Positions 1 to 64,000 of a stretch of DNA of 64,000 bases are shown one piece after another. Source of the stretch: Roseivirga sp. (lineage in GTDB: Bacteria > Bacteroidota > Bacteroidia > Cytophagales > Cyclobacteriaceae); NCBI GenBank assembly GCA_018402485.1, contig JAGYIY010000001.1, positions 1,210,001 to 1,274,000 on the forward strand, in the 5' to 3' direction. Every line of letters starts with the position of its first letter. Within the stretch, counting starts at the first letter, position 1. Position numbers and translations under genes: made by a program. Under the pieces are notes generated by a model that made no database searches, was not told the DNA's origin, and worked only from the letters and a program-made list of their open reading frames with translations.

Positions 1-186
1 CGTGTCGAGCAGCCGGCCTCCTTAAGTGTAGCTGCCTTATTGGTGAAACCCGAACAAATGAAAACCCAAATTAACATCGAGTACACCGGCTTCGAAATTT
101 CGGAGTTGTTTGTGGTCGGTTATGGTTTGGATTACGACGGGCAGGGGCGCTATTTGAAAGATATTTATCAATTAAAGGACGACTAA
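1..186 (+). CDS. hpt: Hypoxanthine phosphoribosyltransferase, C-terminal fragment
   Basis: The window opens inside this gene; only the last 61 residues and the TAA stop are present. The protein should convert hypoxanthine or guanine plus PRPP to IMP or GMP (purine salvage, cytoplasm). The visible tail holds the segment VVGYGLDYDGQGRYLKD, the conserved HPRT C-terminal block in which the Asp near the end (L-D-Y) contributes to purine binding. The PRPP loop lies outside the window. It sits directly upstream of the adenylate kinase gene, a sensible nucleotide-metabolism neighbour. The identification rests on this one block, which is quite distinctive. Confidence 0.8.
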   Translation, partial: RVEQPASLSVAALLVKPEQMKTQINIEYTGFEISELFVVGYGLDYDGQGRYLKDIYQLKDD

Positions 187-198
187 TTTTTCCTTCAC

Positions 199-206
199 TA
201 TATTTG
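199..206 (+). promoter_or_regulatory. Candidate -7 element for adk
   Basis: TATATTTG matches the Bacteroidota -7 consensus TAnnTTTG exactly and lies 20 bp before the adk ATG. No TTTG is found 19 bp upstream, so this is a half-supported promoter. If used, the 5' leader would be about 14 nt with an A-rich start context and no Shine-Dalgarno sequence. Confidence 0.4.
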
Positions 207-226
207 TCCCGTAAAGAGAAAAACAA

Positions 227-808
227 ATGGTAAACATAGTACTCTTTGGCCCTCCTGGTGCTGGTAAAGGCACACAAAGCGAGAAAATCATTGAAAAATA
301 CGGGCTAAAACATATATCTACTGGCGATTTATTTAGAAAACACCTAGGCGAAGGCACTGATTTGGGCAAAAAAGCCCAGTCATTTATGGATAATGGTAAG
401 TTGGTACCAGATCATGTAGTCATTGGCATGGTAGATGACTTTTTGAATGACAATACAGGTGAGAAGGGATTTATTTTTGATGGTTTTCCCAGAACTGTAG
501 CACAAGCAGAAGCGCTAGATGAACTATTGGCCAAGCATGAAACTTCTATCAATTGCATGTTGATGCTGGAAGTGCCGCATGAAGAGTTGAAAAAAAGATT
601 GCTAGAGCGGGGTAAAACATCTGGTCGAGCAGATGATCAGAATGAAGAAAAAATCAACATTAGAATTCAAGAATATTTGAATAAAACGCTTCCTGTCGCA
701 TCTTTTTACGAGCAGCAAGGTAAAATTTGCAAGGTAAAAGGTGTAGGATCCATTGATGGTATTTTTGCCGATATTGCTGCAAGCCTCGATGCACATTTTA
801 AGGCCTAA
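227..808 (+). CDS. adk: Adenylate kinase
   Basis: Catalyses ATP + AMP to 2 ADP in the cytoplasm, keeping adenylates in equilibrium. The P-loop GPPGAGKGT lies at residues 8-16, the AMP-binding segment STGDLFR at 31-37 and DGFPRT at 85-90. At 193 aa it is the short form: the LID region (LLERGKTSGRADD, about 125-137) is brief and has no zinc-binding cysteines, unlike the longer 215-aa enzymes. The ATG at 227 is preceded by an A-rich stretch (AAAAACAA), the usual start context here. It lies 40 bp after hpt and 37 bp before obgE, so the three could be co-transcribed. Confidence 0.97.
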   Translation: MVNIVLFGPPGAGKGTQSEKIIEKYGLKHISTGDLFRKHLGEGTDLGKKAQSFMDNGKLVPDHVVIGMVDDFLNDNTGEKGFIFDGFPRTVAQAEALDELLAKHETSINCMLMLEVPHEELKKRLLERGKTSGRADDQNEEKINIRIQEYLNKTLPVASFYEQQGKICKVKGVGSIDGIFADIAASLDAHFKA

Positions 809-845
809 AAGATAAGTCTTACCTTTTTATCAAAACCCTTTCCCC

Positions 846-1850
846 ATGGCAAGCACTAATTTTATTGATCATGTAAGACTTTATTGCCGTTCGGGCAATG
901 GGGGAGCGGGTGCTGTTCACTTCCGTAGAGAAAAACACGTGCCAAAAGGTGGTCCTGATGGGGGAAATGGCGGTAGAGGAGGTCACATTATCTTGAGAGG
1001 AAATTCTAACCTGTGGACACTACTGCATCTGAGGTACCAAAAACACGTCTTTGCCCAAAATGGTGAGGCAGGTTCAGGACATGGTAGCACCGGGTCCGAC
1101 GGTGAGGATATCGTTCTTGAGGTGCCTTTAGGAACCATGGCTAAGCATGCCGAAACAGATGAAATACTTGTAGAAATCACTGAAGAGGGGGAAGAAAAAA
1201 TTTTACTCCAAGGTGGGCGAGGGGGTATGGGTAACCAGAATTTTAAAACATCTACCCAACAAACACCCAGATATGCCCAGCCTGGAGAGGAGGGCATTGA
1301 GCGTTTATGTGTGCTTGAATTGAAACTTTTGGCCGACGTGGGCTTGGTCGGATTCCCGAACGCAGGTAAGTCTACATTATTGTCAGTGCTCTCGGCAGCA
1401 AAACCAGAAATTGCAGATTATCCTTTTACGACATTGGTCCCTAATTTAGGAGTAGTAAGCTATCGCAACCATAGGTCTTTTGTGATGGCCGATATACCGG
1501 GAATTATTGAGGGAGCTTCTGAAGGGAAGGGGCTTGGTATTCGTTTCTTACGACACATTGAACGCAATTCCATGCTTCTTTTTATGGTGCCGGCCGATGC
1601 GGACGACATAGCGCAAGCATACGATGTTTTGTTAAAGGAACTGAAAAAGTATAACCCCGAGTTGCTTGACAAAGAACGCATTCTGGCCATTTCGAAAAGC
1701 GATATGCTAGACGATGAACTTAAGGCGGAAATAGAAAAGTTGTTGCCTAAAGATGTAGAAACACTGTTTATTTCATCTGTTGCTCAAAAAGGATTGGTAG
1801 AGCTGAAGGATAAAATATGGTCTAAAATGAATGCTGTAGACGAGGGCTGA
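846..1850 (+). CDS. obgE: GTPase Obg (CgtA)
   Basis: Large-subunit ribosome-assembly and stress GTPase. The glycine-rich Obg domain occupies residues 1-158 ([12 protein letters not shown] and similar runs). The G domain follows: G1 GFPNAGKS at 169-176, G2/switch [10 protein letters not shown] around 193-202, G3 DIPG at 226-229, G4 as SKSD at 283-286 (variant of NKxD) and G5 ISSVAQKG near 309. At 334 aa it ends after the G domain, so the optional C-terminal OCT extension is absent, a common state in this phylum. It follows adk on the same strand. Confidence 0.97.
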
Positions 1851-1869
1851 TGTCGCTCAACTGACAAAT

Positions 1870-1920
1870 GCGGTAAGCCGCACTTTTGGCATATGCCAAA
1901 TTGACACGTAAAACCGGCTT
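1870..1920 (+). promoter_or_regulatory. Nested inverted repeats upstream of grpE-dnaJ, possible operator
   Basis: A perfect 16-bp palindrome, TTTGGCATATGCCAAA, occupies 1885-1900. It is bracketed by AAGCCG (1875-1880) and its complement CGGCTT (1915-1920), and preceded by a small hairpin GCGG-TAAG-CCGC (1870-1881). It is not the CIRCE element (TTAGCACTC-N9-GAGTGCTAA). Position 65 bp before grpE suggests a regulator site or leader structure; which protein would bind is unknown. Confidence 0.45.
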
Positions 1921-1964
1921 GGCAAACAAATTGTTGCCTCGATGAAAGATTCTAATGAATAGAA

Positions 1965-2540
1965 ATGGCAAAGAAAAAGAAAGCAAACAAACAACAAGAG
2001 GAAGCAAAAGCTCAAAATCAAGAAGATATCCAAGTAGAAACAGCTGAGCAGGAGCATGAAACCCATACCGAAGAAGTTGACGAGCTGAGTAGAGAAGAAC
2101 AGTTGGAGAAAGAGGTAGATGAAGCCAGAGACAAGTACTTGCGTCTTTATTCAGAATTTGAAAATTTTAGAAGAAGGAATGCCAAAGAGCGGATTGACCT
2201 GATTAAAACAGCCTCATCGGATTTGGTGTCAGAGCTGATTCCAACCATCGACGATTTTGAACGGGCCAAAAAAGCCAATGAAACACAAGAAGATGTAGTG
2301 CCCGTAAAAGAGGGTTTCGACTTGATTTACAATAAGCTTGTGAAAACATTGCAGGCCAAAGGCTTGAAAGTAATGGAAACCGAAAAAGGCACACCATTCG
2401 ATGCAGACCTTCACGAAGCTGTTACCCAGTTTCCGGTCGAGGATAAAGACATGAAGGGTAAAATTATTGATACCGTAGAAAAAGGCTACTTTTTAGGAGA
2501 TAAAGTAATTCGGTTTGCTAAAGTAGTGATAGGAGCATAA
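1965..2540 (+). CDS. grpE: Nucleotide exchange factor GrpE
   Basis: Releases ADP from DnaK in the Hsp70 cycle. The 191-aa protein has a charged, low-complexity N-terminus ([11 protein letters not shown], then Glu-rich to about residue 50), a long helix with the GrpE hallmark [14 protein letters not shown] at about 58-72, and the C-terminal beta domain with [12 protein letters not shown] and [17 protein letters not shown]. Length and order are normal. dnaJ starts 2 bp after the stop, so the pair is one operon; dnaK lies 12 kb away. An unusual palindrome sits upstream. Confidence 0.97.
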
Positions 2541-2541
2541 T

Positions 2542-3666
2542 ATGGCGAAAAGAGATTATTACGACATTTTAGGAGTAGGCAAAAATGCCACGGAAGAGGA
2601 ATTGAAGAAGGCTTATCGTAAAATGGCCATCAAATTCCACCCCGATAAAAACCCTGACAACAAAGAAGCCGAAGAAAAATTTAAGGAAGCAGCAGAAGCC
2701 TATGAGGTTTTAAAAGATCCTCAAAAACGCGCGCAGTACGATCGCTTTGGCCATGAAGGTATGCGTGGTGGCTTTGGTGGCGGAGCTGGAGGCGGTATGA
2801 GTATGGATGATATTTTCTCTCAATTTGGAGACATCTTCGGTGGAGGAGGCGGGGGTGGAAGTCCTTTCGATAGCTTCTTCGGAGGCGGAGGTGGTAGACG
2901 CCAGAGGAAAGGATCCAACCTTAGAATTAAACTGCACCTTACCTTACAAGAAATTGCCAACGGAGTAGAAAAGAAAATCAAAGTGAACCGACTCATCAAT
3001 GCCGATGGTGTCACTTATAAAAATTGCCCTAGCTGCGGGGGCTCAGGGCAAATGAAGAAAGTGGTGAATACCATGTTGGGCCAGATGGTTTCAGCAGCCA
3101 CTTGTTCGACCTGTAGCGGGTCAGGAAAAATCATTGATAAACGCCCTCCAGGAGTAGATAGTACTGGTCTGGAAATGAAGGAAGAAATCATTCCGATCAA
3201 AATTCCTGCTGGGGTTTCAGAAGGCATGCAATTATCGATGTCCGGCAAAGGAAATATGGCCCCTGGCGGTGGTATGCCCGGCGATTTGTTGATTGTTATT
3301 GAGGAAAAAGAGGACGAGCTACTCAAAAGAGATGGCAATAATGTTGTGTATGATTTATACATCAGTTTTGTGGATGCCGCCTTGGGAGGTAGTATGGAAG
3401 TACCTACCATTGATGGTAAAGTGCGTATAAAAGTTGATCCAGGAACTCAGAGTGGAAAAATTCTTCGCTTGAGAGGAAAAGGCATCAAGGATATCAACAA
3501 TTATGGCAAAGGAGACCAATTGATTCATGTGAATGTCTGGACACCAAAGAAGTTAACTTCTGAAGAAACAGACCTTTTAGAAAAGCTTAGAAACTCCGAA
3601 AATTTCCAACCCAAACCAGGCAAAGGAGAGAAAGGATTTTTCGAAAAAATGAAGGAGTTCTTTTAG
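2542..3666 (+). CDS. dnaJ: Chaperone DnaJ with only two of four zinc motifs
   Basis: Hsp40 co-chaperone that delivers substrates to DnaK and stimulates its ATPase. The J domain (1-70) has the HPD triad at 33-35 and is followed by a Gly/Phe region to about 120. The zinc domain has only CPSCGGSG (162-169) and CSTCSGSG (188-195). Where motif I should be the sequence reads LINADGVT (151-158), and where motif IV should be it reads PPGVDSTG (202-209), both without cysteine. Since zinc centre 1 uses motifs I and IV and centre 2 uses II and III, one centre appears lost as a unit and the other kept. The C-terminal substrate domains look complete at 374 aa. Confidence 0.95.
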
Positions 3667-3723
3667 GCTTTTACCGTTTAAAAAAATGCGCAACCCGCTT
3701 TCAGTGTTCACGTATGAAAGAAC

Positions 3724-4611
3724 ATGCGAAATATTTTTGTGTGGTTCGTTTTATTTATTTTGCCTGAAACAATCTTTTTAGGGCAAACAAAAAAACACTT
3801 TGAAGTCAAAGACCCACAATCTTGCCAAAAGATAGAATTTACCTTGAATGCCTCTTCAGGTACCTGCGCTATTCGTACACGCTATGGGAAGATGCCCATC
3901 AGCATAATGGGCAATCATAACGAAGAGTTTGTCTCTGCTGATTTCGGACAAAATTACCAAGGAGAGGTATTGCATGCCTGGCTCAATCTAAAAGATAACG
4001 GGAAAGAGAATTTTGGAAGCAAGCTTGGCAAAATTTTCGGAACCAAGTCCATAGACAATGACAATTATTGGAATGTATATTTTACAAACCATCAGCCTTA
4101 CCGTTTAGATCTTACCTATGGAGTGGGTAAAGCTTATGTAGACCTGTCAGATATTGCGGTTGAAAATTGCCGAATTAAATCGGGGAATGCCTATGTTGAA
4201 GTGGGGTACCTTTCCAATGTACCCAACCAAATGGTTATGGATTCCTTAATCATTGATGTGGATTTGGGAGACATTGAAATCAAGCGTCTGAATTTGGCCA
4301 AGGCAAAAAATGTTTTGGCCAAAGTAGGTTTTGGCACTTTATCACTCAACTTCGAAGAAATTCCTGAAAAAGCGTGCGATATTTGGGCCAGCGTAGGTGC
4401 TGGTTCCTTGGTGGTGCACCTGCCTGAAAATGAGATGCCAGTAATCATTCACATGAAACAAACCAATTACAGGAAGTTTAAAATGCCGGTGGGCTTTAAA
4501 GAAATATCCGACAACACCTTCGTTAATCAAGGCTATTCCGTAAATGCCAAGAACCTACAGACTTTTAACATAGATCTTTCTATGGGCAGCGTAGAATTTC
4601 GAAACAAATAA
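3724..4611 (+). CDS. Secreted protein of unknown function, adhesin/toast-rack-like
   Basis: I do not recognise a named family. The 295-aa product begins with a hydrophobic signal segment (about residues 2-20, ending IFLGQ). The remainder is rich in short beta-type segments with recurring patterns such as YGKMPISIMG, GDIEIKRLN and GFGTLSLNFEE. This resembles the beta-helical toast-rack fold of DUF4097/adhesin-like proteins, but that is inference from appearance. It follows dnaJ by 57 bp and precedes an ABC exporter pair; no functional link is evident. Probably exported to the periplasm or outer surface. Confidence 0.75.
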   Translation: MRNIFVWFVLFILPETIFLGQTKKHFEVKDPQSCQKIEFTLNASSGTCAIRTRYGKMPISIMGNHNEEFVSADFGQNYQGEVLHAWLNLKDNGKENFGSKLGKIFGTKSIDNDNYWNVYFTNHQPYRLDLTYGVGKAYVDLSDIAVENCRIKSGNAYVEVGYLSNVPNQMVMDSLIIDVDLGDIEIKRLNLAKAKNVLAKVGFGTLSLNFEEIPEKACDIWASVGAGSLVVHLPENEMPVIIHMKQTNYRKFKMPVGFKEISDNTFVNQGYSVNAKNLQTFNIDLSMGSVEFRNK

Positions 4612-4760
4612 TTTCATCTTCATATTATTCCGCATAGCGGGTTGAACTTCCGTTTAAAACCATACATTTTTTATTCTCGACACAATTTCTCACTTTTCAT
4701 AGGTATTTTTTGTCGAGCTTAGCTCGTGTTAAAAAGGTCAATCACTAAAATTCAAATATT

Positions 4761-5675
4761 GTGAACATACTCGAAGCGAAGGGCATCACTAAAAATTATG
4801 CCCAACACACGGCGTTAAAGAATGTAAGCATAGACATTCCCAAACAGTCCATTTTTGGTTTATTGGGCCCCAATGGAGCGGGTAAAACCACCCTGATTCG
4901 CATCATCAATCAAATCATCATGTGTGATGCCGGTGAAATAAGAATCAATGGAGAACTGCTCTCTCCCAAACATGTAAAAGTAATTGGATACCTGCCAGAA
5001 GAACGAGGGCTCTACAAAAAAATGAAGGTAGGGGAACAGCTCATGTACCTTGCCCAATTGAAAGGAATGAAAAGTGCAGAGGCGCGCAAGCGCATAAAGC
5101 ACTGGCTGGAGAAGTTGGAGCTTTCGGCTTGGGCAACAAAAAAGGTGGAGGACCTCTCTAAAGGAATGGCTCAGAAAATTCAGTTCATAGCCACTGTAAT
5201 GCATGAACCTGAATTGCTCATTTTAGACGAACCTTTCTCTGGGTTCGATCCGGTAAATGCCAACTTAATCAAGGATGAAATTTTTGAATTGAGAGATAAA
5301 GGCGCAACGGTTATTTTCTCCACCCACCGGATGGAATCTGTTGAGCAACTTTGCGATCATATTGCCTTGATCAATCATGCAGAGAAGATCCTAGATGGCT
5401 CTAAGAAAGACATCAAGCTTTCTCATAGAATGAATCAATATGAGGTGATTTTTAAGGGAGATTTGCCTGAAAGACCAGGTGCATTTCAAGTGCTTTCTAG
5501 AGAAATTTCTGAATTGGGTATGAATAAGGTGATCGTTGAAGCCAATGATAAAACGGCTTCACCCAACGATATTTTAGAAACCTTGATCAGCGATATAGAG
5601 CTGCATTCTTTTTCTGAAGTCATTCCATCTATCAACGATATATTCATCAACATTGTCAAAGGAGGTCAATCATGA
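4761..5675 (+). CDS. ABC transporter ATP-binding protein (NatA-like ABC-2 exporter)
   Basis: ATPase of an ABC-2 type exporter. Walker A GPNGAGKTT is at 36-44, the signature LSKGM at 132-136, Walker B LILDEP at 153-158, and the switch His in FSTHRMESV near 193. The C-terminal 90 residues, after the ATPase core, fit the DUF4162 extension typical of NatA-type ATPases. The start is GTG, in frame with the conserved opening ILEAKGITKNY. The stop overlaps the permease start (ATGA at 5672-5675), so the two are translationally coupled. Substrate cannot be read from sequence; Na+ extrusion is the namesake function only. Confidence 0.92.
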   Translation: MNILEAKGITKNYAQHTALKNVSIDIPKQSIFGLLGPNGAGKTTLIRIINQIIMCDAGEIRINGELLSPKHVKVIGYLPEERGLYKKMKVGEQLMYLAQLKGMKSAEARKRIKHWLEKLELSAWATKKVEDLSKGMAQKIQFIATVMHEPELLILDEPFSGFDPVNANLIKDEIFELRDKGATVIFSTHRMESVEQLCDHIALINHAEKILDGSKKDIKLSHRMNQYEVIFKGDLPERPGAFQVLSREISELGMNKVIVEANDKTASPNDILETLISDIELHSFSEVIPSINDIFINIVKGGQS

Positions 5676-7000
5676 ACCAGATTTTATTAGTACTCAAAAG
5701 AGAATACGTTACCCGGGTTAAAAAGAAGTCTTTTCTATTGGCTACTTTATTAACCCCTTTGGTGCTTCCAGCACTTATTTTTGTTATTGCCTACTTCGCC
5801 ACGCGTGACAAAGAAGAGAGAGACGAGCAAATATTAGTGCTTGATGAAAGCGGATACTTTACCGATGTTTTCGATCAAAGCGGATATGTTTTTGAAAACA
5901 TAACAGGTAGCCTTGAGGAGGCCAAAGCATCTTATGCCGAAAAAGGAGCTTTTGGCCTATTGTATATTCCAGAAATTGACCTTTCTGACCCCACTGTTCG
6001 TGGGTTTGAAGGTTTTCAATTGTATTCGAAATCGAACGCGGGTTTTAGAACACTCGAACGTTTTGAAGGTGCTATCCGAGGGCGCATTGAAGACTTAAAG
6101 TTAGAAAGATCTGGTTTAGACCCGGTCGTCATTGCTAATTTACAAGCTAGGGTAAGTTTAGAAACGTTTAACCTTACCGAAACTGGAGAGGCGAAGGCCA
6201 GTAATTCAGGGGTAAGTTTTGGGGTAGGTTATGCTACCGGGTTTCTGATTTACATGTTTATTTTTGTTTATGGCTCCCAGATCATGCAATCTGTACTGGA
6301 TGAAAAAAGTAGTCGCATCGTAGAAGTCATTGTTTCTTCAGTGCGACCTTTTCAGCTAATGATGGGGAAAGTACTAGGTGTGGGTGCAGTCGGATTCACT
6401 CAGTTGTTGATATGGATCGTCCTGATTGCCACATTGTCCACTGTGGGGGTAGGTATTTTGGCGGGTGGCAGCGATGCCATGATGGAGGCTGCTTCACAGC
6501 AAATGCCAGATACCGAAATGAGCCTGACAGAACAACAAGAATTGGCTCAAGATATCAGGAGCATGGTAGCTTCTATTCCAGTGGTGAAAATTTTACTCTC
6601 CTTTTTGTTTTACTTTATGGGAGCCTACTTACTCTATGGGGCTTTGTATGCGGCCATTGGTGCCTCTGTCGACAGCTTGCAAGATGCCCAGCAATTTATG
6701 TTCCCCATCATTTTGCCGATTTTAGCAGCGATCATGTCCATGTTCTTTGTTTTGGAAGACCCCAATAGTGGACTTGCCGTAACCCTTTCCATGATTCCTT
6801 TCACATCACCGATTATCATGATGGCTAGAATTCCATTTGGTGTGCCTGATTGGCAACTCGCCCTTTCCATGTTGTTTTTGATAGGAGGTTTTGTGGGTAC
6901 CATCTGGATAGCCGGAAGAATCTACCGTATCGGGATTCTTATGTATGGGGTAAAAGTGAATTGGATGACCATGAAGAAATGGTTTACCATGAAGGTCTAA
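5672..7000 (+). CDS. ABC-2 type transporter permease (NatB-like)
   Basis: Membrane partner of the preceding ATPase, 442 aa. An N-terminal membrane segment (about 24-44, LATLLTPLVLPALIFVIAYF) is followed by a soluble periplasmic domain of about 150 residues. Then come five or so hydrophobic spans between about 185 and 430, including the pattern DEKSSRIVEVIVSSVRPFQLMMGK that marks NatB/YhaP-type ABC-2 permeases. It overlaps the ATPase gene by 4 bp and is followed by a hairpin terminator, which closes the unit. Confidence 0.9.
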   Translation: MNQILLVLKREYVTRVKKKSFLLATLLTPLVLPALIFVIAYFATRDKEERDEQILVLDESGYFTDVFDQSGYVFENITGSLEEAKASYAEKGAFGLLYIPEIDLSDPTVRGFEGFQLYSKSNAGFRTLERFEGAIRGRIEDLKLERSGLDPVVIANLQARVSLETFNLTETGEAKASNSGVSFGVGYATGFLIYMFIFVYGSQIMQSVLDEKSSRIVEVIVSSVRPFQLMMGKVLGVGAVGFTQLLIWIVLIATLSTVGVGILAGGSDAMMEAASQQMPDTEMSLTEQQELAQDIRSMVASIPVVKILLSFLFYFMGAYLLYGALYAAIGASVDSLQDAQQFMFPIILPILAAIMSMFFVLEDPNSGLAVTLSMIPFTSPIIMMARIPFGVPDWQLALSMLFLIGGFVGTIWIAGRIYRIGILMYGVKVNWMTMKKWFTMKV

Positions 7001-7021
7001 TATTTAAGAATAGAGATAAGT

Positions 7022-7056
7022 AAAAGCCTGCTTTTGTCGTCAGAAGTAGGCTTTTT
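7022..7056 (+). terminator. Rho-independent terminator after the ABC exporter
   Basis: AAAAGCCTGCTT pairs with AAGTAGGCTTTT (one G-T pair) around a short loop, followed by a T run. It lies 22 bp after the permease stop. Confidence 0.75.
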
Positions 7057-7168
7057 CTTTGAGAACACCCGAAAGAACATTCCGTTTAAAATCGATAACT
7101 TGCTGTTCAAACATTGCTAAATTTTTGTTCACCTGTACTTCAAAAGGCTCTTAGGCGTTAACTGATTT

Positions 7169-8395
7169 ATGGAAAATCCTTTTAAAGGTGCTTTATCCAT
7201 CGACTTTTATTCCAATCAGTCGAAAATTAAATGGTTGATACTCATTGTGGCCGTGGTCATTGGCTTGGGCTCTATCATTTATACCAACCAATTGGTTGAG
7301 GTATTGAAACAAGGGGAAGAAGAAAAGATTAGGCTTTGGGCTCAGGCAGTGGAGTTTTCGGGAGCTGCTGAGGTAGATGAGTCTGCCCTAACTTTTATTA
7401 CTTCTAACATCATTACACCCGAAAATAAACTACCGGTAATTCTGGTAGATTCTGCAACACAGAAGATTTTGTTATCCAACAATGTATTCGACAAAAAGGT
7501 GGTTTCCGACAAGCAGTCGAGCGACCTTGAAAATGCACTTGTTCAAATGAAGCAGGAGAATAATCCTTTCACCATCAAAGTAAAGAATGGCCAAAATGGG
7601 GAGATTACAGATATTCAGTACGTTTATTATCGCAACTCTTATTTGTTGAGACAATTGCAAGCCTATCCCTATGTACAACTCACCGTCATTGCAATTTTTG
7701 GTTTTATCGCCTATTTGGCTTTTAGCTATTCGCGTACAGCCGAGCAGAATCGAGTTTGGGTGGGTATGGCCAAAGAAACAGCCCATCAATTAGCCACTCC
7801 TCTTTCTTCATTGATGGCATGGTTGGAATATATGCGTAGCATGGAGGCCATGGAAAACCAATCTGAGTTGTTACAAGAGTTAGAAAAAGATGTGGAACGT
7901 TTGCAAAGGATTACGGAACGCTTTTCCAATATAGGTTCGCTGCCAAGTCTGACACGCGAAAATGTATCTGCAGTGGTGGATAAAACCCTATCTTACTTGC
8001 AGCCACGAGTAAGCCGAAAGGTGAGGATGAGCATTGATGAAAATGCTTCGAGAGCGATAGAAGCACGCATGAACGTTCCCTTGTTTGAGTGGGTCATTGA
8101 AAACTTGGTGAAGAATGGCATTGATGCCATGGGAGGTATTGGGGAATTAAGGGTAAATATTATACAGGTAAACACAGACGAAGTGTGCATAGATTTGGCT
8201 GATACTGGCAAAGGCATTACAAAAAGTAAATTTAAAGAAGTATTCAAACCGGGCTTTACTACCAAACAAAGAGGCTGGGGTTTAGGCTTGGCTTTGGTGA
8301 AGAGAATCATTGAAAACTACCATCAGGGTAAAATTTTTGTAAAGTCTTCGCAAGTCGGAAAGGGCACTACTTTTCGCATTGTTTTGCAGGCCTAA
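7169..8395 (+). CDS. Membrane sensor histidine kinase, orphan
   Basis: Two membrane spans (about 22-39 and 170-187) flank a periplasmic sensor segment of about 130 residues. The kinase core follows: H-box ETAHQLATP with His206, N-box ENLVKNGIDAM at 311-321, G1 DTGKGI at 345-350, F-box region FKPGFTTK and G2 GWGLGLALVK at 369-378. It should autophosphorylate His206 and pass the phosphate to a response regulator, but none is encoded next to it. The stand-alone position (terminator upstream, atpD promoter downstream) gives no hint of its signal. Confidence 0.93.
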   Translation: MENPFKGALSIDFYSNQSKIKWLILIVAVVIGLGSIIYTNQLVEVLKQGEEEKIRLWAQAVEFSGAAEVDESALTFITSNIITPENKLPVILVDSATQKILLSNNVFDKKVVSDKQSSDLENALVQMKQENNPFTIKVKNGQNGEITDIQYVYYRNSYLLRQLQAYPYVQLTVIAIFGFIAYLAFSYSRTAEQNRVWVGMAKETAHQLATPLSSLMAWLEYMRSMEAMENQSELLQELEKDVERLQRITERFSNIGSLPSLTRENVSAVVDKTLSYLQPRVSRKVRMSIDENASRAIEARMNVPLFEWVIENLVKNGIDAMGGIGELRVNIIQVNTDEVCIDLADTGKGITKSKFKEVFKPGFTTKQRGWGLGLALVKRIIENYHQGKIFVKSSQVGKGTTFRIVLQA

Positions 8396-8401
8396 AGATG
8401 A

Positions 8402-10012
<1,611 letters not shown>

Positions 10013-10016
10013 ACTT

Positions 10017-10265
10017 ATGCACCTAGAAGTTGTAACTCCAGATAAAACAGTTTTCGAGGGAGAAGCCACCGCGGTAACTTTCCCTGGAAGTGATGGTGAG
10101 TTTCAAGTATTGAATGACCATGCTCCTATGATTTCTGCTCTAGGAAAAGGGGCAATGACCATTAAAACCTCTGGAAAAGAGGAGATCGTATCTGTTGATG
10201 GTGGAGTGGTTGAAGTGTTAAAAAATAAAGTGATTGTGCTGGCTGAGTCTGTCATTGAAGCTTAG
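10017..10265 (+). CDS. atpC: ATP synthase F1 subunit epsilon, short form
   Basis: Central-stalk subunit linking rotation to catalysis. Only the N-terminal beta-sandwich is present: it opens MHLEVVTPDKTVFEGEA, carries the conserved TFPGSDGEFQVLNDHAP, and ends at residue 82 with IVLAESVIEA. The C-terminal two-helix hairpin that inhibits ATP hydrolysis in E. coli-type epsilon (about 135 aa) is absent. There is no frameshift and a terminator follows at once, so this is the natural length. Confidence 0.97.
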   Translation: MHLEVVTPDKTVFEGEATAVTFPGSDGEFQVLNDHAPMISALGKGAMTIKTSGKEEIVSVDGGVVEVLKNKVIVLAESVIEA

Positions 10266-10283
10266 CATCTCTTCAAAATCTTT

Positions 10284-10317
10284 AAAAGTCCTGCCTGTAA
10301 AGGTCAGGGCTTTTTTT
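10284..10317 (+). terminator. Rho-independent terminator of atpDC
   Basis: AAAAGTCCTG pairs with CAGGGCTTTT (one G-T pair), then a run of seven T, starting 19 bp after the atpC stop. Confidence 0.8.
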
Positions 10318-10377
10318 ATGTTCATTACGAGCCTTTATCGTTTGGGTTGGTGCTCAATTTCATTAGTAAGTGCCTAT

Positions 10378-11076
10378 TTATTGTGTAAGTGGACGAAGGT
10401 CTTCGATGGCAATATTAACTCCCTCAAAAAGCTGGTGGTCTTGTGCAATCCATGCGCCTTCCCCAACCCGTGTATAGTTTCCCCAGCTAAATTTTAAACC
10501 GCCTATGGGGATGATAGAAACCCACATTTTTACCGCTTTAGGACGGTTATTTGCATCCAATAACCAAACGTAACTATCACCGGGAGTTGTTCCTCCCTGG
10601 GTATAGGTAATTTTCAATCCCTTTTGTCCATCTTTGAGTGTCACAATACTTCTTTCCGTTCCGGAATCGAAGGCTTTGAAAGGAGCATACAACCAAAAAC
10701 TGTCGTTGTTAAAATAATTCAAAGCGGTTTGAATGAGCTCTTGAACCTCTGATGCAGAATAATTTTCACCCTTTTCTACCACTCCCGAATTATCTTTTGG
10801 GTTAAGAATTACCGCATGTTCATCCCATCTCACACGCACCACGTGTTCAGCCTTATCCCATTCATAATGATGGCTGCCGGCAAAAGTCCAGTTAATGGTT
10901 TGGGTACTATCCCAGGCGGGTTTGTCTAAAGCCTCCATCATGCGTAGGGCCAATGCATCCGCTTCAGCTCCACTTTCACCTTTGGGCAAGGGTTCATTCA
11001 ATAACAAGTAAATTATACCTAAGGCTAGGATAAAACCCAAAAATATAAAACCGATGATGCGCAGTGCTTTTTTCAT
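10378..11076 (-). CDS. Membrane-anchored protein of unknown function
   Basis: 232 aa, family not recognised. A strongly hydrophobic segment (about residues 5-26, ALRIIGFIFLGFILALGIIY) anchors the N-terminus or acts as an uncleaved signal. The rest is soluble and Trp/Tyr-rich, with motifs such as TINWTFAGSHHYEWDK, WDEHAVILNPKD and GLKITYTQGGTTPGDSYVWLLD. Its look recalls lipid-binding beta-barrels of the LolA or START sort, but this is only an impression. It stands alone on the minus strand, converging on atpC. Confidence 0.75.
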   Translation of the reverse strand: MKKALRIIGFIFLGFILALGIIYLLLNEPLPKGESGAEADALALRMMEALDKPAWDSTQTINWTFAGSHHYEWDKAEHVVRVRWDEHAVILNPKDNSGVVEKGENYSASEVQELIQTALNYFNNDSFWLYAPFKAFDSGTERSIVTLKDGQKGLKITYTQGGTTPGDSYVWLLDANNRPKAVKMWVSIIPIGGLKFSWGNYTRVGEGAWIAQDHQLFEGVNIAIEDLRPLTQ

Positions 11077-11143
11077 AAAGTGAATGTAAGAAAACTATTG
11101 ATGCATAATAAGGAGTAGGGAGACTTATGAACCCACTGATTAT

Positions 11144-11872
11144 TTAAGAGTAAAGATTGTCAATATTCTTTTCTTTGACTTTTATGTCTTCGAGTGAAAG
11201 GTATTGTTCCCAAAACTGGTCATTTGGCAGACCGGCTAAAATGATGATGGGTTCCTTTTTCACAGGGTGCTCAAAATAGAGCTTACGGGCATGGAGGTTA
11301 ATACTTTTATCGGCATTAGGCTTTGCAAAACCATAACGTAAATCTCCACGAATCGGACAACCCAGCTCAGCCAAATGCACTCGTATTTGATGGGGTCTCC
11401 CGGTGAGTGGTTCTACCTCAATTAAAAAATGGTTATTCAATTTACCCATTACTTTGAAATTGGTTTCTGCCTTTTGCCCACCATCTATAGGTTCTGAGTA
11501 GGCTGTGGTAATGTTTTTATGGGGATCCTTTACCAACCAGCTCACTAGTTTGCCTTCCTTCTGGGGAGGTCTTCTTTTGACAATGGCCCAATAGGTTTTT
11601 TGCACCTTTCGAGAGGCAAAAATCTTATTCATCCTCTCCAAGGCTTTTGAGGTACGCGCAAATACAATGGCACCACTGACCGGGCGATCTAACCGATGAA
11701 CAGGATGTAAAAATACGTCACCTGGCTTATCGTACTTATTTTTAACATAGGCCTTACAGTAATCCGTTAAGGTTCTGTCTCCTGTTTTATCACCCTGTAC
11801 CAATACCCCGGCAGGCTTGTTCACAATCAGCAGGTGGTTATCTTCATAAAGCGGTTGAACGATGTTTGCCAT
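11144..11872 (-). CDS. RluA-family 23S/tRNA pseudouridine synthase
   Basis: Isomerises uridine to pseudouridine in rRNA or tRNA. The catalytic motif HRLDRPVSGAIVFA (about 59-72, catalytic Asp in HRLD) is intact, as are the RluA-family blocks PHQIRVHLAELGCPIRGDLRYG and INLHARKLYFEHP. At 242 aa it has no N-terminal S4 domain, so it resembles the RluA/TruC/YhcT short type; the exact target uridine cannot be told. Its ATG overlaps the prfC stop by one base (TAATG), so it is translated after prfC. Confidence 0.9.
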   Translation of the reverse strand: MANIVQPLYEDNHLLIVNKPAGVLVQGDKTGDRTLTDYCKAYVKNKYDKPGDVFLHPVHRLDRPVSGAIVFARTSKALERMNKIFASRKVQKTYWAIVKRRPPQKEGKLVSWLVKDPHKNITTAYSEPIDGGQKAETNFKVMGKLNNHFLIEVEPLTGRPHQIRVHLAELGCPIRGDLRYGFAKPNADKSINLHARKLYFEHPVKKEPIIILAGLPNDQFWEQYLSLEDIKVKEKNIDNLYS

Positions 11873-13452
11873 TAGAATTCGCTTGTAAAGTGAAAATCAA
11901 TTTCAGGGAAATTGTCCTGAACCATTTGCAACCAAGCCTTGGTTTCAGCCATAAAAACAAGTTTTCCTTGTTTGTCTTTGGCAATGTGTCTTTGCTTGGA
12001 ACTGATAAATGCATTGAGTTTTTTGGGATCTTTTGCAGATATCCAGCAAGCTTTGTAAAGCTGCATGGGTGCAAATTCCACGGAGGCGCCATATTCATTT
12101 TTCAGTCGGTATTGAATGACTTCGAACTGCAACTGACCCACAACACCCACCGCTTTTCTGGCGCCTAGTTCAAAACTGAATAATTGCGCTACCCCTTCAT
12201 CCATAAGCTGAGCCAGACCTTTATCTAACTGTTTGGTCTTCATTGCATCTTTGTTGATCACCTCTCGGAAAATCTCCGGCGAAAAGGCGGGAATTCCTTT
12301 GTAGCTACCTTTTTTGCCTTGGGTAAGCGTGTCACCAATTTTAAAATTACCTGTGTCGTAAAGCCCAATGATATCACCCGGGAAGGCCTCATCAATGGTT
12401 TCCTTATCTTGCGCCATGAAGGCAGTGGCCTGAGAAATACGGAATTTTTTGTTTTGTCTTGTGTGGTAGTAATTGCCACCACGTTCAAACTTACCGGAAC
12501 AGACCCTTAAAAAAGCCAAGCGGTTGCGATGTTTCGGATCCATATTGGCATGAATCTTAAAAACAAAGCCTGTAAATTCTTCTGCTATCGGGGGTACCCA
12601 TTCTTCATCTAGCTTTCTAGGTTTAGGATTAGGAGAAACCTTCAAGAAAGTATCTAGAAGTTCTTTCACACCGAAATTATTAATGGCTGAGCCAAAAAAT
12701 ACGGGAGCTACTTCACCCTTCAGGTACTGATCAACGTCTAAGGGCCCATATAAATCACTTAAGAGCTCTACATCTTCTCTCAGCTGATTGGCATAACTTT
12801 GTCCTAAAACTTTATCGAGTTCAACACTTTGAACGTCAGCAAATCGCTGTGCTTCTTCGTGAAGTTGTTTCCCACCTGCCTTGAAAAGGCGGAGGCTTTT
12901 GTCATAAAGGCTGTAAACCCCTTGAAAAGATTTCCCCATGCCTATGGGCCAACTTAAAGGGTGTACTTGAATACCGAGTTTGGCTTCAATATCATCTAAT
13001 AAGTCATAAGGGTCTCTACCTTCTCGGTCCAGCTTATTGATGAACGCAATGACGGGAGTTTTGCGCATTCTACAAACCTCCATGAGCTTCTCAGTTTGGA
13101 TTTCAACTCCTTTCACACAGTCTACTACCATAATAACAGAGTCAACTGCGGTGAGGGTTCGGTAGGTGTCTTCTGCAAAATCTTGGTGACCTGGGGTGTC
13201 AAGAAGGTTGATTTTCACTCCTTCATATTCAAAGGCCATCACAGATGTGGCAACAGAAATACCTCTTTGTTTCTCAATTTCCATCCAATCGGAGCGCGCA
13301 TGCATATCAATTTTATTGGATTTGACAGCCCCAGCTTTCTGAATGGCTCCTCCGAAAAGCAGCAACTTTTCCGTTAAGGTAGTTTTACCCGCATCTGGGT
13401 GACTGATGATGCCAAATGTTCTACGTTTCTCGATTTCCGCGGCTAGGTTCAT
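11872..13452 (-). CDS. prfC: Peptide chain release factor 3
   Basis: GTPase that recycles RF1/RF2 from the ribosome after peptide release. G1 SHPDAGKTT, G2/G3 RGISVATSV and DTPGHQDF, and G4 NKLDRE are all visible, followed by RF3-specific blocks (KFRISQATAFMAQDKE, GVVGQLQFEVIQYRL). The start is placed at the ATG at 13452 (MNLAAEIEKRRTF, 526 aa). The reading frame extends to a TTG at 13473, but that TTG is part of a TACTTTTG promoter element and would lie upstream of the transcription start. The gene shares one base with the downstream pseudouridine synthase. Confidence 0.96.
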   Translation of the reverse strand: MNLAAEIEKRRTFGIISHPDAGKTTLTEKLLLFGGAIQKAGAVKSNKIDMHARSDWMEIEKQRGISVATSVMAFEYEGVKINLLDTPGHQDFAEDTYRTLTAVDSVIMVVDCVKGVEIQTEKLMEVCRMRKTPVIAFINKLDREGRDPYDLLDDIEAKLGIQVHPLSWPIGMGKSFQGVYSLYDKSLRLFKAGGKQLHEEAQRFADVQSVELDKVLGQSYANQLREDVELLSDLYGPLDVDQYLKGEVAPVFFGSAINNFGVKELLDTFLKVSPNPKPRKLDEEWVPPIAEEFTGFVFKIHANMDPKHRNRLAFLRVCSGKFERGGNYYHTRQNKKFRISQATAFMAQDKETIDEAFPGDIIGLYDTGNFKIGDTLTQGKKGSYKGIPAFSPEIFREVINKDAMKTKQLDKGLAQLMDEGVAQLFSFELGARKAVGVVGQLQFEVIQYRLKNEYGASVEFAPMQLYKACWISAKDPKKLNAFISSKQRHIAKDKQGKLVFMAETKAWLQMVQDNFPEIDFHFTSEF

Positions 13453-13470
13453 GGGGTTCAAATTGAATCG

Positions 13471-13501
13471 CAAAAGTACTCATTTTCTAACCATTGGCAT
13501 A
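13471..13501 (-). promoter_or_regulatory. Promoter of prfC
   Basis: On the minus strand TATG (13501-13498), 19 bp spacer, TACTTTTG (13478-13471): a perfect -7 and a 3-of-4 -33 element. It excludes the upstream TTG as a start codon and predicts a leader of about 13 nt. Confidence 0.6.
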
Positions 13502-13606
13502 ATGAACTTATGGTGCTGTGCAATGAACTAGCAGTTAACAGTAAGTAAGGCTGATGATGCAAAATCCGTTATCGGATCAACCAATATTTAAAAAAACCTG
13601 AGTAAT

Positions 13607-14491
13607 TCAAACAAGACTTGCCATGTCTTTGTCTTCCATGCGCTTTCTTTTCCAACGTTTATGTGTCCAAAGCCAGTATTGCGGTGCTGCAATAATGTCT
13701 TCTTCAAGTGCCTTCACATGCTTCTCAGTTATGGCACCTTTTGGCTCATTCTTTGGGAACTCACTGAGTAGTTTAAAGGTGATTTCGTATCGGCCTCTTT
13801 TGGTTTTTTTATTTTGAAAGTAAACCACTGCAGCATTTTTGCGAAATGCATAAAGTTCTGTTCCGTAAGCCACAGCTGTTTCTTGATTTAAAAACTGTGT
13901 CCAGTAAACTCTTTTTGCAATGGTGGGAGATTGGTCGGCTAAAAAAACAATAGCCATGCGTTTATTGATAGCCGCTAATGCTCCCTTTCTTACTTCCGAA
14001 CGCGAAACCAACTGTAAGCCTAAACCTCCTCTCGCTTGGCGCATCTTTTTTTCAACGAACTTATTTTTAAACTGGTGGTAAATGGCAATCACTTGGGTAG
14101 TCAGGCTGGTATCCAACAGATAGCTCATTATTTCCCAATTGTTATAATGACCTCCTACCAAAATGACATCTCGACCTTGTGCCGTAAGTGTGTTGATTAA
14201 TTCAGGGTTATGGAAGTGACATTTCTTTCGTGCTTGCACTTCTGTTTCTCCTGATATTTTTAGGGACTCTAAAATGAGGTCGAAGAAATGCCGATAGAAT
14301 TTCTGTCTAATCTTTTTTCTTTCCTCCTTGGTTTTTTGTGGGAAAGCGTTTTTCAGATTTTGGTCAACAATACCAACACGGTATCTAAAAATCCGATAGC
14401 CCATGAGGTAAAGGAAATCAGATAGTAAGTATAAAATAGACCATGGAAGGGCAATCAATGGTTTTATCAGCAGATAGTAAATGATTTTCAT
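13607..14491 (-). CDS. Lysophospholipid/lipid A acyltransferase (LpxL/HtrB family)
   Basis: Transfers an acyl chain to lipid A or a related lipid at the inner membrane. An N-terminal membrane anchor (about 5-30) precedes the catalytic HX4E motif in GGHYNNWE near residue 119 and a second conserved block IVFLADQSPT near 178, in the order expected of the family. Length 294 aa is typical. Divergent from dnaK. The acyl donor and acceptor positions cannot be told from sequence; in Bacteroidota such proteins also include ornithine-lipid-type acyltransferases. Confidence 0.85.
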   Translation of the reverse strand: MKIIYYLLIKPLIALPWSILYLLSDFLYLMGYRIFRYRVGIVDQNLKNAFPQKTKEERKKIRQKFYRHFFDLILESLKISGETEVQARKKCHFHNPELINTLTAQGRDVILVGGHYNNWEIMSYLLDTSLTTQVIAIYHQFKNKFVEKKMRQARGGLGLQLVSRSEVRKGALAAINKRMAIVFLADQSPTIAKRVYWTQFLNQETAVAYGTELYAFRKNAAVVYFQNKKTKRGRYEITFKLLSEFPKNEPKGAITEKHVKALEEDIIAAPQYWLWTHKRWKRKRMEDKDMASLV

Positions 14492-14656
14492 ACCTTGGAA
14501 TTGGCGTAAAGATAAAGGATGTCAGCCAATGTGAGCCTTTATCTCGGGTAAATTCTGTCAATGTGTCACCATATGTCAGAAAAAGAGGATTGGCATAAGC
14601 CTTGTTCATTCAAGCACAAATAAGAAAAGAGCATTTTAAATACATATAAATAGATC

Positions 14657-16576
14657 ATGGGAAAAATAATCGGAATTGACTTAGGAACGACCAATTCATG
14701 TGTTGCAGTAATGGAAGGTAACGAACCTGTTGTTATCCCTAACAGCGAGGGGAGAAGAACCACACCATCCATTGTAGCTTTTTTGGATAACGGCAATGGA
14801 GAAAGAAAAGTTGGTGACCCTGCCAAACGTCAGGCAATTACCAACCCTAGTAATACCATCAGTTCGGTAAAGCGCTTCATGGGTAAAAAGCACTCAGGCG
14901 TCTCGGAAGAATTGAGAGGTATTTCTTACAAAGTAGAAAAAGGCAACAACGATACGGTACGTGTAAAAGTGGGTGATCGTAACTACACGCCTCAAGAATT
15001 ATCGGCAATGATTTTGCAAAAAATGAAATCAACAGCTGAAGATTATTTGGGTACAGAGGTGAAAGAAGCTGTGATTACTGTACCAGCTTACTTCAATGAT
15101 GCAGAGCGTCAGGCTACAAAGGAGGCAGGACAAATTGCAGGCTTGGAGGTAAAAAGAATTATCAATGAACCAACGGCTGCAGCTTTGGCTTATGGTCTTG
15201 ATAAAAAAGACAAGGACCAAAAAATTGCTGTCTATGATTTAGGAGGTGGTACTTTTGATATTTCTATCCTAGAATTAGGCGATGGAGTGTTTGAAGTTAA
15301 ATCAACCAACGGGGATGTTCATTTAGGAGGTGATGACTTTGATCAAATAATTATCGATTGGCTGGCAGAAGAATTTAAAAAAGATGAAGGCTTGGATTTA
15401 ACAAAAGATCCAATGGCGCTTCAGCGTTTAAAAGAAGCAGCGGAGAAGGCTAAGATTGAATTGTCATCTTCTACTTCTACTGAAATCAATTTACCTTACA
15501 TCATGCCAGTAGATGGTGTTCCAAAACACTTGGTAAGAACTTTAACCAGAGCAAAATTTGAGTCTTTGGCTGAAAACTTGGTAAATCGCTCTATGGAGCC
15601 GGTGAAGAAGGCCATGAAGGATGCGGGTTATTCAACTTCAGATATCGATGAAGTGATATTGGTAGGGGGATCAACGCGTATTCCACGCATCCAAGAGGAG
15701 GTTGAGAAGTTTTTTGGAAAGAAACCTTCTAAAGGGGTTAATCCTGATGAGGTTGTAGCCATAGGTGCGGCAATTCAAGGAGGGGTACTTACAGGTGAAG
15801 TAAAAGACGTGCTACTGTTAGATGTTACGCCTCTCTCCTTAGGAATTGAAACCATGGGTGGTGTATTCACCAAATTGATTGAATCGAATACCACCATACC
15901 CTCTAAAAAATCTGAAGTTTTTTCTACAGCTGCCGACAATCAGCCATCTGTTGAAATCCACGTTTTACAGGGAGAGCGTCCTATGGCCAAAGACAATAGA
16001 ACCATCGGAAGATTTCATTTAAGTGATATTCCACCGGCTCCAAGAGGCGTACCGCAAATTGAGGTAACCTTTGACATTGATGCCAACGGAATCTTGAATG
16101 TTTCTGCGAAGGACAAAGGAACAGGCAAGGAACAAAAAATTAAAATTGAGGCTTCTTCAGGATTGACCGAGGAAGAAATCAATAAAATGAAGCAAGAGGC
16201 AGAGGCCAATGCCGAATCTGATAAAAAGGAAAAGGAGAAAATTGAAAAGCTGAATACAGCTGATTCATTAATTTTCCAAACCGAGAAGCAACTCAAGGAG
16301 TATGGTGACAAGCTATCAGAGGGTAATAAAAAGCCTATTGAAGAGGCCCTTGAGGAACTGAGAAAAGCGCATCAGGTCCAGGATTTGGCCGCTATTGATG
16401 CTGCTATGGAAACATTGAATAAGGCTTGGGAAGGCGCTTCACAAGAGATGTATGCTGCTTCTCAGGAAGGGGCGCAAGGTCAGGCAGATGGTCAGTCTAA
16501 CGCAGAAGGAGCGTCGGACGATTCCTCTAAGGGTTCGGATGATGTATCTGATGTAGAATACGAAGAAGTAAAATAA
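14657..16576 (+). CDS. dnaK: Chaperone DnaK (Hsp70)
   Basis: ATP-driven peptide-binding chaperone, partner of the DnaJ and GrpE encoded 12 kb upstream. The N-terminal phosphate loop GIDLGTTNS, the phosphate-2 motif [13 protein letters not shown] (about 194-206) and the adenosine motif VGGSTRIP (about 336-343) define the ATPase; the linker [15 protein letters not shown] is followed by the substrate-binding domain and helical lid. The tail ends DVEYEEVK. Full length at 639 aa. Transcribed singly, with a strong bidirectional terminator after it. Confidence 0.99.
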
Positions 16577-16596
16577 AGGAATAGCAATGCTACATA

Positions 16597-16632
16597 AAAA
16601 AAGCCCCAATTGAAAAATTGGGGCTTTTTTTT
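16597..16632. terminator. Bidirectional Rho-independent terminator between dnaK and the next gene
   Basis: A perfect stem AAGCCCCAATT / AATTGGGGCTT with a GAAA loop, flanked by A and T runs on both sides. It can end dnaK on the plus strand and overlaps the stop of the convergent secreted-protein gene on the minus strand. Confidence 0.9.
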
Positions 16633-17236
16633 ATCGAGCTATTAGCCTTTCAGCCTTTGCATTTACGCTAGCAGGAATGATTTTTTTTATGTCTGAGGCG
16701 AAGCTTTTATCATATAAGATAAATAGCCATTTCTCGTAGGCAGGGTTGTCTACACCCAGTAAGTAGTTTTCGCTATTAATGCGAATGAAACCCTCGCTTT
16801 GATTGTAAAGAACATTTTCTTTCCCAAAATTCTGTTTAAGTTGTGGTAGAAGCATAGGTGCAAAAGCCTTTAGATCATCATTTTCTAAAGGAACCTCCAT
16901 TTCGAAGGCGTAGGCGATGAGGCCATAGTGAATACCATCTACCTTTTCCATTGAAGTTTTTTCCTTTACCTCTAGGTTGTTGAATTTTAGTGCTATTCCT
17001 GCTTTTTCTAGTAAGTTAAAAAATTGGAACATACTCTCTTTAGAGGTGTGTTCGAAAATGGGTGGATAAATAAAGTCCAGTAAGCTGGTATAATCTCGTT
17101 GCTCAATCGTATTTAGAAAGCGGTTGACTCTCATATCAATGGCGGATTCTTCCTGAGGGCTGAAGCTTTGGGCTTTTGTCATTTGAAATGACCACAGCAT
17201 AAGTGTGATTAAGGTAATAACTGCTCTAATCTTCAT
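16631..17236 (-). CDS. Secreted protein of unknown function
   Basis: 201 aa with a clear signal peptide (MKIRAVITLITLMLWSF then a cleavage site near KAQ-SF, residue 23). The mature part is alpha/beta with no motif I recognise. It begins with a helical segment (AIDMRVNRFLNTIEQRDYTSLLDFI) that resembles the start of small SnoaL/NTF2-like or DUF-type secreted domains in this phylum. It converges on dnaK and uses the same hairpin as terminator. Confidence 0.75.
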   Translation of the reverse strand: MKIRAVITLITLMLWSFQMTKAQSFSPQEESAIDMRVNRFLNTIEQRDYTSLLDFIYPPIFEHTSKESMFQFFNLLEKAGIALKFNNLEVKEKTSMEKVDGIHYGLIAYAFEMEVPLENDDLKAFAPMLLPQLKQNFGKENVLYNQSEGFIRINSENYLLGVDNPAYEKWLFILYDKSFASDIKKIIPASVNAKAERLIAR

Positions 17237-17573
17237 TTTATCATTTTTTATGTTTCGACGTTTTTGCCTTGGTAAATGTAAACAATTGAAAGTTTTTAGT
17301 TTTTATAAATAGGCTTATCTTAAGCATAGGAGCTTTTAAATTTGCTGTCATCTGCTTAAAAATAAAATGATTTGTTATCTGTTCCTAATGCATCAATTTA
17401 CAAATCAACTTTTATCGAACATGAGCATTTTATGCATGAGGTAAGTCATCCTTGAAAGGCTTAATTTCATTAAAAGATAAATGCCCACAAACACCAAAAA
17501 AGCATCTCAAATTAGAGAATGAGAATTAATTTTAGGCGCTTGTAACAGAACTCTTTATGTTTGTTAAAAGTAA
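17237..17573. other. Intergenic gap, 337 bp, AT-rich
   Basis: Divergent promoter region between a secreted-protein gene and the NlpC/P60 gene. The only clear signal is TATGTTTG at 17556-17563, a perfect -7 element 10 bp before the NlpC/P60 start. No coding sequence or RNA gene is seen. Confidence 0.5.
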
Positions 17574-18059
17574 ATGAAATCGATGAAGCTCAATGCAAAA
17601 ACAGGCACATCTATTTTCTGTCTAGTGATTTTGATGGGATTTTCTGCTTGTGGTGTTCATGCCAAGCGGTCTTCTAAAGTAAATGTCTTGATACAGACAG
17701 CAAGATCTTACACGGGCACGCCTTATAAATATGGTGGCACAACACGTGCGGGGATGGATTGTTCTGCCTTGCTACTTCATTCATTTCGGAGTATTAACGT
17801 TGAACTTCCTCGCACCTCCGAGCTGCAAGCCAAAAAGGGTAAAAGGGTACGACTGAAAGAATTGAAAGTTGGCGACATGCTTTTCTTTGCTACCGGAAAT
17901 CGGAAACGAAAAATCAATCATGCAGGGATTGTAACTGCGGTGAGAGGGAAAAATGATGTGCGCTTTATACATGCATCTACTTCTTTAGGTGTTACAGAAA
18001 GTAATTTATTTAGTGCATACTATCGCAAAAGATTTCGAAAGGCAAGAAGAGCTTTTTAA
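17574..18059 (+). CDS. NlpC/P60 cell-wall peptidase, lipoprotein
   Basis: Cysteine peptidase expected to cut peptide cross-links in peptidoglycan. The N-terminus is a lipoprotein signal ending GFSAC (lipidated Cys26). The NlpC/P60 catalytic residues are Cys63 (in MDCSAL), His116 (in INHAGIV) and a third polar residue His133 (in FIHAST). At 161 aa it is a minimal single-domain enzyme with a basic tail. A -7 promoter element ends 10 bp before the ATG, so the mRNA has almost no 5' leader. Confidence 0.92.
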   Translation: MKSMKLNAKTGTSIFCLVILMGFSACGVHAKRSSKVNVLIQTARSYTGTPYKYGGTTRAGMDCSALLLHSFRSINVELPRTSELQAKKGKRVRLKELKVGDMLFFATGNRKRKINHAGIVTAVRGKNDVRFIHASTSLGVTESNLFSAYYRKRFRKARRAF

Positions 18060-18092
18060 AGATCAGAGCTAAATTTTTAGAGCAAAAAAATT

Positions 18093-18118
18093 AAGCCCTG
18101 CATTTCTGCAAGGCTTTT
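18093..18118 (+). terminator. Terminator-like hairpin after the NlpC/P60 gene
   Basis: AAGCCCTGCA / TGCAAGGCTT with a TTTC loop and one mismatch, ending in a short T run, 33 bp after the stop. It could also serve the minus-strand tRNA unit. Confidence 0.6.
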
Positions 18119-18124
18119 ACTTTT

Positions 18125-18185
18125 GTGGAGGATACTTTTCCGAAGCCATTTCGGGACGCTCTATCCAGCTGCTGCTGGTTTCACT
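18125..18185 (-). pseudogene. Probable tRNA remnant next to tRNA-Ala
   Basis: GTGGAGGATAC at 18125-18135 repeats the acceptor/T-arm edge of the intact tRNA-Ala at 18223. CGCTCTATCCAGCTG shortly after matches a tRNA D-arm (compare CGCTCTAGCCAGCTGAGC in tRNA-Ala). The T-loop and anticodon arm between them are missing, so it cannot fold as a tRNA. I read it as a decayed tRNA copy. Confidence 0.45.
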
Positions 18186-18223
18186 TAATATTTCAAACTA
18201 ATTTTCTTTAGAAGAAAATGTAG

Positions 18224-18297
18224 TGGAGGATACCGGATTCGAACCGGTGACCTCTACACTGCCAGTGTAGCGCTCTAGCCAGCTGAGCTAAACCCCC
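18224..18297 (-). tRNA. tRNA-Ala (GGC anticodon)
   Basis: On the minus strand: acceptor GGGGGTT, D-arm GCTCAGCTGGCTAGAGC, anticodon stem CTACA/TGTAG with loop CTGGCAG (anticodon GGC), T-arm ACCGG-TTCGAAT-CCGGT and discriminator A. The acceptor has the G3-U70 wobble pair that identifies alanine tRNAs, and one T-T mismatch at 6-67. CCA is not encoded. Length 74 nt. Confidence 0.95.
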
Positions 18298-18381
18298 ATT
18301 GCTTTTCAAAAGGAAGGCAAATATAGAGACAAGTATTTAAATAGCGAAAGTTAATTTCAATTTGATGTGGTTCATTAAGGG

Positions 18382-18699
18382 TTAGCCACTAATTTTTCTC
18401 CCCAACCTTGCCCAATTGCCACCATTGTACACTTGCTGATAGCCCTTTGCTTGTAAAATTCTCTTGGCATTTCCGCTTCTTGCTCCTGTAACGCAACAGG
18501 TAATGATGGGTTGTTGCTTATCTTTTAACCGATGCAATTGACTAGCTAATTGGTCTAGAGGGATGTTTATGGCCTCTGGTGCATGTCCGGATTTAAATTC
18601 CTGAGCACTTCTCACATCAATAATTTTACCACCGGCTTGTACCAGGGCACCAAAATCTGCTGCCGGTGCAAGGCCTAATATTTTATTCAACCAATTCAT
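18382..18699 (-). CDS. Rhodanese-like domain protein
   Basis: Single-domain rhodanese, 105 aa. It has the IIDVRSAQEFKSGHAPEAINIPL entry strand and the active-site loop CVTGARSG (Cys69 as sulfane-carrying residue), with a second Cys just before it (CC pair). Likely moves sulfur between thiols, or acts as a small sulfurtransferase in the cytoplasm; no signal peptide is seen. A perfect -7 element TACTTTTG lies at 18729-18722 on its strand, 22 bp before the ATG. Confidence 0.9.
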   Translation of the reverse strand: MNWLNKILGLAPAADFGALVQAGGKIIDVRSAQEFKSGHAPEAINIPLDQLASQLHRLKDKQQPIITCCVTGARSGNAKRILQAKGYQQVYNGGNWARLGRKISG

Positions 18700-18773
18700 G
18701 TTGATCTTTTTTTTGAGTACCCAAAAGTAGCATAAACCCCTTGAGCTGAAGGTGACTAATGTTACCGTTGCTC

Positions 18774-20399
18774 CTATTTTTCAAAAATCTCCATAATAGG
18801 TTGGCCTGTGGCTGCATTTGGCAAACGAATATCTAACATCATGCTAAGGGTAGGTGCTATGTCAGTAATGTTGATTTTTCTGACAGTGGAACCTGGTTGG
18901 ACACCCCAACCATAAAACATAATGGGAATATGTGTATCGTATGTCCATGGGCTCCCATGGCCTGTTCCTTTACCACCATAGCCCTGCCAACCTGGTTGCA
19001 TTACGAGTTTAACATCACCGCTCTCTTTAGGGTGATACGCCATTTGGATAAGTGAAGGGATATGCTGATCGTAAGATTGGCGTAGCAAATCGGTGCCAGT
19101 AAGTGCATAATGAACGCCCGGATATTGCATGGCTTTTTGTGCCACAAACAATTGAATGTCATAAAGATCAATTCCTTGTGCTTCCACAACATCATGATTT
19201 AGAAAAAGATCTAATCCACTCGATACTTCAAACCATTCAGCATCTCCAAACCTGGCCTTGGTTGCCGACTCAATGTATTGGCCAAAAGCCTTCGAGTCGA
19301 GGTTATCAATGCGGAAGGCCTCGTTCTTCATTCGAATAGAATTTTCTGCAACGCCATGGTCTGAAGATAAGAACACAAGGTAATTGCCCTTGCCAATTTT
19401 TTGATCTAATGCATTAAACAAGCGACTGAGCTCAGCGTCTAATTTGATGTAGGTGTCTTGTACTTCCTTCGACTGAGGGCCAAAATTATGGCCAATATAG
19501 TCTGGGCTAGAGTAACTTATTGCGATAAAATCTGTGATGTTGTCTTCACCCATTTGTTCGGCTTCGATCGCACTCAATGCAAATTCCGTGATCAGGGAGT
19601 TGCCAAAAGGTGTATTCGGTAGCATGCCAAGATTGCCATTCGTTTTACGTAGTTCTGACAAATTATAGGGCAGTGTAGGGGTATCTTTCCCTCTGAATCC
19701 TCTTTCGTAGGGGGAGTCATCGTCTCCACTTTCTTTGTATAGCGAAAGGTCTTTGGATGGAGACCAGCTACCATTTAGATATTGATTAGGCCATTGCCTT
19801 GCATTAAAATTTTTGACCCACTCAGGTAATTCTGACATGTAGTAGGTGGAGGTCATCATATTTCCGGTGGCTGAATCATACCAATAAGAACCATCAGATA
19901 AATGTCCTCCAGGTAAGGCAGCTCCTCTGTCTTTGATCGACATGGCAATTACCTTGGCTTGTTTCTGTGTAGCCCATTTGATTTCATCTGTGATGGTAGA
20001 ACTGTACAAATTAGCGGGAGAAATAAGGCCATTTCTGATAGATCCGCCAACAGCTTGAACGGTACTGTCTTCCGCACAATAAAGAGATTTACCCATGCCT
20101 CGGTTGTACCAACTGTTACTAACAATGCCGTGATGAGCAGGGGTAGTACCCGTATAAATAGATGCATGCCCCGGGCCTGTATTGGTCATGGAGTAGTTGT
20201 AATGTGCGTTTTTTGCCACAAAACCTTCTACCATCAACCTTCTCAACCCGTCTTCTAAAAAGTGATTTTCAAATCGCCAGAGGTATTCTTGTTTCAATTG
20301 ATCTACAACAATGCCCACAACCATTTTTGGTTTTTCGTTTTGGGCAAAAATGATTCCACTCAATAGAGTGAATGCGAGCAAGAAGAATGCTTTTTTCAT
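18774..20399 (-). CDS. PafA-like alkaline phosphatase superfamily enzyme, secreted
   Basis: Phosphomonoesterase or diesterase of the alkaline phosphatase superfamily, exported. A signal peptide (MKKAFFLLAFTLLSGIIFAQ) is followed by metal-site Asp in GIVVDQLKQEY (about 29-39), the nucleophile region MTNTGPGHAS at 71-80, a second metal set SSDHGVAEN, and the distal His in KGTGHGSPW and DTHIPIM. This order fits PafA of Bacteroidota. The start is the ATG at 20399, not an earlier in-frame start at 20420 that would overlap the upstream gene and spoil the signal peptide. Relatives include nucleotide pyrophosphatases, so the substrate is uncertain. Confidence 0.9.
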   Translation of the reverse strand: MKKAFFLLAFTLLSGIIFAQNEKPKMVVGIVVDQLKQEYLWRFENHFLEDGLRRLMVEGFVAKNAHYNYSMTNTGPGHASIYTGTTPAHHGIVSNSWYNRGMGKSLYCAEDSTVQAVGGSIRNGLISPANLYSSTITDEIKWATQKQAKVIAMSIKDRGAALPGGHLSDGSYWYDSATGNMMTSTYYMSELPEWVKNFNARQWPNQYLNGSWSPSKDLSLYKESGDDDSPYERGFRGKDTPTLPYNLSELRKTNGNLGMLPNTPFGNSLITEFALSAIEAEQMGEDNITDFIAISYSSPDYIGHNFGPQSKEVQDTYIKLDAELSRLFNALDQKIGKGNYLVFLSSDHGVAENSIRMKNEAFRIDNLDSKAFGQYIESATKARFGDAEWFEVSSGLDLFLNHDVVEAQGIDLYDIQLFVAQKAMQYPGVHYALTGTDLLRQSYDQHIPSLIQMAYHPKESGDVKLVMQPGWQGYGGKGTGHGSPWTYDTHIPIMFYGWGVQPGSTVRKINITDIAPTLSMMLDIRLPNAATGQPIMEIFEK

Positions 20400-20404
20400 G
20401 AGTC

Positions 20405-23065
20405 TTAATTTGAACTGCAAGCTATTTTAAAATAATCATCTTTGCGTAAGCTTTGTGTAAAGAGTTTATTACCATTTTTATCATAGTATATCACGATATA
20501 GATTTCAGCCTCTTTTATAAATTTGGAAGCGAAATAAATGGGGTCTTCATTTGTACCAAGGTGAATGATTTCCGAGTATGTTGGTGCTAAAATTTTTCCT
20601 TTGGCCGTGGTATAAATCCCCGAACCTTCTTCTGTTGTAAATTGCAAGCGGTCCACTGCGTTGTGCGTTGGTAAAATGTGATAATTGATTATGCGGTCAA
20701 TTAAAACCTCTTCGGTGTAAATATGCTCTAAGAGCCATTCCTTCTCAATTCTGACCAGCGCCAGAGAGTCGTTAAAATATTTCACTTCATCGAACTCAAA
20801 AGCAGTTAATTGCTCATTTTCTTTAGAAATGATTCCCTGATAACCACCTTCTGTAGCAATCAACAAACTGTCGTTATACGGCCGGATGAGTTTTTCATAC
20901 TCAGGCTTTATGATAATGTTTAATGCAGGTTGAATGACTCCAAGTTTGCCTTTATCTGCTATACTGACATACCCATTTTCATTTGAACCAATACCATCGT
21001 AAATATAATTCAGAAGAAATTGTCCTGTACTATCGGTTAAAGCAGCATTTCTTTTTTGCAGCCGGAGCATGTTAGGGCCCAAGGCAGCCACATTTTGGAT
21101 GGTGCCATTGACAATTTCTCGCCCAAAGACATTGTAAACTTTTCTTTGTTTCTGGCTATTGGTTAGCATGAAAAAGTCATTTTCAGCAGCTGCGCCTGTT
21201 TTAATATTGATTTGTGGAATAAGCAGTTGAGGTTCCCAGTCGTTGGGTACACTAATTTCTCTCCCATTTCTGAATATCGCTGTTTGAGATTCATCTTCAA
21301 AAACCAATGCTAAATTTTCTCCTACCAACTGCAAAGAATCAATGGCGTATTGTACCGGTCGATTGCCTAATGGATGGTACAAAGACCAACCCTTCCTGGT
21401 TTTCAAACCCAGCCAGTGGGTGTTTTCCTGAACATCATCGAAAATAGAATCTTTGAGAAAGGGGAATCGATCGTGATAAATTTGAATGCCCTTATCAGAT
21501 GCTACCTGCCAGCCGTAAGGCTTTTCGTCAATGCGATGGTCATGGAATGGGATGATGATTTCAAAGTCAGTGGATAAAATGCCCTCTTGATCGTTTTTAA
21601 GTGCCCATATCCTTCCGTTGGGTAAATACTCTAGCTCTTGATAAGAGAAGTCCAAGGCAGGAGGGCTTTGTTGAAGTGAGTTCAATAAATTTTCCTGAGG
21701 TACAACAGCTATGCCTTCCGGTTTTTCTAGCAGAAAATAATGGAGAAGGGTGTCTATGCCAATAAATTCCGAAGGTAAATAGGCAAAACCATGAAGGGCC
21801 TGAAGACCAAAACGATCGTTCTCTTTTACCCTGATGAATGATTCAGTAAAAACAGTAATTTCTTGTTTGGGTTCATCGATAAAGATTTCACCGGATTTGT
21901 GAAGCAGTTGTTGTCCGGCTTCGTTCTCGGCAATAATAAAACCATACCCCGCATCTTTAAAAGATTGAAAACCACCTTCAGCGATGATGTGTCCATTTCG
22001 TGCAATTAATTGATTCTTACCATCTTTCTGCCCATAGAAAACATCGTTAAACAAGGGCTTGCACTTGCAGTCATTATCGATTTGCATGAAGCCTGTTTTT
22101 AACTGTATGGAACCTGCCGAGTTCATAAAAACCAGCTGATCATCGCGTAAAGCAGGAAGCCAATAACCTTTTTCTTGCTGCATGGCACGCGATAATGAAT
22201 CACTTGCCGCCCAGGGGAAGCTTTTTACAAAATCTTGTGCACCATACCGGGTTTTGTAGATCGGATAAATACGCTTGACGATGGTGTCAAGAAATCGTTG
22301 ATCTGCATAGTTCCTTAAGAATGCTTTATAATCGCTTATTCGATTCCGTGCCGTTGTATAGCGGAAAAGCGCTTCAACAATCTCAGATCGGTAGGGGGTA
22401 CCCGGAAAATCTTCTAAAAAGGATAAGAAGGATGATAAACTTCCGTCTGCTGTTCGCTCTTCATAAATAAGCTTTTTGTACAAGTACTCAGCTTCTGAAA
22501 AATCTTCAGCCTCAGGATAATCTTCCATAAATGCCTTGTAAGCCTGCCAAGTGTGTTCAGCCTGTGCTTTTTCGTAGGCAATTCCGTCTCTGCGCTTAAT
22601 GGCTAAAGGCACCTGTCGTGCCTCTGAATGCGTTTCCAAAAATAAGTTATAGGCAGCAATGGTATGTATGACTTTGATTTCTTCGAAGCGGAGGCTATCA
22701 ATCTTGTTTCTAATTGCTGTTAATGGAGCTTTGGAAATGCCATACTCCCTTAAATCTTCCAGATCTTTTTCATCGGACACCCATTGGAGTTGCTGCAAAG
22801 CCTTGTTTACATACAGATAGGCAGTGTCGACATGATAATTCTTAAAAGCGGTATCGATATAAATTTCTGCATATAGGCCATAAGAGGCAGGGTTCAAGGT
22901 GTCCGTTTCGATAGATTTATCCAATAGCTCAACCGCCTTATCAATGTCACCTTTCTCATACAAACGGAAGGCACGCTTGGGGAATTCAATGCCATCAAGC
23001 CAAAGCAACACACTCAAAAGTGTAAGCCCAAGTTGGAAAGATTGGGAAAGGGTGAATTTTGGCAT
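20405..23065 (-). CDS. Large secreted WG/KWG-repeat-like protein
   Basis: About 886 aa with an N-terminal signal (MPKFTLSQSFQLGLTLLSVLLWLDG). Residues about 25-230 look like TPR-type helical pairs (LYEKGDIDKAVELLDKSIETD). From about 300 on there are many degenerate beta repeats in which an aromatic-Gly step recurs (NDRFGLQAL, KGKLGVIQP, GGYQGIISK, GSGIYTTAKG), as in WG-repeat proteins of Bacteroidota. Function unknown; probably protein binding in the periplasm or at the surface. The start at 23065 is chosen for its signal peptide. Its stop lies 5 bp from the phosphatase start, so they may be one operon. Confidence 0.8.
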   Translation of the reverse strand: MPKFTLSQSFQLGLTLLSVLLWLDGIEFPKRAFRLYEKGDIDKAVELLDKSIETDTLNPASYGLYAEIYIDTAFKNYHVDTAYLYVNKALQQLQWVSDEKDLEDLREYGISKAPLTAIRNKIDSLRFEEIKVIHTIAAYNLFLETHSEARQVPLAIKRRDGIAYEKAQAEHTWQAYKAFMEDYPEAEDFSEAEYLYKKLIYEERTADGSLSSFLSFLEDFPGTPYRSEIVEALFRYTTARNRISDYKAFLRNYADQRFLDTIVKRIYPIYKTRYGAQDFVKSFPWAASDSLSRAMQQEKGYWLPALRDDQLVFMNSAGSIQLKTGFMQIDNDCKCKPLFNDVFYGQKDGKNQLIARNGHIIAEGGFQSFKDAGYGFIIAENEAGQQLLHKSGEIFIDEPKQEITVFTESFIRVKENDRFGLQALHGFAYLPSEFIGIDTLLHYFLLEKPEGIAVVPQENLLNSLQQSPPALDFSYQELEYLPNGRIWALKNDQEGILSTDFEIIIPFHDHRIDEKPYGWQVASDKGIQIYHDRFPFLKDSIFDDVQENTHWLGLKTRKGWSLYHPLGNRPVQYAIDSLQLVGENLALVFEDESQTAIFRNGREISVPNDWEPQLLIPQINIKTGAAAENDFFMLTNSQKQRKVYNVFGREIVNGTIQNVAALGPNMLRLQKRNAALTDSTGQFLLNYIYDGIGSNENGYVSIADKGKLGVIQPALNIIIKPEYEKLIRPYNDSLLIATEGGYQGIISKENEQLTAFEFDEVKYFNDSLALVRIEKEWLLEHIYTEEVLIDRIINYHILPTHNAVDRLQFTTEEGSGIYTTAKGKILAPTYSEIIHLGTNEDPIYFASKFIKEAEIYIVIYYDKNGNKLFTQSLRKDDYFKIACSSN

Positions 23066-23211
23066 ATGCAAAAATAGTAAACAGAAAGGCATTCGACTTG
23101 CCTAAAAGCATTTATCTCTTACCAAGGATTGTGCCGTTTTCACCTATTTTTGTAAAAGACGATAAGATGTCAGAAATTCACTCGGCCATTTAGGCATAAT
23201 ACGATGTACTC

Positions 23212-23529
23212 ATGAGTATCAATCAACGCATTTCAGAGGTAATTCATGCTTTCGGTGATTCAGAAAGTGGTTTTGCAAAACGCATAGGGGTATCTTCTTC
23301 GGTTGTTTTTAACATTGTTAACCCCAAGGGTAGAATGAGTTATCCTAGTGGTGTCATGTTAGAGAAGCTCCTAGCTTTAGAAAAGGGTGGGAAAGTTATT
23401 GCCGCCGAATGGCTGATGCGAGGTAATGGTGAAATGTTTTCTAACCAAAAAGGATTTCAAAGTGCAGAAGAGGCGCTGCAATATTTGTCAGAGACCATTC
23501 AACAACTTAAGGGTGAACAGAGAAAATAA
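23212..23529 (+). CDS. Small helix-turn-helix regulator-like protein
   Basis: 105 aa. Residues about 5-60 resemble a Cro/CI-type HTH: SINQRISEVIHAFGDSESGFAKRIGVSSSVVFNIVN, with the recognition helix around SSSVVFNIV, then a stretch about placing MLEKLLAL and AAEWLMRGNGEMF. This is the common Bacteroidota CI-like form. The C-terminus (EALQYLSETIQQLKGEQRK) is a short coiled coil that may dimerise. Target unknown. A -7 element TATTTTTG sits at 23145-23152, leaving a leader of about 50 nt. Confidence 0.8.
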   Translation: MSINQRISEVIHAFGDSESGFAKRIGVSSSVVFNIVNPKGRMSYPSGVMLEKLLALEKGGKVIAAEWLMRGNGEMFSNQKGFQSAEEALQYLSETIQQLKGEQRK

Positions 23530-23585
23530 CTTCGGCCGCTGGTAATAGATTACTTTCGTTTGTATTTTTGAGAAAAATTGAAGTG

Positions 23586-24086
23586 ATGAAAAAGATATAT
23601 TTATGCTTTGCGCTACTGGTAGTCTTTGCTGCCTGTAGCCCCAATGAAAAACAAGAAGTGCCTCCAGTTGTGGGGAAGTACGGTGCCGAAATAGCTGAGG
23701 ATGGTGCCGTAAGTGTAGATGAAATGCTTGCTCAGCTTAATGTATCAGATACGGTTCAGGTAAAAGTGAAGGGTGAAATTACAGCAACATGTGCCATGAA
23801 AGGCTGTTGGATGAATCTGGTATTGCCCAATGGGGAAGAAATGCGCGTTACTTTTAAAGATTACGAGTTCTTTGTGCCGAAAGAAGGCATGGAAGGTAAC
23901 ATGGCCTTAATTGAAGGACAATTGACTCGGACACTTACAGATATGGAAACCTTGAGGCATTATGCTGAAGATGCCGGTAAATCGGAAGAAGAAGTCATGG
24001 CCATTACAGAAGATAAGCAAGAACTTTCTTTTGTGGCGAATGGTGTAATCATTTACAAAACGCAAGAAGAGGCCGTATCGGAGTAG
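23586..24086 (+). CDS. DUF4920 lipoprotein
   Basis: 166 aa. A lipoprotein signal (MKKIYLCFALLVVFAACSPN) ends in the lipidated Cys17. The body matches the DUF4920 family: the paired-cysteine motif TCAMKGCWMNLVLP, then MRVTFKDYEFFVPKE and the closing FVANGVIIYK. The Cys-x4-Cys pair suggests metal or redox chemistry, but the function is unknown. The start at 23586 is preferred to an in-frame TTG at 23568, because that TTG is the end of a perfect TATTTTTG promoter element (23563-23570). Confidence 0.88.
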   Translation: MKKIYLCFALLVVFAACSPNEKQEVPPVVGKYGAEIAEDGAVSVDEMLAQLNVSDTVQVKVKGEITATCAMKGCWMNLVLPNGEEMRVTFKDYEFFVPKEGMEGNMALIEGQLTRTLTDMETLRHYAEDAGKSEEEVMAITEDKQELSFVANGVIIYKTQEEAVSE

Positions 24087-24213
24087 TTTGCCAAAACTGA
24101 ATTCATTTTTCGCTTGAGGAAGCGTATTGCAATGGGTAACTTTTTTTGTTAGCGTGCGCTACCCAAGCTATTATAAAAAATGAAGCGGTTATCTCTGTTA
24201 AGCTAAAAAATGT

Positions 24214-24241
24214 AAAAGCCCCGACAGCGTCGGGGCTTTTT
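24214..24241. terminator. Bidirectional Rho-independent terminator
   Basis: Perfect GC-rich stem AAAAGCCCCGAC / GTCGGGGCTTTT with an AGC loop, A-rich on the left and T-rich on the right. It lies 2 bp beyond the stop of the 50-aa minus-strand gene and about 130 bp after the DUF4920 gene. Confidence 0.9.
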
Positions 24242-24242
24242 G

Positions 24243-24395
24243 CTATTTACCTTTACGGTAATGGTTCACAAGAATATCTCTCACTGAAACGCGCTGGTGA
24301 TCGAGATTAGCGGAACCTTTTGGATTGACGTTGGCTGTCTTAACAGCTGAACGATCAAAACTAGACTTACATTTGGTACGGTTTATCAACGCCAT
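24243..24395 (-). CDS. Small basic 50-aa protein, conserved-looking, unnamed
   Basis: An ATG-to-TAG frame of 50 codons encoding a basic soluble protein: it opens MALINRTKCKSS, continues FDRSAVKTANVNPKGS and ends VNHYRKGK, with no hydrophobic segment. It is too short for usual ORF cut-offs but has a complete expression unit: a full-match promoter upstream (24433-24463), a leader of about 30 nt and a strong hairpin terminator directly downstream. Charge and size would suit an RNA- or ribosome-associated protein; that is inference and I cannot name the family. Confidence 0.75.
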   Translation of the reverse strand: MALINRTKCKSSFDRSAVKTANVNPKGSANLDHQRVSVRDILVNHYRKGK

Positions 24396-24432
24396 AAAAT
24401 TTTGAGATTTGCCTATTTTATTTTCCTTTGGG

Positions 24433-24463
24433 CAAAACTATGCAATCGTTTGCATTTTCCAAA
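24433..24463 (-). promoter_or_regulatory. Consensus promoter of the 50-aa protein gene
   Basis: Minus strand TTTG (24463-24460), exactly 19 bp, TAGTTTTG (24440-24433). This is a full match to the Bacteroidota -33/-7 consensus, the best in the window together with atpD. Confidence 0.8.
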
Positions 24464-24588
24464 AAGAAATTAAAAAAAAATATGTCAAAGGCTGCCCGAA
24501 GGTTGCAATAAACCAATCGGGTTTATAGAAAGTAATCGAAAAGATAGGAACGATCAAGTCGTTTGAATTGAGCGGCTGAGGTGATAAA

Positions 24589-24652
24589 GGGACGGTTTTT
24601 TTGAACAGGTTAAAAATATAGTCTAACTTTTACCTCAACTAAAAATCGTCCC
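24589..24652. repeat. Inverted repeat of unknown origin
   Basis: GGGACGGTTTTT at 24589-24600 is the near-perfect complement (one mismatch) of AAAAATCGTCCC at 24641-24652, with 40 bp between. No gene starts nearby. It could be a small mobile-element relic or a long-loop hairpin. Confidence 0.45.
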
Positions 24653-24719
24653 TGTACCGAAGTAGTTCGATGAAGATTGTTTTTGTCAAGAGCGTTATCA
24701 ACTTTACCTCGACCTGTAG

Positions 24720-24863
24720 ACCATTGAAAGAAGTGATGTTGCCGAATTTACTTGGCACTATGTATTTGGCTTTTGGCCGGATCAATTTGATCATATCGAC
24801 GATTTTGTAGAAGAAGTCCGTCGCCGAGTCAATTCTAAAGGTTTCTATGATGTAGATTTGTAA
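24720..24863 (+). pseudogene. C-terminal fragment of an unrecognised protein
   Basis: An open frame with no plausible start encodes about 47 residues of protein-like composition, including EFTWHYVFGFWPDQFDHIDD and EEVRRRVNSKGFYDV, then stops at 24861-24863. A TAG closes the frame just upstream. The aromatic-rich and then charged-helix texture looks like the end of a real protein, so I read it as a decayed gene end. Otherwise the 24396-25088 gap contains only AT-rich sequence and the inverted repeat. Confidence 0.35.
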
Positions 24864-25088
24864 TTATGACGCATGCGAATTACAGTCAAATTTTCAGTTG
24901 GGGGCAAAGCAATATCATTGTTGAGAGACCTTTTTCTATAGGGTAAAGAATGTAGGTAACACCAGCTGTTACCAATATTCCCTGATTACCATTTGATGCT
25001 GTTGAGAGACTTCTCAACTTCATTCCAATATAATAATCGTTTCTAAAAGGATTCATTCTTTTATTTGTAAATCATTAGAAGTAATACA

Positions 25089-26579
25089 ATGCATTTGATT
25101 TTAGTTCTGTATCTCTCCTTATTGGGTTCCATATCAAAGGCCGAGATACTTGGAAAAGTAGAATTAGCAGCCGTTGGGAACGAGATTTTACTCAGTAATT
25201 TTTCGAACCAAAGCATCCCTAACAAAAGCCCTTTCAACGTAACGACGAGTACAGAGTTGAAACCTTTTGATCGCTTGGAAATCAACATACAAACACTCAC
25301 TGAAAGTGAGAAAGATAAGGAGTTGCTTCTTTATGTTTCTAAGGATATGCTATCAGGGCTAAGTGCCCTGCCACTTGCAGACCAAGAGGTTGGAGATATT
25401 ACTGTATTGTATGAGCAGGGTGATTATTATGCCGTTCGCGAGTGTTTTTTTGATGTTTACAAATGGGTAGATGGGAATTGGAAAAATCTGTACACCTATG
25501 ATAACAAAGGGTATAATTGTGCTTCTCGATTCTTTTTCCGTCAAGGTAAACTTCATTCCATAGGTGGGAGAGGCTTTTGGGAAGCCCATTCAAACTTATT
25601 GATCTTTGATGAGCAATTGGGTTCATGGGACAGAGTGAATATTAAAGGTCAACCAAGTGATGTTTATTCTGAGTACACTGGAGTAACCGAGAAAAGTCTT
25701 TTTTACTTCTTTCCTGCGGATTATTATGGCAAACGATACGATTTGATTTATTGGTTGGATTTTAATTCTAACACTTGGCGTAAGTTTGATTTCTCTTCAC
25801 TTATCACTTTTCAGAAAAAGCCTCAGGTACCCTTTCATGCCGATATTTCGAACAAATCACTTTTCGATTCGAAGGATTACATGGTTTTACAGGTGTATGA
25901 GGCATCCACTAGTGGTGCAGGTCTTTTTCTGCTGGATATGCAAACCTTCTCATTTCGATGGCTTAAAAATCAAGCCGTGGAGTCTAAATGGAAAAAATAT
26001 AAATGGAAAATTATCCATAACAATAATATATTCTTAAGAAATTTTGCACAAGAGTTGCGGAGTATTGACCTTGACGAAATCTTTAACGAGGCAATCCCTC
26101 TCGAAAAACCCAAGGAACTTCCTTTAATAGCAGAAGAAGAAAAACCTACTCAATCGATCTGGAGGTGGTCTATTTTGGCCTTTTTTCTCGGTATTGGAGT
26201 AAATCAGCTTGTGCTGTATTTTCGACATAAAAATGATTCACATTCGTCTGTAAACCCTAAAAAAGAAGCACCCATCCATCAAGCGCAACATCAGAACATA
26301 GAAAGTCAGATCAACCGATTATTATCACAGCGTGGTAAATTATTGACAAAAGATGAGCTAGACACAATCCTTCAATTAAGAAACCAACAGAACTTAGATA
26401 GTCTCAAGGTATTACGAAGCAGGGCATTGAAAATTATTAACCAGCAGGCGCTCAAGGTGTATGGTCAAAATCTTGTCTCGAGAGAAAGAGACGAATACGA
26501 TAAACGCGTTATGTTGTACCGCATCAATGATCAGATAAAAACAAATGAGAAGTTTTTGATCTCTTCTGAAGTTGAGTAA
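25089..26579 (+). CDS. Membrane-anchored protein with propeller-like ectodomain
   Basis: 496 aa. A signal peptide (about 1-18) leads to an extracytoplasmic domain of about 335 residues that reads like a beta-propeller or kelch-type fold (repeats such as DVYKWVDGNWKNLYTYD, FDEQLGSWDRVNIKG and WLDFNSNTWRKFDF). A single membrane span follows at about 357-378 and then a cytoplasmic coiled or helical tail. The tail LTKDELDTILQL...RSRALKIIN resembles a conserved C-terminal module of Bacteroidota proteins in which an LDxIL helix precedes an RSRxIxxIN helix. Function unknown; sensing across the membrane would fit. Confidence 0.75.
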   Translation: MHLILVLYLSLLGSISKAEILGKVELAAVGNEILLSNFSNQSIPNKSPFNVTTSTELKPFDRLEINIQTLTESEKDKELLLYVSKDMLSGLSALPLADQEVGDITVLYEQGDYYAVRECFFDVYKWVDGNWKNLYTYDNKGYNCASRFFFRQGKLHSIGGRGFWEAHSNLLIFDEQLGSWDRVNIKGQPSDVYSEYTGVTEKSLFYFFPADYYGKRYDLIYWLDFNSNTWRKFDFSSLITFQKKPQVPFHADISNKSLFDSKDYMVLQVYEASTSGAGLFLLDMQTFSFRWLKNQAVESKWKKYKWKIIHNNNIFLRNFAQELRSIDLDEIFNEAIPLEKPKELPLIAEEEKPTQSIWRWSILAFFLGIGVNQLVLYFRHKNDSHSSVNPKKEAPIHQAQHQNIESQINRLLSQRGKLLTKDELDTILQLRNQQNLDSLKVLRSRALKIINQQALKVYGQNLVSRERDEYDKRVMLYRINDQIKTNEKFLISSEVE

Positions 26580-26688
26580 CCGCCCTTTATGAGTTTAGTC
26601 ATTTGGACAGTAATGGCCGTCAATTCTAGGTTATTCTATAATATACCTCTTAATTGAGACCAAAGGTTAAGTTAAAAAACCATTTAAA

Positions 26689-26805
26689 TTGAACCTTAAG
26701 AAGAAGCGAACAAGACGTGAATTTTCTCCGGCCTTTAAGGCTAAGGTGGCCATTGAAGCAATCAGATATCAGCATATGCTTGCTGAATTATCCAAGAAAT
26801 ATAGC
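26689..26805 (+). pseudogene. IS3-family transposase orfA, 5' fragment
   Basis: About 39 codons (TTG start) match the beginning of an IS3-family OrfA helix-turn-helix: KKRTRREFSPAFKAKVAIEA and then LAELSKKY. The frame runs straight into the tandem repeat at about 26803 (AGCAACTTTTTTTGAG), where homology stops. No orfB or intact terminal repeat is seen. The fragment marks the left border of the repeat array and is clearly non-functional. Confidence 0.8.
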
Positions 26806-28321
26806 AACTTTTTTTTGAGAATAAAGCTATTCTTCCATTGGAAGAATAAGGCCTTGAGCCAGCCTGCGGGAGGCTTCCCCGAAGGACACAAAAAAACCCA
26901 ACCAAGGTTTGAGTAGTCCAGTAGAGGGCAAGGCCTTACTTTTTAATGATATTTTTTAAGTGAGTGGTAGATGTTTTTAAGATAAGCTATTCTTCCATTG
27001 GAAGAATAAGGCCTTGAGCCAGCCTGCCCAGGACACAAAAGGTTGGGTTTTGAAGTAGTCCGTAGGAGGGCAAGGCCGCGCTTTTCATATTTGTTTCATA
27101 TGCATTGGTTTATTAATGGGTTAGCAACTTTTTTGAGAATAAAGCTATTCTTCCATTGGAAGAATAAGGCCTTGGGCCAGCCTGCGGAGGCTTCCCTGAA
27201 GCCTGCGGACACAAAAACCCAACCAAAAGGTTGGGTTTTGAAGTAGTCCGTAGGAGGGCAAGGCCGCGCTTTTCCTATTTGTTTCCAACGCATTGGTTTA
27301 TTAATGGGTTAGCAACTTTTTTGAGAATAAAGCTATTCTTCCATTGGAAGAATAAGGCCTTGAGCCAGCCTGCGGGAGGCTTCCCGAAGGACACAAAAAC
27401 CCAACCAAAAGGTTGGGTTTGAAGTATCGTAGGAGGGCAAGCTATTTAGATGTTTTTAATGGTGAGATTTCTTAAGATTAAAGCTATTCTTCCATGGAAG
27501 AATAAGGCCTTGGGCCAGCCTGCGGAGGCTCCCGAAGGACACAAAAAACCCAACCAAAAGGTTGGGTTTTGAAGTAGTCCGTAGGAGGGCAAGGCCGTGC
27601 TTTTCCTATTTGTTTCCAACGCATTGGTTTATTAATGGATGAGCAACTTTTTTTTGAGAATAAAGCTATTCTTCCATTGGAAGAATAAGGCCTTGAGCCA
27701 GCCTGCGGGAGGCTTCCCCGAAGGACACAAAAAAACCCAACCAAAAAGGTTGGGTTTTGAAGTAGTCCGTAGGAGGGCAAGGCCGCGCTTTTCTTATTTG
27801 TTTCAAATGCATTGGTTTATTAATGGGTTAGCAACTTTTTTTTGAGAATAAAGCTATTCTTCCATTGGAAGAATAAGGCCTTGAGCCAGCCTGCGGGAGG
27901 CTTCCCCGAAGGACACAAAAAAACCCAACCAAAAAGGTTGGGTTTTGAAGTAGTCCGTAGGAGGGCAAGGCCGTGCTTTTCATATTTCCTTCCAATGCAT
28001 TGGTTTATTAATGGGTTAGCAACTTTTTTTTGAGAATAAAGCTATTCTTCCATTGGAAGAATAAGGCCTTGAGCCAGCCTGCGGGAGGCTTCCCCGAAGG
28101 ACACAAAAAAACCCAACCAAAAAGGTTGGGTTTTGAAGTAGTCCGTAGGAGGGCAAGGCCGTGCTTTACTTTTTTTTAATGTATATGTTTTTTAAGTGAG
28201 TGGTAGATGTTTCTTAAGAATAAAGCTATTCTTCCATTGGAAGAATAAGGCCTTGGGCCAGCCTGCGGGAGGCTTCCCCGAAGGACACAAAAAAACCCAA
28301 CCAAAAGGTTGGGTTTTGAAG
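26803..28321. repeat. Tandem array of nine about 150-188-bp units carrying the tRNA-Glu 3' end
   Basis: Nine copies of a unit can be aligned on the core GCTATTCTTCCATTGGAAG, which starts at 26826, 26986, 27144, 27332, 27483, 27665, 27853, 28041 and 28225. Spacings are 160, 158, 188, 151, 182, 188, 188 and 184 bp. Each unit holds a 21-bp palindrome (TATTCTTCCA-T-TGGAAGAATA), a GC-rich middle (GCCTGCGGGAGGCTTCC), a hairpin terminator (CCCAACC/GGTTGGG) and, in all but the first two, the tRNA-Glu 3' end sequence GAAGTAGTCCGTAGG. The copies near the tRNA are nearly identical; the left ones are eroded. The last unit abuts the intact tRNA-Glu gene. Confidence 0.92.
28288..28316 (-). terminator. Rho-independent terminator of the tRNA-Ser/tRNA-Glu unit
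   Basis: AAAACCCAACC / GGTTGGGTTTT with a short T/A loop, 6 bp beyond the 3' end of tRNA-Glu on the minus strand. The same hairpin is repeated in the units of the array. Confidence 0.8.
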
Positions 28322-28393
28322 TAGTCCGTAGGGGAATCGAACCCCTGTTACCAGGATGAAAACCTGGCGTCCTAACCCCTAGACGAACGGACC
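28322..28393 (-). tRNA. tRNA-Glu (TTC anticodon)
   Basis: Minus strand: acceptor GGTCCGT with ACGGACT (G1-T72 wobble), D-arm starting TCGTCTAGGGG, anticodon stem CCAGG/CCTGG around TTTTCAT (anticodon TTC), T-arm AGGGG-TTCGATT-CCCCT and discriminator A. CCA not encoded; 72 nt. It is the intact parent of the tRNA 3' ends in the adjacent array. Confidence 0.95.
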
Positions 28394-28404
28394 ATATTTT
28401 TTTG

Positions 28405-28489
28405 CAGAGGAGGAGGGATTCGAACCCCCGGTACCTCGCGGTACAATGGTTTTCAAGACCACCGCATTCGACCACTCTGCCACTCCTCT
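28405..28489 (-). tRNA. tRNA-Ser (TGA anticodon)
   Basis: Minus strand: fully paired acceptor AGAGGAG/CTCCTCT, anticodon stem GTGGT/ACCAT with loop CTTGAAA (anticodon TGA), a long variable arm (GTACCGCGAGGTAC region) as in serine tRNAs, and T-loop TTCGAAT. Discriminator G. 85 nt; 11 bp upstream of tRNA-Glu, so co-transcribed. Confidence 0.95.
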
Positions 28490-28551
28490 TGGGCTTTTTC
28501 CGCGTTTCGGAGTGCAAATATAATTGTTAATTTTTTTATACAAACCAAAAA

Positions 28552-29505
28552 TCAGAAATTCTCTGGTTCTTCTTCAAAATATTTCAGTTTAGCTTGGTCA
28601 ATGGCTGCATTCATCTCAAAACCCACCAAAAGAATGAGGGAAAAAATAAAGAGTAAAAGCATGAACACCAATAAAACCCCGATGGAGCCATACAACTTAT
28701 TGTAAGTGCCAAAATTATTCACATAAAATGAGAAGCCAAAGGTGGCTACCAAAGAGGCTATTGTAGAAAAAATAGACCCGATACTGAAGAAATGCCACCT
28801 TTCATGAACGGCAGGGGCAAAATAGAAAATGGATGAAATGGCGATCTGAAAAATGAGATAAAGCATTACAAACCGAAGGATGAGTATCAAATCAAGTGAA
28901 ATGACCTCTTGAAGGTATTGACGAATATTATTGTCTTGTAATAACTGTTGTCCTACCACAAGCAGGGCAATGGATAGGAGAACACACAAGGATAAGACAA
29001 AAATGAGCATGGTAGCTACCATACGCATTTTTAGAAAGGAACGTGTTTCAACGGTTTTGTAACAAGCGTTAAAGGCACTCATCAGCGAGGTCATTCCGTT
29101 GGTTGATAAGATGAGTGTAAATACAAAACCAAAAGAGAGTAATCCCCCTCTTTCCTTGTTAATGATGTCGTGAATGGTGGTATCTGCTACTGCATACAGA
29201 TTCTCTGGCAGCAGATTAGCCATAAAGCCAATGATTTGGTCATTATTAATATCAGGAACAAAGTACTGTATGTAAGGCACTAAGGTGAAAAGAAAAATGA
29301 TGGCTGGGAAAACAGCGAGTGCAAAACTAAAGGCAACACCATTGGCGCGATCTAGAATTTCGTCATTCCATAATTTCTCAAAAAAAATGGCTATTGCATA
29401 ATAAAGGCTCACTTGCTTTTTCCCTAACTTGATACGTTTGGCTAGATTGGCCATGCGTTGGTAAAATGCGTTTTGCACAATGATGCGTGTCAACCATTTA
29501 GACAT
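28552..29505 (-). CDS. YihY/BrkB-family membrane protein
   Basis: 317 aa integral membrane protein with six hydrophobic segments, the family norm. It has the BrkB hallmark start of the fold (DRANGVAFSFALAVFPAIIFLFTLVP, about 53-78) and the loop GMTSLMSAFNACYKT near 140. The family was once called ribonuclease BN, wrongly; its true role (possibly transport or cell-envelope function) is not settled. The start overlaps the end of the thioesterase gene by 8 bp, so they form an operon with mltG. Confidence 0.9.
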   Translation of the reverse strand: MSKWLTRIIVQNAFYQRMANLAKRIKLGKKQVSLYYAIAIFFEKLWNDEILDRANGVAFSFALAVFPAIIFLFTLVPYIQYFVPDINNDQIIGFMANLLPENLYAVADTTIHDIINKERGGLLSFGFVFTLILSTNGMTSLMSAFNACYKTVETRSFLKMRMVATMLIFVLSLCVLLSIALLVVGQQLLQDNNIRQYLQEVISLDLILILRFVMLYLIFQIAISSIFYFAPAVHERWHFFSIGSIFSTIASLVATFGFSFYVNNFGTYNKLYGSIGVLLVFMLLLFIFSLILLVGFEMNAAIDQAKLKYFEEEPENF

Positions 29506-29908
29506 TAAAATACGGTTTTAGAATGTTTTTCAAGACCTCTGGTACGCGGCTAGGTCGATTGGTTTTCATGTCTATAAAAACAAGCGTTGTACTTCCTTCA
29601 TTCAGAAGAACACCCGCCTCATTGTGAATGTTATAAACGAAATGCATTCGAGCTTTTGGCATTTCCATCACCGACACCTCGATGGTGAGTAATTCATCGT
29701 ATTGGGCTGGTCGAAGAAACTTACAATTAAGATCGGCCACCGGCATCATTGTGCCTGTTTCTTCCAACTTTTTATACTCGAACCCTAATTGCCTGAGCGC
29801 CTCCACTCTTGCGATTTCATAGTAGGTGGCATAGTTGCCATAATAGACATATCCCATCTGATCCGTTTCAGCGTATCGTACTCTGATTTGCGTTTGGGCG
29901 GTATACAT
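29498..29908 (-). CDS. Acyl-CoA thioesterase, hotdog fold (YbgC-like)
   Basis: 136 aa, 4HBT hotdog family. The active-site region RYAETDQMGYVYYGNYATYYEIARVE (about 10-35) carries the conserved Asp in ETDQMG and the long helix. Hydrolyses acyl-CoA or acyl-ACP thioesters; YbgC-type enzymes associate with phospholipid synthesis. Sits 2 bp after mltG and overlaps the BrkB-like gene by 8 bp. Confidence 0.9.
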   Translation of the reverse strand: MYTAQTQIRVRYAETDQMGYVYYGNYATYYEIARVEALRQLGFEYKKLEETGTMMPVADLNCKFLRPAQYDELLTIEVSVMEMPKARMHFVYNIHNEAGVLLNEGSTTLVFIDMKTNRPSRVPEVLKNILKPYFNV

Positions 29909-29910
29909 AA

Positions 29911-30945
29911 TTAGCGATAAATCTTTCTGTTGTTCAAAGCACGCTGAAATAAGCGAGCATTTCGATTGTGTTCAGTCCAGGTTTCTGCAAACCTATGGTA
30001 GCCGGAAAAATCTTCTTTGGCGCACATGTAAATGTAACCATGTTCTTCCGGATTCAGTACGGCTTCTAAGGCATTAATACTCGGTAAACTAATAGGGCCT
30101 GGAGGTAGCCCTTTGTATTTATAGGTGTTGTAAGGGTTGTCCACCTGTGTGTATTTGGTTAAAACACGTGTAATGCTGAAGTCGCCCATGGCATACTTCA
30201 CGGTGGGGTCTGCTTGCAATAGCATGTCTTTTTCGAGCCGGTTTAAATACAAACCGGCAATGGTAGGTCTTTCTTCACCCATAATGCTTTCTTCCTGAAC
30301 AATGGCTGCCAGCGCCGATACCTCCAACGGACTTAAGCCTAAAGCCTCTGCTTTTTGTTTCCTTTCTTCATTCCAGAAGGCATTATACTCTTGCAGCATG
30401 CGTTCGAAAAGGGCTTTGGCTGAAATGGTCCAATACACCTGATAAGTGTTGGGGATGAAAATGGACAAAACATTATCGGGGGTTAGTTCATAATTGGCTA
30501 AAAAAGACTCATCTTCTAAAAGGTATAAAAACGCGTCAGATGCAATACCAATAGAAGCGGTGATTTTTTTTGATAGCTCTTCTTTTAAGCGTATATTATT
30601 CAATGTAATGCGTACAGGGAATTGTTCTCCGGAACGTAACATCCGAACCGCTTCTAAATTCGTCATTTGCTTTTTAAAGCGATAGACCCCGGGCTTTACC
30701 AATTCAGGGTAGTCTAGTATTTTAGATACAAAACTGAAGGAAACAGCATCTTCTATGATGCGCTCATCATACAGATGGTTACGAACAGAGTCAAAAGTGT
30801 CGTCGTTGTCGATCAAGAAAACCCTGTCTTCTGTTTGTGTCAATATGTTTTTACCGTAGAAGAGTTGGTAGAAGTAAAAAGAGAAGGACGTAAGTAAAAC
30901 AGAGAAAACAACCATCCCTAACAACAAGAGCTTTCTTTTTTTCAT
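29911..30945 (-). CDS. mltG: Endolytic peptidoglycan transglycosylase MltG
   Basis: Cleaves nascent glycan strands and so helps set their length. An N-terminal membrane anchor (about 4-24 of this start) is followed by a LysM-like region and the YceG catalytic domain, with the catalytic Glu in ALAAIVQEESI, the block AGLYLNRLEKDMLLQADPTVKYA, and the closing GLPPGPISLPSINALEAVLNP. The start is the ATG at 30945 (344 aa): a perfect -7 element TATTTTTG lies at 30960-30953 on this strand, so the longer frame reaching 30993 would begin upstream of the transcript. Confidence 0.93.
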   Translation of the reverse strand: MKKRKLLLLGMVVFSVLLTSFSFYFYQLFYGKNILTQTEDRVFLIDNDDTFDSVRNHLYDERIIEDAVSFSFVSKILDYPELVKPGVYRFKKQMTNLEAVRMLRSGEQFPVRITLNNIRLKEELSKKITASIGIASDAFLYLLEDESFLANYELTPDNVLSIFIPNTYQVYWTISAKALFERMLQEYNAFWNEERKQKAEALGLSPLEVSALAAIVQEESIMGEERPTIAGLYLNRLEKDMLLQADPTVKYAMGDFSITRVLTKYTQVDNPYNTYKYKGLPPGPISLPSINALEAVLNPEEHGYIYMCAKEDFSGYHRFAETWTEHNRNARLFQRALNNRKIYR

Positions 30946-30998
30946 ATGGCGGCAAAAATAGTCAATTTGTCCTAGATTTGTATTTTGATTCAACGATT

Positions 30999-31622
30999 AT
31001 GAGTGCTCAGTACATCAGACTGTATCCGGAAAACCCAGACCTTAAAAAGGTTGCGGAAGTGGGGAAAGCACTTCGAGATGGTGCTGTGATTATTTACCCA
31101 ACCGATACGGTTTACGGTATTGGGTGTGATTTTTCTAATGTAAAAGCAGTGCAACGTATTTGTCAAATCAAAAACACCAAACCCGACGCTTTGTCTATCA
31201 TATGCTACGATCTGAGTGAGATATCGTTATATACCAAACAGTTGAGTACTACAGTGTTTAAGGTCATGAAAAAAGCACTTCCAGGCCCGTTTACATTTTT
31301 GTTGAATGCCAATAATCGTGTACCGAAGCTTTTAAATGCAAAAAAGAAAACCATTGGTATTCGCGTGCCAGATAACAACATTCCAAGAGAGATTGTACGG
31401 GCTTTGGGTTCACCCATCATTACCACATCCATTCATGATGAAGACGAGGTGATTGAGTATTCGACAGACCCTAGTTTGATCTTTGAGAAGTATGAAAACG
31501 CAGTAGATATTGTGATTGATGGAGGCTACGGGCAAAATGTGCCTTCAACAGTAGTCGATTGCTCGGGTGACTTCTTTGAAATCATTCGTGAGGGTAAAGG
31601 CAATTTAGAAGATATGCTATAG
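30999..31622 (+). CDS. Threonylcarbamoyl-AMP synthase (TsaC/Sua5/YciO family)
   Basis: Makes threonylcarbamoyl-AMP for the t6A37 modification of ANN-decoding tRNAs. Family blocks: AVIIYPTDTVYGIGCD (about 28-43), KNTKPDALSII near 60, GPFTFLLNA near 96, and KKTIGIRVPDN followed by SPIITTSIHDEDE. The ATG at 30999 (207 aa) is chosen because a perfect -7 element TAGATTTG occupies 30973-30980, so the in-frame codon at 30978 lies inside the promoter. The stop overlaps the next start (TAGTG). YciO paralogues look alike, so orthology to TsaC needs a tree. Confidence 0.9.
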   Translation: MSAQYIRLYPENPDLKKVAEVGKALRDGAVIIYPTDTVYGIGCDFSNVKAVQRICQIKNTKPDALSIICYDLSEISLYTKQLSTTVFKVMKKALPGPFTFLLNANNRVPKLLNAKKKTIGIRVPDNNIPREIVRALGSPIITTSIHDEDEVIEYSTDPSLIFEKYENAVDIVIDGGYGQNVPSTVVDCSGDFFEIIREGKGNLEDML

Positions 31623-32260
31623 TGAGGGTTCTACTAGATTCACAATACCTGCCTTCAATCGCTTATTTCGTACCTTTTAGTTTAGGTTTGGAAGTGGTTA
31701 TTGATGCACATGAATTTTTTGAAAAGCAGAGTTATCGCAACCGATGTCATATTTTAACGACACAGGGTGTGCAGCGCCTTTCCTTACCAGTACTGCATGG
31801 AAAGAGCCATAAAACGCCTCTACATGAATTGCAAATCGATTATAAGCAGAAATGGATGAACAACCATTGGCGTGCCATTCAAACAGCTTACGGAAAGGCA
31901 CCTTTTTTTGCTTACTACGCAGAGGCTATTCGAAGAGAGATATACGCAAAACACGAAAAATTGTACACGATCAACGAAGCTTTGCTGACAATATGTCTTG
32001 ATATGCTTCAAATCTCTACAAGTTGGCAGGCAAGTGAAAAATGGATAGAACAGCCGGCGGCGACGGACATAGACCTACGATCTGCGATTCATCCAAAAAA
32101 GAGCATAGATAACCTGACATGGTTTCAGCCTTTGGCATATTATCAGGTTTTTGGCAGTAACTTTGCAGCTAACTTGAGCATACTAGACCTGCTTTTCTCG
32201 ATGGGACCTGAAGCTTCGAGAATTTTAAAGCAATCGGGAACGTTTCTTCAGAACAATTAA
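31622..32260 (+). CDS. WbqC-like family protein
   Basis: 212 aa, GTG start sharing one base with the previous stop. The sequence opens VLLDSQYLPSIAYF and contains the family block SYRNRCHILTTQGVQRLSLPV and LQIDYKQKWMNNHWRAIQTAYGKAPFFAYY, which defines WbqC-like proteins. WbqC was named from O-antigen gene clusters, but most Bacteroidota copies lie elsewhere, as here, and the biochemical role is unknown. Confidence 0.88.
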   Translation: MRVLLDSQYLPSIAYFVPFSLGLEVVIDAHEFFEKQSYRNRCHILTTQGVQRLSLPVLHGKSHKTPLHELQIDYKQKWMNNHWRAIQTAYGKAPFFAYYAEAIRREIYAKHEKLYTINEALLTICLDMLQISTSWQASEKWIEQPAATDIDLRSAIHPKKSIDNLTWFQPLAYYQVFGSNFAANLSILDLLFSMGPEASRILKQSGTFLQNN

Positions 32261-32354
32261 GTTTTTGATTGCGTTTTCTATTCAATATTAAGCTTATCTT
32301 ATTATATTGATTTTGGGTTGGCGGGTTGAGTATTAAAAGCACAGAAAGAATTAC

Positions 32355-34916
32355 ATGGAAGCTAAATTTTCAAATAGAGTAAAAGAAGTCATATCATTAA
32401 GCCGTGAGGAAGCCTTGCGCTTGGGGCACGATTACATAGGGACTGAACATTTATTATTAGGTATGATTCGTGAAGGCGAAGGCGTAGCGGTGAGCATTTT
32501 AAAAAAACTAGGCACTTCTTTGGAAGAACTGCGTGAAGCTGTTGAGCGTGCTACCAAAGGTACTGCCAACCACAACGTAAAAAACCTTGCCAACATTCCG
32601 TTGACACGTCAATCTGAAAAGGTCCTCAAAATCACGTACTTAGAAGCAAAGATTTTCAAAAGTCAATTGATTGGCACTGAGCATCTATTGTTATCTATTT
32701 TGCGAGACGAAGACAATATTGCCACTCAAATTCTTGAGAAATTTGATGTGAATTACGATGTGGTAAAAGAGATGTTGGAATATCAAACAGACAACCCTCT
32801 TGCGTCTTCAGATACAGATGAGCCTGATGATGACGAGGGACGTATGTTTGGCAGTAGTGGTAGTACGGGTGGATCGTCCGAGCGTCCGAAAAGCAAGAGT
32901 TCTGAGAAATCGCGAACCCCGGTTTTAGACAATTTTGGGAGAGACCTGACCAAGTATGCCGAAGAAGGCAAACTGGATCCCATTGTTGGGAGAGAAAAAG
33001 AAATTGAGCGAGTAGGTCAAATTCTTTCACGTAGAAAAAAGAACAACCCGATTTTAATTGGAGAGCCTGGTGTGGGTAAAAGTGCCATCGCAGAAGGTTT
33101 GGCACTTCGCATTGTTCAGAAAAAAGTTTCACGTATTTTATTTCATAAGCGTGTGGTCACCTTAGACTTAGCTTCTTTAGTGGCAGGAACAAAGTATCGA
33201 GGTCAGTTTGAAGAACGCATGAAGGCGGTAATGAATGAGCTTGAAAAGTCTCCTGAGGTCATCCTGTTTATTGATGAACTGCATACCATAGTGGGTGCTG
33301 GAGGGGCTTCCGGTTCGCTCGATGCTTCGAATATGTTTAAACCGGCTTTGGCCAGAGGCGAAATTCAATGCATTGGCGCGACAACATTAGACGAATACCG
33401 TCAGTACATTGAGAAAGATGGGGCTTTAGCGCGAAGGTTTCAGCAGGTGATGGTCGATCCGACTACCCCGGAACAAACCTTGCAAATCCTTCAAAACATT
33501 AAAGATAAATATGAAGAGCATCATCATGTGAATTACACTGACGATGCCATCAACGCTTGTGTCAAATTATCTAATCGGTACATTTCAGATCGTTTCTTAC
33601 CTGATAAGGCCATTGATGTTTTGGATGAAGCAGGTGCCAGAGTGCACATCAACAATATTCATGTACCAGATGAAATCGTATCGCTGGAGGAATCTATCGA
33701 GGAGATCAAGCAGGATAAGAATAGGGTGGTAAAAAGCCAAGATTATGAAGAGGCTGCACGCTTGCGTGACAAAGAGAAGAAGATGATCGACCAACTCGAT
33801 CGTGCGAAAGCAGAATGGGAAGAGGAAAGTAAATCGAAAAGGTATAAGGTCGATGAAGAAAATGTGGCAGAAGTGATTGCCATGATGACGGGTGTGCCTA
33901 CCAAACGTGTGGCGCAAGACGAGCAAAGCAAATTAGTAGGAATGGCCGATGAATTAAGTGGCAAAGTAATCGGTCAGGAAGATGCCATAAAAAAGCTAAC
34001 TAAAGCCATTCAAAGAACCAGGGTTGGTTTGAAAGATCCTTCAAAACCCATCGGTACTTTTGTATTTTTAGGCCCAACAGGTGTAGGTAAGACAGAGTTG
34101 GCTAAGGTATTGTCTACCTATTTGTTCGATAAAGAGGATGCACTCATTCGTATTGATATGAGTGAATACATGGAGAAATTCTCTGTTTCCAGATTGGTGG
34201 GAGCTCCTCCCGGATACGTGGGATATGAAGAGGGAGGGCAGCTGACCGAAAAAGTTAGACGCAAGCCTTATTCCGTTGTTTTGCTCGATGAAATTGAAAA
34301 AGCACACCCAGATGTATTCAATATCTTACTTCAGGTGTTAGACGATGGTATTTTAACAGATGGGCTAGGCAGAAGGGTAGACTTTAGAAATACCATCATC
34401 ATCATGACTTCTAACATAGGTGTACGCGATCTGAAGGATTTCGGAACAGGGATTGGCTTTAGTACGCAAGTAAAACGCGACAATGAAGAGGCATTGATCA
34501 AGGATACCATCCAAAAGGCATTGAAAAAAACATTTAGTCCTGAATTTCTGAATCGATTAGATGATGTGATTATTTTCAATTCCCTGTCAAGAGAAGACAT
34601 CCATAAGATCATTGACATTTCTATGCTGAGCTTATTAAAGCGCATTCAGGAAATGGGCTATAAAATTACCTTGACCGATAAGGCAAAGGATTTTCTGGCT
34701 GAAAAAGGATTTGACCCACAATATGGAGCGCGTCCTTTGAATCGAGCGATTCAGAAATACCTAGAAGATCAGATTGCCGAAGAAATCTTGAAAGGGGATA
34801 TCAATGAGGGCGATACTTTGGTAGGTGATTATAAAGACGGTGCCGAAGAGCTGACGATTAAAATCAAGAAACAGCGCAAACCCAAAAAGAAAGAAGAAGA
34901 AGGCTCAAAAGAGTAA
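32355..34916 (+). CDS. clpC: Clp protease ATP-binding subunit ClpC
   Basis: AAA+ unfoldase that feeds substrates to ClpP. Order: two Clp-N repeats (1-145), acidic/Ser-rich linker (150-190), D1 with Walker [14 protein letters not shown] (236-248) and Walker [10 protein letters not shown], the UVR motif (about 445-480, [16 protein letters not shown]), D2 with Walker [13 protein letters not shown] (about 572-583) and Walker [12 protein letters not shown], then the C-terminal domain. 853 aa is the normal size. The D2 ClpP-docking tripeptide position was not confirmed by eye. Single gene with its own terminator. Confidence 0.97.
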
Positions 34917-34922
34917 CGAAAT

Positions 34923-34956
34923 AAAAAGCTATCCATGGTATTGGGTAGCTTTTTTA
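34923..34956 (+). terminator. Rho-independent terminator after clpC
   Basis: AAAAAGCTATCC pairs with GGGTAGCTTTTT (one G-T pair) around ATGGTATT, followed by T residues, 6 bp after the stop. Confidence 0.8.
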
Positions 34957-35003
34957 TTTTAATCTACAGTACTTTATATCTTTACAATACCTGAAAACTT
35001 GCT

Positions 35004-35951
35004 ATGCAGTATCCATTTATTATCAGTGGCAAACAAGTGCTTCCGGGTGAGGAGGCCATCATTACTGCCAATATTGCTGAACTGCCTTCGCACTCTTCTA
35101 TTGATTTGAATATTACGGTAGCGCGGTCTGTGCAGGAAGGGCCAACCTTACTATTGAGTGGAGGCTTGCACGGAGACGAAATCAATGGATCTGAAATCGT
35201 AAGACGCATGATTGAAAGGGGGTATCATCGACCTTTGAAAGGAACCATCATCTGTATTCCTATCATTAACCTTTATGGATTTATTCATTTCAGTCGCTAT
35301 GTACCAGATGGTAAAGATGTCAATCGTTCTTTTCCTGGTAATAAAAATGGTTCGTTGGCATCAAGAGTAGCCCATTATATGACCAACAGTATCATTCCTA
35401 AAATTGATGTTGGCCTTGATTTTCACACGGGAGGAGCCGATCGCACCAACTACCCCCAGGTTCGATGTGTTTTAAAGGATGAAAAAAACAAGGATCTTGC
35501 AACAGCTTTTGCGCCTCCTTTCATTCTCAATTCTCCTTTTCGCCCTAAGTCTATGCGCCAAACAGCTGCTAAAATGGGCAAACACATCTTAGTGTATGAA
35601 GGTGGAGAGTCTTCACGTTTCGATGAACTCGCCATTGAGCAGGGACTTTCTGGTGCTTTGCGCGTAATGAAGTTCTTGGGCATGCGAGACGAGGCACCTG
35701 AACCTACCGAGCCTACGCGTGAGATCTACCATTCCTCTTGGGTAAGATCAAAATATTCAGGAGTCTTTTTGTCAAAAGTGAAATATGGAGAAAGAGTAAG
35801 TAAAAATCAGGTAATTGGGCATGTTGCTGGTCCTTTTGGCACTTTCAAGCACCGTGTAAAAAGTCCGGCTACAGGTTTTGTAATTGGTTTGAACCATAAC
35901 CCAATTGTACACCAAGGTGATGCATTGATGCATATTGGCATTAATCGATAG
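35004..35951 (+). CDS. Succinylglutamate desuccinylase/aspartoacylase family zinc enzyme
   Basis: 315 aa metallo-carboxypeptidase-like deacylase. Zinc ligands appear as His56 and Glu59 in GGLHGDEINGSE and a third His in GLDFHTGGADR near 145; the NRSFPG substrate-side motif is at about 108-113. The C-terminal beta domain (YSGVFLSKVKYGERV) is complete. In Bacteroidota such genes often occur near rimK and modify carboxyl or amino ends, but no rimK is beside it here, so the substrate is unknown. Confidence 0.87.
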   Translation: MQYPFIISGKQVLPGEEAIITANIAELPSHSSIDLNITVARSVQEGPTLLLSGGLHGDEINGSEIVRRMIERGYHRPLKGTIICIPIINLYGFIHFSRYVPDGKDVNRSFPGNKNGSLASRVAHYMTNSIIPKIDVGLDFHTGGADRTNYPQVRCVLKDEKNKDLATAFAPPFILNSPFRPKSMRQTAAKMGKHILVYEGGESSRFDELAIEQGLSGALRVMKFLGMRDEAPEPTEPTREIYHSSWVRSKYSGVFLSKVKYGERVSKNQVIGHVAGPFGTFKHRVKSPATGFVIGLNHNPIVHQGDALMHIGINR

Positions 35952-35996
35952 CTTTTTCTTGCGCAGAGATTTTCGTAATTTCCTCAAAAAAACGAC

Positions 35997-36551
35997 ATGG
36001 CACGAACTCCTTCAAATATGTTGCCCTTGGGTACTAAGGCGCCTTCTTTTGAATTGTATGATGCAGTAAACCAAAAAGCACAAAACCTGCAAGAACTGAG
36101 CTCCAATAAAGCGACAGTGATCATGTTCATTTGTAACCACTGCCCTTTTGTCAAGCATGTGGATGAAGGCATCGTGGCCCTCGCAAAAGATTATTTACCG
36201 AAGGGCGTGGCTTTTATGGCCATTAGCTCCAACGATGTGGTAAATTACCCACAAGATGGCCCGGAACTGATGAAGGAGGAGGCCGAAAAAGTAGGCTATC
36301 CGTTTCCCTATTTGTATGACGAATCCCAAGAGGTAGCCAAGGCGTATCAGGCCGCTTGCACTCCCGATTTCTACATTTTCGATGCAGATATGAAATGTGC
36401 CTACCGGGGGCAGTTAGACGATGCAAGGCCCGGAAACGACAAACCCGTTACGGGAAAAGATATGCGCAAGGCACTAGACGAAATTTTGCAAGGAAAACTG
36501 GTTTCTGCCCCGCAATTACCCAGTATGGGTTGTAATATTAAGTGGAAATAA
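35997..36551 (+). CDS. Thioredoxin-like/peroxiredoxin-fold protein
   Basis: 184 aa AhpC/TSA-type fold. The active site is CNHCPF (Cys-x2-Cys at about 47 and 50) in the strand VIMFICNHCPFVKHVDEG, followed by VAFMAISSNDV and the cis-Pro loop ACTPDFYIFD. No signal peptide, so it is cytoplasmic. The family is conserved in many bacteria as a thioredoxin-fold protein of unknown partner; a redox role is inferred from the CxxC only. Confidence 0.88.
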   Translation: MARTPSNMLPLGTKAPSFELYDAVNQKAQNLQELSSNKATVIMFICNHCPFVKHVDEGIVALAKDYLPKGVAFMAISSNDVVNYPQDGPELMKEEAEKVGYPFPYLYDESQEVAKAYQAACTPDFYIFDADMKCAYRGQLDDARPGNDKPVTGKDMRKALDEILQGKLVSAPQLPSMGCNIKWK

Positions 36552-36566
36552 CAGTTAGCTAAAAAT

Positions 36567-36594
36567 TTTAGTAAACTAAAAAAATTAGTAAATT
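36567..36594. promoter_or_regulatory. Palindrome plus half-site upstream of the second DnaE gene
   Basis: TTTAGT-AA-ACTAAA is a perfect dyad at 36567-36580; a further half-site TTAGTAAAT follows at 36585-36593 and overlaps TAAATTGC (6 of 8 to the -7 consensus). Position fits an operator for the polymerase gene, possibly SOS-type, but the repressor is unknown. Confidence 0.4.
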
Positions 36595-36618
36595 GCTTGT
36601 CGATTCAATTCCACAAGC

Positions 36619-39600
36619 ATGTACCTGAATGCCCACACCTATTATAGTTTTCGCTACGGCACTTTGAGTGTGCGCGAGCTTTTAAGCGAAGCGCAAGCTG
36701 CCGGGGTGCGGGTTTTGGCACTCACCGACATCAACAGTACCTCCGCTAGCTTAGATTTTGTACGTTTGGCACCCCAATATGGCATTCGCCCTGTACTGGG
36801 GGTCGATTTTCGGAATGGTGTGCAACCTCTGTTTGTCGCCTTAGCCCAAAACAATGACGGCTACCGTGAAATCAATGCCTACCTCTCTCATTTTTTATGC
36901 CATAAAAAAGCCATTCCCCCCATGGCTCCCAACTTCAAATCGGCATATGTGATTTACCCTTACCGCCATTACCGCGGGCATGCTTTGCGGGCGCATGAAT
37001 ACATTGGTGTAAAGCCTTCGGAGCTTTCACGCATGACACATGTGGGTCCTCGTTGGTCTGCCGAAAAATTGGTAGCCATGCCTATCCTTACTTTCCGCAG
37101 TAGCCGAAAGGAGCTTCATCTCAAGCGGGAAGTACTTAAAAGAGACATCAATACCCATCGCCTGCTTCGTGCAATTGATAGGAATACCTTGCTGAGTAAG
37201 CTGCCTATATCGGAAGAGGCAGACAGAAATGACTTTGCTTACCCGGTGGCCGAGTTGCATGAGATCTATCAAGACCACAAAGGCTTGTTGGAGCGTTCGC
37301 GCCAGCTACTCACACAGTGCCATATTCATTTCGATTTCGAAGGGAAGCACTTAAACAAAAACCTAAAAAACTATACAGCTTCTGAGGAAGAAGATGATCA
37401 AATGCTCAGGGCCTTATGTAAGAAAGGACTGGCGTATCGGTATCCCCATCCCTCCCAAAAAGTATTGCAGCGCATTGATATGGAGTTGGAGATCATTCGC
37501 CAACAGGGTTTCATGTCTTATTTTTTAATCAACTGGGACATTTGTACATATGCCCGCAGCAAGGGTTATTTTTATGTAGGGCGGGGGAGTGGTGCCAATT
37601 CAGTAGTGGCTTATTTGCTTCGCATTACCGATGTAGATCCGGTAGAACTGGACTTGTACTTTGAGCGTTTCATCAATATTTATCGAAAAAGTCCGCCTGA
37701 TTTTGACATTGATTTTTCTTGGTCAGACCGAGAAGACATAACACAATATATCTTCAAACGTTTTGATCACGTGGCTTTGCTGGCAGCTTTCAATACGTTT
37801 CAGTTGCGTTCGGTAATTCGTGAATTGGGCAAGGTATTGGGCTTGCCACCCCATGAAATTGAGTACATTCAAAAAAGTAACGGAGCCTCTTTAGACCATA
37901 CGCAACAGTTGGTTTTGCGCTATGGGCATTACATCCAGGGCTTTCCCAGCCATTTGAGCATACATGCCGGAGGCATTCTGATTGCTGATAAGCCCATTCA
38001 TTGCTATAGTGCTACCGATTTGCCCCCCAAAGGCTTTCCTACTGTCCACTTTGATATGCTCACAGCTGAAGACATTGGGCTCTACAAGTTTGATATTTTG
38101 AGCCAGCGAGGGTTAAGCAAAATCAAAGAAGCTTTGGCATGGATTCGGGAAAATCAACCAGATGCTCCTCCCATCGATATTCACAACATGACAGCTTTCA
38201 AAAAAGATGAACGCATCAAATCACTTTTGAGGGCGGGAAAAACCATTGGCTGTTTTTATGTGGAATCTCCGGCCATGCGCATGCTGCTTACTAAGCTCAA
38301 AGTAGAAGAATATTTGGGTTTGGTGGCTGCGAGTTCGGTAATACGTCCCGGAGTGGCACAATCGGGAATGATGCGGGAATACATCCTCCGGTTTCGGTAT
38401 CCGGAGAAAAGGAAAGAAGCACATCCCATTTTACAAGAGATCATGCCCGATACGTTTGGAGTGATGGTTTATCAAGAAGATGTGATTAAAGTAGCGCATT
38501 ATTTTGCCGGATTAACGCTAGCAGAATCAGATGTATTGAGGCGGGGCATGTCGGGAAAATATCGCTCCAGAGCAGAATTTGACAAGGTAAAACAAAAGTT
38601 TTTTGAAAACTGTCGGCAAATGGGGCATGCCCAAAAGTTGAGCGAGGAAGTATGGCGTCAGATTGAAAGCTTTGCCGGTTATGCTTTTGCCAAGGGGCAT
38701 TCGGCATCTTATGCTGTGGAGAGCTATCAGAGTCTGTTTCTCAAAGCTTATTTCCCATTGGAATACATGGTAGCAACCTTGAATAACGGAGGTGGATTTT
38801 ACCAGGTAGAGTTGTATGTGCACGAGGCTAAAATGCATGGAGCAGATGTGCAGCCACCTTGTGTAAATGAAAGTGTCTTAGGATGCAGGATTCAAGGAAA
38901 AACCATCTACATGGGCCTAAGTTTCATTCAGGGAATGGCCAATGAAACAGTAGCGTCCATTGTTGCTGAGCGGGAAGAAAATGGGGTTTTTATGAGTTTC
39001 AATCATTTTCTGAGCCGTGTACCCATTGCCTTGGAGCAACTTACATTACTCATCCGCATCAATGCCTTTCGCTTTACGGGTAAATCCAGAAAGGCATTGT
39101 TATGGGAAGCACACTTACATGTAGGAAATAAGGGCAGGTCAAGACCCACGCGCTCGCTCTTCCCACCTGATGCGAAAAGTTTGCAATTACCTGAACTAAG
39201 CACCGATGCCTTGGAAGATGCTTTCGAGCAAATTGAGCTATTGGGTTTTGCGCTTTGTCCACCCTTCCATCTGCGAAAGGAATTGCCGGAGGATACCATA
39301 CTTACAAGACAGATGTGCCAATTCACAAACCAAAAAGTAAGAATGGTGGGCTATTTGGTACATGTTAAAACAACAAAGACTGTGCAGAGAAAACCGATGC
39401 AGTTTGGTACTTGGCTTGATGAGGAGGGGCATTTTCTAGATACGACACATTTTCCGCCCATAGCTGCAAAGTATCCCTTTCGCGGAAAGGGGTTTTATTT
39501 ACTGATAGGGAAAGTGGTTAACGAATTTGATTTTTTGAGCCTCGAAGTAACCGCTATGCAAAAGTTAGATTTCGTGCCCGATCCAAGGTTTATTGAAGAT

Positions 39601-39642
39601 GCCCGAGTGGTCAATAAACGAACAAGAGTTGTCAATGCATAA
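36619..39642 (+). CDS. DNA polymerase III alpha-type polymerase, short (DnaE2-like)
   Basis: 1007 aa C-family DNA polymerase, shorter than replicative DnaE (about 1160-1250 aa in related bacteria). The PHP domain is degenerate: the first metal motif HxH reads N-A-H in LNAHTYYS. The palm is intact: PDFDIDFSW near 360-368 supplies two catalytic Asp, and YKFDILSQRG near 490 the third. The fingers (KGHSASYAVESYQ) and C-terminal OB region are present. Short DnaE forms with a degenerate PHP domain are usually the damage-induced DnaE2/ImuC type. No imuA or imuB lies beside it. Replicative use cannot be excluded from one gene. Confidence 0.88.
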   Translation: MYLNAHTYYSFRYGTLSVRELLSEAQAAGVRVLALTDINSTSASLDFVRLAPQYGIRPVLGVDFRNGVQPLFVALAQNNDGYREINAYLSHFLCHKKAIPPMAPNFKSAYVIYPYRHYRGHALRAHEYIGVKPSELSRMTHVGPRWSAEKLVAMPILTFRSSRKELHLKREVLKRDINTHRLLRAIDRNTLLSKLPISEEADRNDFAYPVAELHEIYQDHKGLLERSRQLLTQCHIHFDFEGKHLNKNLKNYTASEEEDDQMLRALCKKGLAYRYPHPSQKVLQRIDMELEIIRQQGFMSYFLINWDICTYARSKGYFYVGRGSGANSVVAYLLRITDVDPVELDLYFERFINIYRKSPPDFDIDFSWSDREDITQYIFKRFDHVALLAAFNTFQLRSVIRELGKVLGLPPHEIEYIQKSNGASLDHTQQLVLRYGHYIQGFPSHLSIHAGGILIADKPIHCYSATDLPPKGFPTVHFDMLTAEDIGLYKFDILSQRGLSKIKEALAWIRENQPDAPPIDIHNMTAFKKDERIKSLLRAGKTIGCFYVESPAMRMLLTKLKVEEYLGLVAASSVIRPGVAQSGMMREYILRFRYPEKRKEAHPILQEIMPDTFGVMVYQEDVIKVAHYFAGLTLAESDVLRRGMSGKYRSRAEFDKVKQKFFENCRQMGHAQKLSEEVWRQIESFAGYAFAKGHSASYAVESYQSLFLKAYFPLEYMVATLNNGGGFYQVELYVHEAKMHGADVQPPCVNESVLGCRIQGKTIYMGLSFIQGMANETVASIVAEREENGVFMSFNHFLSRVPIALEQLTLLIRINAFRFTGKSRKALLWEAHLHVGNKGRSRPTRSLFPPDAKSLQLPELSTDALEDAFEQIELLGFALCPPFHLRKELPEDTILTRQMCQFTNQKVRMVGYLVHVKTTKTVQRKPMQFGTWLDEEGHFLDTTHFPPIAAKYPFRGKGFYLLIGKVVNEFDFLSLEVTAMQKLDFVPDPRFIEDARVVNKRTRVVNA

Positions 39643-40154
39643 TATGCAGTTAAGAAGCATTTTTCAATTAACAATTTTCAATGAGGAATGATCAATAGCA
39701 ATTGACGAAATACGATTGACGATTTTCGGATTTGGCTTTCAAAATTCTAACTTCTAAATATATATACAAACAAACCCTCGTAAAGACTATTAGTCTGATA
39801 TCTATAATTATTGTTTTGTATTTAAATAAGTGTTATTTAGTGTTTCAAATCCACCTGTTGAAAAAGCAGAATAATTTTTTTTAAAGATTTTATACGCAAA
39901 TATGGGTGTGATGAAATACAAAATACCATATGTAAACGACAGAATTTTGTTAATGAACTGCAAAAACAGCGCAATGACTTGAAATACTTAAATATTGTGA
40001 AACGGTTTTTTTTTTGCATAATAGCTTGTATATATTAAAAATTAATACTTACTTAGTTCCGTCATTAATTAATGACTAGGTATTCAAGGGCTTAAATACT
40101 GATGGTTTTGAATACCAAAGCTTAAATTTATTGTTCAATTAAAAAAACACGATT
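39643..40154. other. AT-rich intergenic gap after the polymerase gene
   Basis: No gene. It starts with degenerate short repeats (CAATTAACAATTTTCAATGAGG) and a copy of ATTGACGAAATACGATT at 39701-39717, which recurs at 41266. The rest is unusually AT-rich with long T runs. Confidence 0.5.
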
Positions 40155-40346
40155 ATGAAAAAAAAGATTAGTTATTTAGTCTCTGGAGCACTTATGATGG
40201 TTCTAAGCCTCGGGGTTTCCAAGAGTACAACAACTATGGTTCAAGAGCTGGATATTATATTTCATGGTTTATACAAACCTCAAGAAATCCAGCACATGGT
40301 GGACGCTTCCCGCGCGCGCAACTTATTCAATTGTCCAACGAGGTAA
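40155..40346 (+). pseudogene. Small secreted-protein gene, 3' end disrupted
   Basis: 63 codons. The start has the typical A-rich context, and the first 45 residues form a clear signal peptide (KKKISYLVSGALMMVLSLGVSKS) and a short mature part. From about codon 49 the frame reads through a GC-rich block (GGACGCTTCCCGCGCGCGCAAC) that also occurs at 41145-41185, unlike the AT-rich surroundings, and then stops. I take it as a gene whose end has been replaced by the repeat, though a very small real peptide is possible. Confidence 0.4.
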
Positions 40347-41192
40347 TCCTTCACAACATTAAGACGAAATACATAAGTGTATGGATATTTTCAATCCAAA
40401 GCATGTCATAAATCCTTATCCTTTTATGTACTTCAATTTTGCCTTAATGGGCAAAATACCAGATTTAAGCATTACCAAATTGATATACGTTACAACTGAT
40501 TTTAGCATCGACCAAGTAGGAGATCATCAGGCTTTGAAGAAACTGATGCGTTCTTCTATCTGCCAGAAACTCGAAACAAGTATGGGTGGCTTGCAACAAT
40601 GAAATAGTTTAGCGGTTGGATAACAGGATTACAAAAAGGCAGGACCCAAAGAATATGAATCCCAGCTTGTCAGGGGGACTAGGGGAGGTTTATAGTGGAA
40701 ATCAAACAGATAAATGCTTTTATCTAGGGTATTTATAAAATATCCCTTTCAATCCTTGAAGGAATCTGGTAAACAAAGTTACCAGGAAGGGGTGGTATTT
40801 AGTGCGCGGATCCTTCTTGGGGTAAACGAATGTGCTCGAGTGAAAGCTTAATTTGCCTTCAGAACCTATCAAAACGATTTTAATCAGATGTACAGCCTTT
40901 CCCGTCATCTGGAAGCGACTAGGAAGTTATTAAGCGATCAAATATTTTACAAGATGAATATCTTTTCTTATTGAAATAATCAAGTGATTCCTTTGATGCG
41001 AGATGGTAAGATTCATTGGTTTGCGAGACCGTAGCATCAATAGCTGCTTCTGTCTTTTAATGAAATCTTGAAGTTTTACCGAACAGGAAGCAGTATATTT
41101 ATTGACAAAGAAATCAAGAAAGGTTAATCGGCCAGCCGCACATGGCGGACGCTGCCCCGCCAATCTTTCGTCCCGCGCGCGCAACTTATTCC
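40290..41192. repeat. GC-rich repeat, two copies, in degraded sequence
   Basis: Copy one (about 40292-40327) and copy two (about 41138-41191) share GCACATGG-GGACGCT at one end and CCCGCGCGCGCAACTTATTC at the other; copy one lacks the middle. Around copy two, flanks such as TTCTCGGGGTAAACGA match the uninterrupted TTCTTGGGGTAAACGAA at about 40812-40828. The block therefore looks inserted into one of two diverged paralogous segments. The background is AT-rich, so the block stands out. Confidence 0.5.
40381..40602 (+). CDS. Hypothetical 73-aa ORF
   Basis: Encodes a soluble 73-residue product (MDIFNPKHVINPYPFMYFN...SICQKLETSMGGLQQ). No family recognised, no signal peptide. It lies 35 bp after the broken ORF at 40155 and may be a displaced continuation of it. 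No promoter element is evident. Coding status is doubtful. Confidence 0.3.
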   Translation: MDIFNPKHVINPYPFMYFNFALMGKIPDLSITKLIYVTTDFSIDQVGDHQALKKLMRSSICQKLETSMGGLQQ

Positions 41193-41318
41193 TTCTCGGG
41201 GTAAACGATGTTGTCTCGGATGAAACGCCTTTATGTATTACCTTCAGCATGAGAAAGCATTATTGATTGACGAAATACGATTTGAGGAATTCATTTCTCA
41301 CAACAAAACTAATATTCC

Positions 41319-41518
41319 ACCGTCATCCTGAAAAGCATTGCGACCCATAGGAGCAGTGCGCAGTTCAGGATCTCCTTTTAATGGAAACAGATTGTTCTCT
41401 TACAATGTGATAAAGTACCCATTTTCTAAGGGATCCTGAAACAAGTTCAGGATGACGGTACCTCGAAGCACGGTTCCTGAGGCCCTCGAAGGAGGTTACT
41501 TAGGCTCTCGAAGCACCT
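41319..41518. repeat. Dispersed palindromic repeat elements
   Basis: ACCGTCATCCTGAA at 41319-41332 is repeated in perfect inverted orientation as TTCAGGATGACGGT at 41446-41459, with further copies of the TCAGGATC core between. It is followed by GGTTCCTGAGGCCCTCGAAG and two TCGAAGCAC copies. Both sequences resemble interspersed palindromes known from many bacterial genomes. They lie just past the 3' end of the ypdA gene and could also act as its transcription stop. Confidence 0.6.
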
Positions 41519-42479
41519 ATTGCTTACTTGCAATATCTTTCATAATCATTTCGGCATGCACGCGGGTATTTTCAATAAAGAGCTTACTGGTTTGCATACC
41601 TGAGTTGATTACGCCTGCCACATATACCCCGGTAAGTGGGGTTTCCAGCGTTTTTTCATCGTGAATCGGTACCTTATCCGGGTCATCTGAAATGGGTAAG
41701 CCCAGCTTTTCGAACAAACCATAATTCGGTTGGTATCCGGTCATGGCCAAAACAAAATCATTGGCAATTGTTACTTCACCATCAGGGGTTTCCAATACCA
41801 CTTCATCTGGAGTAATGGCTTTAACGGTTGTATTGAAATAAGCCTTAATACTCCCTTCTTTGATTCGGTTTTCGATATTAGGCCGTATCCAATATTTGAC
41901 CTTAGGATAAATTTCAGATTCACGAATGGCCATGGTTACATGAGCCCCTTTGTAATATGTTTCTAGCGCTACATCGCAAGCCGAATTGGCGGCACCTACC
42001 ACCAATACATTTTGATCTACATAGGGATGAGGATCATCATAAAAGTGCTTTACTTTTTTTAATGACTCACCCGGTACATGCAACATGCGCGGAGTATCGT
42101 AAAATCCGCTAGCGACCACGACATACTTACCCTTAAAATCTCCTTTACTGGTTTCGATCAGGTATTCTTTATCTTGTTGAGCCATCGAAAGCACCTCTGT
42201 ATAAAGCCGAATGTCTAAATCCCAACTTTCCTGCACCCTACGGAAATATTCCAAAGCCTCCCTTCGCGTGGGTTTATCGCTGTGGGCAATAAAGGGAACC
42301 CCACCAATTTCCAATAAGTTAGAGGTGGAGAAAAAAGTCATGTTCGTTGGGAAATTATAAATGGAGTTGACCAGCACTCCTTTTTCGAGTACTACATAAT
42401 GCAAGCCGGCTTGTTTGGCAGCAATCGCGCAAGTCATGCCAATGGGGCCTCCTCCGATAATTATGATGTCGTATGTCAA
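41517..42479 (-). CDS. ypdA: YpdA-like bacillithiol disulfide reductase (FAD/NADPH)
   Basis: 320 aa flavoprotein. The FAD-binding start DIIIIGGGPIGMTCAIAA (about 4-21) and the NADPH-binding block VLVVGAANSACDVALETY (about 160-177) are intact, with the late FAD motif GVYVAGVINSG. It lacks the CxxC redox pair of thioredoxin reductase, which separates YpdA from TrxB. YpdA reduces bacillithiol disulfide; this thiol is made by several Bacteroidota, which fits, but the biosynthesis genes are not in this window. Confidence 0.88.
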   Translation of the reverse strand: MTYDIIIIGGGPIGMTCAIAAKQAGLHYVVLEKGVLVNSIYNFPTNMTFFSTSNLLEIGGVPFIAHSDKPTRREALEYFRRVQESWDLDIRLYTEVLSMAQQDKEYLIETSKGDFKGKYVVVASGFYDTPRMLHVPGESLKKVKHFYDDPHPYVDQNVLVVGAANSACDVALETYYKGAHVTMAIRESEIYPKVKYWIRPNIENRIKEGSIKAYFNTTVKAITPDEVVLETPDGEVTIANDFVLAMTGYQPNYGLFEKLGLPISDDPDKVPIHDEKTLETPLTGVYVAGVINSGMQTSKLFIENTRVHAEMIMKDIASKQ

Positions 42480-42549
42480 AACTACTTTAAATTGGGTACT
42501 ACAAGTTAAATCATTTGCTGATGAAAAAGTTCGTTTTCAGAGCCTATTC

Positions 42550-42987
42550 TTATGAATTCGTTTGCGCTTTATGATGTTGTAATAATACAAGCGCTGCACA
42601 AATGATGACCAGGTTTTTAACAATATATTGGCCTTCAATTGTCAATTGAAATGGGATTTGATTGAATGTAATTTCGGGCAAAATAAAGAGGGGCAATAAC
42701 GTACAAAGCATGTGGAACATGAGTAACCAAAACGTAAATTTAAACTCCCGACTAAATACCAATAAAACACCTATTACAAATTCGAGTATGGCCAGACTTG
42801 GCAAAATCAATGCATCGGGCAGTAATTGAAAGGTAACCAAGTCAATGGTTTGCGTGGCAAGACCTTCAGCAGGACTTGCTCCGGGGAAGAATTTCAATCC
42901 ACCAAACCAAAGGAATAAGATACCGATGGATATTCGCAAAAAATAGAATGGTTTATTGGCTACATTCATTGAATTAGTTGATCTCAT
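42550..42987 (-). CDS. DoxX/DUF417-type membrane protein
   Basis: About 145 aa with four membrane spans (roughly 12-30, 60-78, 85-105, 122-140 of this start). It contains FYFLRISIGILFLWFGGLKFFPG, typical of the DoxX and YkgB/DUF417 group. Role unknown; some relatives act in redox or respiratory complexes. The frame extends to 43023, but the ATG at 42987 gives a better start because a weak -7 element lies upstream at about 43013-43006. Confidence 0.8.
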   Translation of the reverse strand: MRSTNSMNVANKPFYFLRISIGILFLWFGGLKFFPGASPAEGLATQTIDLVTFQLLPDALILPSLAILEFVIGVLLVFSREFKFTFWLLMFHMLCTLLPLFILPEITFNQIPFQLTIEGQYIVKNLVIICAALVLLQHHKAQTNS

Positions 42988-43107
42988 AAGCGAACGATTG
43001 AATGCGAAAGATAAAGGATGCATTCAGGTCAATTCCTGATTTTTATCAGATCTAACTCTTTTTGATCAAAAAAATGTAGGTCGAAAGACAGTACCGTCTT
43101 TCCATCC

Positions 43108-44340
43108 TTAAAACTTGACTTCCGAGGCTTTTACTTCTGCTCCCCTTTTGAACTCAACCACTGTTTGGTCTCCTGTATTGAAACTACTCAAAGCCCTCAT
43201 GTAGCTCATCATATCTACCACAGTGGAGTCACCAAGCTTAATGACGATGTCTCCTTTTTTCAGTCCTGCTTTTTGAGCAGGTTTGCCTTCGGTTACGCCA
43301 TCAATGCGCATGCCTTTGCCATCAAAAAGGTAATCTGGCACCACGCCCATGGATACTGAAAATCTTGGTGTATCTTCATTGCTGTCTTGTGTTTTCGTAA
43401 AAGTAATGGCTTCGTCTTCGTCTAATTGATCAATGACCCTTTCAATCAATCGAATGACTTTTACCATGCCTTCATAATTGATCTTATCGGCATCGTCAGA
43501 AGGTCTGTGATAATCGTCATGCTGGCCGGTAAAAAAATGTAATACAGGCATATCTTGCAGATAAAACGAAGTATGATCCGATGGCCCAACGCCTGAAGCT
43601 GAGGTTACTAACTTGAGTGAGTCTGTATTGGCCTCTGCCAAAGTTTCTTCCCACACAGGGCTTGTACCCACACCATTGACAGCTAAGGTGTTTTCTTCAT
43701 TCAACCGACCCACCATATCCATGTTGATCATAAAATTGATTGAGTCAAGAATCAAGGAAGTGTTTTTGGTGTAGTAGTTCGAACCCCATAGACCATTTTC
43801 TTCTCCGCTGAAAGCAACAAAAACGAAATTGTAGGCAGACTTTTTCACCTGTAAAATTTTTGCGAGCTGGAGCAAAGCCGCTGTGCCGCTGGCATTGTCA
43901 TCCGCTCCATTATGAATCGCAGGCTCACCACGGTACAAAGACCCCTCTCCGCCATAGCCTAAGTGGTCATAGTGTGCTCCTATGACAATGTATTTAGACG
44001 ATTTATTATCAATCATACCAATCACATTCCTGCCTGTAATACCTTCTCCGTCTGCTTTTGGCTCTGCTTGTTCATGAGGACTGGCGGGCTTATTTACGGT
44101 AAAAATTTGGTAGTAGTCTTCTGTTCCTCCAGGCTTTAAACCAATTTCTTTGAACCTCTCTGCCAAGTAATTGGCAGCCTTCTCCTCACCCTCGGTTCCT
44201 ATGGCGCGACCTTCTAATGCATCATCCGCCAAATAGGCGATATCAAGTTTTAATTCCTCAAGTATTTCTCGATCGGTCGTAAAATCAGTACAACTCCAAA
44301 TCAATAGGAGAAAGAAAATAGAAGTGGTAATATTCTTCAT
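43108..44340 (-). CDS. M28-family zinc aminopeptidase with PDZ domain, lipoprotein
   Basis: 410 aa. Lipoprotein signal ending SC (Cys17). The peptidase core has the zinc ligands of M28: His in HYDHLGYGGEG, Asp in GADDNASG, Glu-Glu in SGEENGLWG, Asp in DMVGR and His in DHTSFYLQ. The C-terminal 90 residues form a PDZ domain (RIDGVTEGKPAQKAGLKKGDIVIKLGD). It faces the periplasm or outer surface. A perfect -7 element TATCTTTG lies at 44365-44358 on this strand, 18 bp before the ATG, overlapping the divergent promoter of the next gene. Confidence 0.93.
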   Translation of the reverse strand: MKNITTSIFFLLLIWSCTDFTTDREILEELKLDIAYLADDALEGRAIGTEGEEKAANYLAERFKEIGLKPGGTEDYYQIFTVNKPASPHEQAEPKADGEGITGRNVIGMIDNKSSKYIVIGAHYDHLGYGGEGSLYRGEPAIHNGADDNASGTAALLQLAKILQVKKSAYNFVFVAFSGEENGLWGSNYYTKNTSLILDSINFMINMDMVGRLNEENTLAVNGVGTSPVWEETLAEANTDSLKLVTSASGVGPSDHTSFYLQDMPVLHFFTGQHDDYHRPSDDADKINYEGMVKVIRLIERVIDQLDEDEAITFTKTQDSNEDTPRFSVSMGVVPDYLFDGKGMRIDGVTEGKPAQKAGLKKGDIVIKLGDSTVVDMMSYMRALSSFNTGDQTVVEFKRGAEVKASEVKF

Positions 44341-44350
44341 GGCAATGGTG

Positions 44351-44381
44351 TTTACCTCAAAGATAATAATTCATATCTTCG
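44351..44381 (+). promoter_or_regulatory. Divergent promoters between the M28 peptidase and propeller lipoprotein genes
   Basis: Plus strand: TTTA (44351-44354), 19 bp, TATCTTCG (44374-44381), each one base off consensus. Minus strand: TATCTTTG (44365-44358), an exact -7 lying inside the plus spacer. The two start sites would compete for RNA polymerase. Confidence 0.5.
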
Positions 44382-44408
44382 CACCTTCAATTAATTCCAC
44401 TCATTCAA

Positions 44409-45512
44409 ATGCGCTATTTATTTTTTTTCATACCTCTGATCATTATGTCTTGTCAAGGGGGAGGTTCAGGTAAAGAAAGTGTAGAAGCTAGATCGAAATC
44501 CGACTCCTTGCTTTTACATCCCGAAGAAATGAAATACCTCAAAAACATCAAGCAGATTACCTTTGGCGGAAATAATGCAGAGGCTTACTGGAGCTTTGAT
44601 GATCAATATTTGGTTTTTCAATCGGACTATGCCGGGTGGGGCTCGTCTTGTGATCAGATTTTCTACACAGATTGGCAGAATGATGATTTAAGTGAAACCG
44701 CACCAAAACGCTTGAGCACGGGCATGGGACGCACCACCTGTTCTTATTTTTTACCGGGTAATCAAAGCATTGTTTATGGGTCAACTCATTTGGGCGGCGA
44801 AGACTGTCCACCAGTTCCTGAACGCAGAACAGATGGTAAGTATGTTTGGCCAATCTATGAGAGTTTTGACATTTTTACGGCTGATATGGAGGGGAATTTA
44901 CTACAGCAATTGACTGATACCCCCGGATATGATGCCGAGGCGACCGTTTCTCCGAAAGGAGATCGAATGGTTTTTACTTCCATGCGGACCGGTGATTTAG
45001 AACTCTTCACCATGAATATGGATGGTTCAAATGTCCGCCAAATCACCGATGAGTTGGGTTACGATGGTGGGGCATTCTTTTCCCCCGATGGCAGCAAGCT
45101 TATTTTCCGTTCTTCCCGACCTAAAACAGAAAAGGAAATTGATGAATACAAAGCCTTATTAAAGGAAGGCTTGGTTAAACCTACAGACATGGAGCTGTAC
45201 ATTTGTAATGCTGATGGGTCAGATTTAAGAAAACTGACAGATTTAGGGCAGGCGAATTGGGCTCCTTTCTTTCACCCTTCCGGAGAAAAAATCATTTTTG
45301 CCAGTAACCATCAAACGGAAAGAGGTTTCCCATTTAATTTATACATGATCAATATTGATGGCACAGGGTTGACAAGGATTACAAGGGACGAAACTTTTGA
45401 TGCCTTTCCTGTTTTTTCGAACGATGGGAAGTATTTGGTCTTCTCATCCAATCGAAACAATGGTGGCACACGAGATACCAATATTTTCGTGGCCGAATGG
45501 ATTGGAGGGTAG
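44409..45512 (+). CDS. Beta-propeller lipoprotein (TolB/PD40-like)
   Basis: 367 aa. Lipoprotein signal with Cys15 (IPLIIMSC). The rest is a six-bladed-type TolB propeller: repeats of the form AEATVSPKGDRMVFTSMRTGDLELFTMNMDG, FFSPDGSKLIFRSSRP, and PFFHPSGEKIIFASNH, spaced by about 40-45 residues. Divergent from the peptidase gene and possibly functionally linked to it (peptidase plus periplasmic propeller), but that is inference. Confidence 0.88.
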   Translation: MRYLFFFIPLIIMSCQGGGSGKESVEARSKSDSLLLHPEEMKYLKNIKQITFGGNNAEAYWSFDDQYLVFQSDYAGWGSSCDQIFYTDWQNDDLSETAPKRLSTGMGRTTCSYFLPGNQSIVYGSTHLGGEDCPPVPERRTDGKYVWPIYESFDIFTADMEGNLLQQLTDTPGYDAEATVSPKGDRMVFTSMRTGDLELFTMNMDGSNVRQITDELGYDGGAFFSPDGSKLIFRSSRPKTEKEIDEYKALLKEGLVKPTDMELYICNADGSDLRKLTDLGQANWAPFFHPSGEKIIFASNHQTERGFPFNLYMINIDGTGLTRITRDETFDAFPVFSNDGKYLVFSSNRNNGGTRDTNIFVAEWIGG

Positions 45513-45544
45513 CGCAAACTTTTCGTTAATAATTTCTACGTATT

Positions 45545-45574
45545 CTTGTTAAAAAGATTTTTTTGCTACTTTTA
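45545..45574 (+). promoter_or_regulatory. Candidate promoter of the arginine leader/operon
   Basis: CTTG at 45545-45548 and TACTTTTA at 45567-45574 (7 of 8 to TAnnTTTG), spacer 18 bp. Transcription would begin almost at the ATG of the leader ORF (45581), giving a leader of about 215 nt before the first structural gene. Confidence 0.5.
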
Positions 45575-45580
45575 CGTTTC

Positions 45581-45667
45581 ATGAAGGGCATACTTTCTAC
45601 ATACTACCCAACGGAAATACTTCAAGTAAGTGTTTTAAGGCCAGATTTCAGGCAAAATAGGCGCTAG
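45581..45667 (+). CDS. Putative arginine-rich leader peptide of the arginine operon
   Basis: 28 codons, ATG to TAG, ending LRPDFRQNRR-stop: four Arg in the last nine codons (AGG at codons 20, 24 and 27, CGC at 28). It begins 7 bp after a promoter-like element. The Arg codons overlap RNA that can pair in two exclusive ways (45660-45663 with 45669-45672, or 45650-45655/45657-45662 with 45687-45694). Stalling of a ribosome at these codons when charged tRNA-Arg is low could choose between them. No clear intrinsic terminator follows, so the output could be on translation or Rho. Inference from layout; a chance ORF is not excluded. Confidence 0.55.
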   Translation: MKGILSTYYPTEILQVSVLRPDFRQNRR

Positions 45668-45694
45668 TCGCCACACATGTTTTCTGTTGCCTAT
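45650..45694 (+). promoter_or_regulatory. Alternative RNA hairpins overlapping the leader peptide end
   Basis: Hairpin A: GGCG (45660-45663) with CGCC (45669-45672). Alternative B: AGGCAA (45650-45655) with TTGCCT (45687-45692), or ATAGGC (45657-45662) with GCCTAT (45689-45694). A and the second form of B share bases 45660-45662 and cannot coexist. The leader stop codon (45665-45667) sits in the loop of A. Confidence 0.45.
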
Positions 45695-45796
45695 GCGGTA
45701 ACACTTCCCTCACTATTCTTCATATTTATTCATTTAGGTCATTAAAAGGCTAGTTTTTATAAGTTTTTTGAACGGTTGTTAACGCAGCATAATAGA

Positions 45797-46477
45797 ATGA
45801 AATCAAAATTTATCATAGGTCCTGCAGTAGCTGCGGACTTGCCATACGCACAAGTTATTGTCGATGAAATTGCCAACTCTGCCAAAGTAAGAGGTACGGG
45901 GATTGCCAAAAGAAGCCCAGAGTACATTGCTCGTAAAATTGAAGAGGGCAAAGCGATTATGGCTAAAACAGCCTCCGGTGAATGGGCAGGTTTTTGTTAC
46001 ATAGAAGCTTGGGGTCATGGACAATTTGTCGCCAATTCAGGTCTCATTGTCGCTCCCAAATTCCGAGAACATGGGCTCGCCAGGCAAATCAAGGAGGCCA
46101 CCTTCGAGCTATCGCGTATAAAATTTCCAGATGCCAAGATTTTTGGACTGACCACGGGAGCAGCTGTCATGAAAATCAATTCACATTTAGGGTATAAGCC
46201 TGTGATTTACCAGGAATTGACAACTGATGAAGCTTTCTGGCAAGGGTGCCAAAGTTGTGTAAACTATGAAATATTGCAGGCAAAAAACCGTCAGGGTTGC
46301 ATTTGTACAGCCATGCTTTACAACCCTGCTTGGGAACAAAATCAAAAACCGAAACGCAAAAAATGGAAGAAACGCGAATTAGGTAAAGACCTGTCATTGT
46401 TTGAGAGATGGGTTAATTTTAAGAAAAACACCTTGTTGAAGGGCAAGACCAAAAAAGTACAGAGTAATGAAAAATAA
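45797..46477 (+). CDS. GNAT acetyltransferase, likely N-acylglutamate synthase
   Basis: 226 aa GNAT-fold enzyme. Strand-loop features fit GNAT: GHGQFVANSGLIVAPKFREHGLARQIKEA holds the acetyl-CoA loop (REHGLA) and the helix after it. As the first gene of the arginine operon and overlapping argG by 11 bp, it is best read as the enzyme that makes the N-acyl-glutamate starting compound. The operon otherwise lacks ArgA or ArgJ. The start is the ATG at 45797; an in-frame TTG at 45776 is less likely. The acyl donor (acetyl or succinyl) is not fixed by sequence. Confidence 0.82.
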   Translation: MKSKFIIGPAVAADLPYAQVIVDEIANSAKVRGTGIAKRSPEYIARKIEEGKAIMAKTASGEWAGFCYIEAWGHGQFVANSGLIVAPKFREHGLARQIKEATFELSRIKFPDAKIFGLTTGAAVMKINSHLGYKPVIYQELTTDEAFWQGCQSCVNYEILQAKNRQGCICTAMLYNPAWEQNQKPKRKKWKKRELGKDLSLFERWVNFKKNTLLKGKTKKVQSNEK

Positions 46478-47660
46478 AGAAATATTACTGGCATTCAGTG
46501 GAGGCCTTGACACTTCCTTTTGTGTGAAATACTTGATGGACAAAGGCTATCACGTTCATGCTGCCTTGGTAAATACCGGAGGTTTCACTCCTCAAGAATT
46601 GAAAGAGGTGGAAGAAAGAGCAATTTTTCTAGGTGTAAAATCATTTATTATTTTGGAGGAAACGGAACGTTATTATCAAGATGTTGTACGCTTTCTCATC
46701 TATGGTAATGTGCTGAAAAACGGTTCTTACCCCCTCTCGGTGAGCGCTGAAAGGGTCAGCCAGGCCGTGGCGCTGGCTGAATATGCCAAAAAACTAAAGG
46801 TTCAAGCCATTGCTCATGGCAGTACTGGAGCCGGCAATGATCAAGTAAGATTCGATATGATTTTCCAGACTTTTTTACCCGGAGTAGAGATTTTGACACC
46901 TGTGCGAGATTTTAAGCTAAGTCGTGAAGAGGAAATAGAATTGTTACGAAGCAAAGGAGTCAATTGGGACTTTACCCAATCAGCCTATTCCATCAACAAG
47001 GGACTCTGGGGTACTTCCATTGGAGGAAAGGAAACCCTGCAATCTTTGGGGAATATCCCTGAGGAGGCATGGCCAACTCAAGTTACTAAGACCCAAGCGG
47101 AAAATTTGACTTTGCATTTTGAAAAAGGGGAGCTCAAAGGGCTCAATGAAAAACGATTTAAACATCCCCATAAAGCGATTCAAGCCTTGAGTGAGCTAGC
47201 CGCACCTTATGGTATCGGTCGAGATGTTCACGTGGGCGATACGATCATTGGCATGAAGGGAAGGGTGGCTTTTGAGGCGGCAGCAGCACTTTTGACCATC
47301 AAAGGGCACCACGCCATTGAGAAACATGTGCTGAGTAAATGGCAGTTGTATTGGAAAGATCAAATTGCTCAATTTTATGGAAACTGGTTGCATGAAGGGC
47401 AATACCTCGACCCTGTGATGCGAGATTTAGAAGCCATGATGGAAAGTGCGCAGACCTATGTTTCGGGAACCGCTCACTTTACTTTGCACCCGTACCGCTT
47501 TGAACTCAATGGCATTACCTCCGAGCATGATTTAATGCATACTCAATTTGGCACATATGGCGAAATGAATAAGGCATGGAGTGGGGCTGATGTTCGAGGA
47601 TTTGCCAAAATTTTTGGCAATCAAAATGCGATGTTCCACCAAATCAATGAAAAATCATGA
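46467..47660 (+). CDS. argG: Argininosuccinate synthase
   Basis: Joins citrulline and aspartate with ATP to argininosuccinate (cytoplasm). The P-loop-like LAFSGGLDTSF (about 8-18) and the substrate-binding block AIAHGSTGAGNDQVRFD (about 113-129) are intact. 397 aa, normal. Starts inside the acetyltransferase gene (11-bp overlap) and its stop overlaps argC (ATGA). In this pathway the substrate is citrulline released by the ArgE-type deacylase. Confidence 0.97.
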   Translation: MKNKEILLAFSGGLDTSFCVKYLMDKGYHVHAALVNTGGFTPQELKEVEERAIFLGVKSFIILEETERYYQDVVRFLIYGNVLKNGSYPLSVSAERVSQAVALAEYAKKLKVQAIAHGSTGAGNDQVRFDMIFQTFLPGVEILTPVRDFKLSREEEIELLRSKGVNWDFTQSAYSINKGLWGTSIGGKETLQSLGNIPEEAWPTQVTKTQAENLTLHFEKGELKGLNEKRFKHPHKAIQALSELAAPYGIGRDVHVGDTIIGMKGRVAFEAAAALLTIKGHHAIEKHVLSKWQLYWKDQIAQFYGNWLHEGQYLDPVMRDLEAMMESAQTYVSGTAHFTLHPYRFELNGITSEHDLMHTQFGTYGEMNKAWSGADVRGFAKIFGNQNAMFHQINEKS

Positions 47661-48610
47661 GTTCAGTAGCTATTGTTGGAGGAGCAGGATATACAGGGGG
47701 TGAGCTGATTCGCTTGCTGCTCAATCATCCATTTGCAGAATTAACTGAAGTAGTCAGTCAAAGTCAGGCCGGAAAGCGCATTGACGAAGTGCATAAAGAT
47801 TTATGGGGGGAAACAGATTTACGCTTTTCCAACCAGTTGGAAACTGCTGTTGATGTTGTTTTCTTGTGTTTGGGTCATGGGAAATCATTGGGGTATTTGA
47901 CTCAACATGAGTTGCCAGGTACAACCAAAATCATTGACCTCAGTCAAGATCATCGCGCCAGCGAAGACTTTGTTTATGGTTTACCAGAGCTACATAAATC
48001 TGCCATAGCAAAAGCAGGCTATGTAGCTAATCCGGGTTGTTTTGCTACAGCTTTGACACTAGCCTTACTGCCATTAGCCCATAACGGAGCTCTGGGCGAG
48101 GTGCATGCTTCGGGGATTACCGGATCTACGGGCGCGGGAATGAGCCCTTCGGAGACCACACATTTCAGTTGGCGGTCTGGAAACATTTCTACCTATAAAC
48201 CATTTTCCCATCAACACATGGCAGAGGTGAAGAGGGCTTTGCATGTACATCAGCCTTGGCACGATAAACCCGTAAATTTTATACCCTATCGAGGGAATTT
48301 CCCCCGAGGGATTTTAATGACAGCGTACCAATACAGTACTTGGCCTTTGGAGGAGGTGCAACAGGTGTACCAGGAGTACTATGCCGATCATCCGTTTACA
48401 CATGTGGTCGATGGGCCTCTAGATCTGAAACAAGTGTTGAATACCAATAAATGTTTCATTTGCTTAGAGATGCATAATGGCTACTTGATGATTCAATCAG
48501 TGATTGATAATCTATTGAAAGGAGCCTCCGGCCAAGCTGTTCAAAATATGAATTTAATGATGGGCTGGGAAGAGAAAACAGGTCTTCAATTGAAACCAAG
48601 TGCATTCTAA
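47657..48610 (+). CDS. argC: N-acyl-gamma-glutamyl-phosphate reductase
   Basis: NADPH-dependent reduction of N-acyl-glutamyl phosphate to the semialdehyde. The nucleotide-binding start IVGGAGYTGGELIRLL and the catalytic Cys in YVANPGCFATAL (about 115-126) are clear; the block ITGSTGAGMSPSETTHF is near 153. 317 aa is typical of the shorter ArgC. Overlaps argG by 4 bp and argD by one base (TAATG). Confidence 0.96.
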   Translation: MSSVAIVGGAGYTGGELIRLLLNHPFAELTEVVSQSQAGKRIDEVHKDLWGETDLRFSNQLETAVDVVFLCLGHGKSLGYLTQHELPGTTKIIDLSQDHRASEDFVYGLPELHKSAIAKAGYVANPGCFATALTLALLPLAHNGALGEVHASGITGSTGAGMSPSETTHFSWRSGNISTYKPFSHQHMAEVKRALHVHQPWHDKPVNFIPYRGNFPRGILMTAYQYSTWPLEEVQQVYQEYYADHPFTHVVDGPLDLKQVLNTNKCFICLEMHNGYLMIQSVIDNLLKGASGQAVQNMNLMMGWEEKTGLQLKPSAF

Positions 48611-49740
48611 TGGAAAAATTTGACGTTTATCCACTTTATGATATTCACCCTGTGAAAGGTTTGGGAGCTAAGCTTTGGGATGATGAAGGTCAGGAATACC
48701 TGGATCTCTATGGAGGCCATGCGGTAATTTCAATCGGTCACAGCCACCCGCATTTCATCAAACAATTGAAAAATCAATTAGATGATTTAGCCTTTTATTC
48801 AAACAGTGTACAAAATAGAAAACAAGAGGAATTGGCCCATCTATTGGGTCATGTCTCACAGGCTGAAGACTACCGAATGTTCATGTGTAGCACCGGCGCA
48901 GAGGCCATAGAAAATGCACTGAAGGTTGCCTCTTTTCAAACCGGGAGGAATAAAATTGTGGCCATGGAAAGGGCATTCCATGGTCGTACCTCAGGTGCTG
49001 TTGCCATTACCGACAACCCTAAAATTATGTCTCCTTTTAACGCTGGTCATGAAGTGGTTTTTGTGCCCTTAAACGATCACGAGGCTTTAACAGAGGCAGT
49101 GGATGATCAAACGGCTGCCGTCATTATTGAAGGACTGCAAGGTGTGGCAGGAATTTATGAACCATCGAGTGAATTCTTGCTACATGCCCAATCTTGCTGC
49201 AAGGCTAGCCGTGCCCTCTTGATTTTAGATGAGGTACAGTCGGGAGTAGGGCGAACGGGAAATTTCTTTGCTTTTCAAAAAACGCAGGTTCAACCAGACA
49301 TCATCACACTAGCCAAGGGCATTGGTAATGGCTTTCCGGTGGCCATGGTGCTTGTGGCTCCACATATTCAGGCTTGGCATGGCATGCTGGGCACCACTTT
49401 TGGTGGAAATCACTTGGCTTGCGTAGCGGCTATGTCAGTACTTGAAATCATAGAAAAAGAGCAATTGATGAAGAATGCTCAAGAGATGGGGCAGTTTTTA
49501 AAAGAGGCTTTGCAACAGCTGACAGAAGTTGAGGAAGTGCGTGGAACTGGCTTGATGTTGGGGGTTCAAATGGCTTTTCCGGTAGCTGATTTACGCAAGC
49601 GAATGCTTATGGATCACCATGTTTTTTTAGGGTCCTCTGCCGAGCCACATACCTTTCGTCTTTTACCGCCTCTAAACATCACAAGAGAAGATCTCGATTA
49701 CTTTTTACTGCAACTTAAACTAAGCTTAGAGAAATCATGA
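48610..49740 (+). CDS. argD: N-acylornithine aminotransferase
   Basis: PLP enzyme of class III that transfers an amino group from glutamate to the N-acyl-semialdehyde. PLP Lys lies in ITLAKGIGNGFPVA (about residue 236) with the upstream Asp in LLILDEVQSGVGRTG. 376 aa. It has the substrate-binding opening YGGHAVISIGHSHP. Whether the acyl group is acetyl or succinyl is not decided by sequence alone. Overlaps argF' by 4 bp. Confidence 0.95.
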   Translation: MEKFDVYPLYDIHPVKGLGAKLWDDEGQEYLDLYGGHAVISIGHSHPHFIKQLKNQLDDLAFYSNSVQNRKQEELAHLLGHVSQAEDYRMFMCSTGAEAIENALKVASFQTGRNKIVAMERAFHGRTSGAVAITDNPKIMSPFNAGHEVVFVPLNDHEALTEAVDDQTAAVIIEGLQGVAGIYEPSSEFLLHAQSCCKASRALLILDEVQSGVGRTGNFFAFQKTQVQPDIITLAKGIGNGFPVAMVLVAPHIQAWHGMLGTTFGGNHLACVAAMSVLEIIEKEQLMKNAQEMGQFLKEALQQLTEVEEVRGTGLMLGVQMAFPVADLRKRMLMDHHVFLGSSAEPHTFRLLPPLNITREDLDYFLLQLKLSLEKS

Positions 49741-50696
49741 AGCATTTTACTTCAGTACACGATGTACCCGATGTGGAAACCCTTATCCATGATGCTTTGC
49801 ACTGGAAGGCGAATGGACGTTCTCCAAAACCTTGGACGAAACATAAAAAAGTGGGCTTGATTTTTTTCAACCCGAGTTTACGTACCCGTTTGAGTGCACA
49901 AATTGCTTTACAAAACCTTGGTGCCGAACCCATAGTCCTAAATATAGGAAGAGAGGGTTGGGCGCTTGAGAACAAGGAAGGAGTCATAATGGATGGAGAT
50001 AAAGCGGAACACATCAAAGAGGCTGCCGGAGTGATGGGTGCTTATTTTGATGTGCTAGGGATTCGAAGCTTCCCCGGTTTAGAAGACAAGGAAGAAGATG
50101 CGCGAGACGATATTTTACAGGCCTTTATCAAATACGCCCATATTCCTGTCGTCAGTTTGGAAAGTACCACTTTGCATCCTTTGCAGAGTTTAGCAGATGT
50201 TATGACCATACGAGAACATTGGCAGCAGGAGCGTAAACCAAAGATTGTCTTAAGTTGGGCTCCGCATGTTAAGCCTTTGCCTCAGGCGGTGCCTAATTCC
50301 TTTGTTGAGTGGGTGAAAGCCATAGATGCTGACCTTACACTGACTTGCCCTACGGGTTATGAGTTGGCGCCCCCCCACATGGATGGCCTACAGGTAAGCC
50401 ATAATCAACAAGAAGCACTTGAAGGAGCAGATTTTGTTTATGTGAAAAATTGGTCTTCTTTTCAGAATTATGGAGAGGTTTTGTGTAAAGACCCAACTTG
50501 GACTTTCAGTCAAAAACACTGGGAAATAACAAATAAAGCCAAGGTGATGCATTGCCTGCCTGTTCGAAGAGGGCTAGTAATTGCGGATGAGGTACTCGAT
50601 GGTAACCATGCCCTCCATTTACAGCAAGCAGCAAATCGTATTCCTGCTGCTCAAGCTGTTTTTTCCGCTTGTTTAAAAACTTCGAATCATGAGTAA
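49737..50696 (+). CDS. argF': N-succinyl/N-acetylornithine carbamoyltransferase
   Basis: Carbamoylates N-acyl-ornithine to N-acyl-citrulline. The carbamoyl-phosphate loop is FFNPSLRTRLSAQ (about 43-55). The specificity position (Pro90 in Bacteroides SOTCase, Glu92 in Xanthomonas AOTCase, as I recall the published comparison) falls at residue 90, here Ala in DGDKAEH. Ala, like Pro, has no Glu side chain to exclude a succinyl group, so the succinyl form is favoured. 319 aa. The gene carries neither the classic OTCase STRTR loop nor an ornithine SMG motif. Confidence 0.9.
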   Translation: MKHFTSVHDVPDVETLIHDALHWKANGRSPKPWTKHKKVGLIFFNPSLRTRLSAQIALQNLGAEPIVLNIGREGWALENKEGVIMDGDKAEHIKEAAGVMGAYFDVLGIRSFPGLEDKEEDARDDILQAFIKYAHIPVVSLESTTLHPLQSLADVMTIREHWQQERKPKIVLSWAPHVKPLPQAVPNSFVEWVKAIDADLTLTCPTGYELAPPHMDGLQVSHNQQEALEGADFVYVKNWSSFQNYGEVLCKDPTWTFSQKHWEITNKAKVMHCLPVRRGLVIADEVLDGNHALHLQQAANRIPAAQAVFSACLKTSNHE

Positions 50697-51492
50697 ACTA
50701 CCACCACTGACCCTTGTGAAAATTGGCGGTCATGTCATAGAACATGAGGATGCTTTGAATGTGTTTTTGAGGCAATTTGCTCAATTGGAAGGGGATAAAA
50801 TCTTGGTGCATGGTGGTGGTCAATCAGCATCTGTCATGGCACATAGGCTAGGTATTGTAGAGAAAAAGGAGCAGGGGCGCAGAATTACCGATAAGGAAAC
50901 ATTAGAGGTGGTCACCATGGTGTATGGTGGGCTGGTGAACAAAAAGTTGGTAGCAATTCTCCAGTCTTTGGGTATGAATGCTTTAGGTTTGACAGGTGCT
51001 GATGGAAACGCTATTTCAGCAAAGAAAAGACCCAATTACCCGATAGATTATGGTTTTGTGGGGGATGTATTGGCCGAAGATGTAAATCTGAATTTCTTTG
51101 AACAACTGTTACGCATGGGCATTACGCCAGTCATAGCACCCCTTACACATGATAAAAAAGGGCAATTATTGAATACAAATGCCGATACACTAGCTGCCCA
51201 AGTTGCCATTGCTCTACAGGAATACAGGCCTGTTCGACTTTTGTATTGTTTTGAGCAAAATGGGGTATGGTCGAATGCACAATCTCAAGCTGTGCTAGTG
51301 GAATTATCGCCCCATTTAAAAGATCAGTTGTATCAGGAAGGAGTTATCCAAGATGGTATGGTGCCGAAACTGGCCAATGCATTTTGTGCGCTGGAAAATG
51401 GTGTTCAAGAAATTCGTATTTTACATTACGCCGACCTATTGGTTTGGCAGAAGGGAAAAGAACCAGGAACAAAAATAGTATCATCAAAATGA
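50689..51492 (+). CDS. argB: N-acylglutamate kinase
   Basis: Amino-acid kinase that phosphorylates N-acyl-glutamate. KIGGHVIE (about 11-18) carries the catalytic Lys; the substrate Gly-rich loop VHGGGQSASVMAHRLG (about 40-55) and NTNADTLAAQVAIAL near 163 match ArgB. 267 aa, the short non-feedback-extended type. Overlaps argF' by 8 bp and argE by 4 bp. Confidence 0.95.
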   Translation: MSKLPPLTLVKIGGHVIEHEDALNVFLRQFAQLEGDKILVHGGGQSASVMAHRLGIVEKKEQGRRITDKETLEVVTMVYGGLVNKKLVAILQSLGMNALGLTGADGNAISAKKRPNYPIDYGFVGDVLAEDVNLNFFEQLLRMGITPVIAPLTHDKKGQLLNTNADTLAAQVAIALQEYRPVRLLYCFEQNGVWSNAQSQAVLVELSPHLKDQLYQEGVIQDGMVPKLANAFCALENGVQEIRILHYADLLVWQKGKEPGTKIVSSK

Positions 51493-52547
51493 GCCACGAA
51501 GAAGCCATAAAATTATTACAAAGAATGATTGCTATTCCTTCCATCAGCCAAACAGAGGAAGGTACAGCCGAAGTTTTAGCCCAGTTTCTTCAAACCAAGG
51601 ATGTGGAAATCCATCGCCTAAAGCATAATGTATGGGCGAGAAATAAGTTTTACGATGCAGCCAAACCTACCATACTACTCAATTCACACCACGATACCGT
51701 AAAACCGAATAAAGGTTACACCAAAGGTCCTTTTCAACCGGAGATTATTGGCCAAAAACTTTTTGGCCTTGGAAGTAATGATGCAGGAGGATGTCTTGTG
51801 GCACTAATAGGTGCTTTTTTGCATTTCTATGACCAGGAAAATTTATCACATAACTTAGTCTTGGTGGCTTCAGCAGAAGAAGAGATTTCTGGCAAAAATG
51901 GTATTAGCGCAGTTTTGCCGCTTTTAGGAAAAATAGATTGTGGTATTGTTGGAGAACCTACCCAAATGCAAATGGCCATTGCCGAAAAAGGCTTGATGGT
52001 CTTGGACATCACGGTACGCGGTGAGGCCGGACATGCAGCGAGAGAAGAAGGGCGAAATGCGATCTATGAAGCCTTGCAGGATATCGCATGGTTTCAAAAC
52101 GCTACTTATGAAAGAGCATCAAGTTGGTTAGGGCCAATTAAAATGACCGTTACACAAATCGAGGCAGGTCGGCAACACAATATTGTTCCTGAGCTGTGTC
52201 GGTTCGTAGTAGATGTTCGATCCACAGATGTTTGTAGCCATAAAGAATTGCTCCATTGGATCAAGTCACAGGTCAGAGGAGAGGTAAAGGCGCGTTCCAC
52301 ACGGCTGAATCCATCTTTTATCAACCCTCAACACCCGTTGGTAAAAGCAGGAGATGCCATGGGTTTGGAAAAATATGGGTCTCCAACTTTGTCCGATCAG
52401 GCATTGATGCCTTTTCCAACCCTCAAAATGGGGCCAGGGGATTCTGCACGATCGCATATGGCCGATGAATTTATTTTTCTTTCAGAAATAAAGGAAGGTA
52501 TAGATGGCTACATCAAAATATTAGATAAAGTGATGATTAAGAAATAG
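51489..52547 (+). CDS. argE: N-acylcitrulline/N-acylornithine deacylase (M20 family)
   Basis: Zinc peptidase of family M20, 352 aa. Metal ligands: His in LLNSHHDTV (about 67-72), Asp in LGSNDAGG (about 95-98), the Glu pair in SAEEEISGKNG and the later EPTQMQMAIAEKG. Its proposed job is to remove the acyl group from N-acyl-citrulline to give citrulline for ArgG. The start is the ATG at 51489 (in ATGA with argB stop); a much longer in-frame ORF from 51267 lies inside argB and is an artefact. argH follows after 6 bp. Confidence 0.93.
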   Translation: MSHEEAIKLLQRMIAIPSISQTEEGTAEVLAQFLQTKDVEIHRLKHNVWARNKFYDAAKPTILLNSHHDTVKPNKGYTKGPFQPEIIGQKLFGLGSNDAGGCLVALIGAFLHFYDQENLSHNLVLVASAEEEISGKNGISAVLPLLGKIDCGIVGEPTQMQMAIAEKGLMVLDITVRGEAGHAAREEGRNAIYEALQDIAWFQNATYERASSWLGPIKMTVTQIEAGRQHNIVPELCRFVVDVRSTDVCSHKELLHWIKSQVRGEVKARSTRLNPSFINPQHPLVKAGDAMGLEKYGSPTLSDQALMPFPTLKMGPGDSARSHMADEFIFLSEIKEGIDGYIKILDKVMIKK

Positions 52548-52553
52548 AGACAC

Positions 52554-53885
52554 ATGAAACTTTGGGAGAAAAATAGCAGCAGTGCCGAACGTGTAAATGC
52601 ATTTACAGTTGGCAGGGATCTTACCTTTGACATTCATTTAGCACCTTATGATGTGCAAGGTACTTTGGCACATACCGCCATGTTGGCTCATATTGGTTTA
52701 ATGGAGGAAGGTGAAAAAAATGAAGTCCACAAGGCTTTGAAAAGAATTTATGCCCAAATGCTCTCCGGCGAATTTAAGATGAAAGAAGATGTGGAAGACA
52801 TTCACTCCCAAATAGAAATTATGCTTACCGAAGAGTTGGGGGATGTAGGAAAGAAAATCCATAGTGGCCGTTCACGCAACGACCAAGTTTTAGTGGATTT
52901 AAAGCTTTTTATGCGTTCTGAAATTTTTGAAATAGCCGTTTTGACAAAGGAACTTTTTCAAAAACTACAACTGCTTTCAGAAAAATACCGATCAGTATTA
53001 TTACCCGGTTATACGCACATGCAAGTGGCTATGCCTTCCTCTTTTGGCCTATGGTTTGGGGCCTACGCAGAAAGTTTGGTAGATGATTTAATCATACTCA
53101 AAGCCGCTCATGATATGATTAATCAAAACCCTTTGGGCTCAGGCGCTGGCTTTGGTTCTTCTTTCCCCCTCGATCGTAATTTAACAACTCAATTATTGGG
53201 TTTTGAAAGTATGAATTACAATGTTGTTTATGCCATGATGGGGCGTGGAAAAGCAGAAAAATCCATGTCTTTCGGCATGGCTTCCATTGCTGCAACTTTA
53301 TCAAAAATGGCCATGGACATTTGTTTGTATATGGGGCAAGAATACCGTTTTGTTAGCTTTCCAGAGGAGTTGACCACAGGTTCGAGCATTATGCCTCATA
53401 AAAAAAACCCCGATGTTTTCGAATTGATACGAGGCAAGTGTAACCGGATGCAAGCTCTGCCCACAGACATCACCATGATGACACTGAACTTACCTACGGG
53501 GTACCACAGGGAAATGCAATTATTAAAAGAGCTTCTTTTTCCAGCCATTGAAGATTTAAAGGATTGTTTATCGATGACTATCTATATGTTGGACCATATT
53601 CAAGTGAATGACAAGGCGGTTGAGCAAGACAAATATAATGACTTGTTCACTGTAGAAGCCGTGAATCGCCTAGTGCTCAAAGGCATGCCATTTCGCGAAG
53701 CTTATCAAAAGGTAGGTCGAGATGTTGCTGCGGGTAGTTTTCAGCCTGATCGAAATCTAAACCATGTCCATGCAGGAAGTCTTGGAGATTTGCAAAACGA
53801 AGCCATTGCCTCCAATATGGAAGCTCAATGGCAAAAGTTTGACTTTGACAGTTGGAAGGACGCCCTAGTGCGCTTACTAGCATAG
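52554..53885 (+). CDS. argH: Argininosuccinate lyase
   Basis: Splits argininosuccinate to arginine and fumarate. The fumarase-superfamily signature GSSIMPHKKNPDVFE (about 279-293, catalytic Ser loop) and the substrate block VEDIHSQIEIML with IHSGRSRNDQV are intact. 443 aa, normal. Last gene of the arginine unit. No obvious hairpin terminator follows in the 171-bp gap, only a T-rich stretch at 53886-53900. Confidence 0.96.
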   Translation: MKLWEKNSSSAERVNAFTVGRDLTFDIHLAPYDVQGTLAHTAMLAHIGLMEEGEKNEVHKALKRIYAQMLSGEFKMKEDVEDIHSQIEIMLTEELGDVGKKIHSGRSRNDQVLVDLKLFMRSEIFEIAVLTKELFQKLQLLSEKYRSVLLPGYTHMQVAMPSSFGLWFGAYAESLVDDLIILKAAHDMINQNPLGSGAGFGSSFPLDRNLTTQLLGFESMNYNVVYAMMGRGKAEKSMSFGMASIAATLSKMAMDICLYMGQEYRFVSFPEELTTGSSIMPHKKNPDVFELIRGKCNRMQALPTDITMMTLNLPTGYHREMQLLKELLFPAIEDLKDCLSMTIYMLDHIQVNDKAVEQDKYNDLFTVEAVNRLVLKGMPFREAYQKVGRDVAAGSFQPDRNLNHVHAGSLGDLQNEAIASNMEAQWQKFDFDSWKDALVRLLA

Positions 53886-54056
53886 GTTTTTTTACTTTTA
53901 TGATTTTCTTTAGACCAATAGAATAGAATTTCCCTAAGCCTTATCTCTATCATCTTAATAGCGAATTCAATGATTTCATGTCATTTGTTGAGGATGCTTT
54001 TGTAAATGATATCAATAATTGAGTAATTAGAGCAATATTGAGTATCAAAGAAAAAA

Positions 54057-55007
54057 ATGATGAAACATATCTTACCTATCACAATGTTGTTAAGCCTTTT
54101 GATTTTTCATACCAATATAGTTGTAGGCCAAGGCAATGTCTATATATCATCCGATTGGGATGCAGAGCGCGAGAGATTCAATATCATTGGCAACAATGAA
54201 ACCAATAAATTTTATACAGTCGTTCTGGACATTGAGAATGTTGTGGGCTTAGTGGCCTCCACAAAATTCCCTAGTTTACGCATCCTTTATCCTGGAGAAA
54301 AAAGGCTGCTGCTTACATTGGATAAGATTGGTAAAACAAGGCCCAACTATACCTCGAAACATCGCATATTCGAGGGCGTGGCAAATCCTGAGGTGGATCT
54401 AGACGTTCGTTATGTCTTGCCGGTGTCCGATGGCATGACCACCAGTGCCCGCTTTGCCCAACAAATAAAAGATCTTGCACTTCCCGAGGAGGCCAAATCA
54501 GGACAAAGAGAAAAATTTAATTTGGTTTTCAGCCTAATCGATGGAGATACCATTTGTACGGCTAGATCAGGTTTGGTGGAGCAGGTCAAGCAGGAGGGGC
54601 AAAGGGATGTGGTGAAATATGATTATGTCAGTGATCGAAATTATATCATTGTTCGACACAAGGACGGAACCTTAGCCAGGTATTCTCAATTCAAAAATGG
54701 CTCTGCGATGGTTCAGGTAGGGGATGAAATATTGGCTGGGCAGCCCTTAGCATTGGCGGAACAGTCTAGCAAAATGGGTGATGCTAGTCTATTTTTCTCG
54801 GTATATTATTTAAAACTAAATTTTGAAAGCGACTTAAAGTCCAGTGAATGGTCCTCTTTTGGTTACGTAAAACCCATTTTCAAAACCAAAGCATATGAAG
54901 GTGCATTGGCTGAGGGTGTGGATTATCAGGCTTATGTGGATGAGTCACTAAAATTACAAGAAATGTCAAAACGTGAAATAAGACGTTATAAGAAGGGCAA
55001 GAATTAA
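54057..55007 (+). CDS. M23/LysM-peptidase-like secreted protein, catalytically degenerate
   Basis: 316 aa with a signal peptide (MMKHILPITMLLSLLIFHTNIVVG). The C-terminal half follows an M23 lysostaphin-type beta scaffold: GDTICTARSGLVEQV, then RHKDGTLARYSQFKNGSAMVQVGDEILAGQPLALAEQ and SLFFSVYY. The zinc ligands are gone: the usual H-x3-D at the start and HLHF near the end read otherwise (ARSGL and SLFF). It therefore looks like an inactive binding protein derived from an M23 peptidase. Isolated from its neighbours. Confidence 0.8.
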   Translation: MMKHILPITMLLSLLIFHTNIVVGQGNVYISSDWDAERERFNIIGNNETNKFYTVVLDIENVVGLVASTKFPSLRILYPGEKRLLLTLDKIGKTRPNYTSKHRIFEGVANPEVDLDVRYVLPVSDGMTTSARFAQQIKDLALPEEAKSGQREKFNLVFSLIDGDTICTARSGLVEQVKQEGQRDVVKYDYVSDRNYIIVRHKDGTLARYSQFKNGSAMVQVGDEILAGQPLALAEQSSKMGDASLFFSVYYLKLNFESDLKSSEWSSFGYVKPIFKTKAYEGALAEGVDYQAYVDESLKLQEMSKREIRRYKKGKN

Positions 55008-55273
55008 ATTACTTCAAAACCAAAAATCAGGATGGCATAAGCTACACTGAAAATTAAAATACCCACACTTATATTTTTGACCTGTTGCGCTACACCCATG
55101 GTGCGAATGACGCGTACATTCAATGAAGTTGAAAACAGGATAAGACCTAAAGAGATACCAAAGGGAATTTCCCGATTGTCAAATGTTATCCACCCAAAAT
55201 AATCACTTACTTCAATCAGTAGTGAGCCAAAAATGAGTAAAAGCGATACGAATTGTGTTCGTTTTTCTTTCAT
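55004..55273 (-). CDS. Small membrane protein, three spans
   Basis: 89 aa with three hydrophobic segments (about 8-24, 40-52 and 68-86). No family recognised. The ATG at 55273 forms an ATGA overlap with the stop of the upstream GT9 gene, so the two are translationally coupled; the longer frame to 55282 is less likely. Its 3' end overlaps the convergent M23-like gene by 4 bp. Confidence 0.65.
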   Translation of the reverse strand: MKEKRTQFVSLLLIFGSLLIEVSDYFGWITFDNREIPFGISLGLILFSTSLNVRVIRTMGVAQQVKNISVGILIFSVAYAILIFGFEVI

Positions 55274-56283
55274 GGTAACCAAAAATCAAAAATAATATCA
55301 TTCATGCACTTGAAGTGGCCTTTTGGACATTTATTATATCCAATTTTTGAACATGGTCGACAGCCCAAATTTTTGGTTTCTAAAATGGTAAATTTGGTTC
55401 TGTAGGGGTACATGCCAAATTCAGGAATAGTGTTCCCCCAAATAGAAAAAATAGTTTTGTTGAACGCTGCAGCAATGTGCATCATGCCTGTGTCGTGCGT
55501 AAAAACACATTGAGCCATTTTGATAACAGCCGCAGATTGATTGATGTTGAATTTTCCGCACGCATTGTAAACCAATGCTTTCTTATTGAGTTCTTCTAAC
55601 GGCGCTTTGAAATCTTCCGTTTCATGCTTTCGATCAAAAAAATCAGCAATCCGGTCACCTAAGGTCTTATCTTCCTTTCCTCCCAATAATATAATCGGCT
55701 TGTTGATCTTATCACACAATTCAATCATTCGCTTGAATGGCAACTTTTTGGTCTCATGCTGTCCTCCGATGGCAAAAGCAATGAATTCCTTTCGATGCGT
55801 TTCAGGCAACCATTCTCGCTCAACTTCATCTTTTTCAGGAATAAAATATTCTAAACCCAGAAGATCGGGCTTGACGCCTAAGGGAGCTGCTGCCTCCAAA
55901 TACCTCTCCACAATGTGGACATTGGGTAGTTTATTGATCTTGAAATTAACCATCAACCACTTTTCCCAATTCAGTTTGTCAAAAGATTGGCTCTCTGCCT
56001 TAAGTATTTTCTTTAACCTTCGTGTCCGCAGGTTATTGTGTAAGTCTATGATATGGTCGAAGGATTCCTTTTTCAATTTGTTGGCCAAATCTGTTAAGGA
56101 ATCTTCTAGTAAATGAATCTTATCGATGTAGGGGTTGGATGATAAAAGAGGTTCAAAGGCAGCTTTTGTGCAAAAATGTACCTCAGCATTGTCTATCTGG
56201 GTTTTAATAGCTCTTATCACAGGCGTCGTTAATACAATGTCACCAATGGATGAGAAACGGATGATGAGAACTTTTTTAGCCAT
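55270..56283 (-). CDS. Glycosyltransferase family 9 (heptosyltransferase-like)
   Basis: 337 aa GT9 enzyme of the GT-B fold. The N-terminal block KKVLIIRFSSIGDIVLTTPVIRAIK and the donor-site block VFTHDTGMMHIAAAFNKTIFSIWG (about 270-293, with D-TGM-H) match ADP-heptose:LPS heptosyltransferases. Acts at the cytoplasmic face in LPS-core or surface glycan assembly. A tail of cysteines (GCRPCSKIGYNKCPKG) near the end is typical. Overlaps PolX by 8 bp (its ATG at 56283 is before the PolX stop). Confidence 0.9.
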   Translation of the reverse strand: MAKKVLIIRFSSIGDIVLTTPVIRAIKTQIDNAEVHFCTKAAFEPLLSSNPYIDKIHLLEDSLTDLANKLKKESFDHIIDLHNNLRTRRLKKILKAESQSFDKLNWEKWLMVNFKINKLPNVHIVERYLEAAAPLGVKPDLLGLEYFIPEKDEVEREWLPETHRKEFIAFAIGGQHETKKLPFKRMIELCDKINKPIILLGGKEDKTLGDRIADFFDRKHETEDFKAPLEELNKKALVYNACGKFNINQSAAVIKMAQCVFTHDTGMMHIAAAFNKTIFSIWGNTIPEFGMYPYRTKFTILETKNLGCRPCSKIGYNKCPKGHFKCMNDIIFDFWLP

Positions 56284-57985
56284 TTACTTTTTTCTTCTTG
56301 CGTTCCCCGAAGTACTCTTGGATGGTTTTCAAAGACATCGCATTTAAGGTCATATTGGCAGTAAGTCCACCTTTTCTGCCTACGAGTAAACCATATCGCA
56401 TGTCATGATAACCCTCCTTGCTGTGTGCATCAGGGTTGATGGCTAGTTTTACTTTTTGTTCAAGCGCATAGTTTACCCAGCGCCAATCTAAATCTAAACG
56501 CCAAGGATTGGCATTAATTTCTATGGCTACATCTTCTATGGCGCAGGCATCGATAATGGCTTTGTGATCGATCGGGTAACCCTCTCTTCTCAACAGCAAT
56601 CGACCAGTTGGATGACCTAAAATTGTGGTGTAAGGGTTTTTGATGGCCTTTAAAAGACGTTCTGTGGCTTTTTGCTTAGTCATGTTCAGGTTAGAATGTA
56701 CCGAGGCAACAATGAAATCGAAAGAGGAAAGTACCTCTTCATCATAATCCAGGTGACCATCATTCAAAATATCTGACTCAATGCCTTTAAAAATTTTAAA
56801 GGGCTTCAGCACCTCATTCAATTCATCAATTTCTTGTTGCTGCTTTTGAACCCGTTCTTTGTTCAATCCATTGGCATAGAAGGCCGACTGACTATGATCG
56901 CATATGCCTAAATATTCATATCCCAAGGATTTACAATATTCAGCCATCTCCTTCAAACTGTGCCTTCCATCACTGTAAGTAGAGTGGTTGTGTAGGATGC
57001 CTTTTAGGTCCTCCATCTCTACCAGTTTAGGCAGAACATTGCTCTTGGCTTTTTCTATTTCGAAATGGCCTTCGCGCAATTCAGGAGGTACATAAGGCCA
57101 GCCTATTGCCGCATAAAAGTCTGCCTCAGATGCGTATTCTTTTTCAAAAATTAAGTCTCTCAAAGTGGTCTTTTCATCAACCTTCGCACGAATGTGAGCT
57201 TCATTTCCAGTAAACAACAATTGTTGTCTAACAAAATGTTGGGGGGAGCAATATTGAATGATCAAAGGAATGAGTGCCGTACCATAGAGACCTCGCCAGG
57301 TAAGAGGGCCGCTGTTTTTTGCGCTTTGGGTAAAACCTTCCAATTCGGAAATTTCTTTTTCTAACTTGTCGTAATCATCTGTTGCAACTAAAAGTGAAAG
57401 GTTATCGGCCGTTTCTAAATGTCTTCGAAGTGAACCTGTTATCTCCACTTTTTCCAAAGCGGAACATTGCTCAAGTTTCAAGATGATTTCTTCCGCCAAT
57501 TTTTCTGCTTCAGCAAAATGTAATTTGTGCGCATTAGCCTCTTTAAAAGCCAATAGATCAAGTATTGTTTGTTGTGTTTTTTCTCCAAACCCTTTCAGGG
57601 CGGCTACTTTTCCTGTTGCTGCGGCTTCTTTTAATTCATAACCGCTTTCAATACCCAGCTCTTTCCAAAGCACCTTTATTTTCTTTGGTCCTATGCCCTT
57701 TAAATCAAGCAATTCTATGATGCCCTCGGGTGTATTTTCCTTGTAAGATTGAAGGTCATCGGTCGTTCCGCTTTGGGTCAGCTGATGTATGGTTTTGGCA
57801 ATGCCCTTTCCAACACCCTCTAGCGCTGATAATTCTTCTTCGGTCAAATCTTTAAGAGGGGATTCAAATTTTTCAAGATTGAAAATAGCGCTCTGATAGC
57901 CTCTGATTTTAAAACTATTTTCATCATGCAGTTCCATAAGAGCTGCTAGTAATTTCAATTGTCGAAAAATATCTCGGTTCTCCAA
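56276..57985 (-). CDS. polX: PolX-family protein: PHP nuclease intact, polymerase palm degenerate
   Basis: 569 aa. Order: helix-hairpin-helix region (about 60-150), pol-beta-like palm (about 180-300) and C-terminal PHP domain (about 330-569). The palm keeps GSLRR (184-188) but the DxD that follows reads N-L-S (195-197), and the later catalytic Asp position reads P-L (about 240). The PHP metal site is intact: HNHSTYSDG (332-340), DHS near 364, ESD, HSN and the closing NPDAHS. So the nuclease probably works and the polymerase probably does not. The start is the TTG at 57985, because the longer frame begins inside a promoter element. Confidence 0.88.
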   Translation of the reverse strand: MENRDIFRQLKLLAALMELHDENSFKIRGYQSAIFNLEKFESPLKDLTEEELSALEGVGKGIAKTIHQLTQSGTTDDLQSYKENTPEGIIELLDLKGIGPKKIKVLWKELGIESGYELKEAAATGKVAALKGFGEKTQQTILDLLAFKEANAHKLHFAEAEKLAEEIILKLEQCSALEKVEITGSLRRHLETADNLSLLVATDDYDKLEKEISELEGFTQSAKNSGPLTWRGLYGTALIPLIIQYCSPQHFVRQQLLFTGNEAHIRAKVDEKTTLRDLIFEKEYASEADFYAAIGWPYVPPELREGHFEIEKAKSNVLPKLVEMEDLKGILHNHSTYSDGRHSLKEMAEYCKSLGYEYLGICDHSQSAFYANGLNKERVQKQQQEIDELNEVLKPFKIFKGIESDILNDGHLDYDEEVLSSFDFIVASVHSNLNMTKQKATERLLKAIKNPYTTILGHPTGRLLLRREGYPIDHKAIIDACAIEDVAIEINANPWRLDLDWRWVNYALEQKVKLAINPDAHSKEGYHDMRYGLLVGRKGGLTANMTLNAMSLKTIQEYFGERKKKKVNG

Positions 57986-58042
57986 ATTTTTGATGGTGTT
58001 GGTATAAAAGACTAACTTAGGTAAACTGTTCGATGAATGATA

Positions 58043-58073
58043 CAAATCTACTAAAACAAGCTGGTAAATCGAA
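58043..58073 (-). promoter_or_regulatory. Promoter of the PolX gene
   Basis: Minus strand TTCG (58073-58070), 19 bp, TAGATTTG (58050-58043): exact -7 and one-off -33. It overlaps the in-frame TTG at 58045 and so argues for the TTG start at 57985, with a leader of about 50 nt. Confidence 0.6.
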
Positions 58074-58216
58074 TAATTGATTTCTTAGAAAGTGCAAATG
58101 AAATATAGGTTAGGTAGCTAGATTTACTCTTTGATAGGTAACTACTGGCTGTTTAGCCAAGTACTGGCGCACAGCAGGTGTGAAATTTTGTAATAACCAC
58201 TTTAACCAATGAAAAC

Positions 58217-59809
58217 ATGACTTACAGAAGTGTCTTGAAGCATTTTGTCCTAATCTTGATGGGGTTGGTTTTTTTTAAGGAAAACACCATCGGACAGTTG
58301 TCCCAAACTGCCAGATATGAAATACCCCAAGACTGGACTGATATGTCTTATGTTGTCATCAATAACGATAAGCAGGGAATTACAGTGATTCAGCCAAAAG
58401 TAAAGGGGTCTGATCCAAAATACGAATTATACTTTGATCATTTGGATCGAGATTTAAAGTTGAAATGGAGAGGATCATTTCAAATGTCTCGTCAAATGAA
58501 TCTTGTAGGGTATCATTATTCCATGCAAAAAACCTACTTGCTTTTTCAAAACCGCGTAAACAATAGGTTTTTTCAATTGGTGAGCCTTAATACTGAACAA
58601 AAGAATATAGTTGTTTTTGATACAATTGAAATCCTAGATATTACGATGCAATATTTTGAAATGGTACAGCAAACAGCTGTTATTGGCGGATATCGAGAAG
58701 ATAAGCCAGTGGTTGTTGCCTATAACCCTGAAGATGGCAGCGTAAATACGCTGGAAAACATTTATCAATCCAGGGCTGAGTTGGCTGAAGTAAGAATCAA
58801 TCAAGATAGCGTTACTTTTAATGTGCTCACCTCTGTTCTTAATGACAGAAAGGAAAGGACATTAGAGGTACATACCTACGATTATCAAGGCAATTATATC
58901 CGAGGGTATCAGCTAGAATCTGAGCCAAAATATCACTTGCTTACAGGTATATCCTCTTCTATTCGAGATAAAGCGCAGGTTGTTACGGGGCTTTATACAA
59001 CAAAAAATGGTTCGTATCCGTCAGGAATTTTTATACACCACATTGATAAAACAGGGAAGCAGGCAATTAATTTTTATAATTTTGGAGAGTTCAACACCTT
59101 TTTGGATCATTTAGGAGATAAAAGAGCAAATCGACTAAAAGAAAGGGCTCGAAATAAATTGGAAATAAATGGAGATTGGAGGTTTAAAACGGATGTATTT
59201 TTCCGGCCTATGCTAGAAACAGAAGATGAATACATGGTAATGGCCGAGTTTTATAAGCCATGGTCGTTTTCTACAGAAAATTATAACTTGAATCGCATTG
59301 GCTTACGCAGATACTCATCGTTTAATACGGGTAGAGATGATCCTTACCGGCCATTAAACCCAAGAAATTACCGAACACCTAAAGAGTTTGATTTTACCCA
59401 TGCTTTTGTCATATCAGTAAGTGCCGAGGGACATATGAATTGGGATCGAAGTTTTACCATTAATAGTATGCATGAAGGTTTGATCGATGAATATGGTGAA
59501 TTTCAATGGTTTAATGGTCAAGTTTATTACAGCTATTATTTCCGAAGGGAGTTAGTGGCTAGTCACATCAATGCTCAGGAAAAAAATGAAGTAAGAACCA
59601 AATTGACTTTAATGCATCCTGAAGAAGAACTAAAGTTTGAGGTAGATGATTCTTTTGACTTCACAAGATGGTATGATAATTTCCTACTTATTCATGGAGT
59701 ACAGCGTATTAAATCGCCTAATGAGGATGGTGAAATTCGACGCGTCTTTTTTATAAATAAGTTGCGTTTTGACCCGAACTTCAAAAATGATGGCATGAAA
59801 AAGGAATAA
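58217..59809 (+). CDS. Large secreted protein of unknown function
   Basis: 530 aa with a signal peptide (about 1-27, VLILMGLVFF core). The mature protein is beta-rich, with many short repeats of charged/aromatic strands (YELYFDHLDRDLKLKW, FQLVSLNTEQKNIVVFD, RTLEVHTYDYQGNYI) but no repeat period I could fix by eye. It resembles other large secreted Bacteroidota proteins that lack a known motif. It is followed 3 bp later by a potential TTG frame and 44 bp later by the pyrR start. Confidence 0.75.
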   Translation: MTYRSVLKHFVLILMGLVFFKENTIGQLSQTARYEIPQDWTDMSYVVINNDKQGITVIQPKVKGSDPKYELYFDHLDRDLKLKWRGSFQMSRQMNLVGYHYSMQKTYLLFQNRVNNRFFQLVSLNTEQKNIVVFDTIEILDITMQYFEMVQQTAVIGGYREDKPVVVAYNPEDGSVNTLENIYQSRAELAEVRINQDSVTFNVLTSVLNDRKERTLEVHTYDYQGNYIRGYQLESEPKYHLLTGISSSIRDKAQVVTGLYTTKNGSYPSGIFIHHIDKTGKQAINFYNFGEFNTFLDHLGDKRANRLKERARNKLEINGDWRFKTDVFFRPMLETEDEYMVMAEFYKPWSFSTENYNLNRIGLRRYSSFNTGRDDPYRPLNPRNYRTPKEFDFTHAFVISVSAEGHMNWDRSFTINSMHEGLIDEYGEFQWFNGQVYYSYYFRRELVASHINAQEKNEVRTKLTLMHPEEELKFEVDDSFDFTRWYDNFLLIHGVQRIKSPNEDGEIRRVFFINKLRFDPNFKNDGMKKE

Positions 59810-59836
59810 GTTTGTTCCAAGAGAGATTCCTTTTGC

Positions 59837-59844
59837 TATCTTTG
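59837..59844 (+). promoter_or_regulatory. -7 element of pyrR
   Basis: TATCTTTG is an exact -7 match 9 bp before the pyrR ATG at 59854. A TTTG occurs at 59811-59814, but the spacing (22 bp) is longer than 19. The mRNA would start almost at the ATG. Confidence 0.5.
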
Positions 59845-59853
59845 TTCTTTGAA

Positions 59854-60402
59854 ATGCAAAACAGACTTCTTTTTGGTCAGACCCAACTTTCCATCACCAT
59901 TGCTCGACTTTGTCAGCAACTCATAGAAAAGCATGGTGATTTTGAAAATACCGTTTTGCTAGGCTTGCAGCCCAGAGGCATTTACTTTGCCGACCGCATC
60001 AAAGCAGAATTGTCTAAATATACCTCTAAGAGCATATCTTTAGGTTATTTAGATGCCACTTTCTTTAGAGACGATTTTAGAAGACGCGATAATCCGGTGC
60101 GCGCCAATGAAACCCGCATAGACTTTTTGATTGAAGACAAGCAAGTTGTATTAATTGATGATGTCTTCTTTACAGGCCGCTCTGTTCGGGCAGCACTAGA
60201 TGCCATGCATGCTTTTGGTAGGCCTAAAAAAGTGGAACTCATGGTGCTTGTGAAACGGAAATATGCCAGGCATGTGCCCGTTAATCCCGACTATGTAGGG
60301 AAAGAAGTGAATACCTTAAATACTCAAAAAGTTTTGGTAGAATGGAAGGGTATTGATGACAATGATGAAGACAACGTTTGGTTAACGGATAAACAGGAAT
60401 AA
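59854..60402 (+). CDS. pyrR: PyrR-like uracil phosphoribosyltransferase/regulator
   Basis: 182 aa. The PRPP loop VVLIDDVFFTGRSVRAALDAM (about 110-130) and LLGLQPRGIYFAD (about 34-46) are those of PyrR. PyrR makes UMP from uracil and, in Firmicutes, binds pyr mRNA; a regulatory role here is not shown, although pyrB lies directly behind (stop and start adjoin). The ATG at 59854 is used; the TTG at 59812 precedes the -7 element. Confidence 0.9.
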   Translation: MQNRLLFGQTQLSITIARLCQQLIEKHGDFENTVLLGLQPRGIYFADRIKAELSKYTSKSISLGYLDATFFRDDFRRRDNPVRANETRIDFLIEDKQVVLIDDVFFTGRSVRAALDAMHAFGRPKKVELMVLVKRKYARHVPVNPDYVGKEVNTLNTQKVLVEWKGIDDNDEDNVWLTDKQE

Positions 60403-61329
60403 ATGGAAACGCTGAGCACGAAACATCTTCTCGGAATCAAAAACCTTACTGCGAAAGATATTGAGCTCATTTTTGAAACGGCTGATGAATTCAAAGATGT
60501 CATCAATCGACCCATTAAAAAAGTGCCCTCCTTAAGAGACATTACCATTGCCAATGTTTTCTTTGAGAACTCTACTCGCACAAAACTTTCCTTCGAATTG
60601 GCTGAAAAGAGACTTTCTGCTGATGTAGTGAATTTTTCGAGCAATAGTAGTTCTGTAGCTAAGGGTGAAACACTGCTCGATACAGTCAATAATATTCTGT
60701 CGATGAAAGTAGACATGATTGTGATGCGTCACCCAAGTCCGGGAGCACCCCACTTTTTGTCAAGACATATCGCGGCAAATATTGTCAATGCAGGAGACGG
60801 AACGCACGAGCATCCTACCCAAGCTCTACTCGATACTTACTCCATCAGAGAAAAGCATGGAGGAGTAGCAGGTAAAAAAGTAGTAATCATTGGCGATATT
60901 TTGCATTCGAGGGTCGCACTTAGTAATATTTTTGCGCTTCAAAAATTAGGTGCCGAAGTAATGGTTTGTGGCCCAATTACCCTATTGCCTAAATTCATCG
61001 ATAGCCTTGGGGTGAAGGTAGAATTAGATGTAAGGAAAGCATTGGCTTGGTGCGATATCGCCAATGTATTACGCATTCAATTGGAGCGGCAACAAATCAA
61101 GTATTTTCCCTCAATCAGAGAATATACCATGTATTATGGGGTAAATAAGCAATTGCTGGATTCACTGAACAAAGAAATTACCATCATGCACCCCGGCCCA
61201 ATCAATCGTGGTGTAGAACTGAATAGTGATGTAGCCGATTCAGAACATGCCATTATTCTGAATCAAGTTGAAAATGGCGTAGCCATTAGAATGGCCGTTC
61301 TTTATCTGCTGGCATCCCTAAACCAATAA
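60403..61329 (+). CDS. pyrB: Aspartate carbamoyltransferase, catalytic subunit
   Basis: Second step of pyrimidine synthesis: carbamoyl phosphate plus aspartate to carbamoyl-aspartate. The carbamoyl-phosphate loop ENSTRTKLSFE (about 50-60), SSSVAKGETLLDTV and HPTQALLD (about 138-145) are intact. 308 aa, normal. The adjacent gene is pyrR; no pyrI regulatory chain is present. Confidence 0.97.
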   Translation: METLSTKHLLGIKNLTAKDIELIFETADEFKDVINRPIKKVPSLRDITIANVFFENSTRTKLSFELAEKRLSADVVNFSSNSSSVAKGETLLDTVNNILSMKVDMIVMRHPSPGAPHFLSRHIAANIVNAGDGTHEHPTQALLDTYSIREKHGGVAGKKVVIIGDILHSRVALSNIFALQKLGAEVMVCGPITLLPKFIDSLGVKVELDVRKALAWCDIANVLRIQLERQQIKYFPSIREYTMYYGVNKQLLDSLNKEITIMHPGPINRGVELNSDVADSEHAIILNQVENGVAIRMAVLYLLASLNQ

Positions 61330-61333
61330 AGCC

Positions 61334-62308
61334 ATGAAGAAAGGTTTACTCATTATTGCAGGAATAGTTGGTGTATTGGTATTACTTTTCTACCAGGTGG
61401 TTGTTCCGCTTTTTGTTGAAATGATTACAAACTACGATCGGTTCACCTTCGAATATGTTACAGAAAACGAAGAGCGTTTGGCAGATTTCGGCATTTATGA
61501 AAAAAGGAACCCAGCAGACTATGGATTCCCTTCCTACGAAACCGTTGATTTTAAAAGTTTACAAGACGATCTAAACCTCAATGCTTGGTTTATTCCTGCT
61601 TCTGCTCCCTCAGTGAACAAGACCTTGATCATCGCCCATGGGCGCACTTCTAACCGACTAAAGACACTCAAATACCTTGAATTAATCAAAGATAAGGGCT
61701 TGGATTCCTTGTACCATGTTTTGATTCCAGACCTGAGAAATTCAGGTAAATCCGACATTTCAAGTACAGCCTTAGGCTATGAATTTGCGGAAGATATTGT
61801 AGGGAGCATGCAATTCATTCACCAAAAGTATGGGCAGACAGAATTTGTGCTTTGGGGCTTTTCGATGGGAGCTATGGCAAGTGCCATAGCCGTAAATCGA
61901 CCCGACTTAATTGCTTTTCAGCAAGAAAAAGGCCTGAAGGTAAATCAATTGATTTTAGCTAGTCCATTGGCCAATGCTTTTGAAACCTCTCGCTTGGCCG
62001 CAGCAGATATGGGCATCCCTGACTTTATGTTCAAAGAGGCTTGGAAGAGTTTTGATGATGAAGTAAATGATTATAGTAAATTCATGCGCTTTTCTCATCT
62101 TTTAAAAAATACTTCTTTACCTGCGCTGTTGCTCTTTTCCGATGGAGATAAAACAACGCCCTCTTGGATTTTAGAAGCGGAGATGGAAGGGATGATGCAT
62201 GTGTATCCTGTTCTTTTCAAGAATGCCGAACATGTGCAAATCTATACCAACGAAGAATACAAGGAGCGTTACGCCGACCGGGTAAACCAATTTTTAAGAA
62301 TGGAGTGA
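61334..62308 (+). CDS. Alpha/beta hydrolase, membrane-anchored
   Basis: 324 aa. N-terminal membrane anchor (about 4-24). The nucleophile elbow is GFSMG (about 175-179, WGFSMGAMAS), the oxyanion strand LIIAHGRTSN (about 99-108), Asp in LLFSDGDKTTP and the catalytic His in KNAEHVQIY. Typical of BAAT/peptidase S9-like or acyl esterase relatives; the substrate is unknown. It follows pyrB by 4 bp but no pathway link is evident. Confidence 0.87.
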   Translation: MKKGLLIIAGIVGVLVLLFYQVVVPLFVEMITNYDRFTFEYVTENEERLADFGIYEKRNPADYGFPSYETVDFKSLQDDLNLNAWFIPASAPSVNKTLIIAHGRTSNRLKTLKYLELIKDKGLDSLYHVLIPDLRNSGKSDISSTALGYEFAEDIVGSMQFIHQKYGQTEFVLWGFSMGAMASAIAVNRPDLIAFQQEKGLKVNQLILASPLANAFETSRLAAADMGIPDFMFKEAWKSFDDEVNDYSKFMRFSHLLKNTSLPALLLFSDGDKTTPSWILEAEMEGMMHVYPVLFKNAEHVQIYTNEEYKERYADRVNQFLRME

Positions 62309-62371
62309 AAGACTCCTTGCTCTTTCGCTTTGAAAAACATTAGTTTTGTCAATCACCTAAGGAAATAAAAA

Positions 62372-63748
62372 ATGAAATACTACAATTCAATTATTGAAAC
62401 CATTGGTAATACGCCATTGATCCGATTAAATAAGCTGGCTAAAAAAGTAAAAGGAACGGTTTTAGTAAAAGTAGAATATTTCAACCCAGGGAATTCCATG
62501 AAAGATCGTATGGCATTGAAAATGATTGAGGATGCTGAGGCCGAAGGCTTGTTAAAACCGGGAGGTACCATCATTGAAGGAACTTCCGGAAATACCGGTA
62601 TGGGCTTGGCCTTAGGTGCAATTGCCAAAGGTTACAAATGTATTTTCACGCTTGCTGATAAACAATCACAAGAAAAGATAGACATTCTGAAAGCGGTGGG
62701 TGCGGAAGTCATTGTGTGCCCTACCAACGTAAGTCCTGATGATGAACGCTCTTATTATTCCGTGGCCAGAAAGCTTAACCAAGACATTCCCAATTCTTTC
62801 TATCCCAACCAATACGATAACCTCTCCAACACCAAAGCACATTATGAAACCACTGGCCCTGAAATTTGGACAGATACCGAGGGGAAAATTACCCACTATG
62901 CAGCAGGAGTTGGTACCGGTGGATCAATGTGCGGAACAGCAAAGTACCTAAAAGAGCAAAATCCTGCCGTTGTTTCTGTGGGTATCGATACTTATGGCTC
63001 TGTTTTTAAAAAATACAAGGAAACCGGACAATTTGATGAGAAGGAAATTTACCCTTACCTCACCGAAGGCATCGGGGAAGATATTTTACCTAAAAATGTT
63101 GATTTTGATCAAATTGACCATTTTGTTAAGGTAACCGATAAGGATGGAGCGATCATGACACGAAGGTTGGCCCGAGAAGAAGGATTATTCTGTGGCTGGT
63201 CTTGTGGCTCAGCTGTAGCAGGTGCCCTGACTTGGGCAGAAGAGCACCTCAAAGAAGATGATGTGATGGTGATTATTTTACCAGACCATGGTACCCGCTA
63301 CTTGGGTAAGGTGTACAATGACGACTGGATGAAGGCACGTGGGTTTTTAGAAGAAAGGGTGTTTAAGACAGCAGCTGATGTGCTTTCAGAGCAAACTGGT
63401 AATGCGAACCTCAGAACCATTTCTAAAAATGCCTCTGTTGGCGAGGCCATTCAAATGATGACCCAAAATAGTATTTCACAATTACCTGTGACCGATGCTA
63501 CCGAATTTGTTGGGAGTTTAGTGGACTCAAAGCTATTGGCACAGATGATTGAAGACCCACAACTAAAAGACAAAAAGATTGAAGAAGTAATGGATGCGCC
63601 TTTCCAGTTTGTGCCTTCTGATAATACTCTGGATGTGCTGTCTTCGGTCATAACCAAAGATAACCCTGCAGTAATGGTAAGAGATCATCAAGATGTAGTA
63701 CATATTATTACACGGCATGATTTACTAAATGCCATGACAAATTATTAA
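62372..63748 (+). CDS. Cystathionine beta-synthase/cysteine synthase with CBS domains
   Basis: 458 aa PLP enzyme of beta family. PLP Lys44 lies in NPGNSMKDRMA, the substrate loop EGTSGNTGMGLALG is at about 70-83 and the phosphate-binding GVGTGGSMCGTAKYL near 188. The C-terminal 110 residues form two CBS-type domains (ISKNASVGEAIQMMTQNSISQLPV and APFQFVPSDNTLDVLSSVI). That domain order is the one of cystathionine beta-synthase (serine/acetylserine plus homocysteine or sulfide); which reaction is run here is not fixed by sequence. Stop overlaps the next, convergent gene. Confidence 0.92.
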   Translation: MKYYNSIIETIGNTPLIRLNKLAKKVKGTVLVKVEYFNPGNSMKDRMALKMIEDAEAEGLLKPGGTIIEGTSGNTGMGLALGAIAKGYKCIFTLADKQSQEKIDILKAVGAEVIVCPTNVSPDDERSYYSVARKLNQDIPNSFYPNQYDNLSNTKAHYETTGPEIWTDTEGKITHYAAGVGTGGSMCGTAKYLKEQNPAVVSVGIDTYGSVFKKYKETGQFDEKEIYPYLTEGIGEDILPKNVDFDQIDHFVKVTDKDGAIMTRRLAREEGLFCGWSCGSAVAGALTWAEEHLKEDDVMVIILPDHGTRYLGKVYNDDWMKARGFLEERVFKTAADVLSEQTGNANLRTISKNASVGEAIQMMTQNSISQLPVTDATEFVGSLVDSKLLAQMIEDPQLKDKKIEEVMDAPFQFVPSDNTLDVLSSVITKDNPAVMVRDHQDVVHIITRHDLLNAMTNY

Positions 63749-64000
63749 GAAAAAGTGCCTTTCCGAGTTTTTTTACGGTAAAAAGCGATAAGAAATCCAA
63801 TCAATACTAAGCTACAAGCTATGGCTGTGTATTGCACCTGAGAAGCTTTTCCAGCTTGTTCTACAGCTATGGCCAACAAAGACCAAATACCAACATAGGT
63901 CGGGATCACCCAATTTTTCCTGTTGATGAGAAGGGCATAAATGCCTGCGGAAATAATGACCAAAAGTATGGCCCATGTTTGAGGCTGAAAAAGGAATGAC
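63745..64000 (-). CDS. Small membrane protein, partial (5' end outside window)
   Basis: The minus-strand frame is open to the window edge, so only the C-terminal 84 residues are seen. Three hydrophobic spans (about ILLVIISAGIYALLI, VIPTYVGIWSLLAIAV and YTAIACSLVLIGFLIAFY), then a basic tail (RKKTRKGTFS). No family recognised. It converges on the cysteine/cystathionine synthase gene with a 4-bp overlap. Confidence 0.6.
   Translation of the reverse strand, partial: SFLFQPQTWAILLVIISAGIYALLINRKNWVIPTYVGIWSLLAIAVEQAGKASQVQYTAIACSLVLIGFLIAFYRKKTRKGTFS

Follow-up and report, generated by a model that had tools for sequence, protein, structure and literature searches.

A conserved arginine-codon leader ORF upstream of the arginine biosynthesis operon of Roseivirga, probably serving attenuation in place of ArgR

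The window analysed in this study is a 64,000-nucleotide stretch of a Roseivirga contig, and all coordinates refer to it. It carries an arginine operon in the order GNAT-argG-argC-argD-argF'-argB-argE-argH, in which argF' encodes N-acetylornithine carbamoyltransferase and the argE-like gene a deacylase. The operon is preceded by a short ORF ending in arginine codons and by two hairpins, HP1 and HP2. The features are as follows.

45546 to 45574, forward strand: promoter-like element TTG ... TACTTTTA, seen as sequence; CTTTG stands at a similar place in congeners
45581 to 45667, forward strand: arginine leader ORF, ending FRQNRR-stop; same ATG and same end in 18/18 congeners
45660 to 45672, forward strand: HP1, GGCG-CTAGT-CGCC, formed over the last Arg codons, with the stop codon in its loop
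45685 to 45703, forward strand: HP2, TGTTGCC-TATGC-GGTAACA, with two-sided changes in 6 of 7 pairs and 97.6% of cells paired
45704 to 45796, forward strand: stretch from HP2 to the first gene, conserved in neither sequence nor length
45797 to 46477, forward strand: GNAT-like N-acetyltransferase, first operon gene; weak NCBIfam match (E 0.00055), far below the cut-off
46467 to 53885, forward strand: argG, argC, argD, N-acetylornithine carbamoyltransferase, argB, argE-like deacylase and argH, from profile matches

The matches of argC, the N-acetylornithine carbamoyltransferase, argB and argH lay above the curated cut-offs, and those of argG, argD and argE were best matches below them. The protein of the first gene had no match in Pfam; its position makes it a candidate acetylglutamate synthase. 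A weak Rfam match to STnc410 inside the operon (48719-48823, E 0.051) scored 24.1 bits against a cut-off of 50 and was taken as chance. Between HP2 and the GNAT gene, inserts resembling inverted repeats, GTCATTNNGA...TCNNAATGAC, were seen by eye in L002, L004, L005, L007 and L010, which explains part of the spacing differences among congeners.

The leader ORF comprises 28 codons, from the ATG at 45581 to the TAG at 45665-45667, and encodes the peptide MKGILSTYYPTEILQVSVLRPDFRQNRR. Its Arg codons are AGG at 45638, 45650 and 45659 and CGC at 45662. A first-pass annotation of this DNA had described a 28-codon ORF with four Arg among its last nine codons, three of them AGG, about 130 bp ahead of the first arginine gene; the sequence bears this out, with 129 nt between the leader stop and the ATG at 45797. 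The promoter-like element named in the same annotation is also present as sequence just ahead of the leader, with TTG at 45546-45548 and TACTTTTA at 45567-45574. It ends 6 nt before the leader ATG, a closeness that implies a nearly leaderless start of the ORF. We take the element to be of the Bacteroidetes promoter type; a sigma-70 promoter scan found no site on the leader strand. The folding energy of the window leader alone was ordinary (z 0.09), so the evidence for the leader is comparative.

Two further features were seen within and just after the ORF. The motif ACATA lies at 45599-45603, 18 nt inside the leader, and is kept in nearly all congeners even though the reading frame around it differs between congener subgroups, which suggests a constraint at the RNA level; ACATAGC occurs at the corresponding place in other Cyclobacteriaceae. 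A second ORF of 22 codons (45677-45745, MFSVAYAVTLPSLFFIFIHLGH) overlaps HP2, and was rejected as a conserved element, having no counterpart in the congener sequences read.

We examined 19 genomes of the window genus, whose named members are Roseivirga. The first operon gene was found in 18 of them, and all 18 upstream regions, hereafter the congeners, align over the leader. An ORF of 27-32 codons occupied the leader place in 18/18, starting from the same ATG and ending in AGG-CGC-TAG, AGG-CGC-TAA or AGG-CGG-TAG, with AGG as codon -2 in every case. The leader frame was open in 18/18 congeners, frame +1 in 0/18 and frame +2 in 2/18. Identical leader peptides were common to named Roseivirga species and other genomes of the genus. 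AGG accounted for 48 of the 73 Arg codons in the 18 leaders, compared with 20 of 136 in 11 window ORFs, and the leaders of three congeners held only two Arg codons, both terminal. We then defined a leader-ORF test, which requires an ORF that starts with ATG, is 15-60 codons long, has two or more Arg among its last ten codons and stops within a set range of distances upstream of the gene. All 18 congeners passed, compared with 12.4% of dinucleotide shuffles and 2/18 on the reverse strand. The nineteenth genome, G015, is without the GNAT gene and also without HP2, through either pathway loss or an assembly gap.

The same test was applied to the 24 best-matching loci of other family genera and to 80 named loci (the best 80 of 139 relatives); the congener, family and named sets overlap in species, and 8 of the 80 named loci are congeners. 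The results showed that 23/24 loci of the other family genera passed (shuffles 8.2%, reverse strand 3/24), as did 73/80 named loci (shuffles 10.7%, reverse strand 9/80), although a few of these 73, such as L114 and L124, resemble chance. Among the misses, an Arg-rich ORF starting with TTG is present in L095, L101, L107 and L109, the locus of L112 is cut by the contig end, and L116 and L135 showed no convincing Arg-rich ORF upstream of the gene.

At the level of the phylum, the first operon gene was found in 83 of 198 drawn genomes. Outside the family, 46 of the 76 genomes with the gene passed the test; 8/76 passed on the reverse strand, so some of the 46 forward passes are chance. The 30 failures, which include most of genus g91, cluster by family (9/18 in f7 and 5/8 in f23), and in family f22 19/20 genomes passed, with peptides such as MQKSLAHRIDRRSVRRIPRRR. 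Ahead of the GNAT gene in the f7 genomes G386, G339, G335 and G323, the hairpin GCCC-GTAA-GGGT carries the leader stop in its loop, and in G386, G339, G309 and G294 a further hairpin with AGGTGAGTCC in its loop was seen by eye after the stop hairpin. These leaders, read partly by eye, follow the same plan with other sequences. The first-pass annotation had proposed looking in relatives for the same ORF with Arg codons at its stop, and this is what was found, in 18/18 congeners and widely in the phylum.

Both hairpins were then scored on the congener alignment. RNAalifold predicted only HP2, with pair probabilities of at least 0.99; HP1 was added by hand. HP1 had 91.7% of its cells paired and no two-sided changes. 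Taken together, the two hairpins had 95.5% of cells paired and 22 two-sided cells, and 0/500 shuffles reached any of five measures. HP2 begins 20 nt past the first base of the leader stop. In a set of 22 sequences from other Cyclobacteriaceae, which leaves out L105 and L088, HP1 takes the form AGGG...CCCU at the same place (98.9% paired), and HP2 still covaries, with 30 two-sided cells (0/500 shuffles). Three of the five measures stood at 0/500 shuffles in this set, and two coarser ones lay within the shuffles (50/500 and 162/500). In some of these bacteria the leader stop lies beyond HP1, and HP1 is nevertheless kept. The loop of HP2 is UAYGY in most Cyclobacteriaceae rows compared. Pairings of the HP1 loop with the HP2 loop, of HP2 with ACATA near the ORF start, and of HP2 with the start of the GNAT gene were considered by eye, unscored, and rejected, each failing in several relatives.

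A covariance model combining HP1 and HP2 was built on the 18 congener sequences, and 196 family genomes were searched with it under strict filters. As a lower bound, at least 22 of the 196 genomes were matched, 16 of them outside the genus. Fourteen of these 16 matches lie 20-206 nt upstream of a GNAT match on the same strand; the GNAT place is not listed for G109 and G195, which therefore fall outside this distance count. The end of an Arg-rich frame is contained in 15/16, nine with an ATG start and six with TTG or GTG only, whereas the leader of L029 has a single Arg; leaders with only TTG or GTG starts mean that the ATG-only test undercounts.

To place the leader beside the usual regulator of this pathway, we searched for the ArgR domain (PF02863). 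It was found in 0/196 family genomes, including the window's own (84.6% complete), and in 8/14 control genomes, including Bacteroides ihuae. In the phylum it was present in 72 of the 198 genomes, and these overlap with the 83 genomes carrying the first operon gene only in G241, whose match is doubtful, being partial, scoring exactly 25 bits and containing a stop codon; G241 passes the leader test. This mutual exclusion follows lineages, so that few evolutionary events lie behind it. ArgR is likewise absent from the 30 phylum genomes that have the gene but no ATG leader, indicating that the leader is not the phylum's only answer.

Conservation and the open frame together point to a short, presumably translated ORF, rich in codons for the end product and kept ahead of a biosynthetic operon, which is one of the marks of ribosome-mediated leader-peptide attenuators. 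The core claim of the first-pass annotation, an arginine-codon leader before the arginine operon, is thereby strongly supported. From these comparisons of sequence, we consider it likely, with a probability of about 0.85, that the operon is controlled by arginine-responsive, ribosome-mediated leader attenuation in place of ArgR. Leader-peptide attenuators are known for the trp, his, leu and ilv operons, with E. coli trpL as an example. The present leader shares with them a short ORF of end-product codons before the operon and a hairpin that spans control codons and stop, and differs in serving arginine, in having HP2 with its conserved loop, and in having neither a terminator nor a conserved antiterminator in the genus. 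ArgR, a DNA-binding protein, would perform the same task by other means, namely less arginine synthesis when arginine is plentiful.

In the proposed mechanism, transcription would start close to the leader ATG, and a ribosome would translate the 28 codons, having to read AGG, AGG, AGG and CGC shortly ahead of the stop. A shortage of Arg-tRNA would hold the ribosome at the Arg codons, where it would keep HP1 open and cover the mRNA almost as far as HP2. With ample Arg-tRNA, the ribosome would terminate and leave, HP1 would form across the stop codon, and either transcription or the leader RNA would be aborted before the operon. The operon would thus be expressed under arginine shortage, a task that falls to ArgR in other bacteria. 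We infer both the sensing through tRNA charging and the sign of the response. Since ribosomes stalled at the last Arg codons and ribosomes at the stop would both cover HP1, this hairpin by itself does not account for the difference between the two states.

Among the alternatives, the one that survives best is nascent-chain arrest, in which the leader peptide itself senses free arginine or ornithine, as TnaC or SpeFL does. Arg stands at or beside the stop in the leaders of several families, and endings are partly conserved within families, such as FRNSFRA and PIPFLVRR. A related logic is described in excerpts of PMC6386406 for the Salmonella speF leader, where orf34/SpeFL has consecutive Arg codons and pauses without arginine, with Rho and an RNA structure downstream. 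That leader shares the ORF with consecutive Arg codons, but controls ornithine decarboxylase and not arginine synthesis; the likeness is one of description. The residues upstream of the terminal Arg codons, however, vary widely between and within genera, and it is Arg itself that recurs over the phylum, so we regard nascent-chain arrest as unlikely.

A second alternative is classical attenuation, as the first-pass annotation had envisaged it, with the Arg-codon strand pairing either within 45660-45672 or with 45687-45694 as a mutually exclusive switch. Both pairings are possible in the window, where 45687-45694 (TTGCCTAT) can pair with 45650-45655 or with 45657-45662, and the AGG:CCU core of the alternative pairing is kept in nearly all congeners, although a core that is almost invariant is uninformative either way. 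The hairpin at 45660-45672 is the part of this proposal that stood, being conserved as HP1. Its exclusive partner did not: among the congeners, the helix 45657-45662/45689-45694 had 74.1% of its pairs formed against 74.2% in shuffles, and the helix 45650-45655/45687-45692 had 56.5% against 56.3%. The latter exceeded shuffles in one of five measures, with 8 two-sided cells against 3.6 (4/500), and this excess was not counted because sliding this helix by 3 columns gave a higher value (13). The strand 45687-45694 belongs instead to the covarying HP2 (45685-45703), which the annotation had not named. With neither alternative helix above shuffles, this strand used by HP2, and no terminator in the window, the exclusive switch is very unlikely.

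A third alternative holds that the region is a structured RNA acting without translation, for instance an arginine-binding RNA or a protein-binding HP2, with the ORF incidental. It would fit HP2 and its conserved UAYGY loop, which are specific to the arginine operon. In a search with a model of HP2 only, the arg locus was matched in 18 of the 19 genus genomes, the exception being G015, and HP2 was found only at the arginine operon in the genus genomes searched. HP2 as a general module of other operons was rejected, since 13 non-arg matches in the 19 genomes, with E values of 0.08-1.53, were taken as chance. No Rfam family matched the leader up to E 1 (window positions 43000-49000), and the loci of 20 relatives gave 0 matches at the gathering score. 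Against a purely structural role, the ORF with its Arg codons is found again in families in which no HP2 of this form was seen, and the leader frame alone stays open, making this reading highly improbable. That the ORF is a chance frame without function is extremely unlikely, for although about one in ten shuffled upstream regions pass the loose ORF test, the ORF keeps its place and frame in 18/18 congeners and recurs over the phylum.

For ribosome-mediated attenuation, the preferred reading, the output step was sought among terminators. A scan of 45400-46000 found 0 intrinsic terminators, confirming the earlier remark that none lies before 45797. Terminator-like sites were found in 4/18 congeners (shuffles 1.6%), three of them 84-108 nt past the leader stop and one being HP1 with a U-rich tail. 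They occurred in 3/36 loci of other Cyclobacteriaceae (shuffles 1.8%), in 12/36 more distant named loci (3.2%) and in 1/48 other phylum genomes (1.7%). A mutually exclusive antiterminator and intrinsic terminator are thus absent in the window genus, but the corresponding sequence is present in two distant relatives, L079 and L099. In both, a 19-codon Arg leader (RSLRRR and RSPRRQ) precedes the GNAT gene, and a strong intrinsic terminator lies 31-35 nt past the first base of the leader stop. The 5' arm of this terminator can pair instead with the last codons of the leader, as a possible antiterminator (9 bp at -16.6 kcal/mol and 7 bp at -11.1 kcal/mol, for isolated strands). This classical layout in L079 and L099 is the best independent sign that the task of the leader is attenuation. 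In ten other distant loci (L097, L106, L110, L121, L123, L125, L128, L129, L131 and L134) the leader ORF itself contains a terminator-like hairpin with a run of U, which in several cases closely follows an Arg codon and precedes the terminal Arg codons. These loci appear to represent another attenuator architecture, seen in Chitinophagales and others.

For the window genus, elimination leaves Rho or polymerase pausing. Either is favoured because the unconserved stretch from HP2 to the gene offers little on which a switch at the ribosome binding site of the gene could act. Rho-dependent leader attenuators of the tnaC, mgtA and speF type have an unstructured Rho loading site with C over G behind the leader. 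Here, C minus G was 7 in the 50 nt after HP2, compared with -4 to 9 in the best 50-nt windows of 18 other intergenic stretches; since this is not above the window's other intergenic stretches, composition does not support Rho. Rho-dependent termination or the release of paused RNA polymerase stands as a guess for the output in this genus, one to which we give somewhat less than even odds, with RNA stability as a further candidate. In E. coli tnaC, a ribosome held at the leader end gates the access of Rho with no intrinsic terminator, and free tryptophan induces via the peptide. What would be shared with tnaC is the ribosome at the leader end as a gate without an intrinsic terminator; the Rho site here is hypothetical. 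Rho antitermination of the tnaC type is named in excerpts of PMC1262725, which also state that Actinobacteria have no conserved RNA structure before arginine operons.

Related leaders have been described elsewhere. According to excerpts of PMC13009471, the rbfL leader ORF of Staphylococcus aureus senses arginine limitation via a rare AGG codon, with stalling that blocks translation start of a biofilm regulator, so that low arginine turns the gene down. Excerpts of PMC9723704 report strong indications that amino-acid operons of Flavobacterium psychrophilum are preceded by leader-peptide attenuators, and those of PMC4997734 mention a leader peptide for Pseudomonas aeruginosa carA. Excerpts of PMC4833913, PMC7366714, PMC2965389 and PMC8632094 describe no arginine-operon leader in Bacteroidota. 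Among the open-access papers listed for this subject, no description of such a leader was found, although the supplement of PMC9723704 could name one.

A wider reading, which we put just short of an even chance, is that much of the phylum outside the lineages with ArgR governs arginine synthesis by an arginine leader peptide and not by a repressor. In Cyclobacteriaceae it would act without terminator or antiterminator, via HP1 and an HP2 with a UAYGY loop about 20 nt past the stop, as a ribosome-gated switch of undescribed kind, and other branches would have rebuilt the output, with a terminator after the leader in L079 and L099 and terminator-like sites inside the ORF in Chitinophagales and others.

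Arginine synthesis is the standard example of control by a repressor, but ArgR was not seen in a large part of this phylum, and a leader that recurs across families offers an answer to how arginine is regulated in such bacteria. Arginine biosynthesis would join the pathways under leader-peptide control, in a phylum with unusual translation initiation in which little is known about attenuation. The same peptide logic with different RNA outputs by family would provide a natural series for the replacement of attenuator outputs in evolution.
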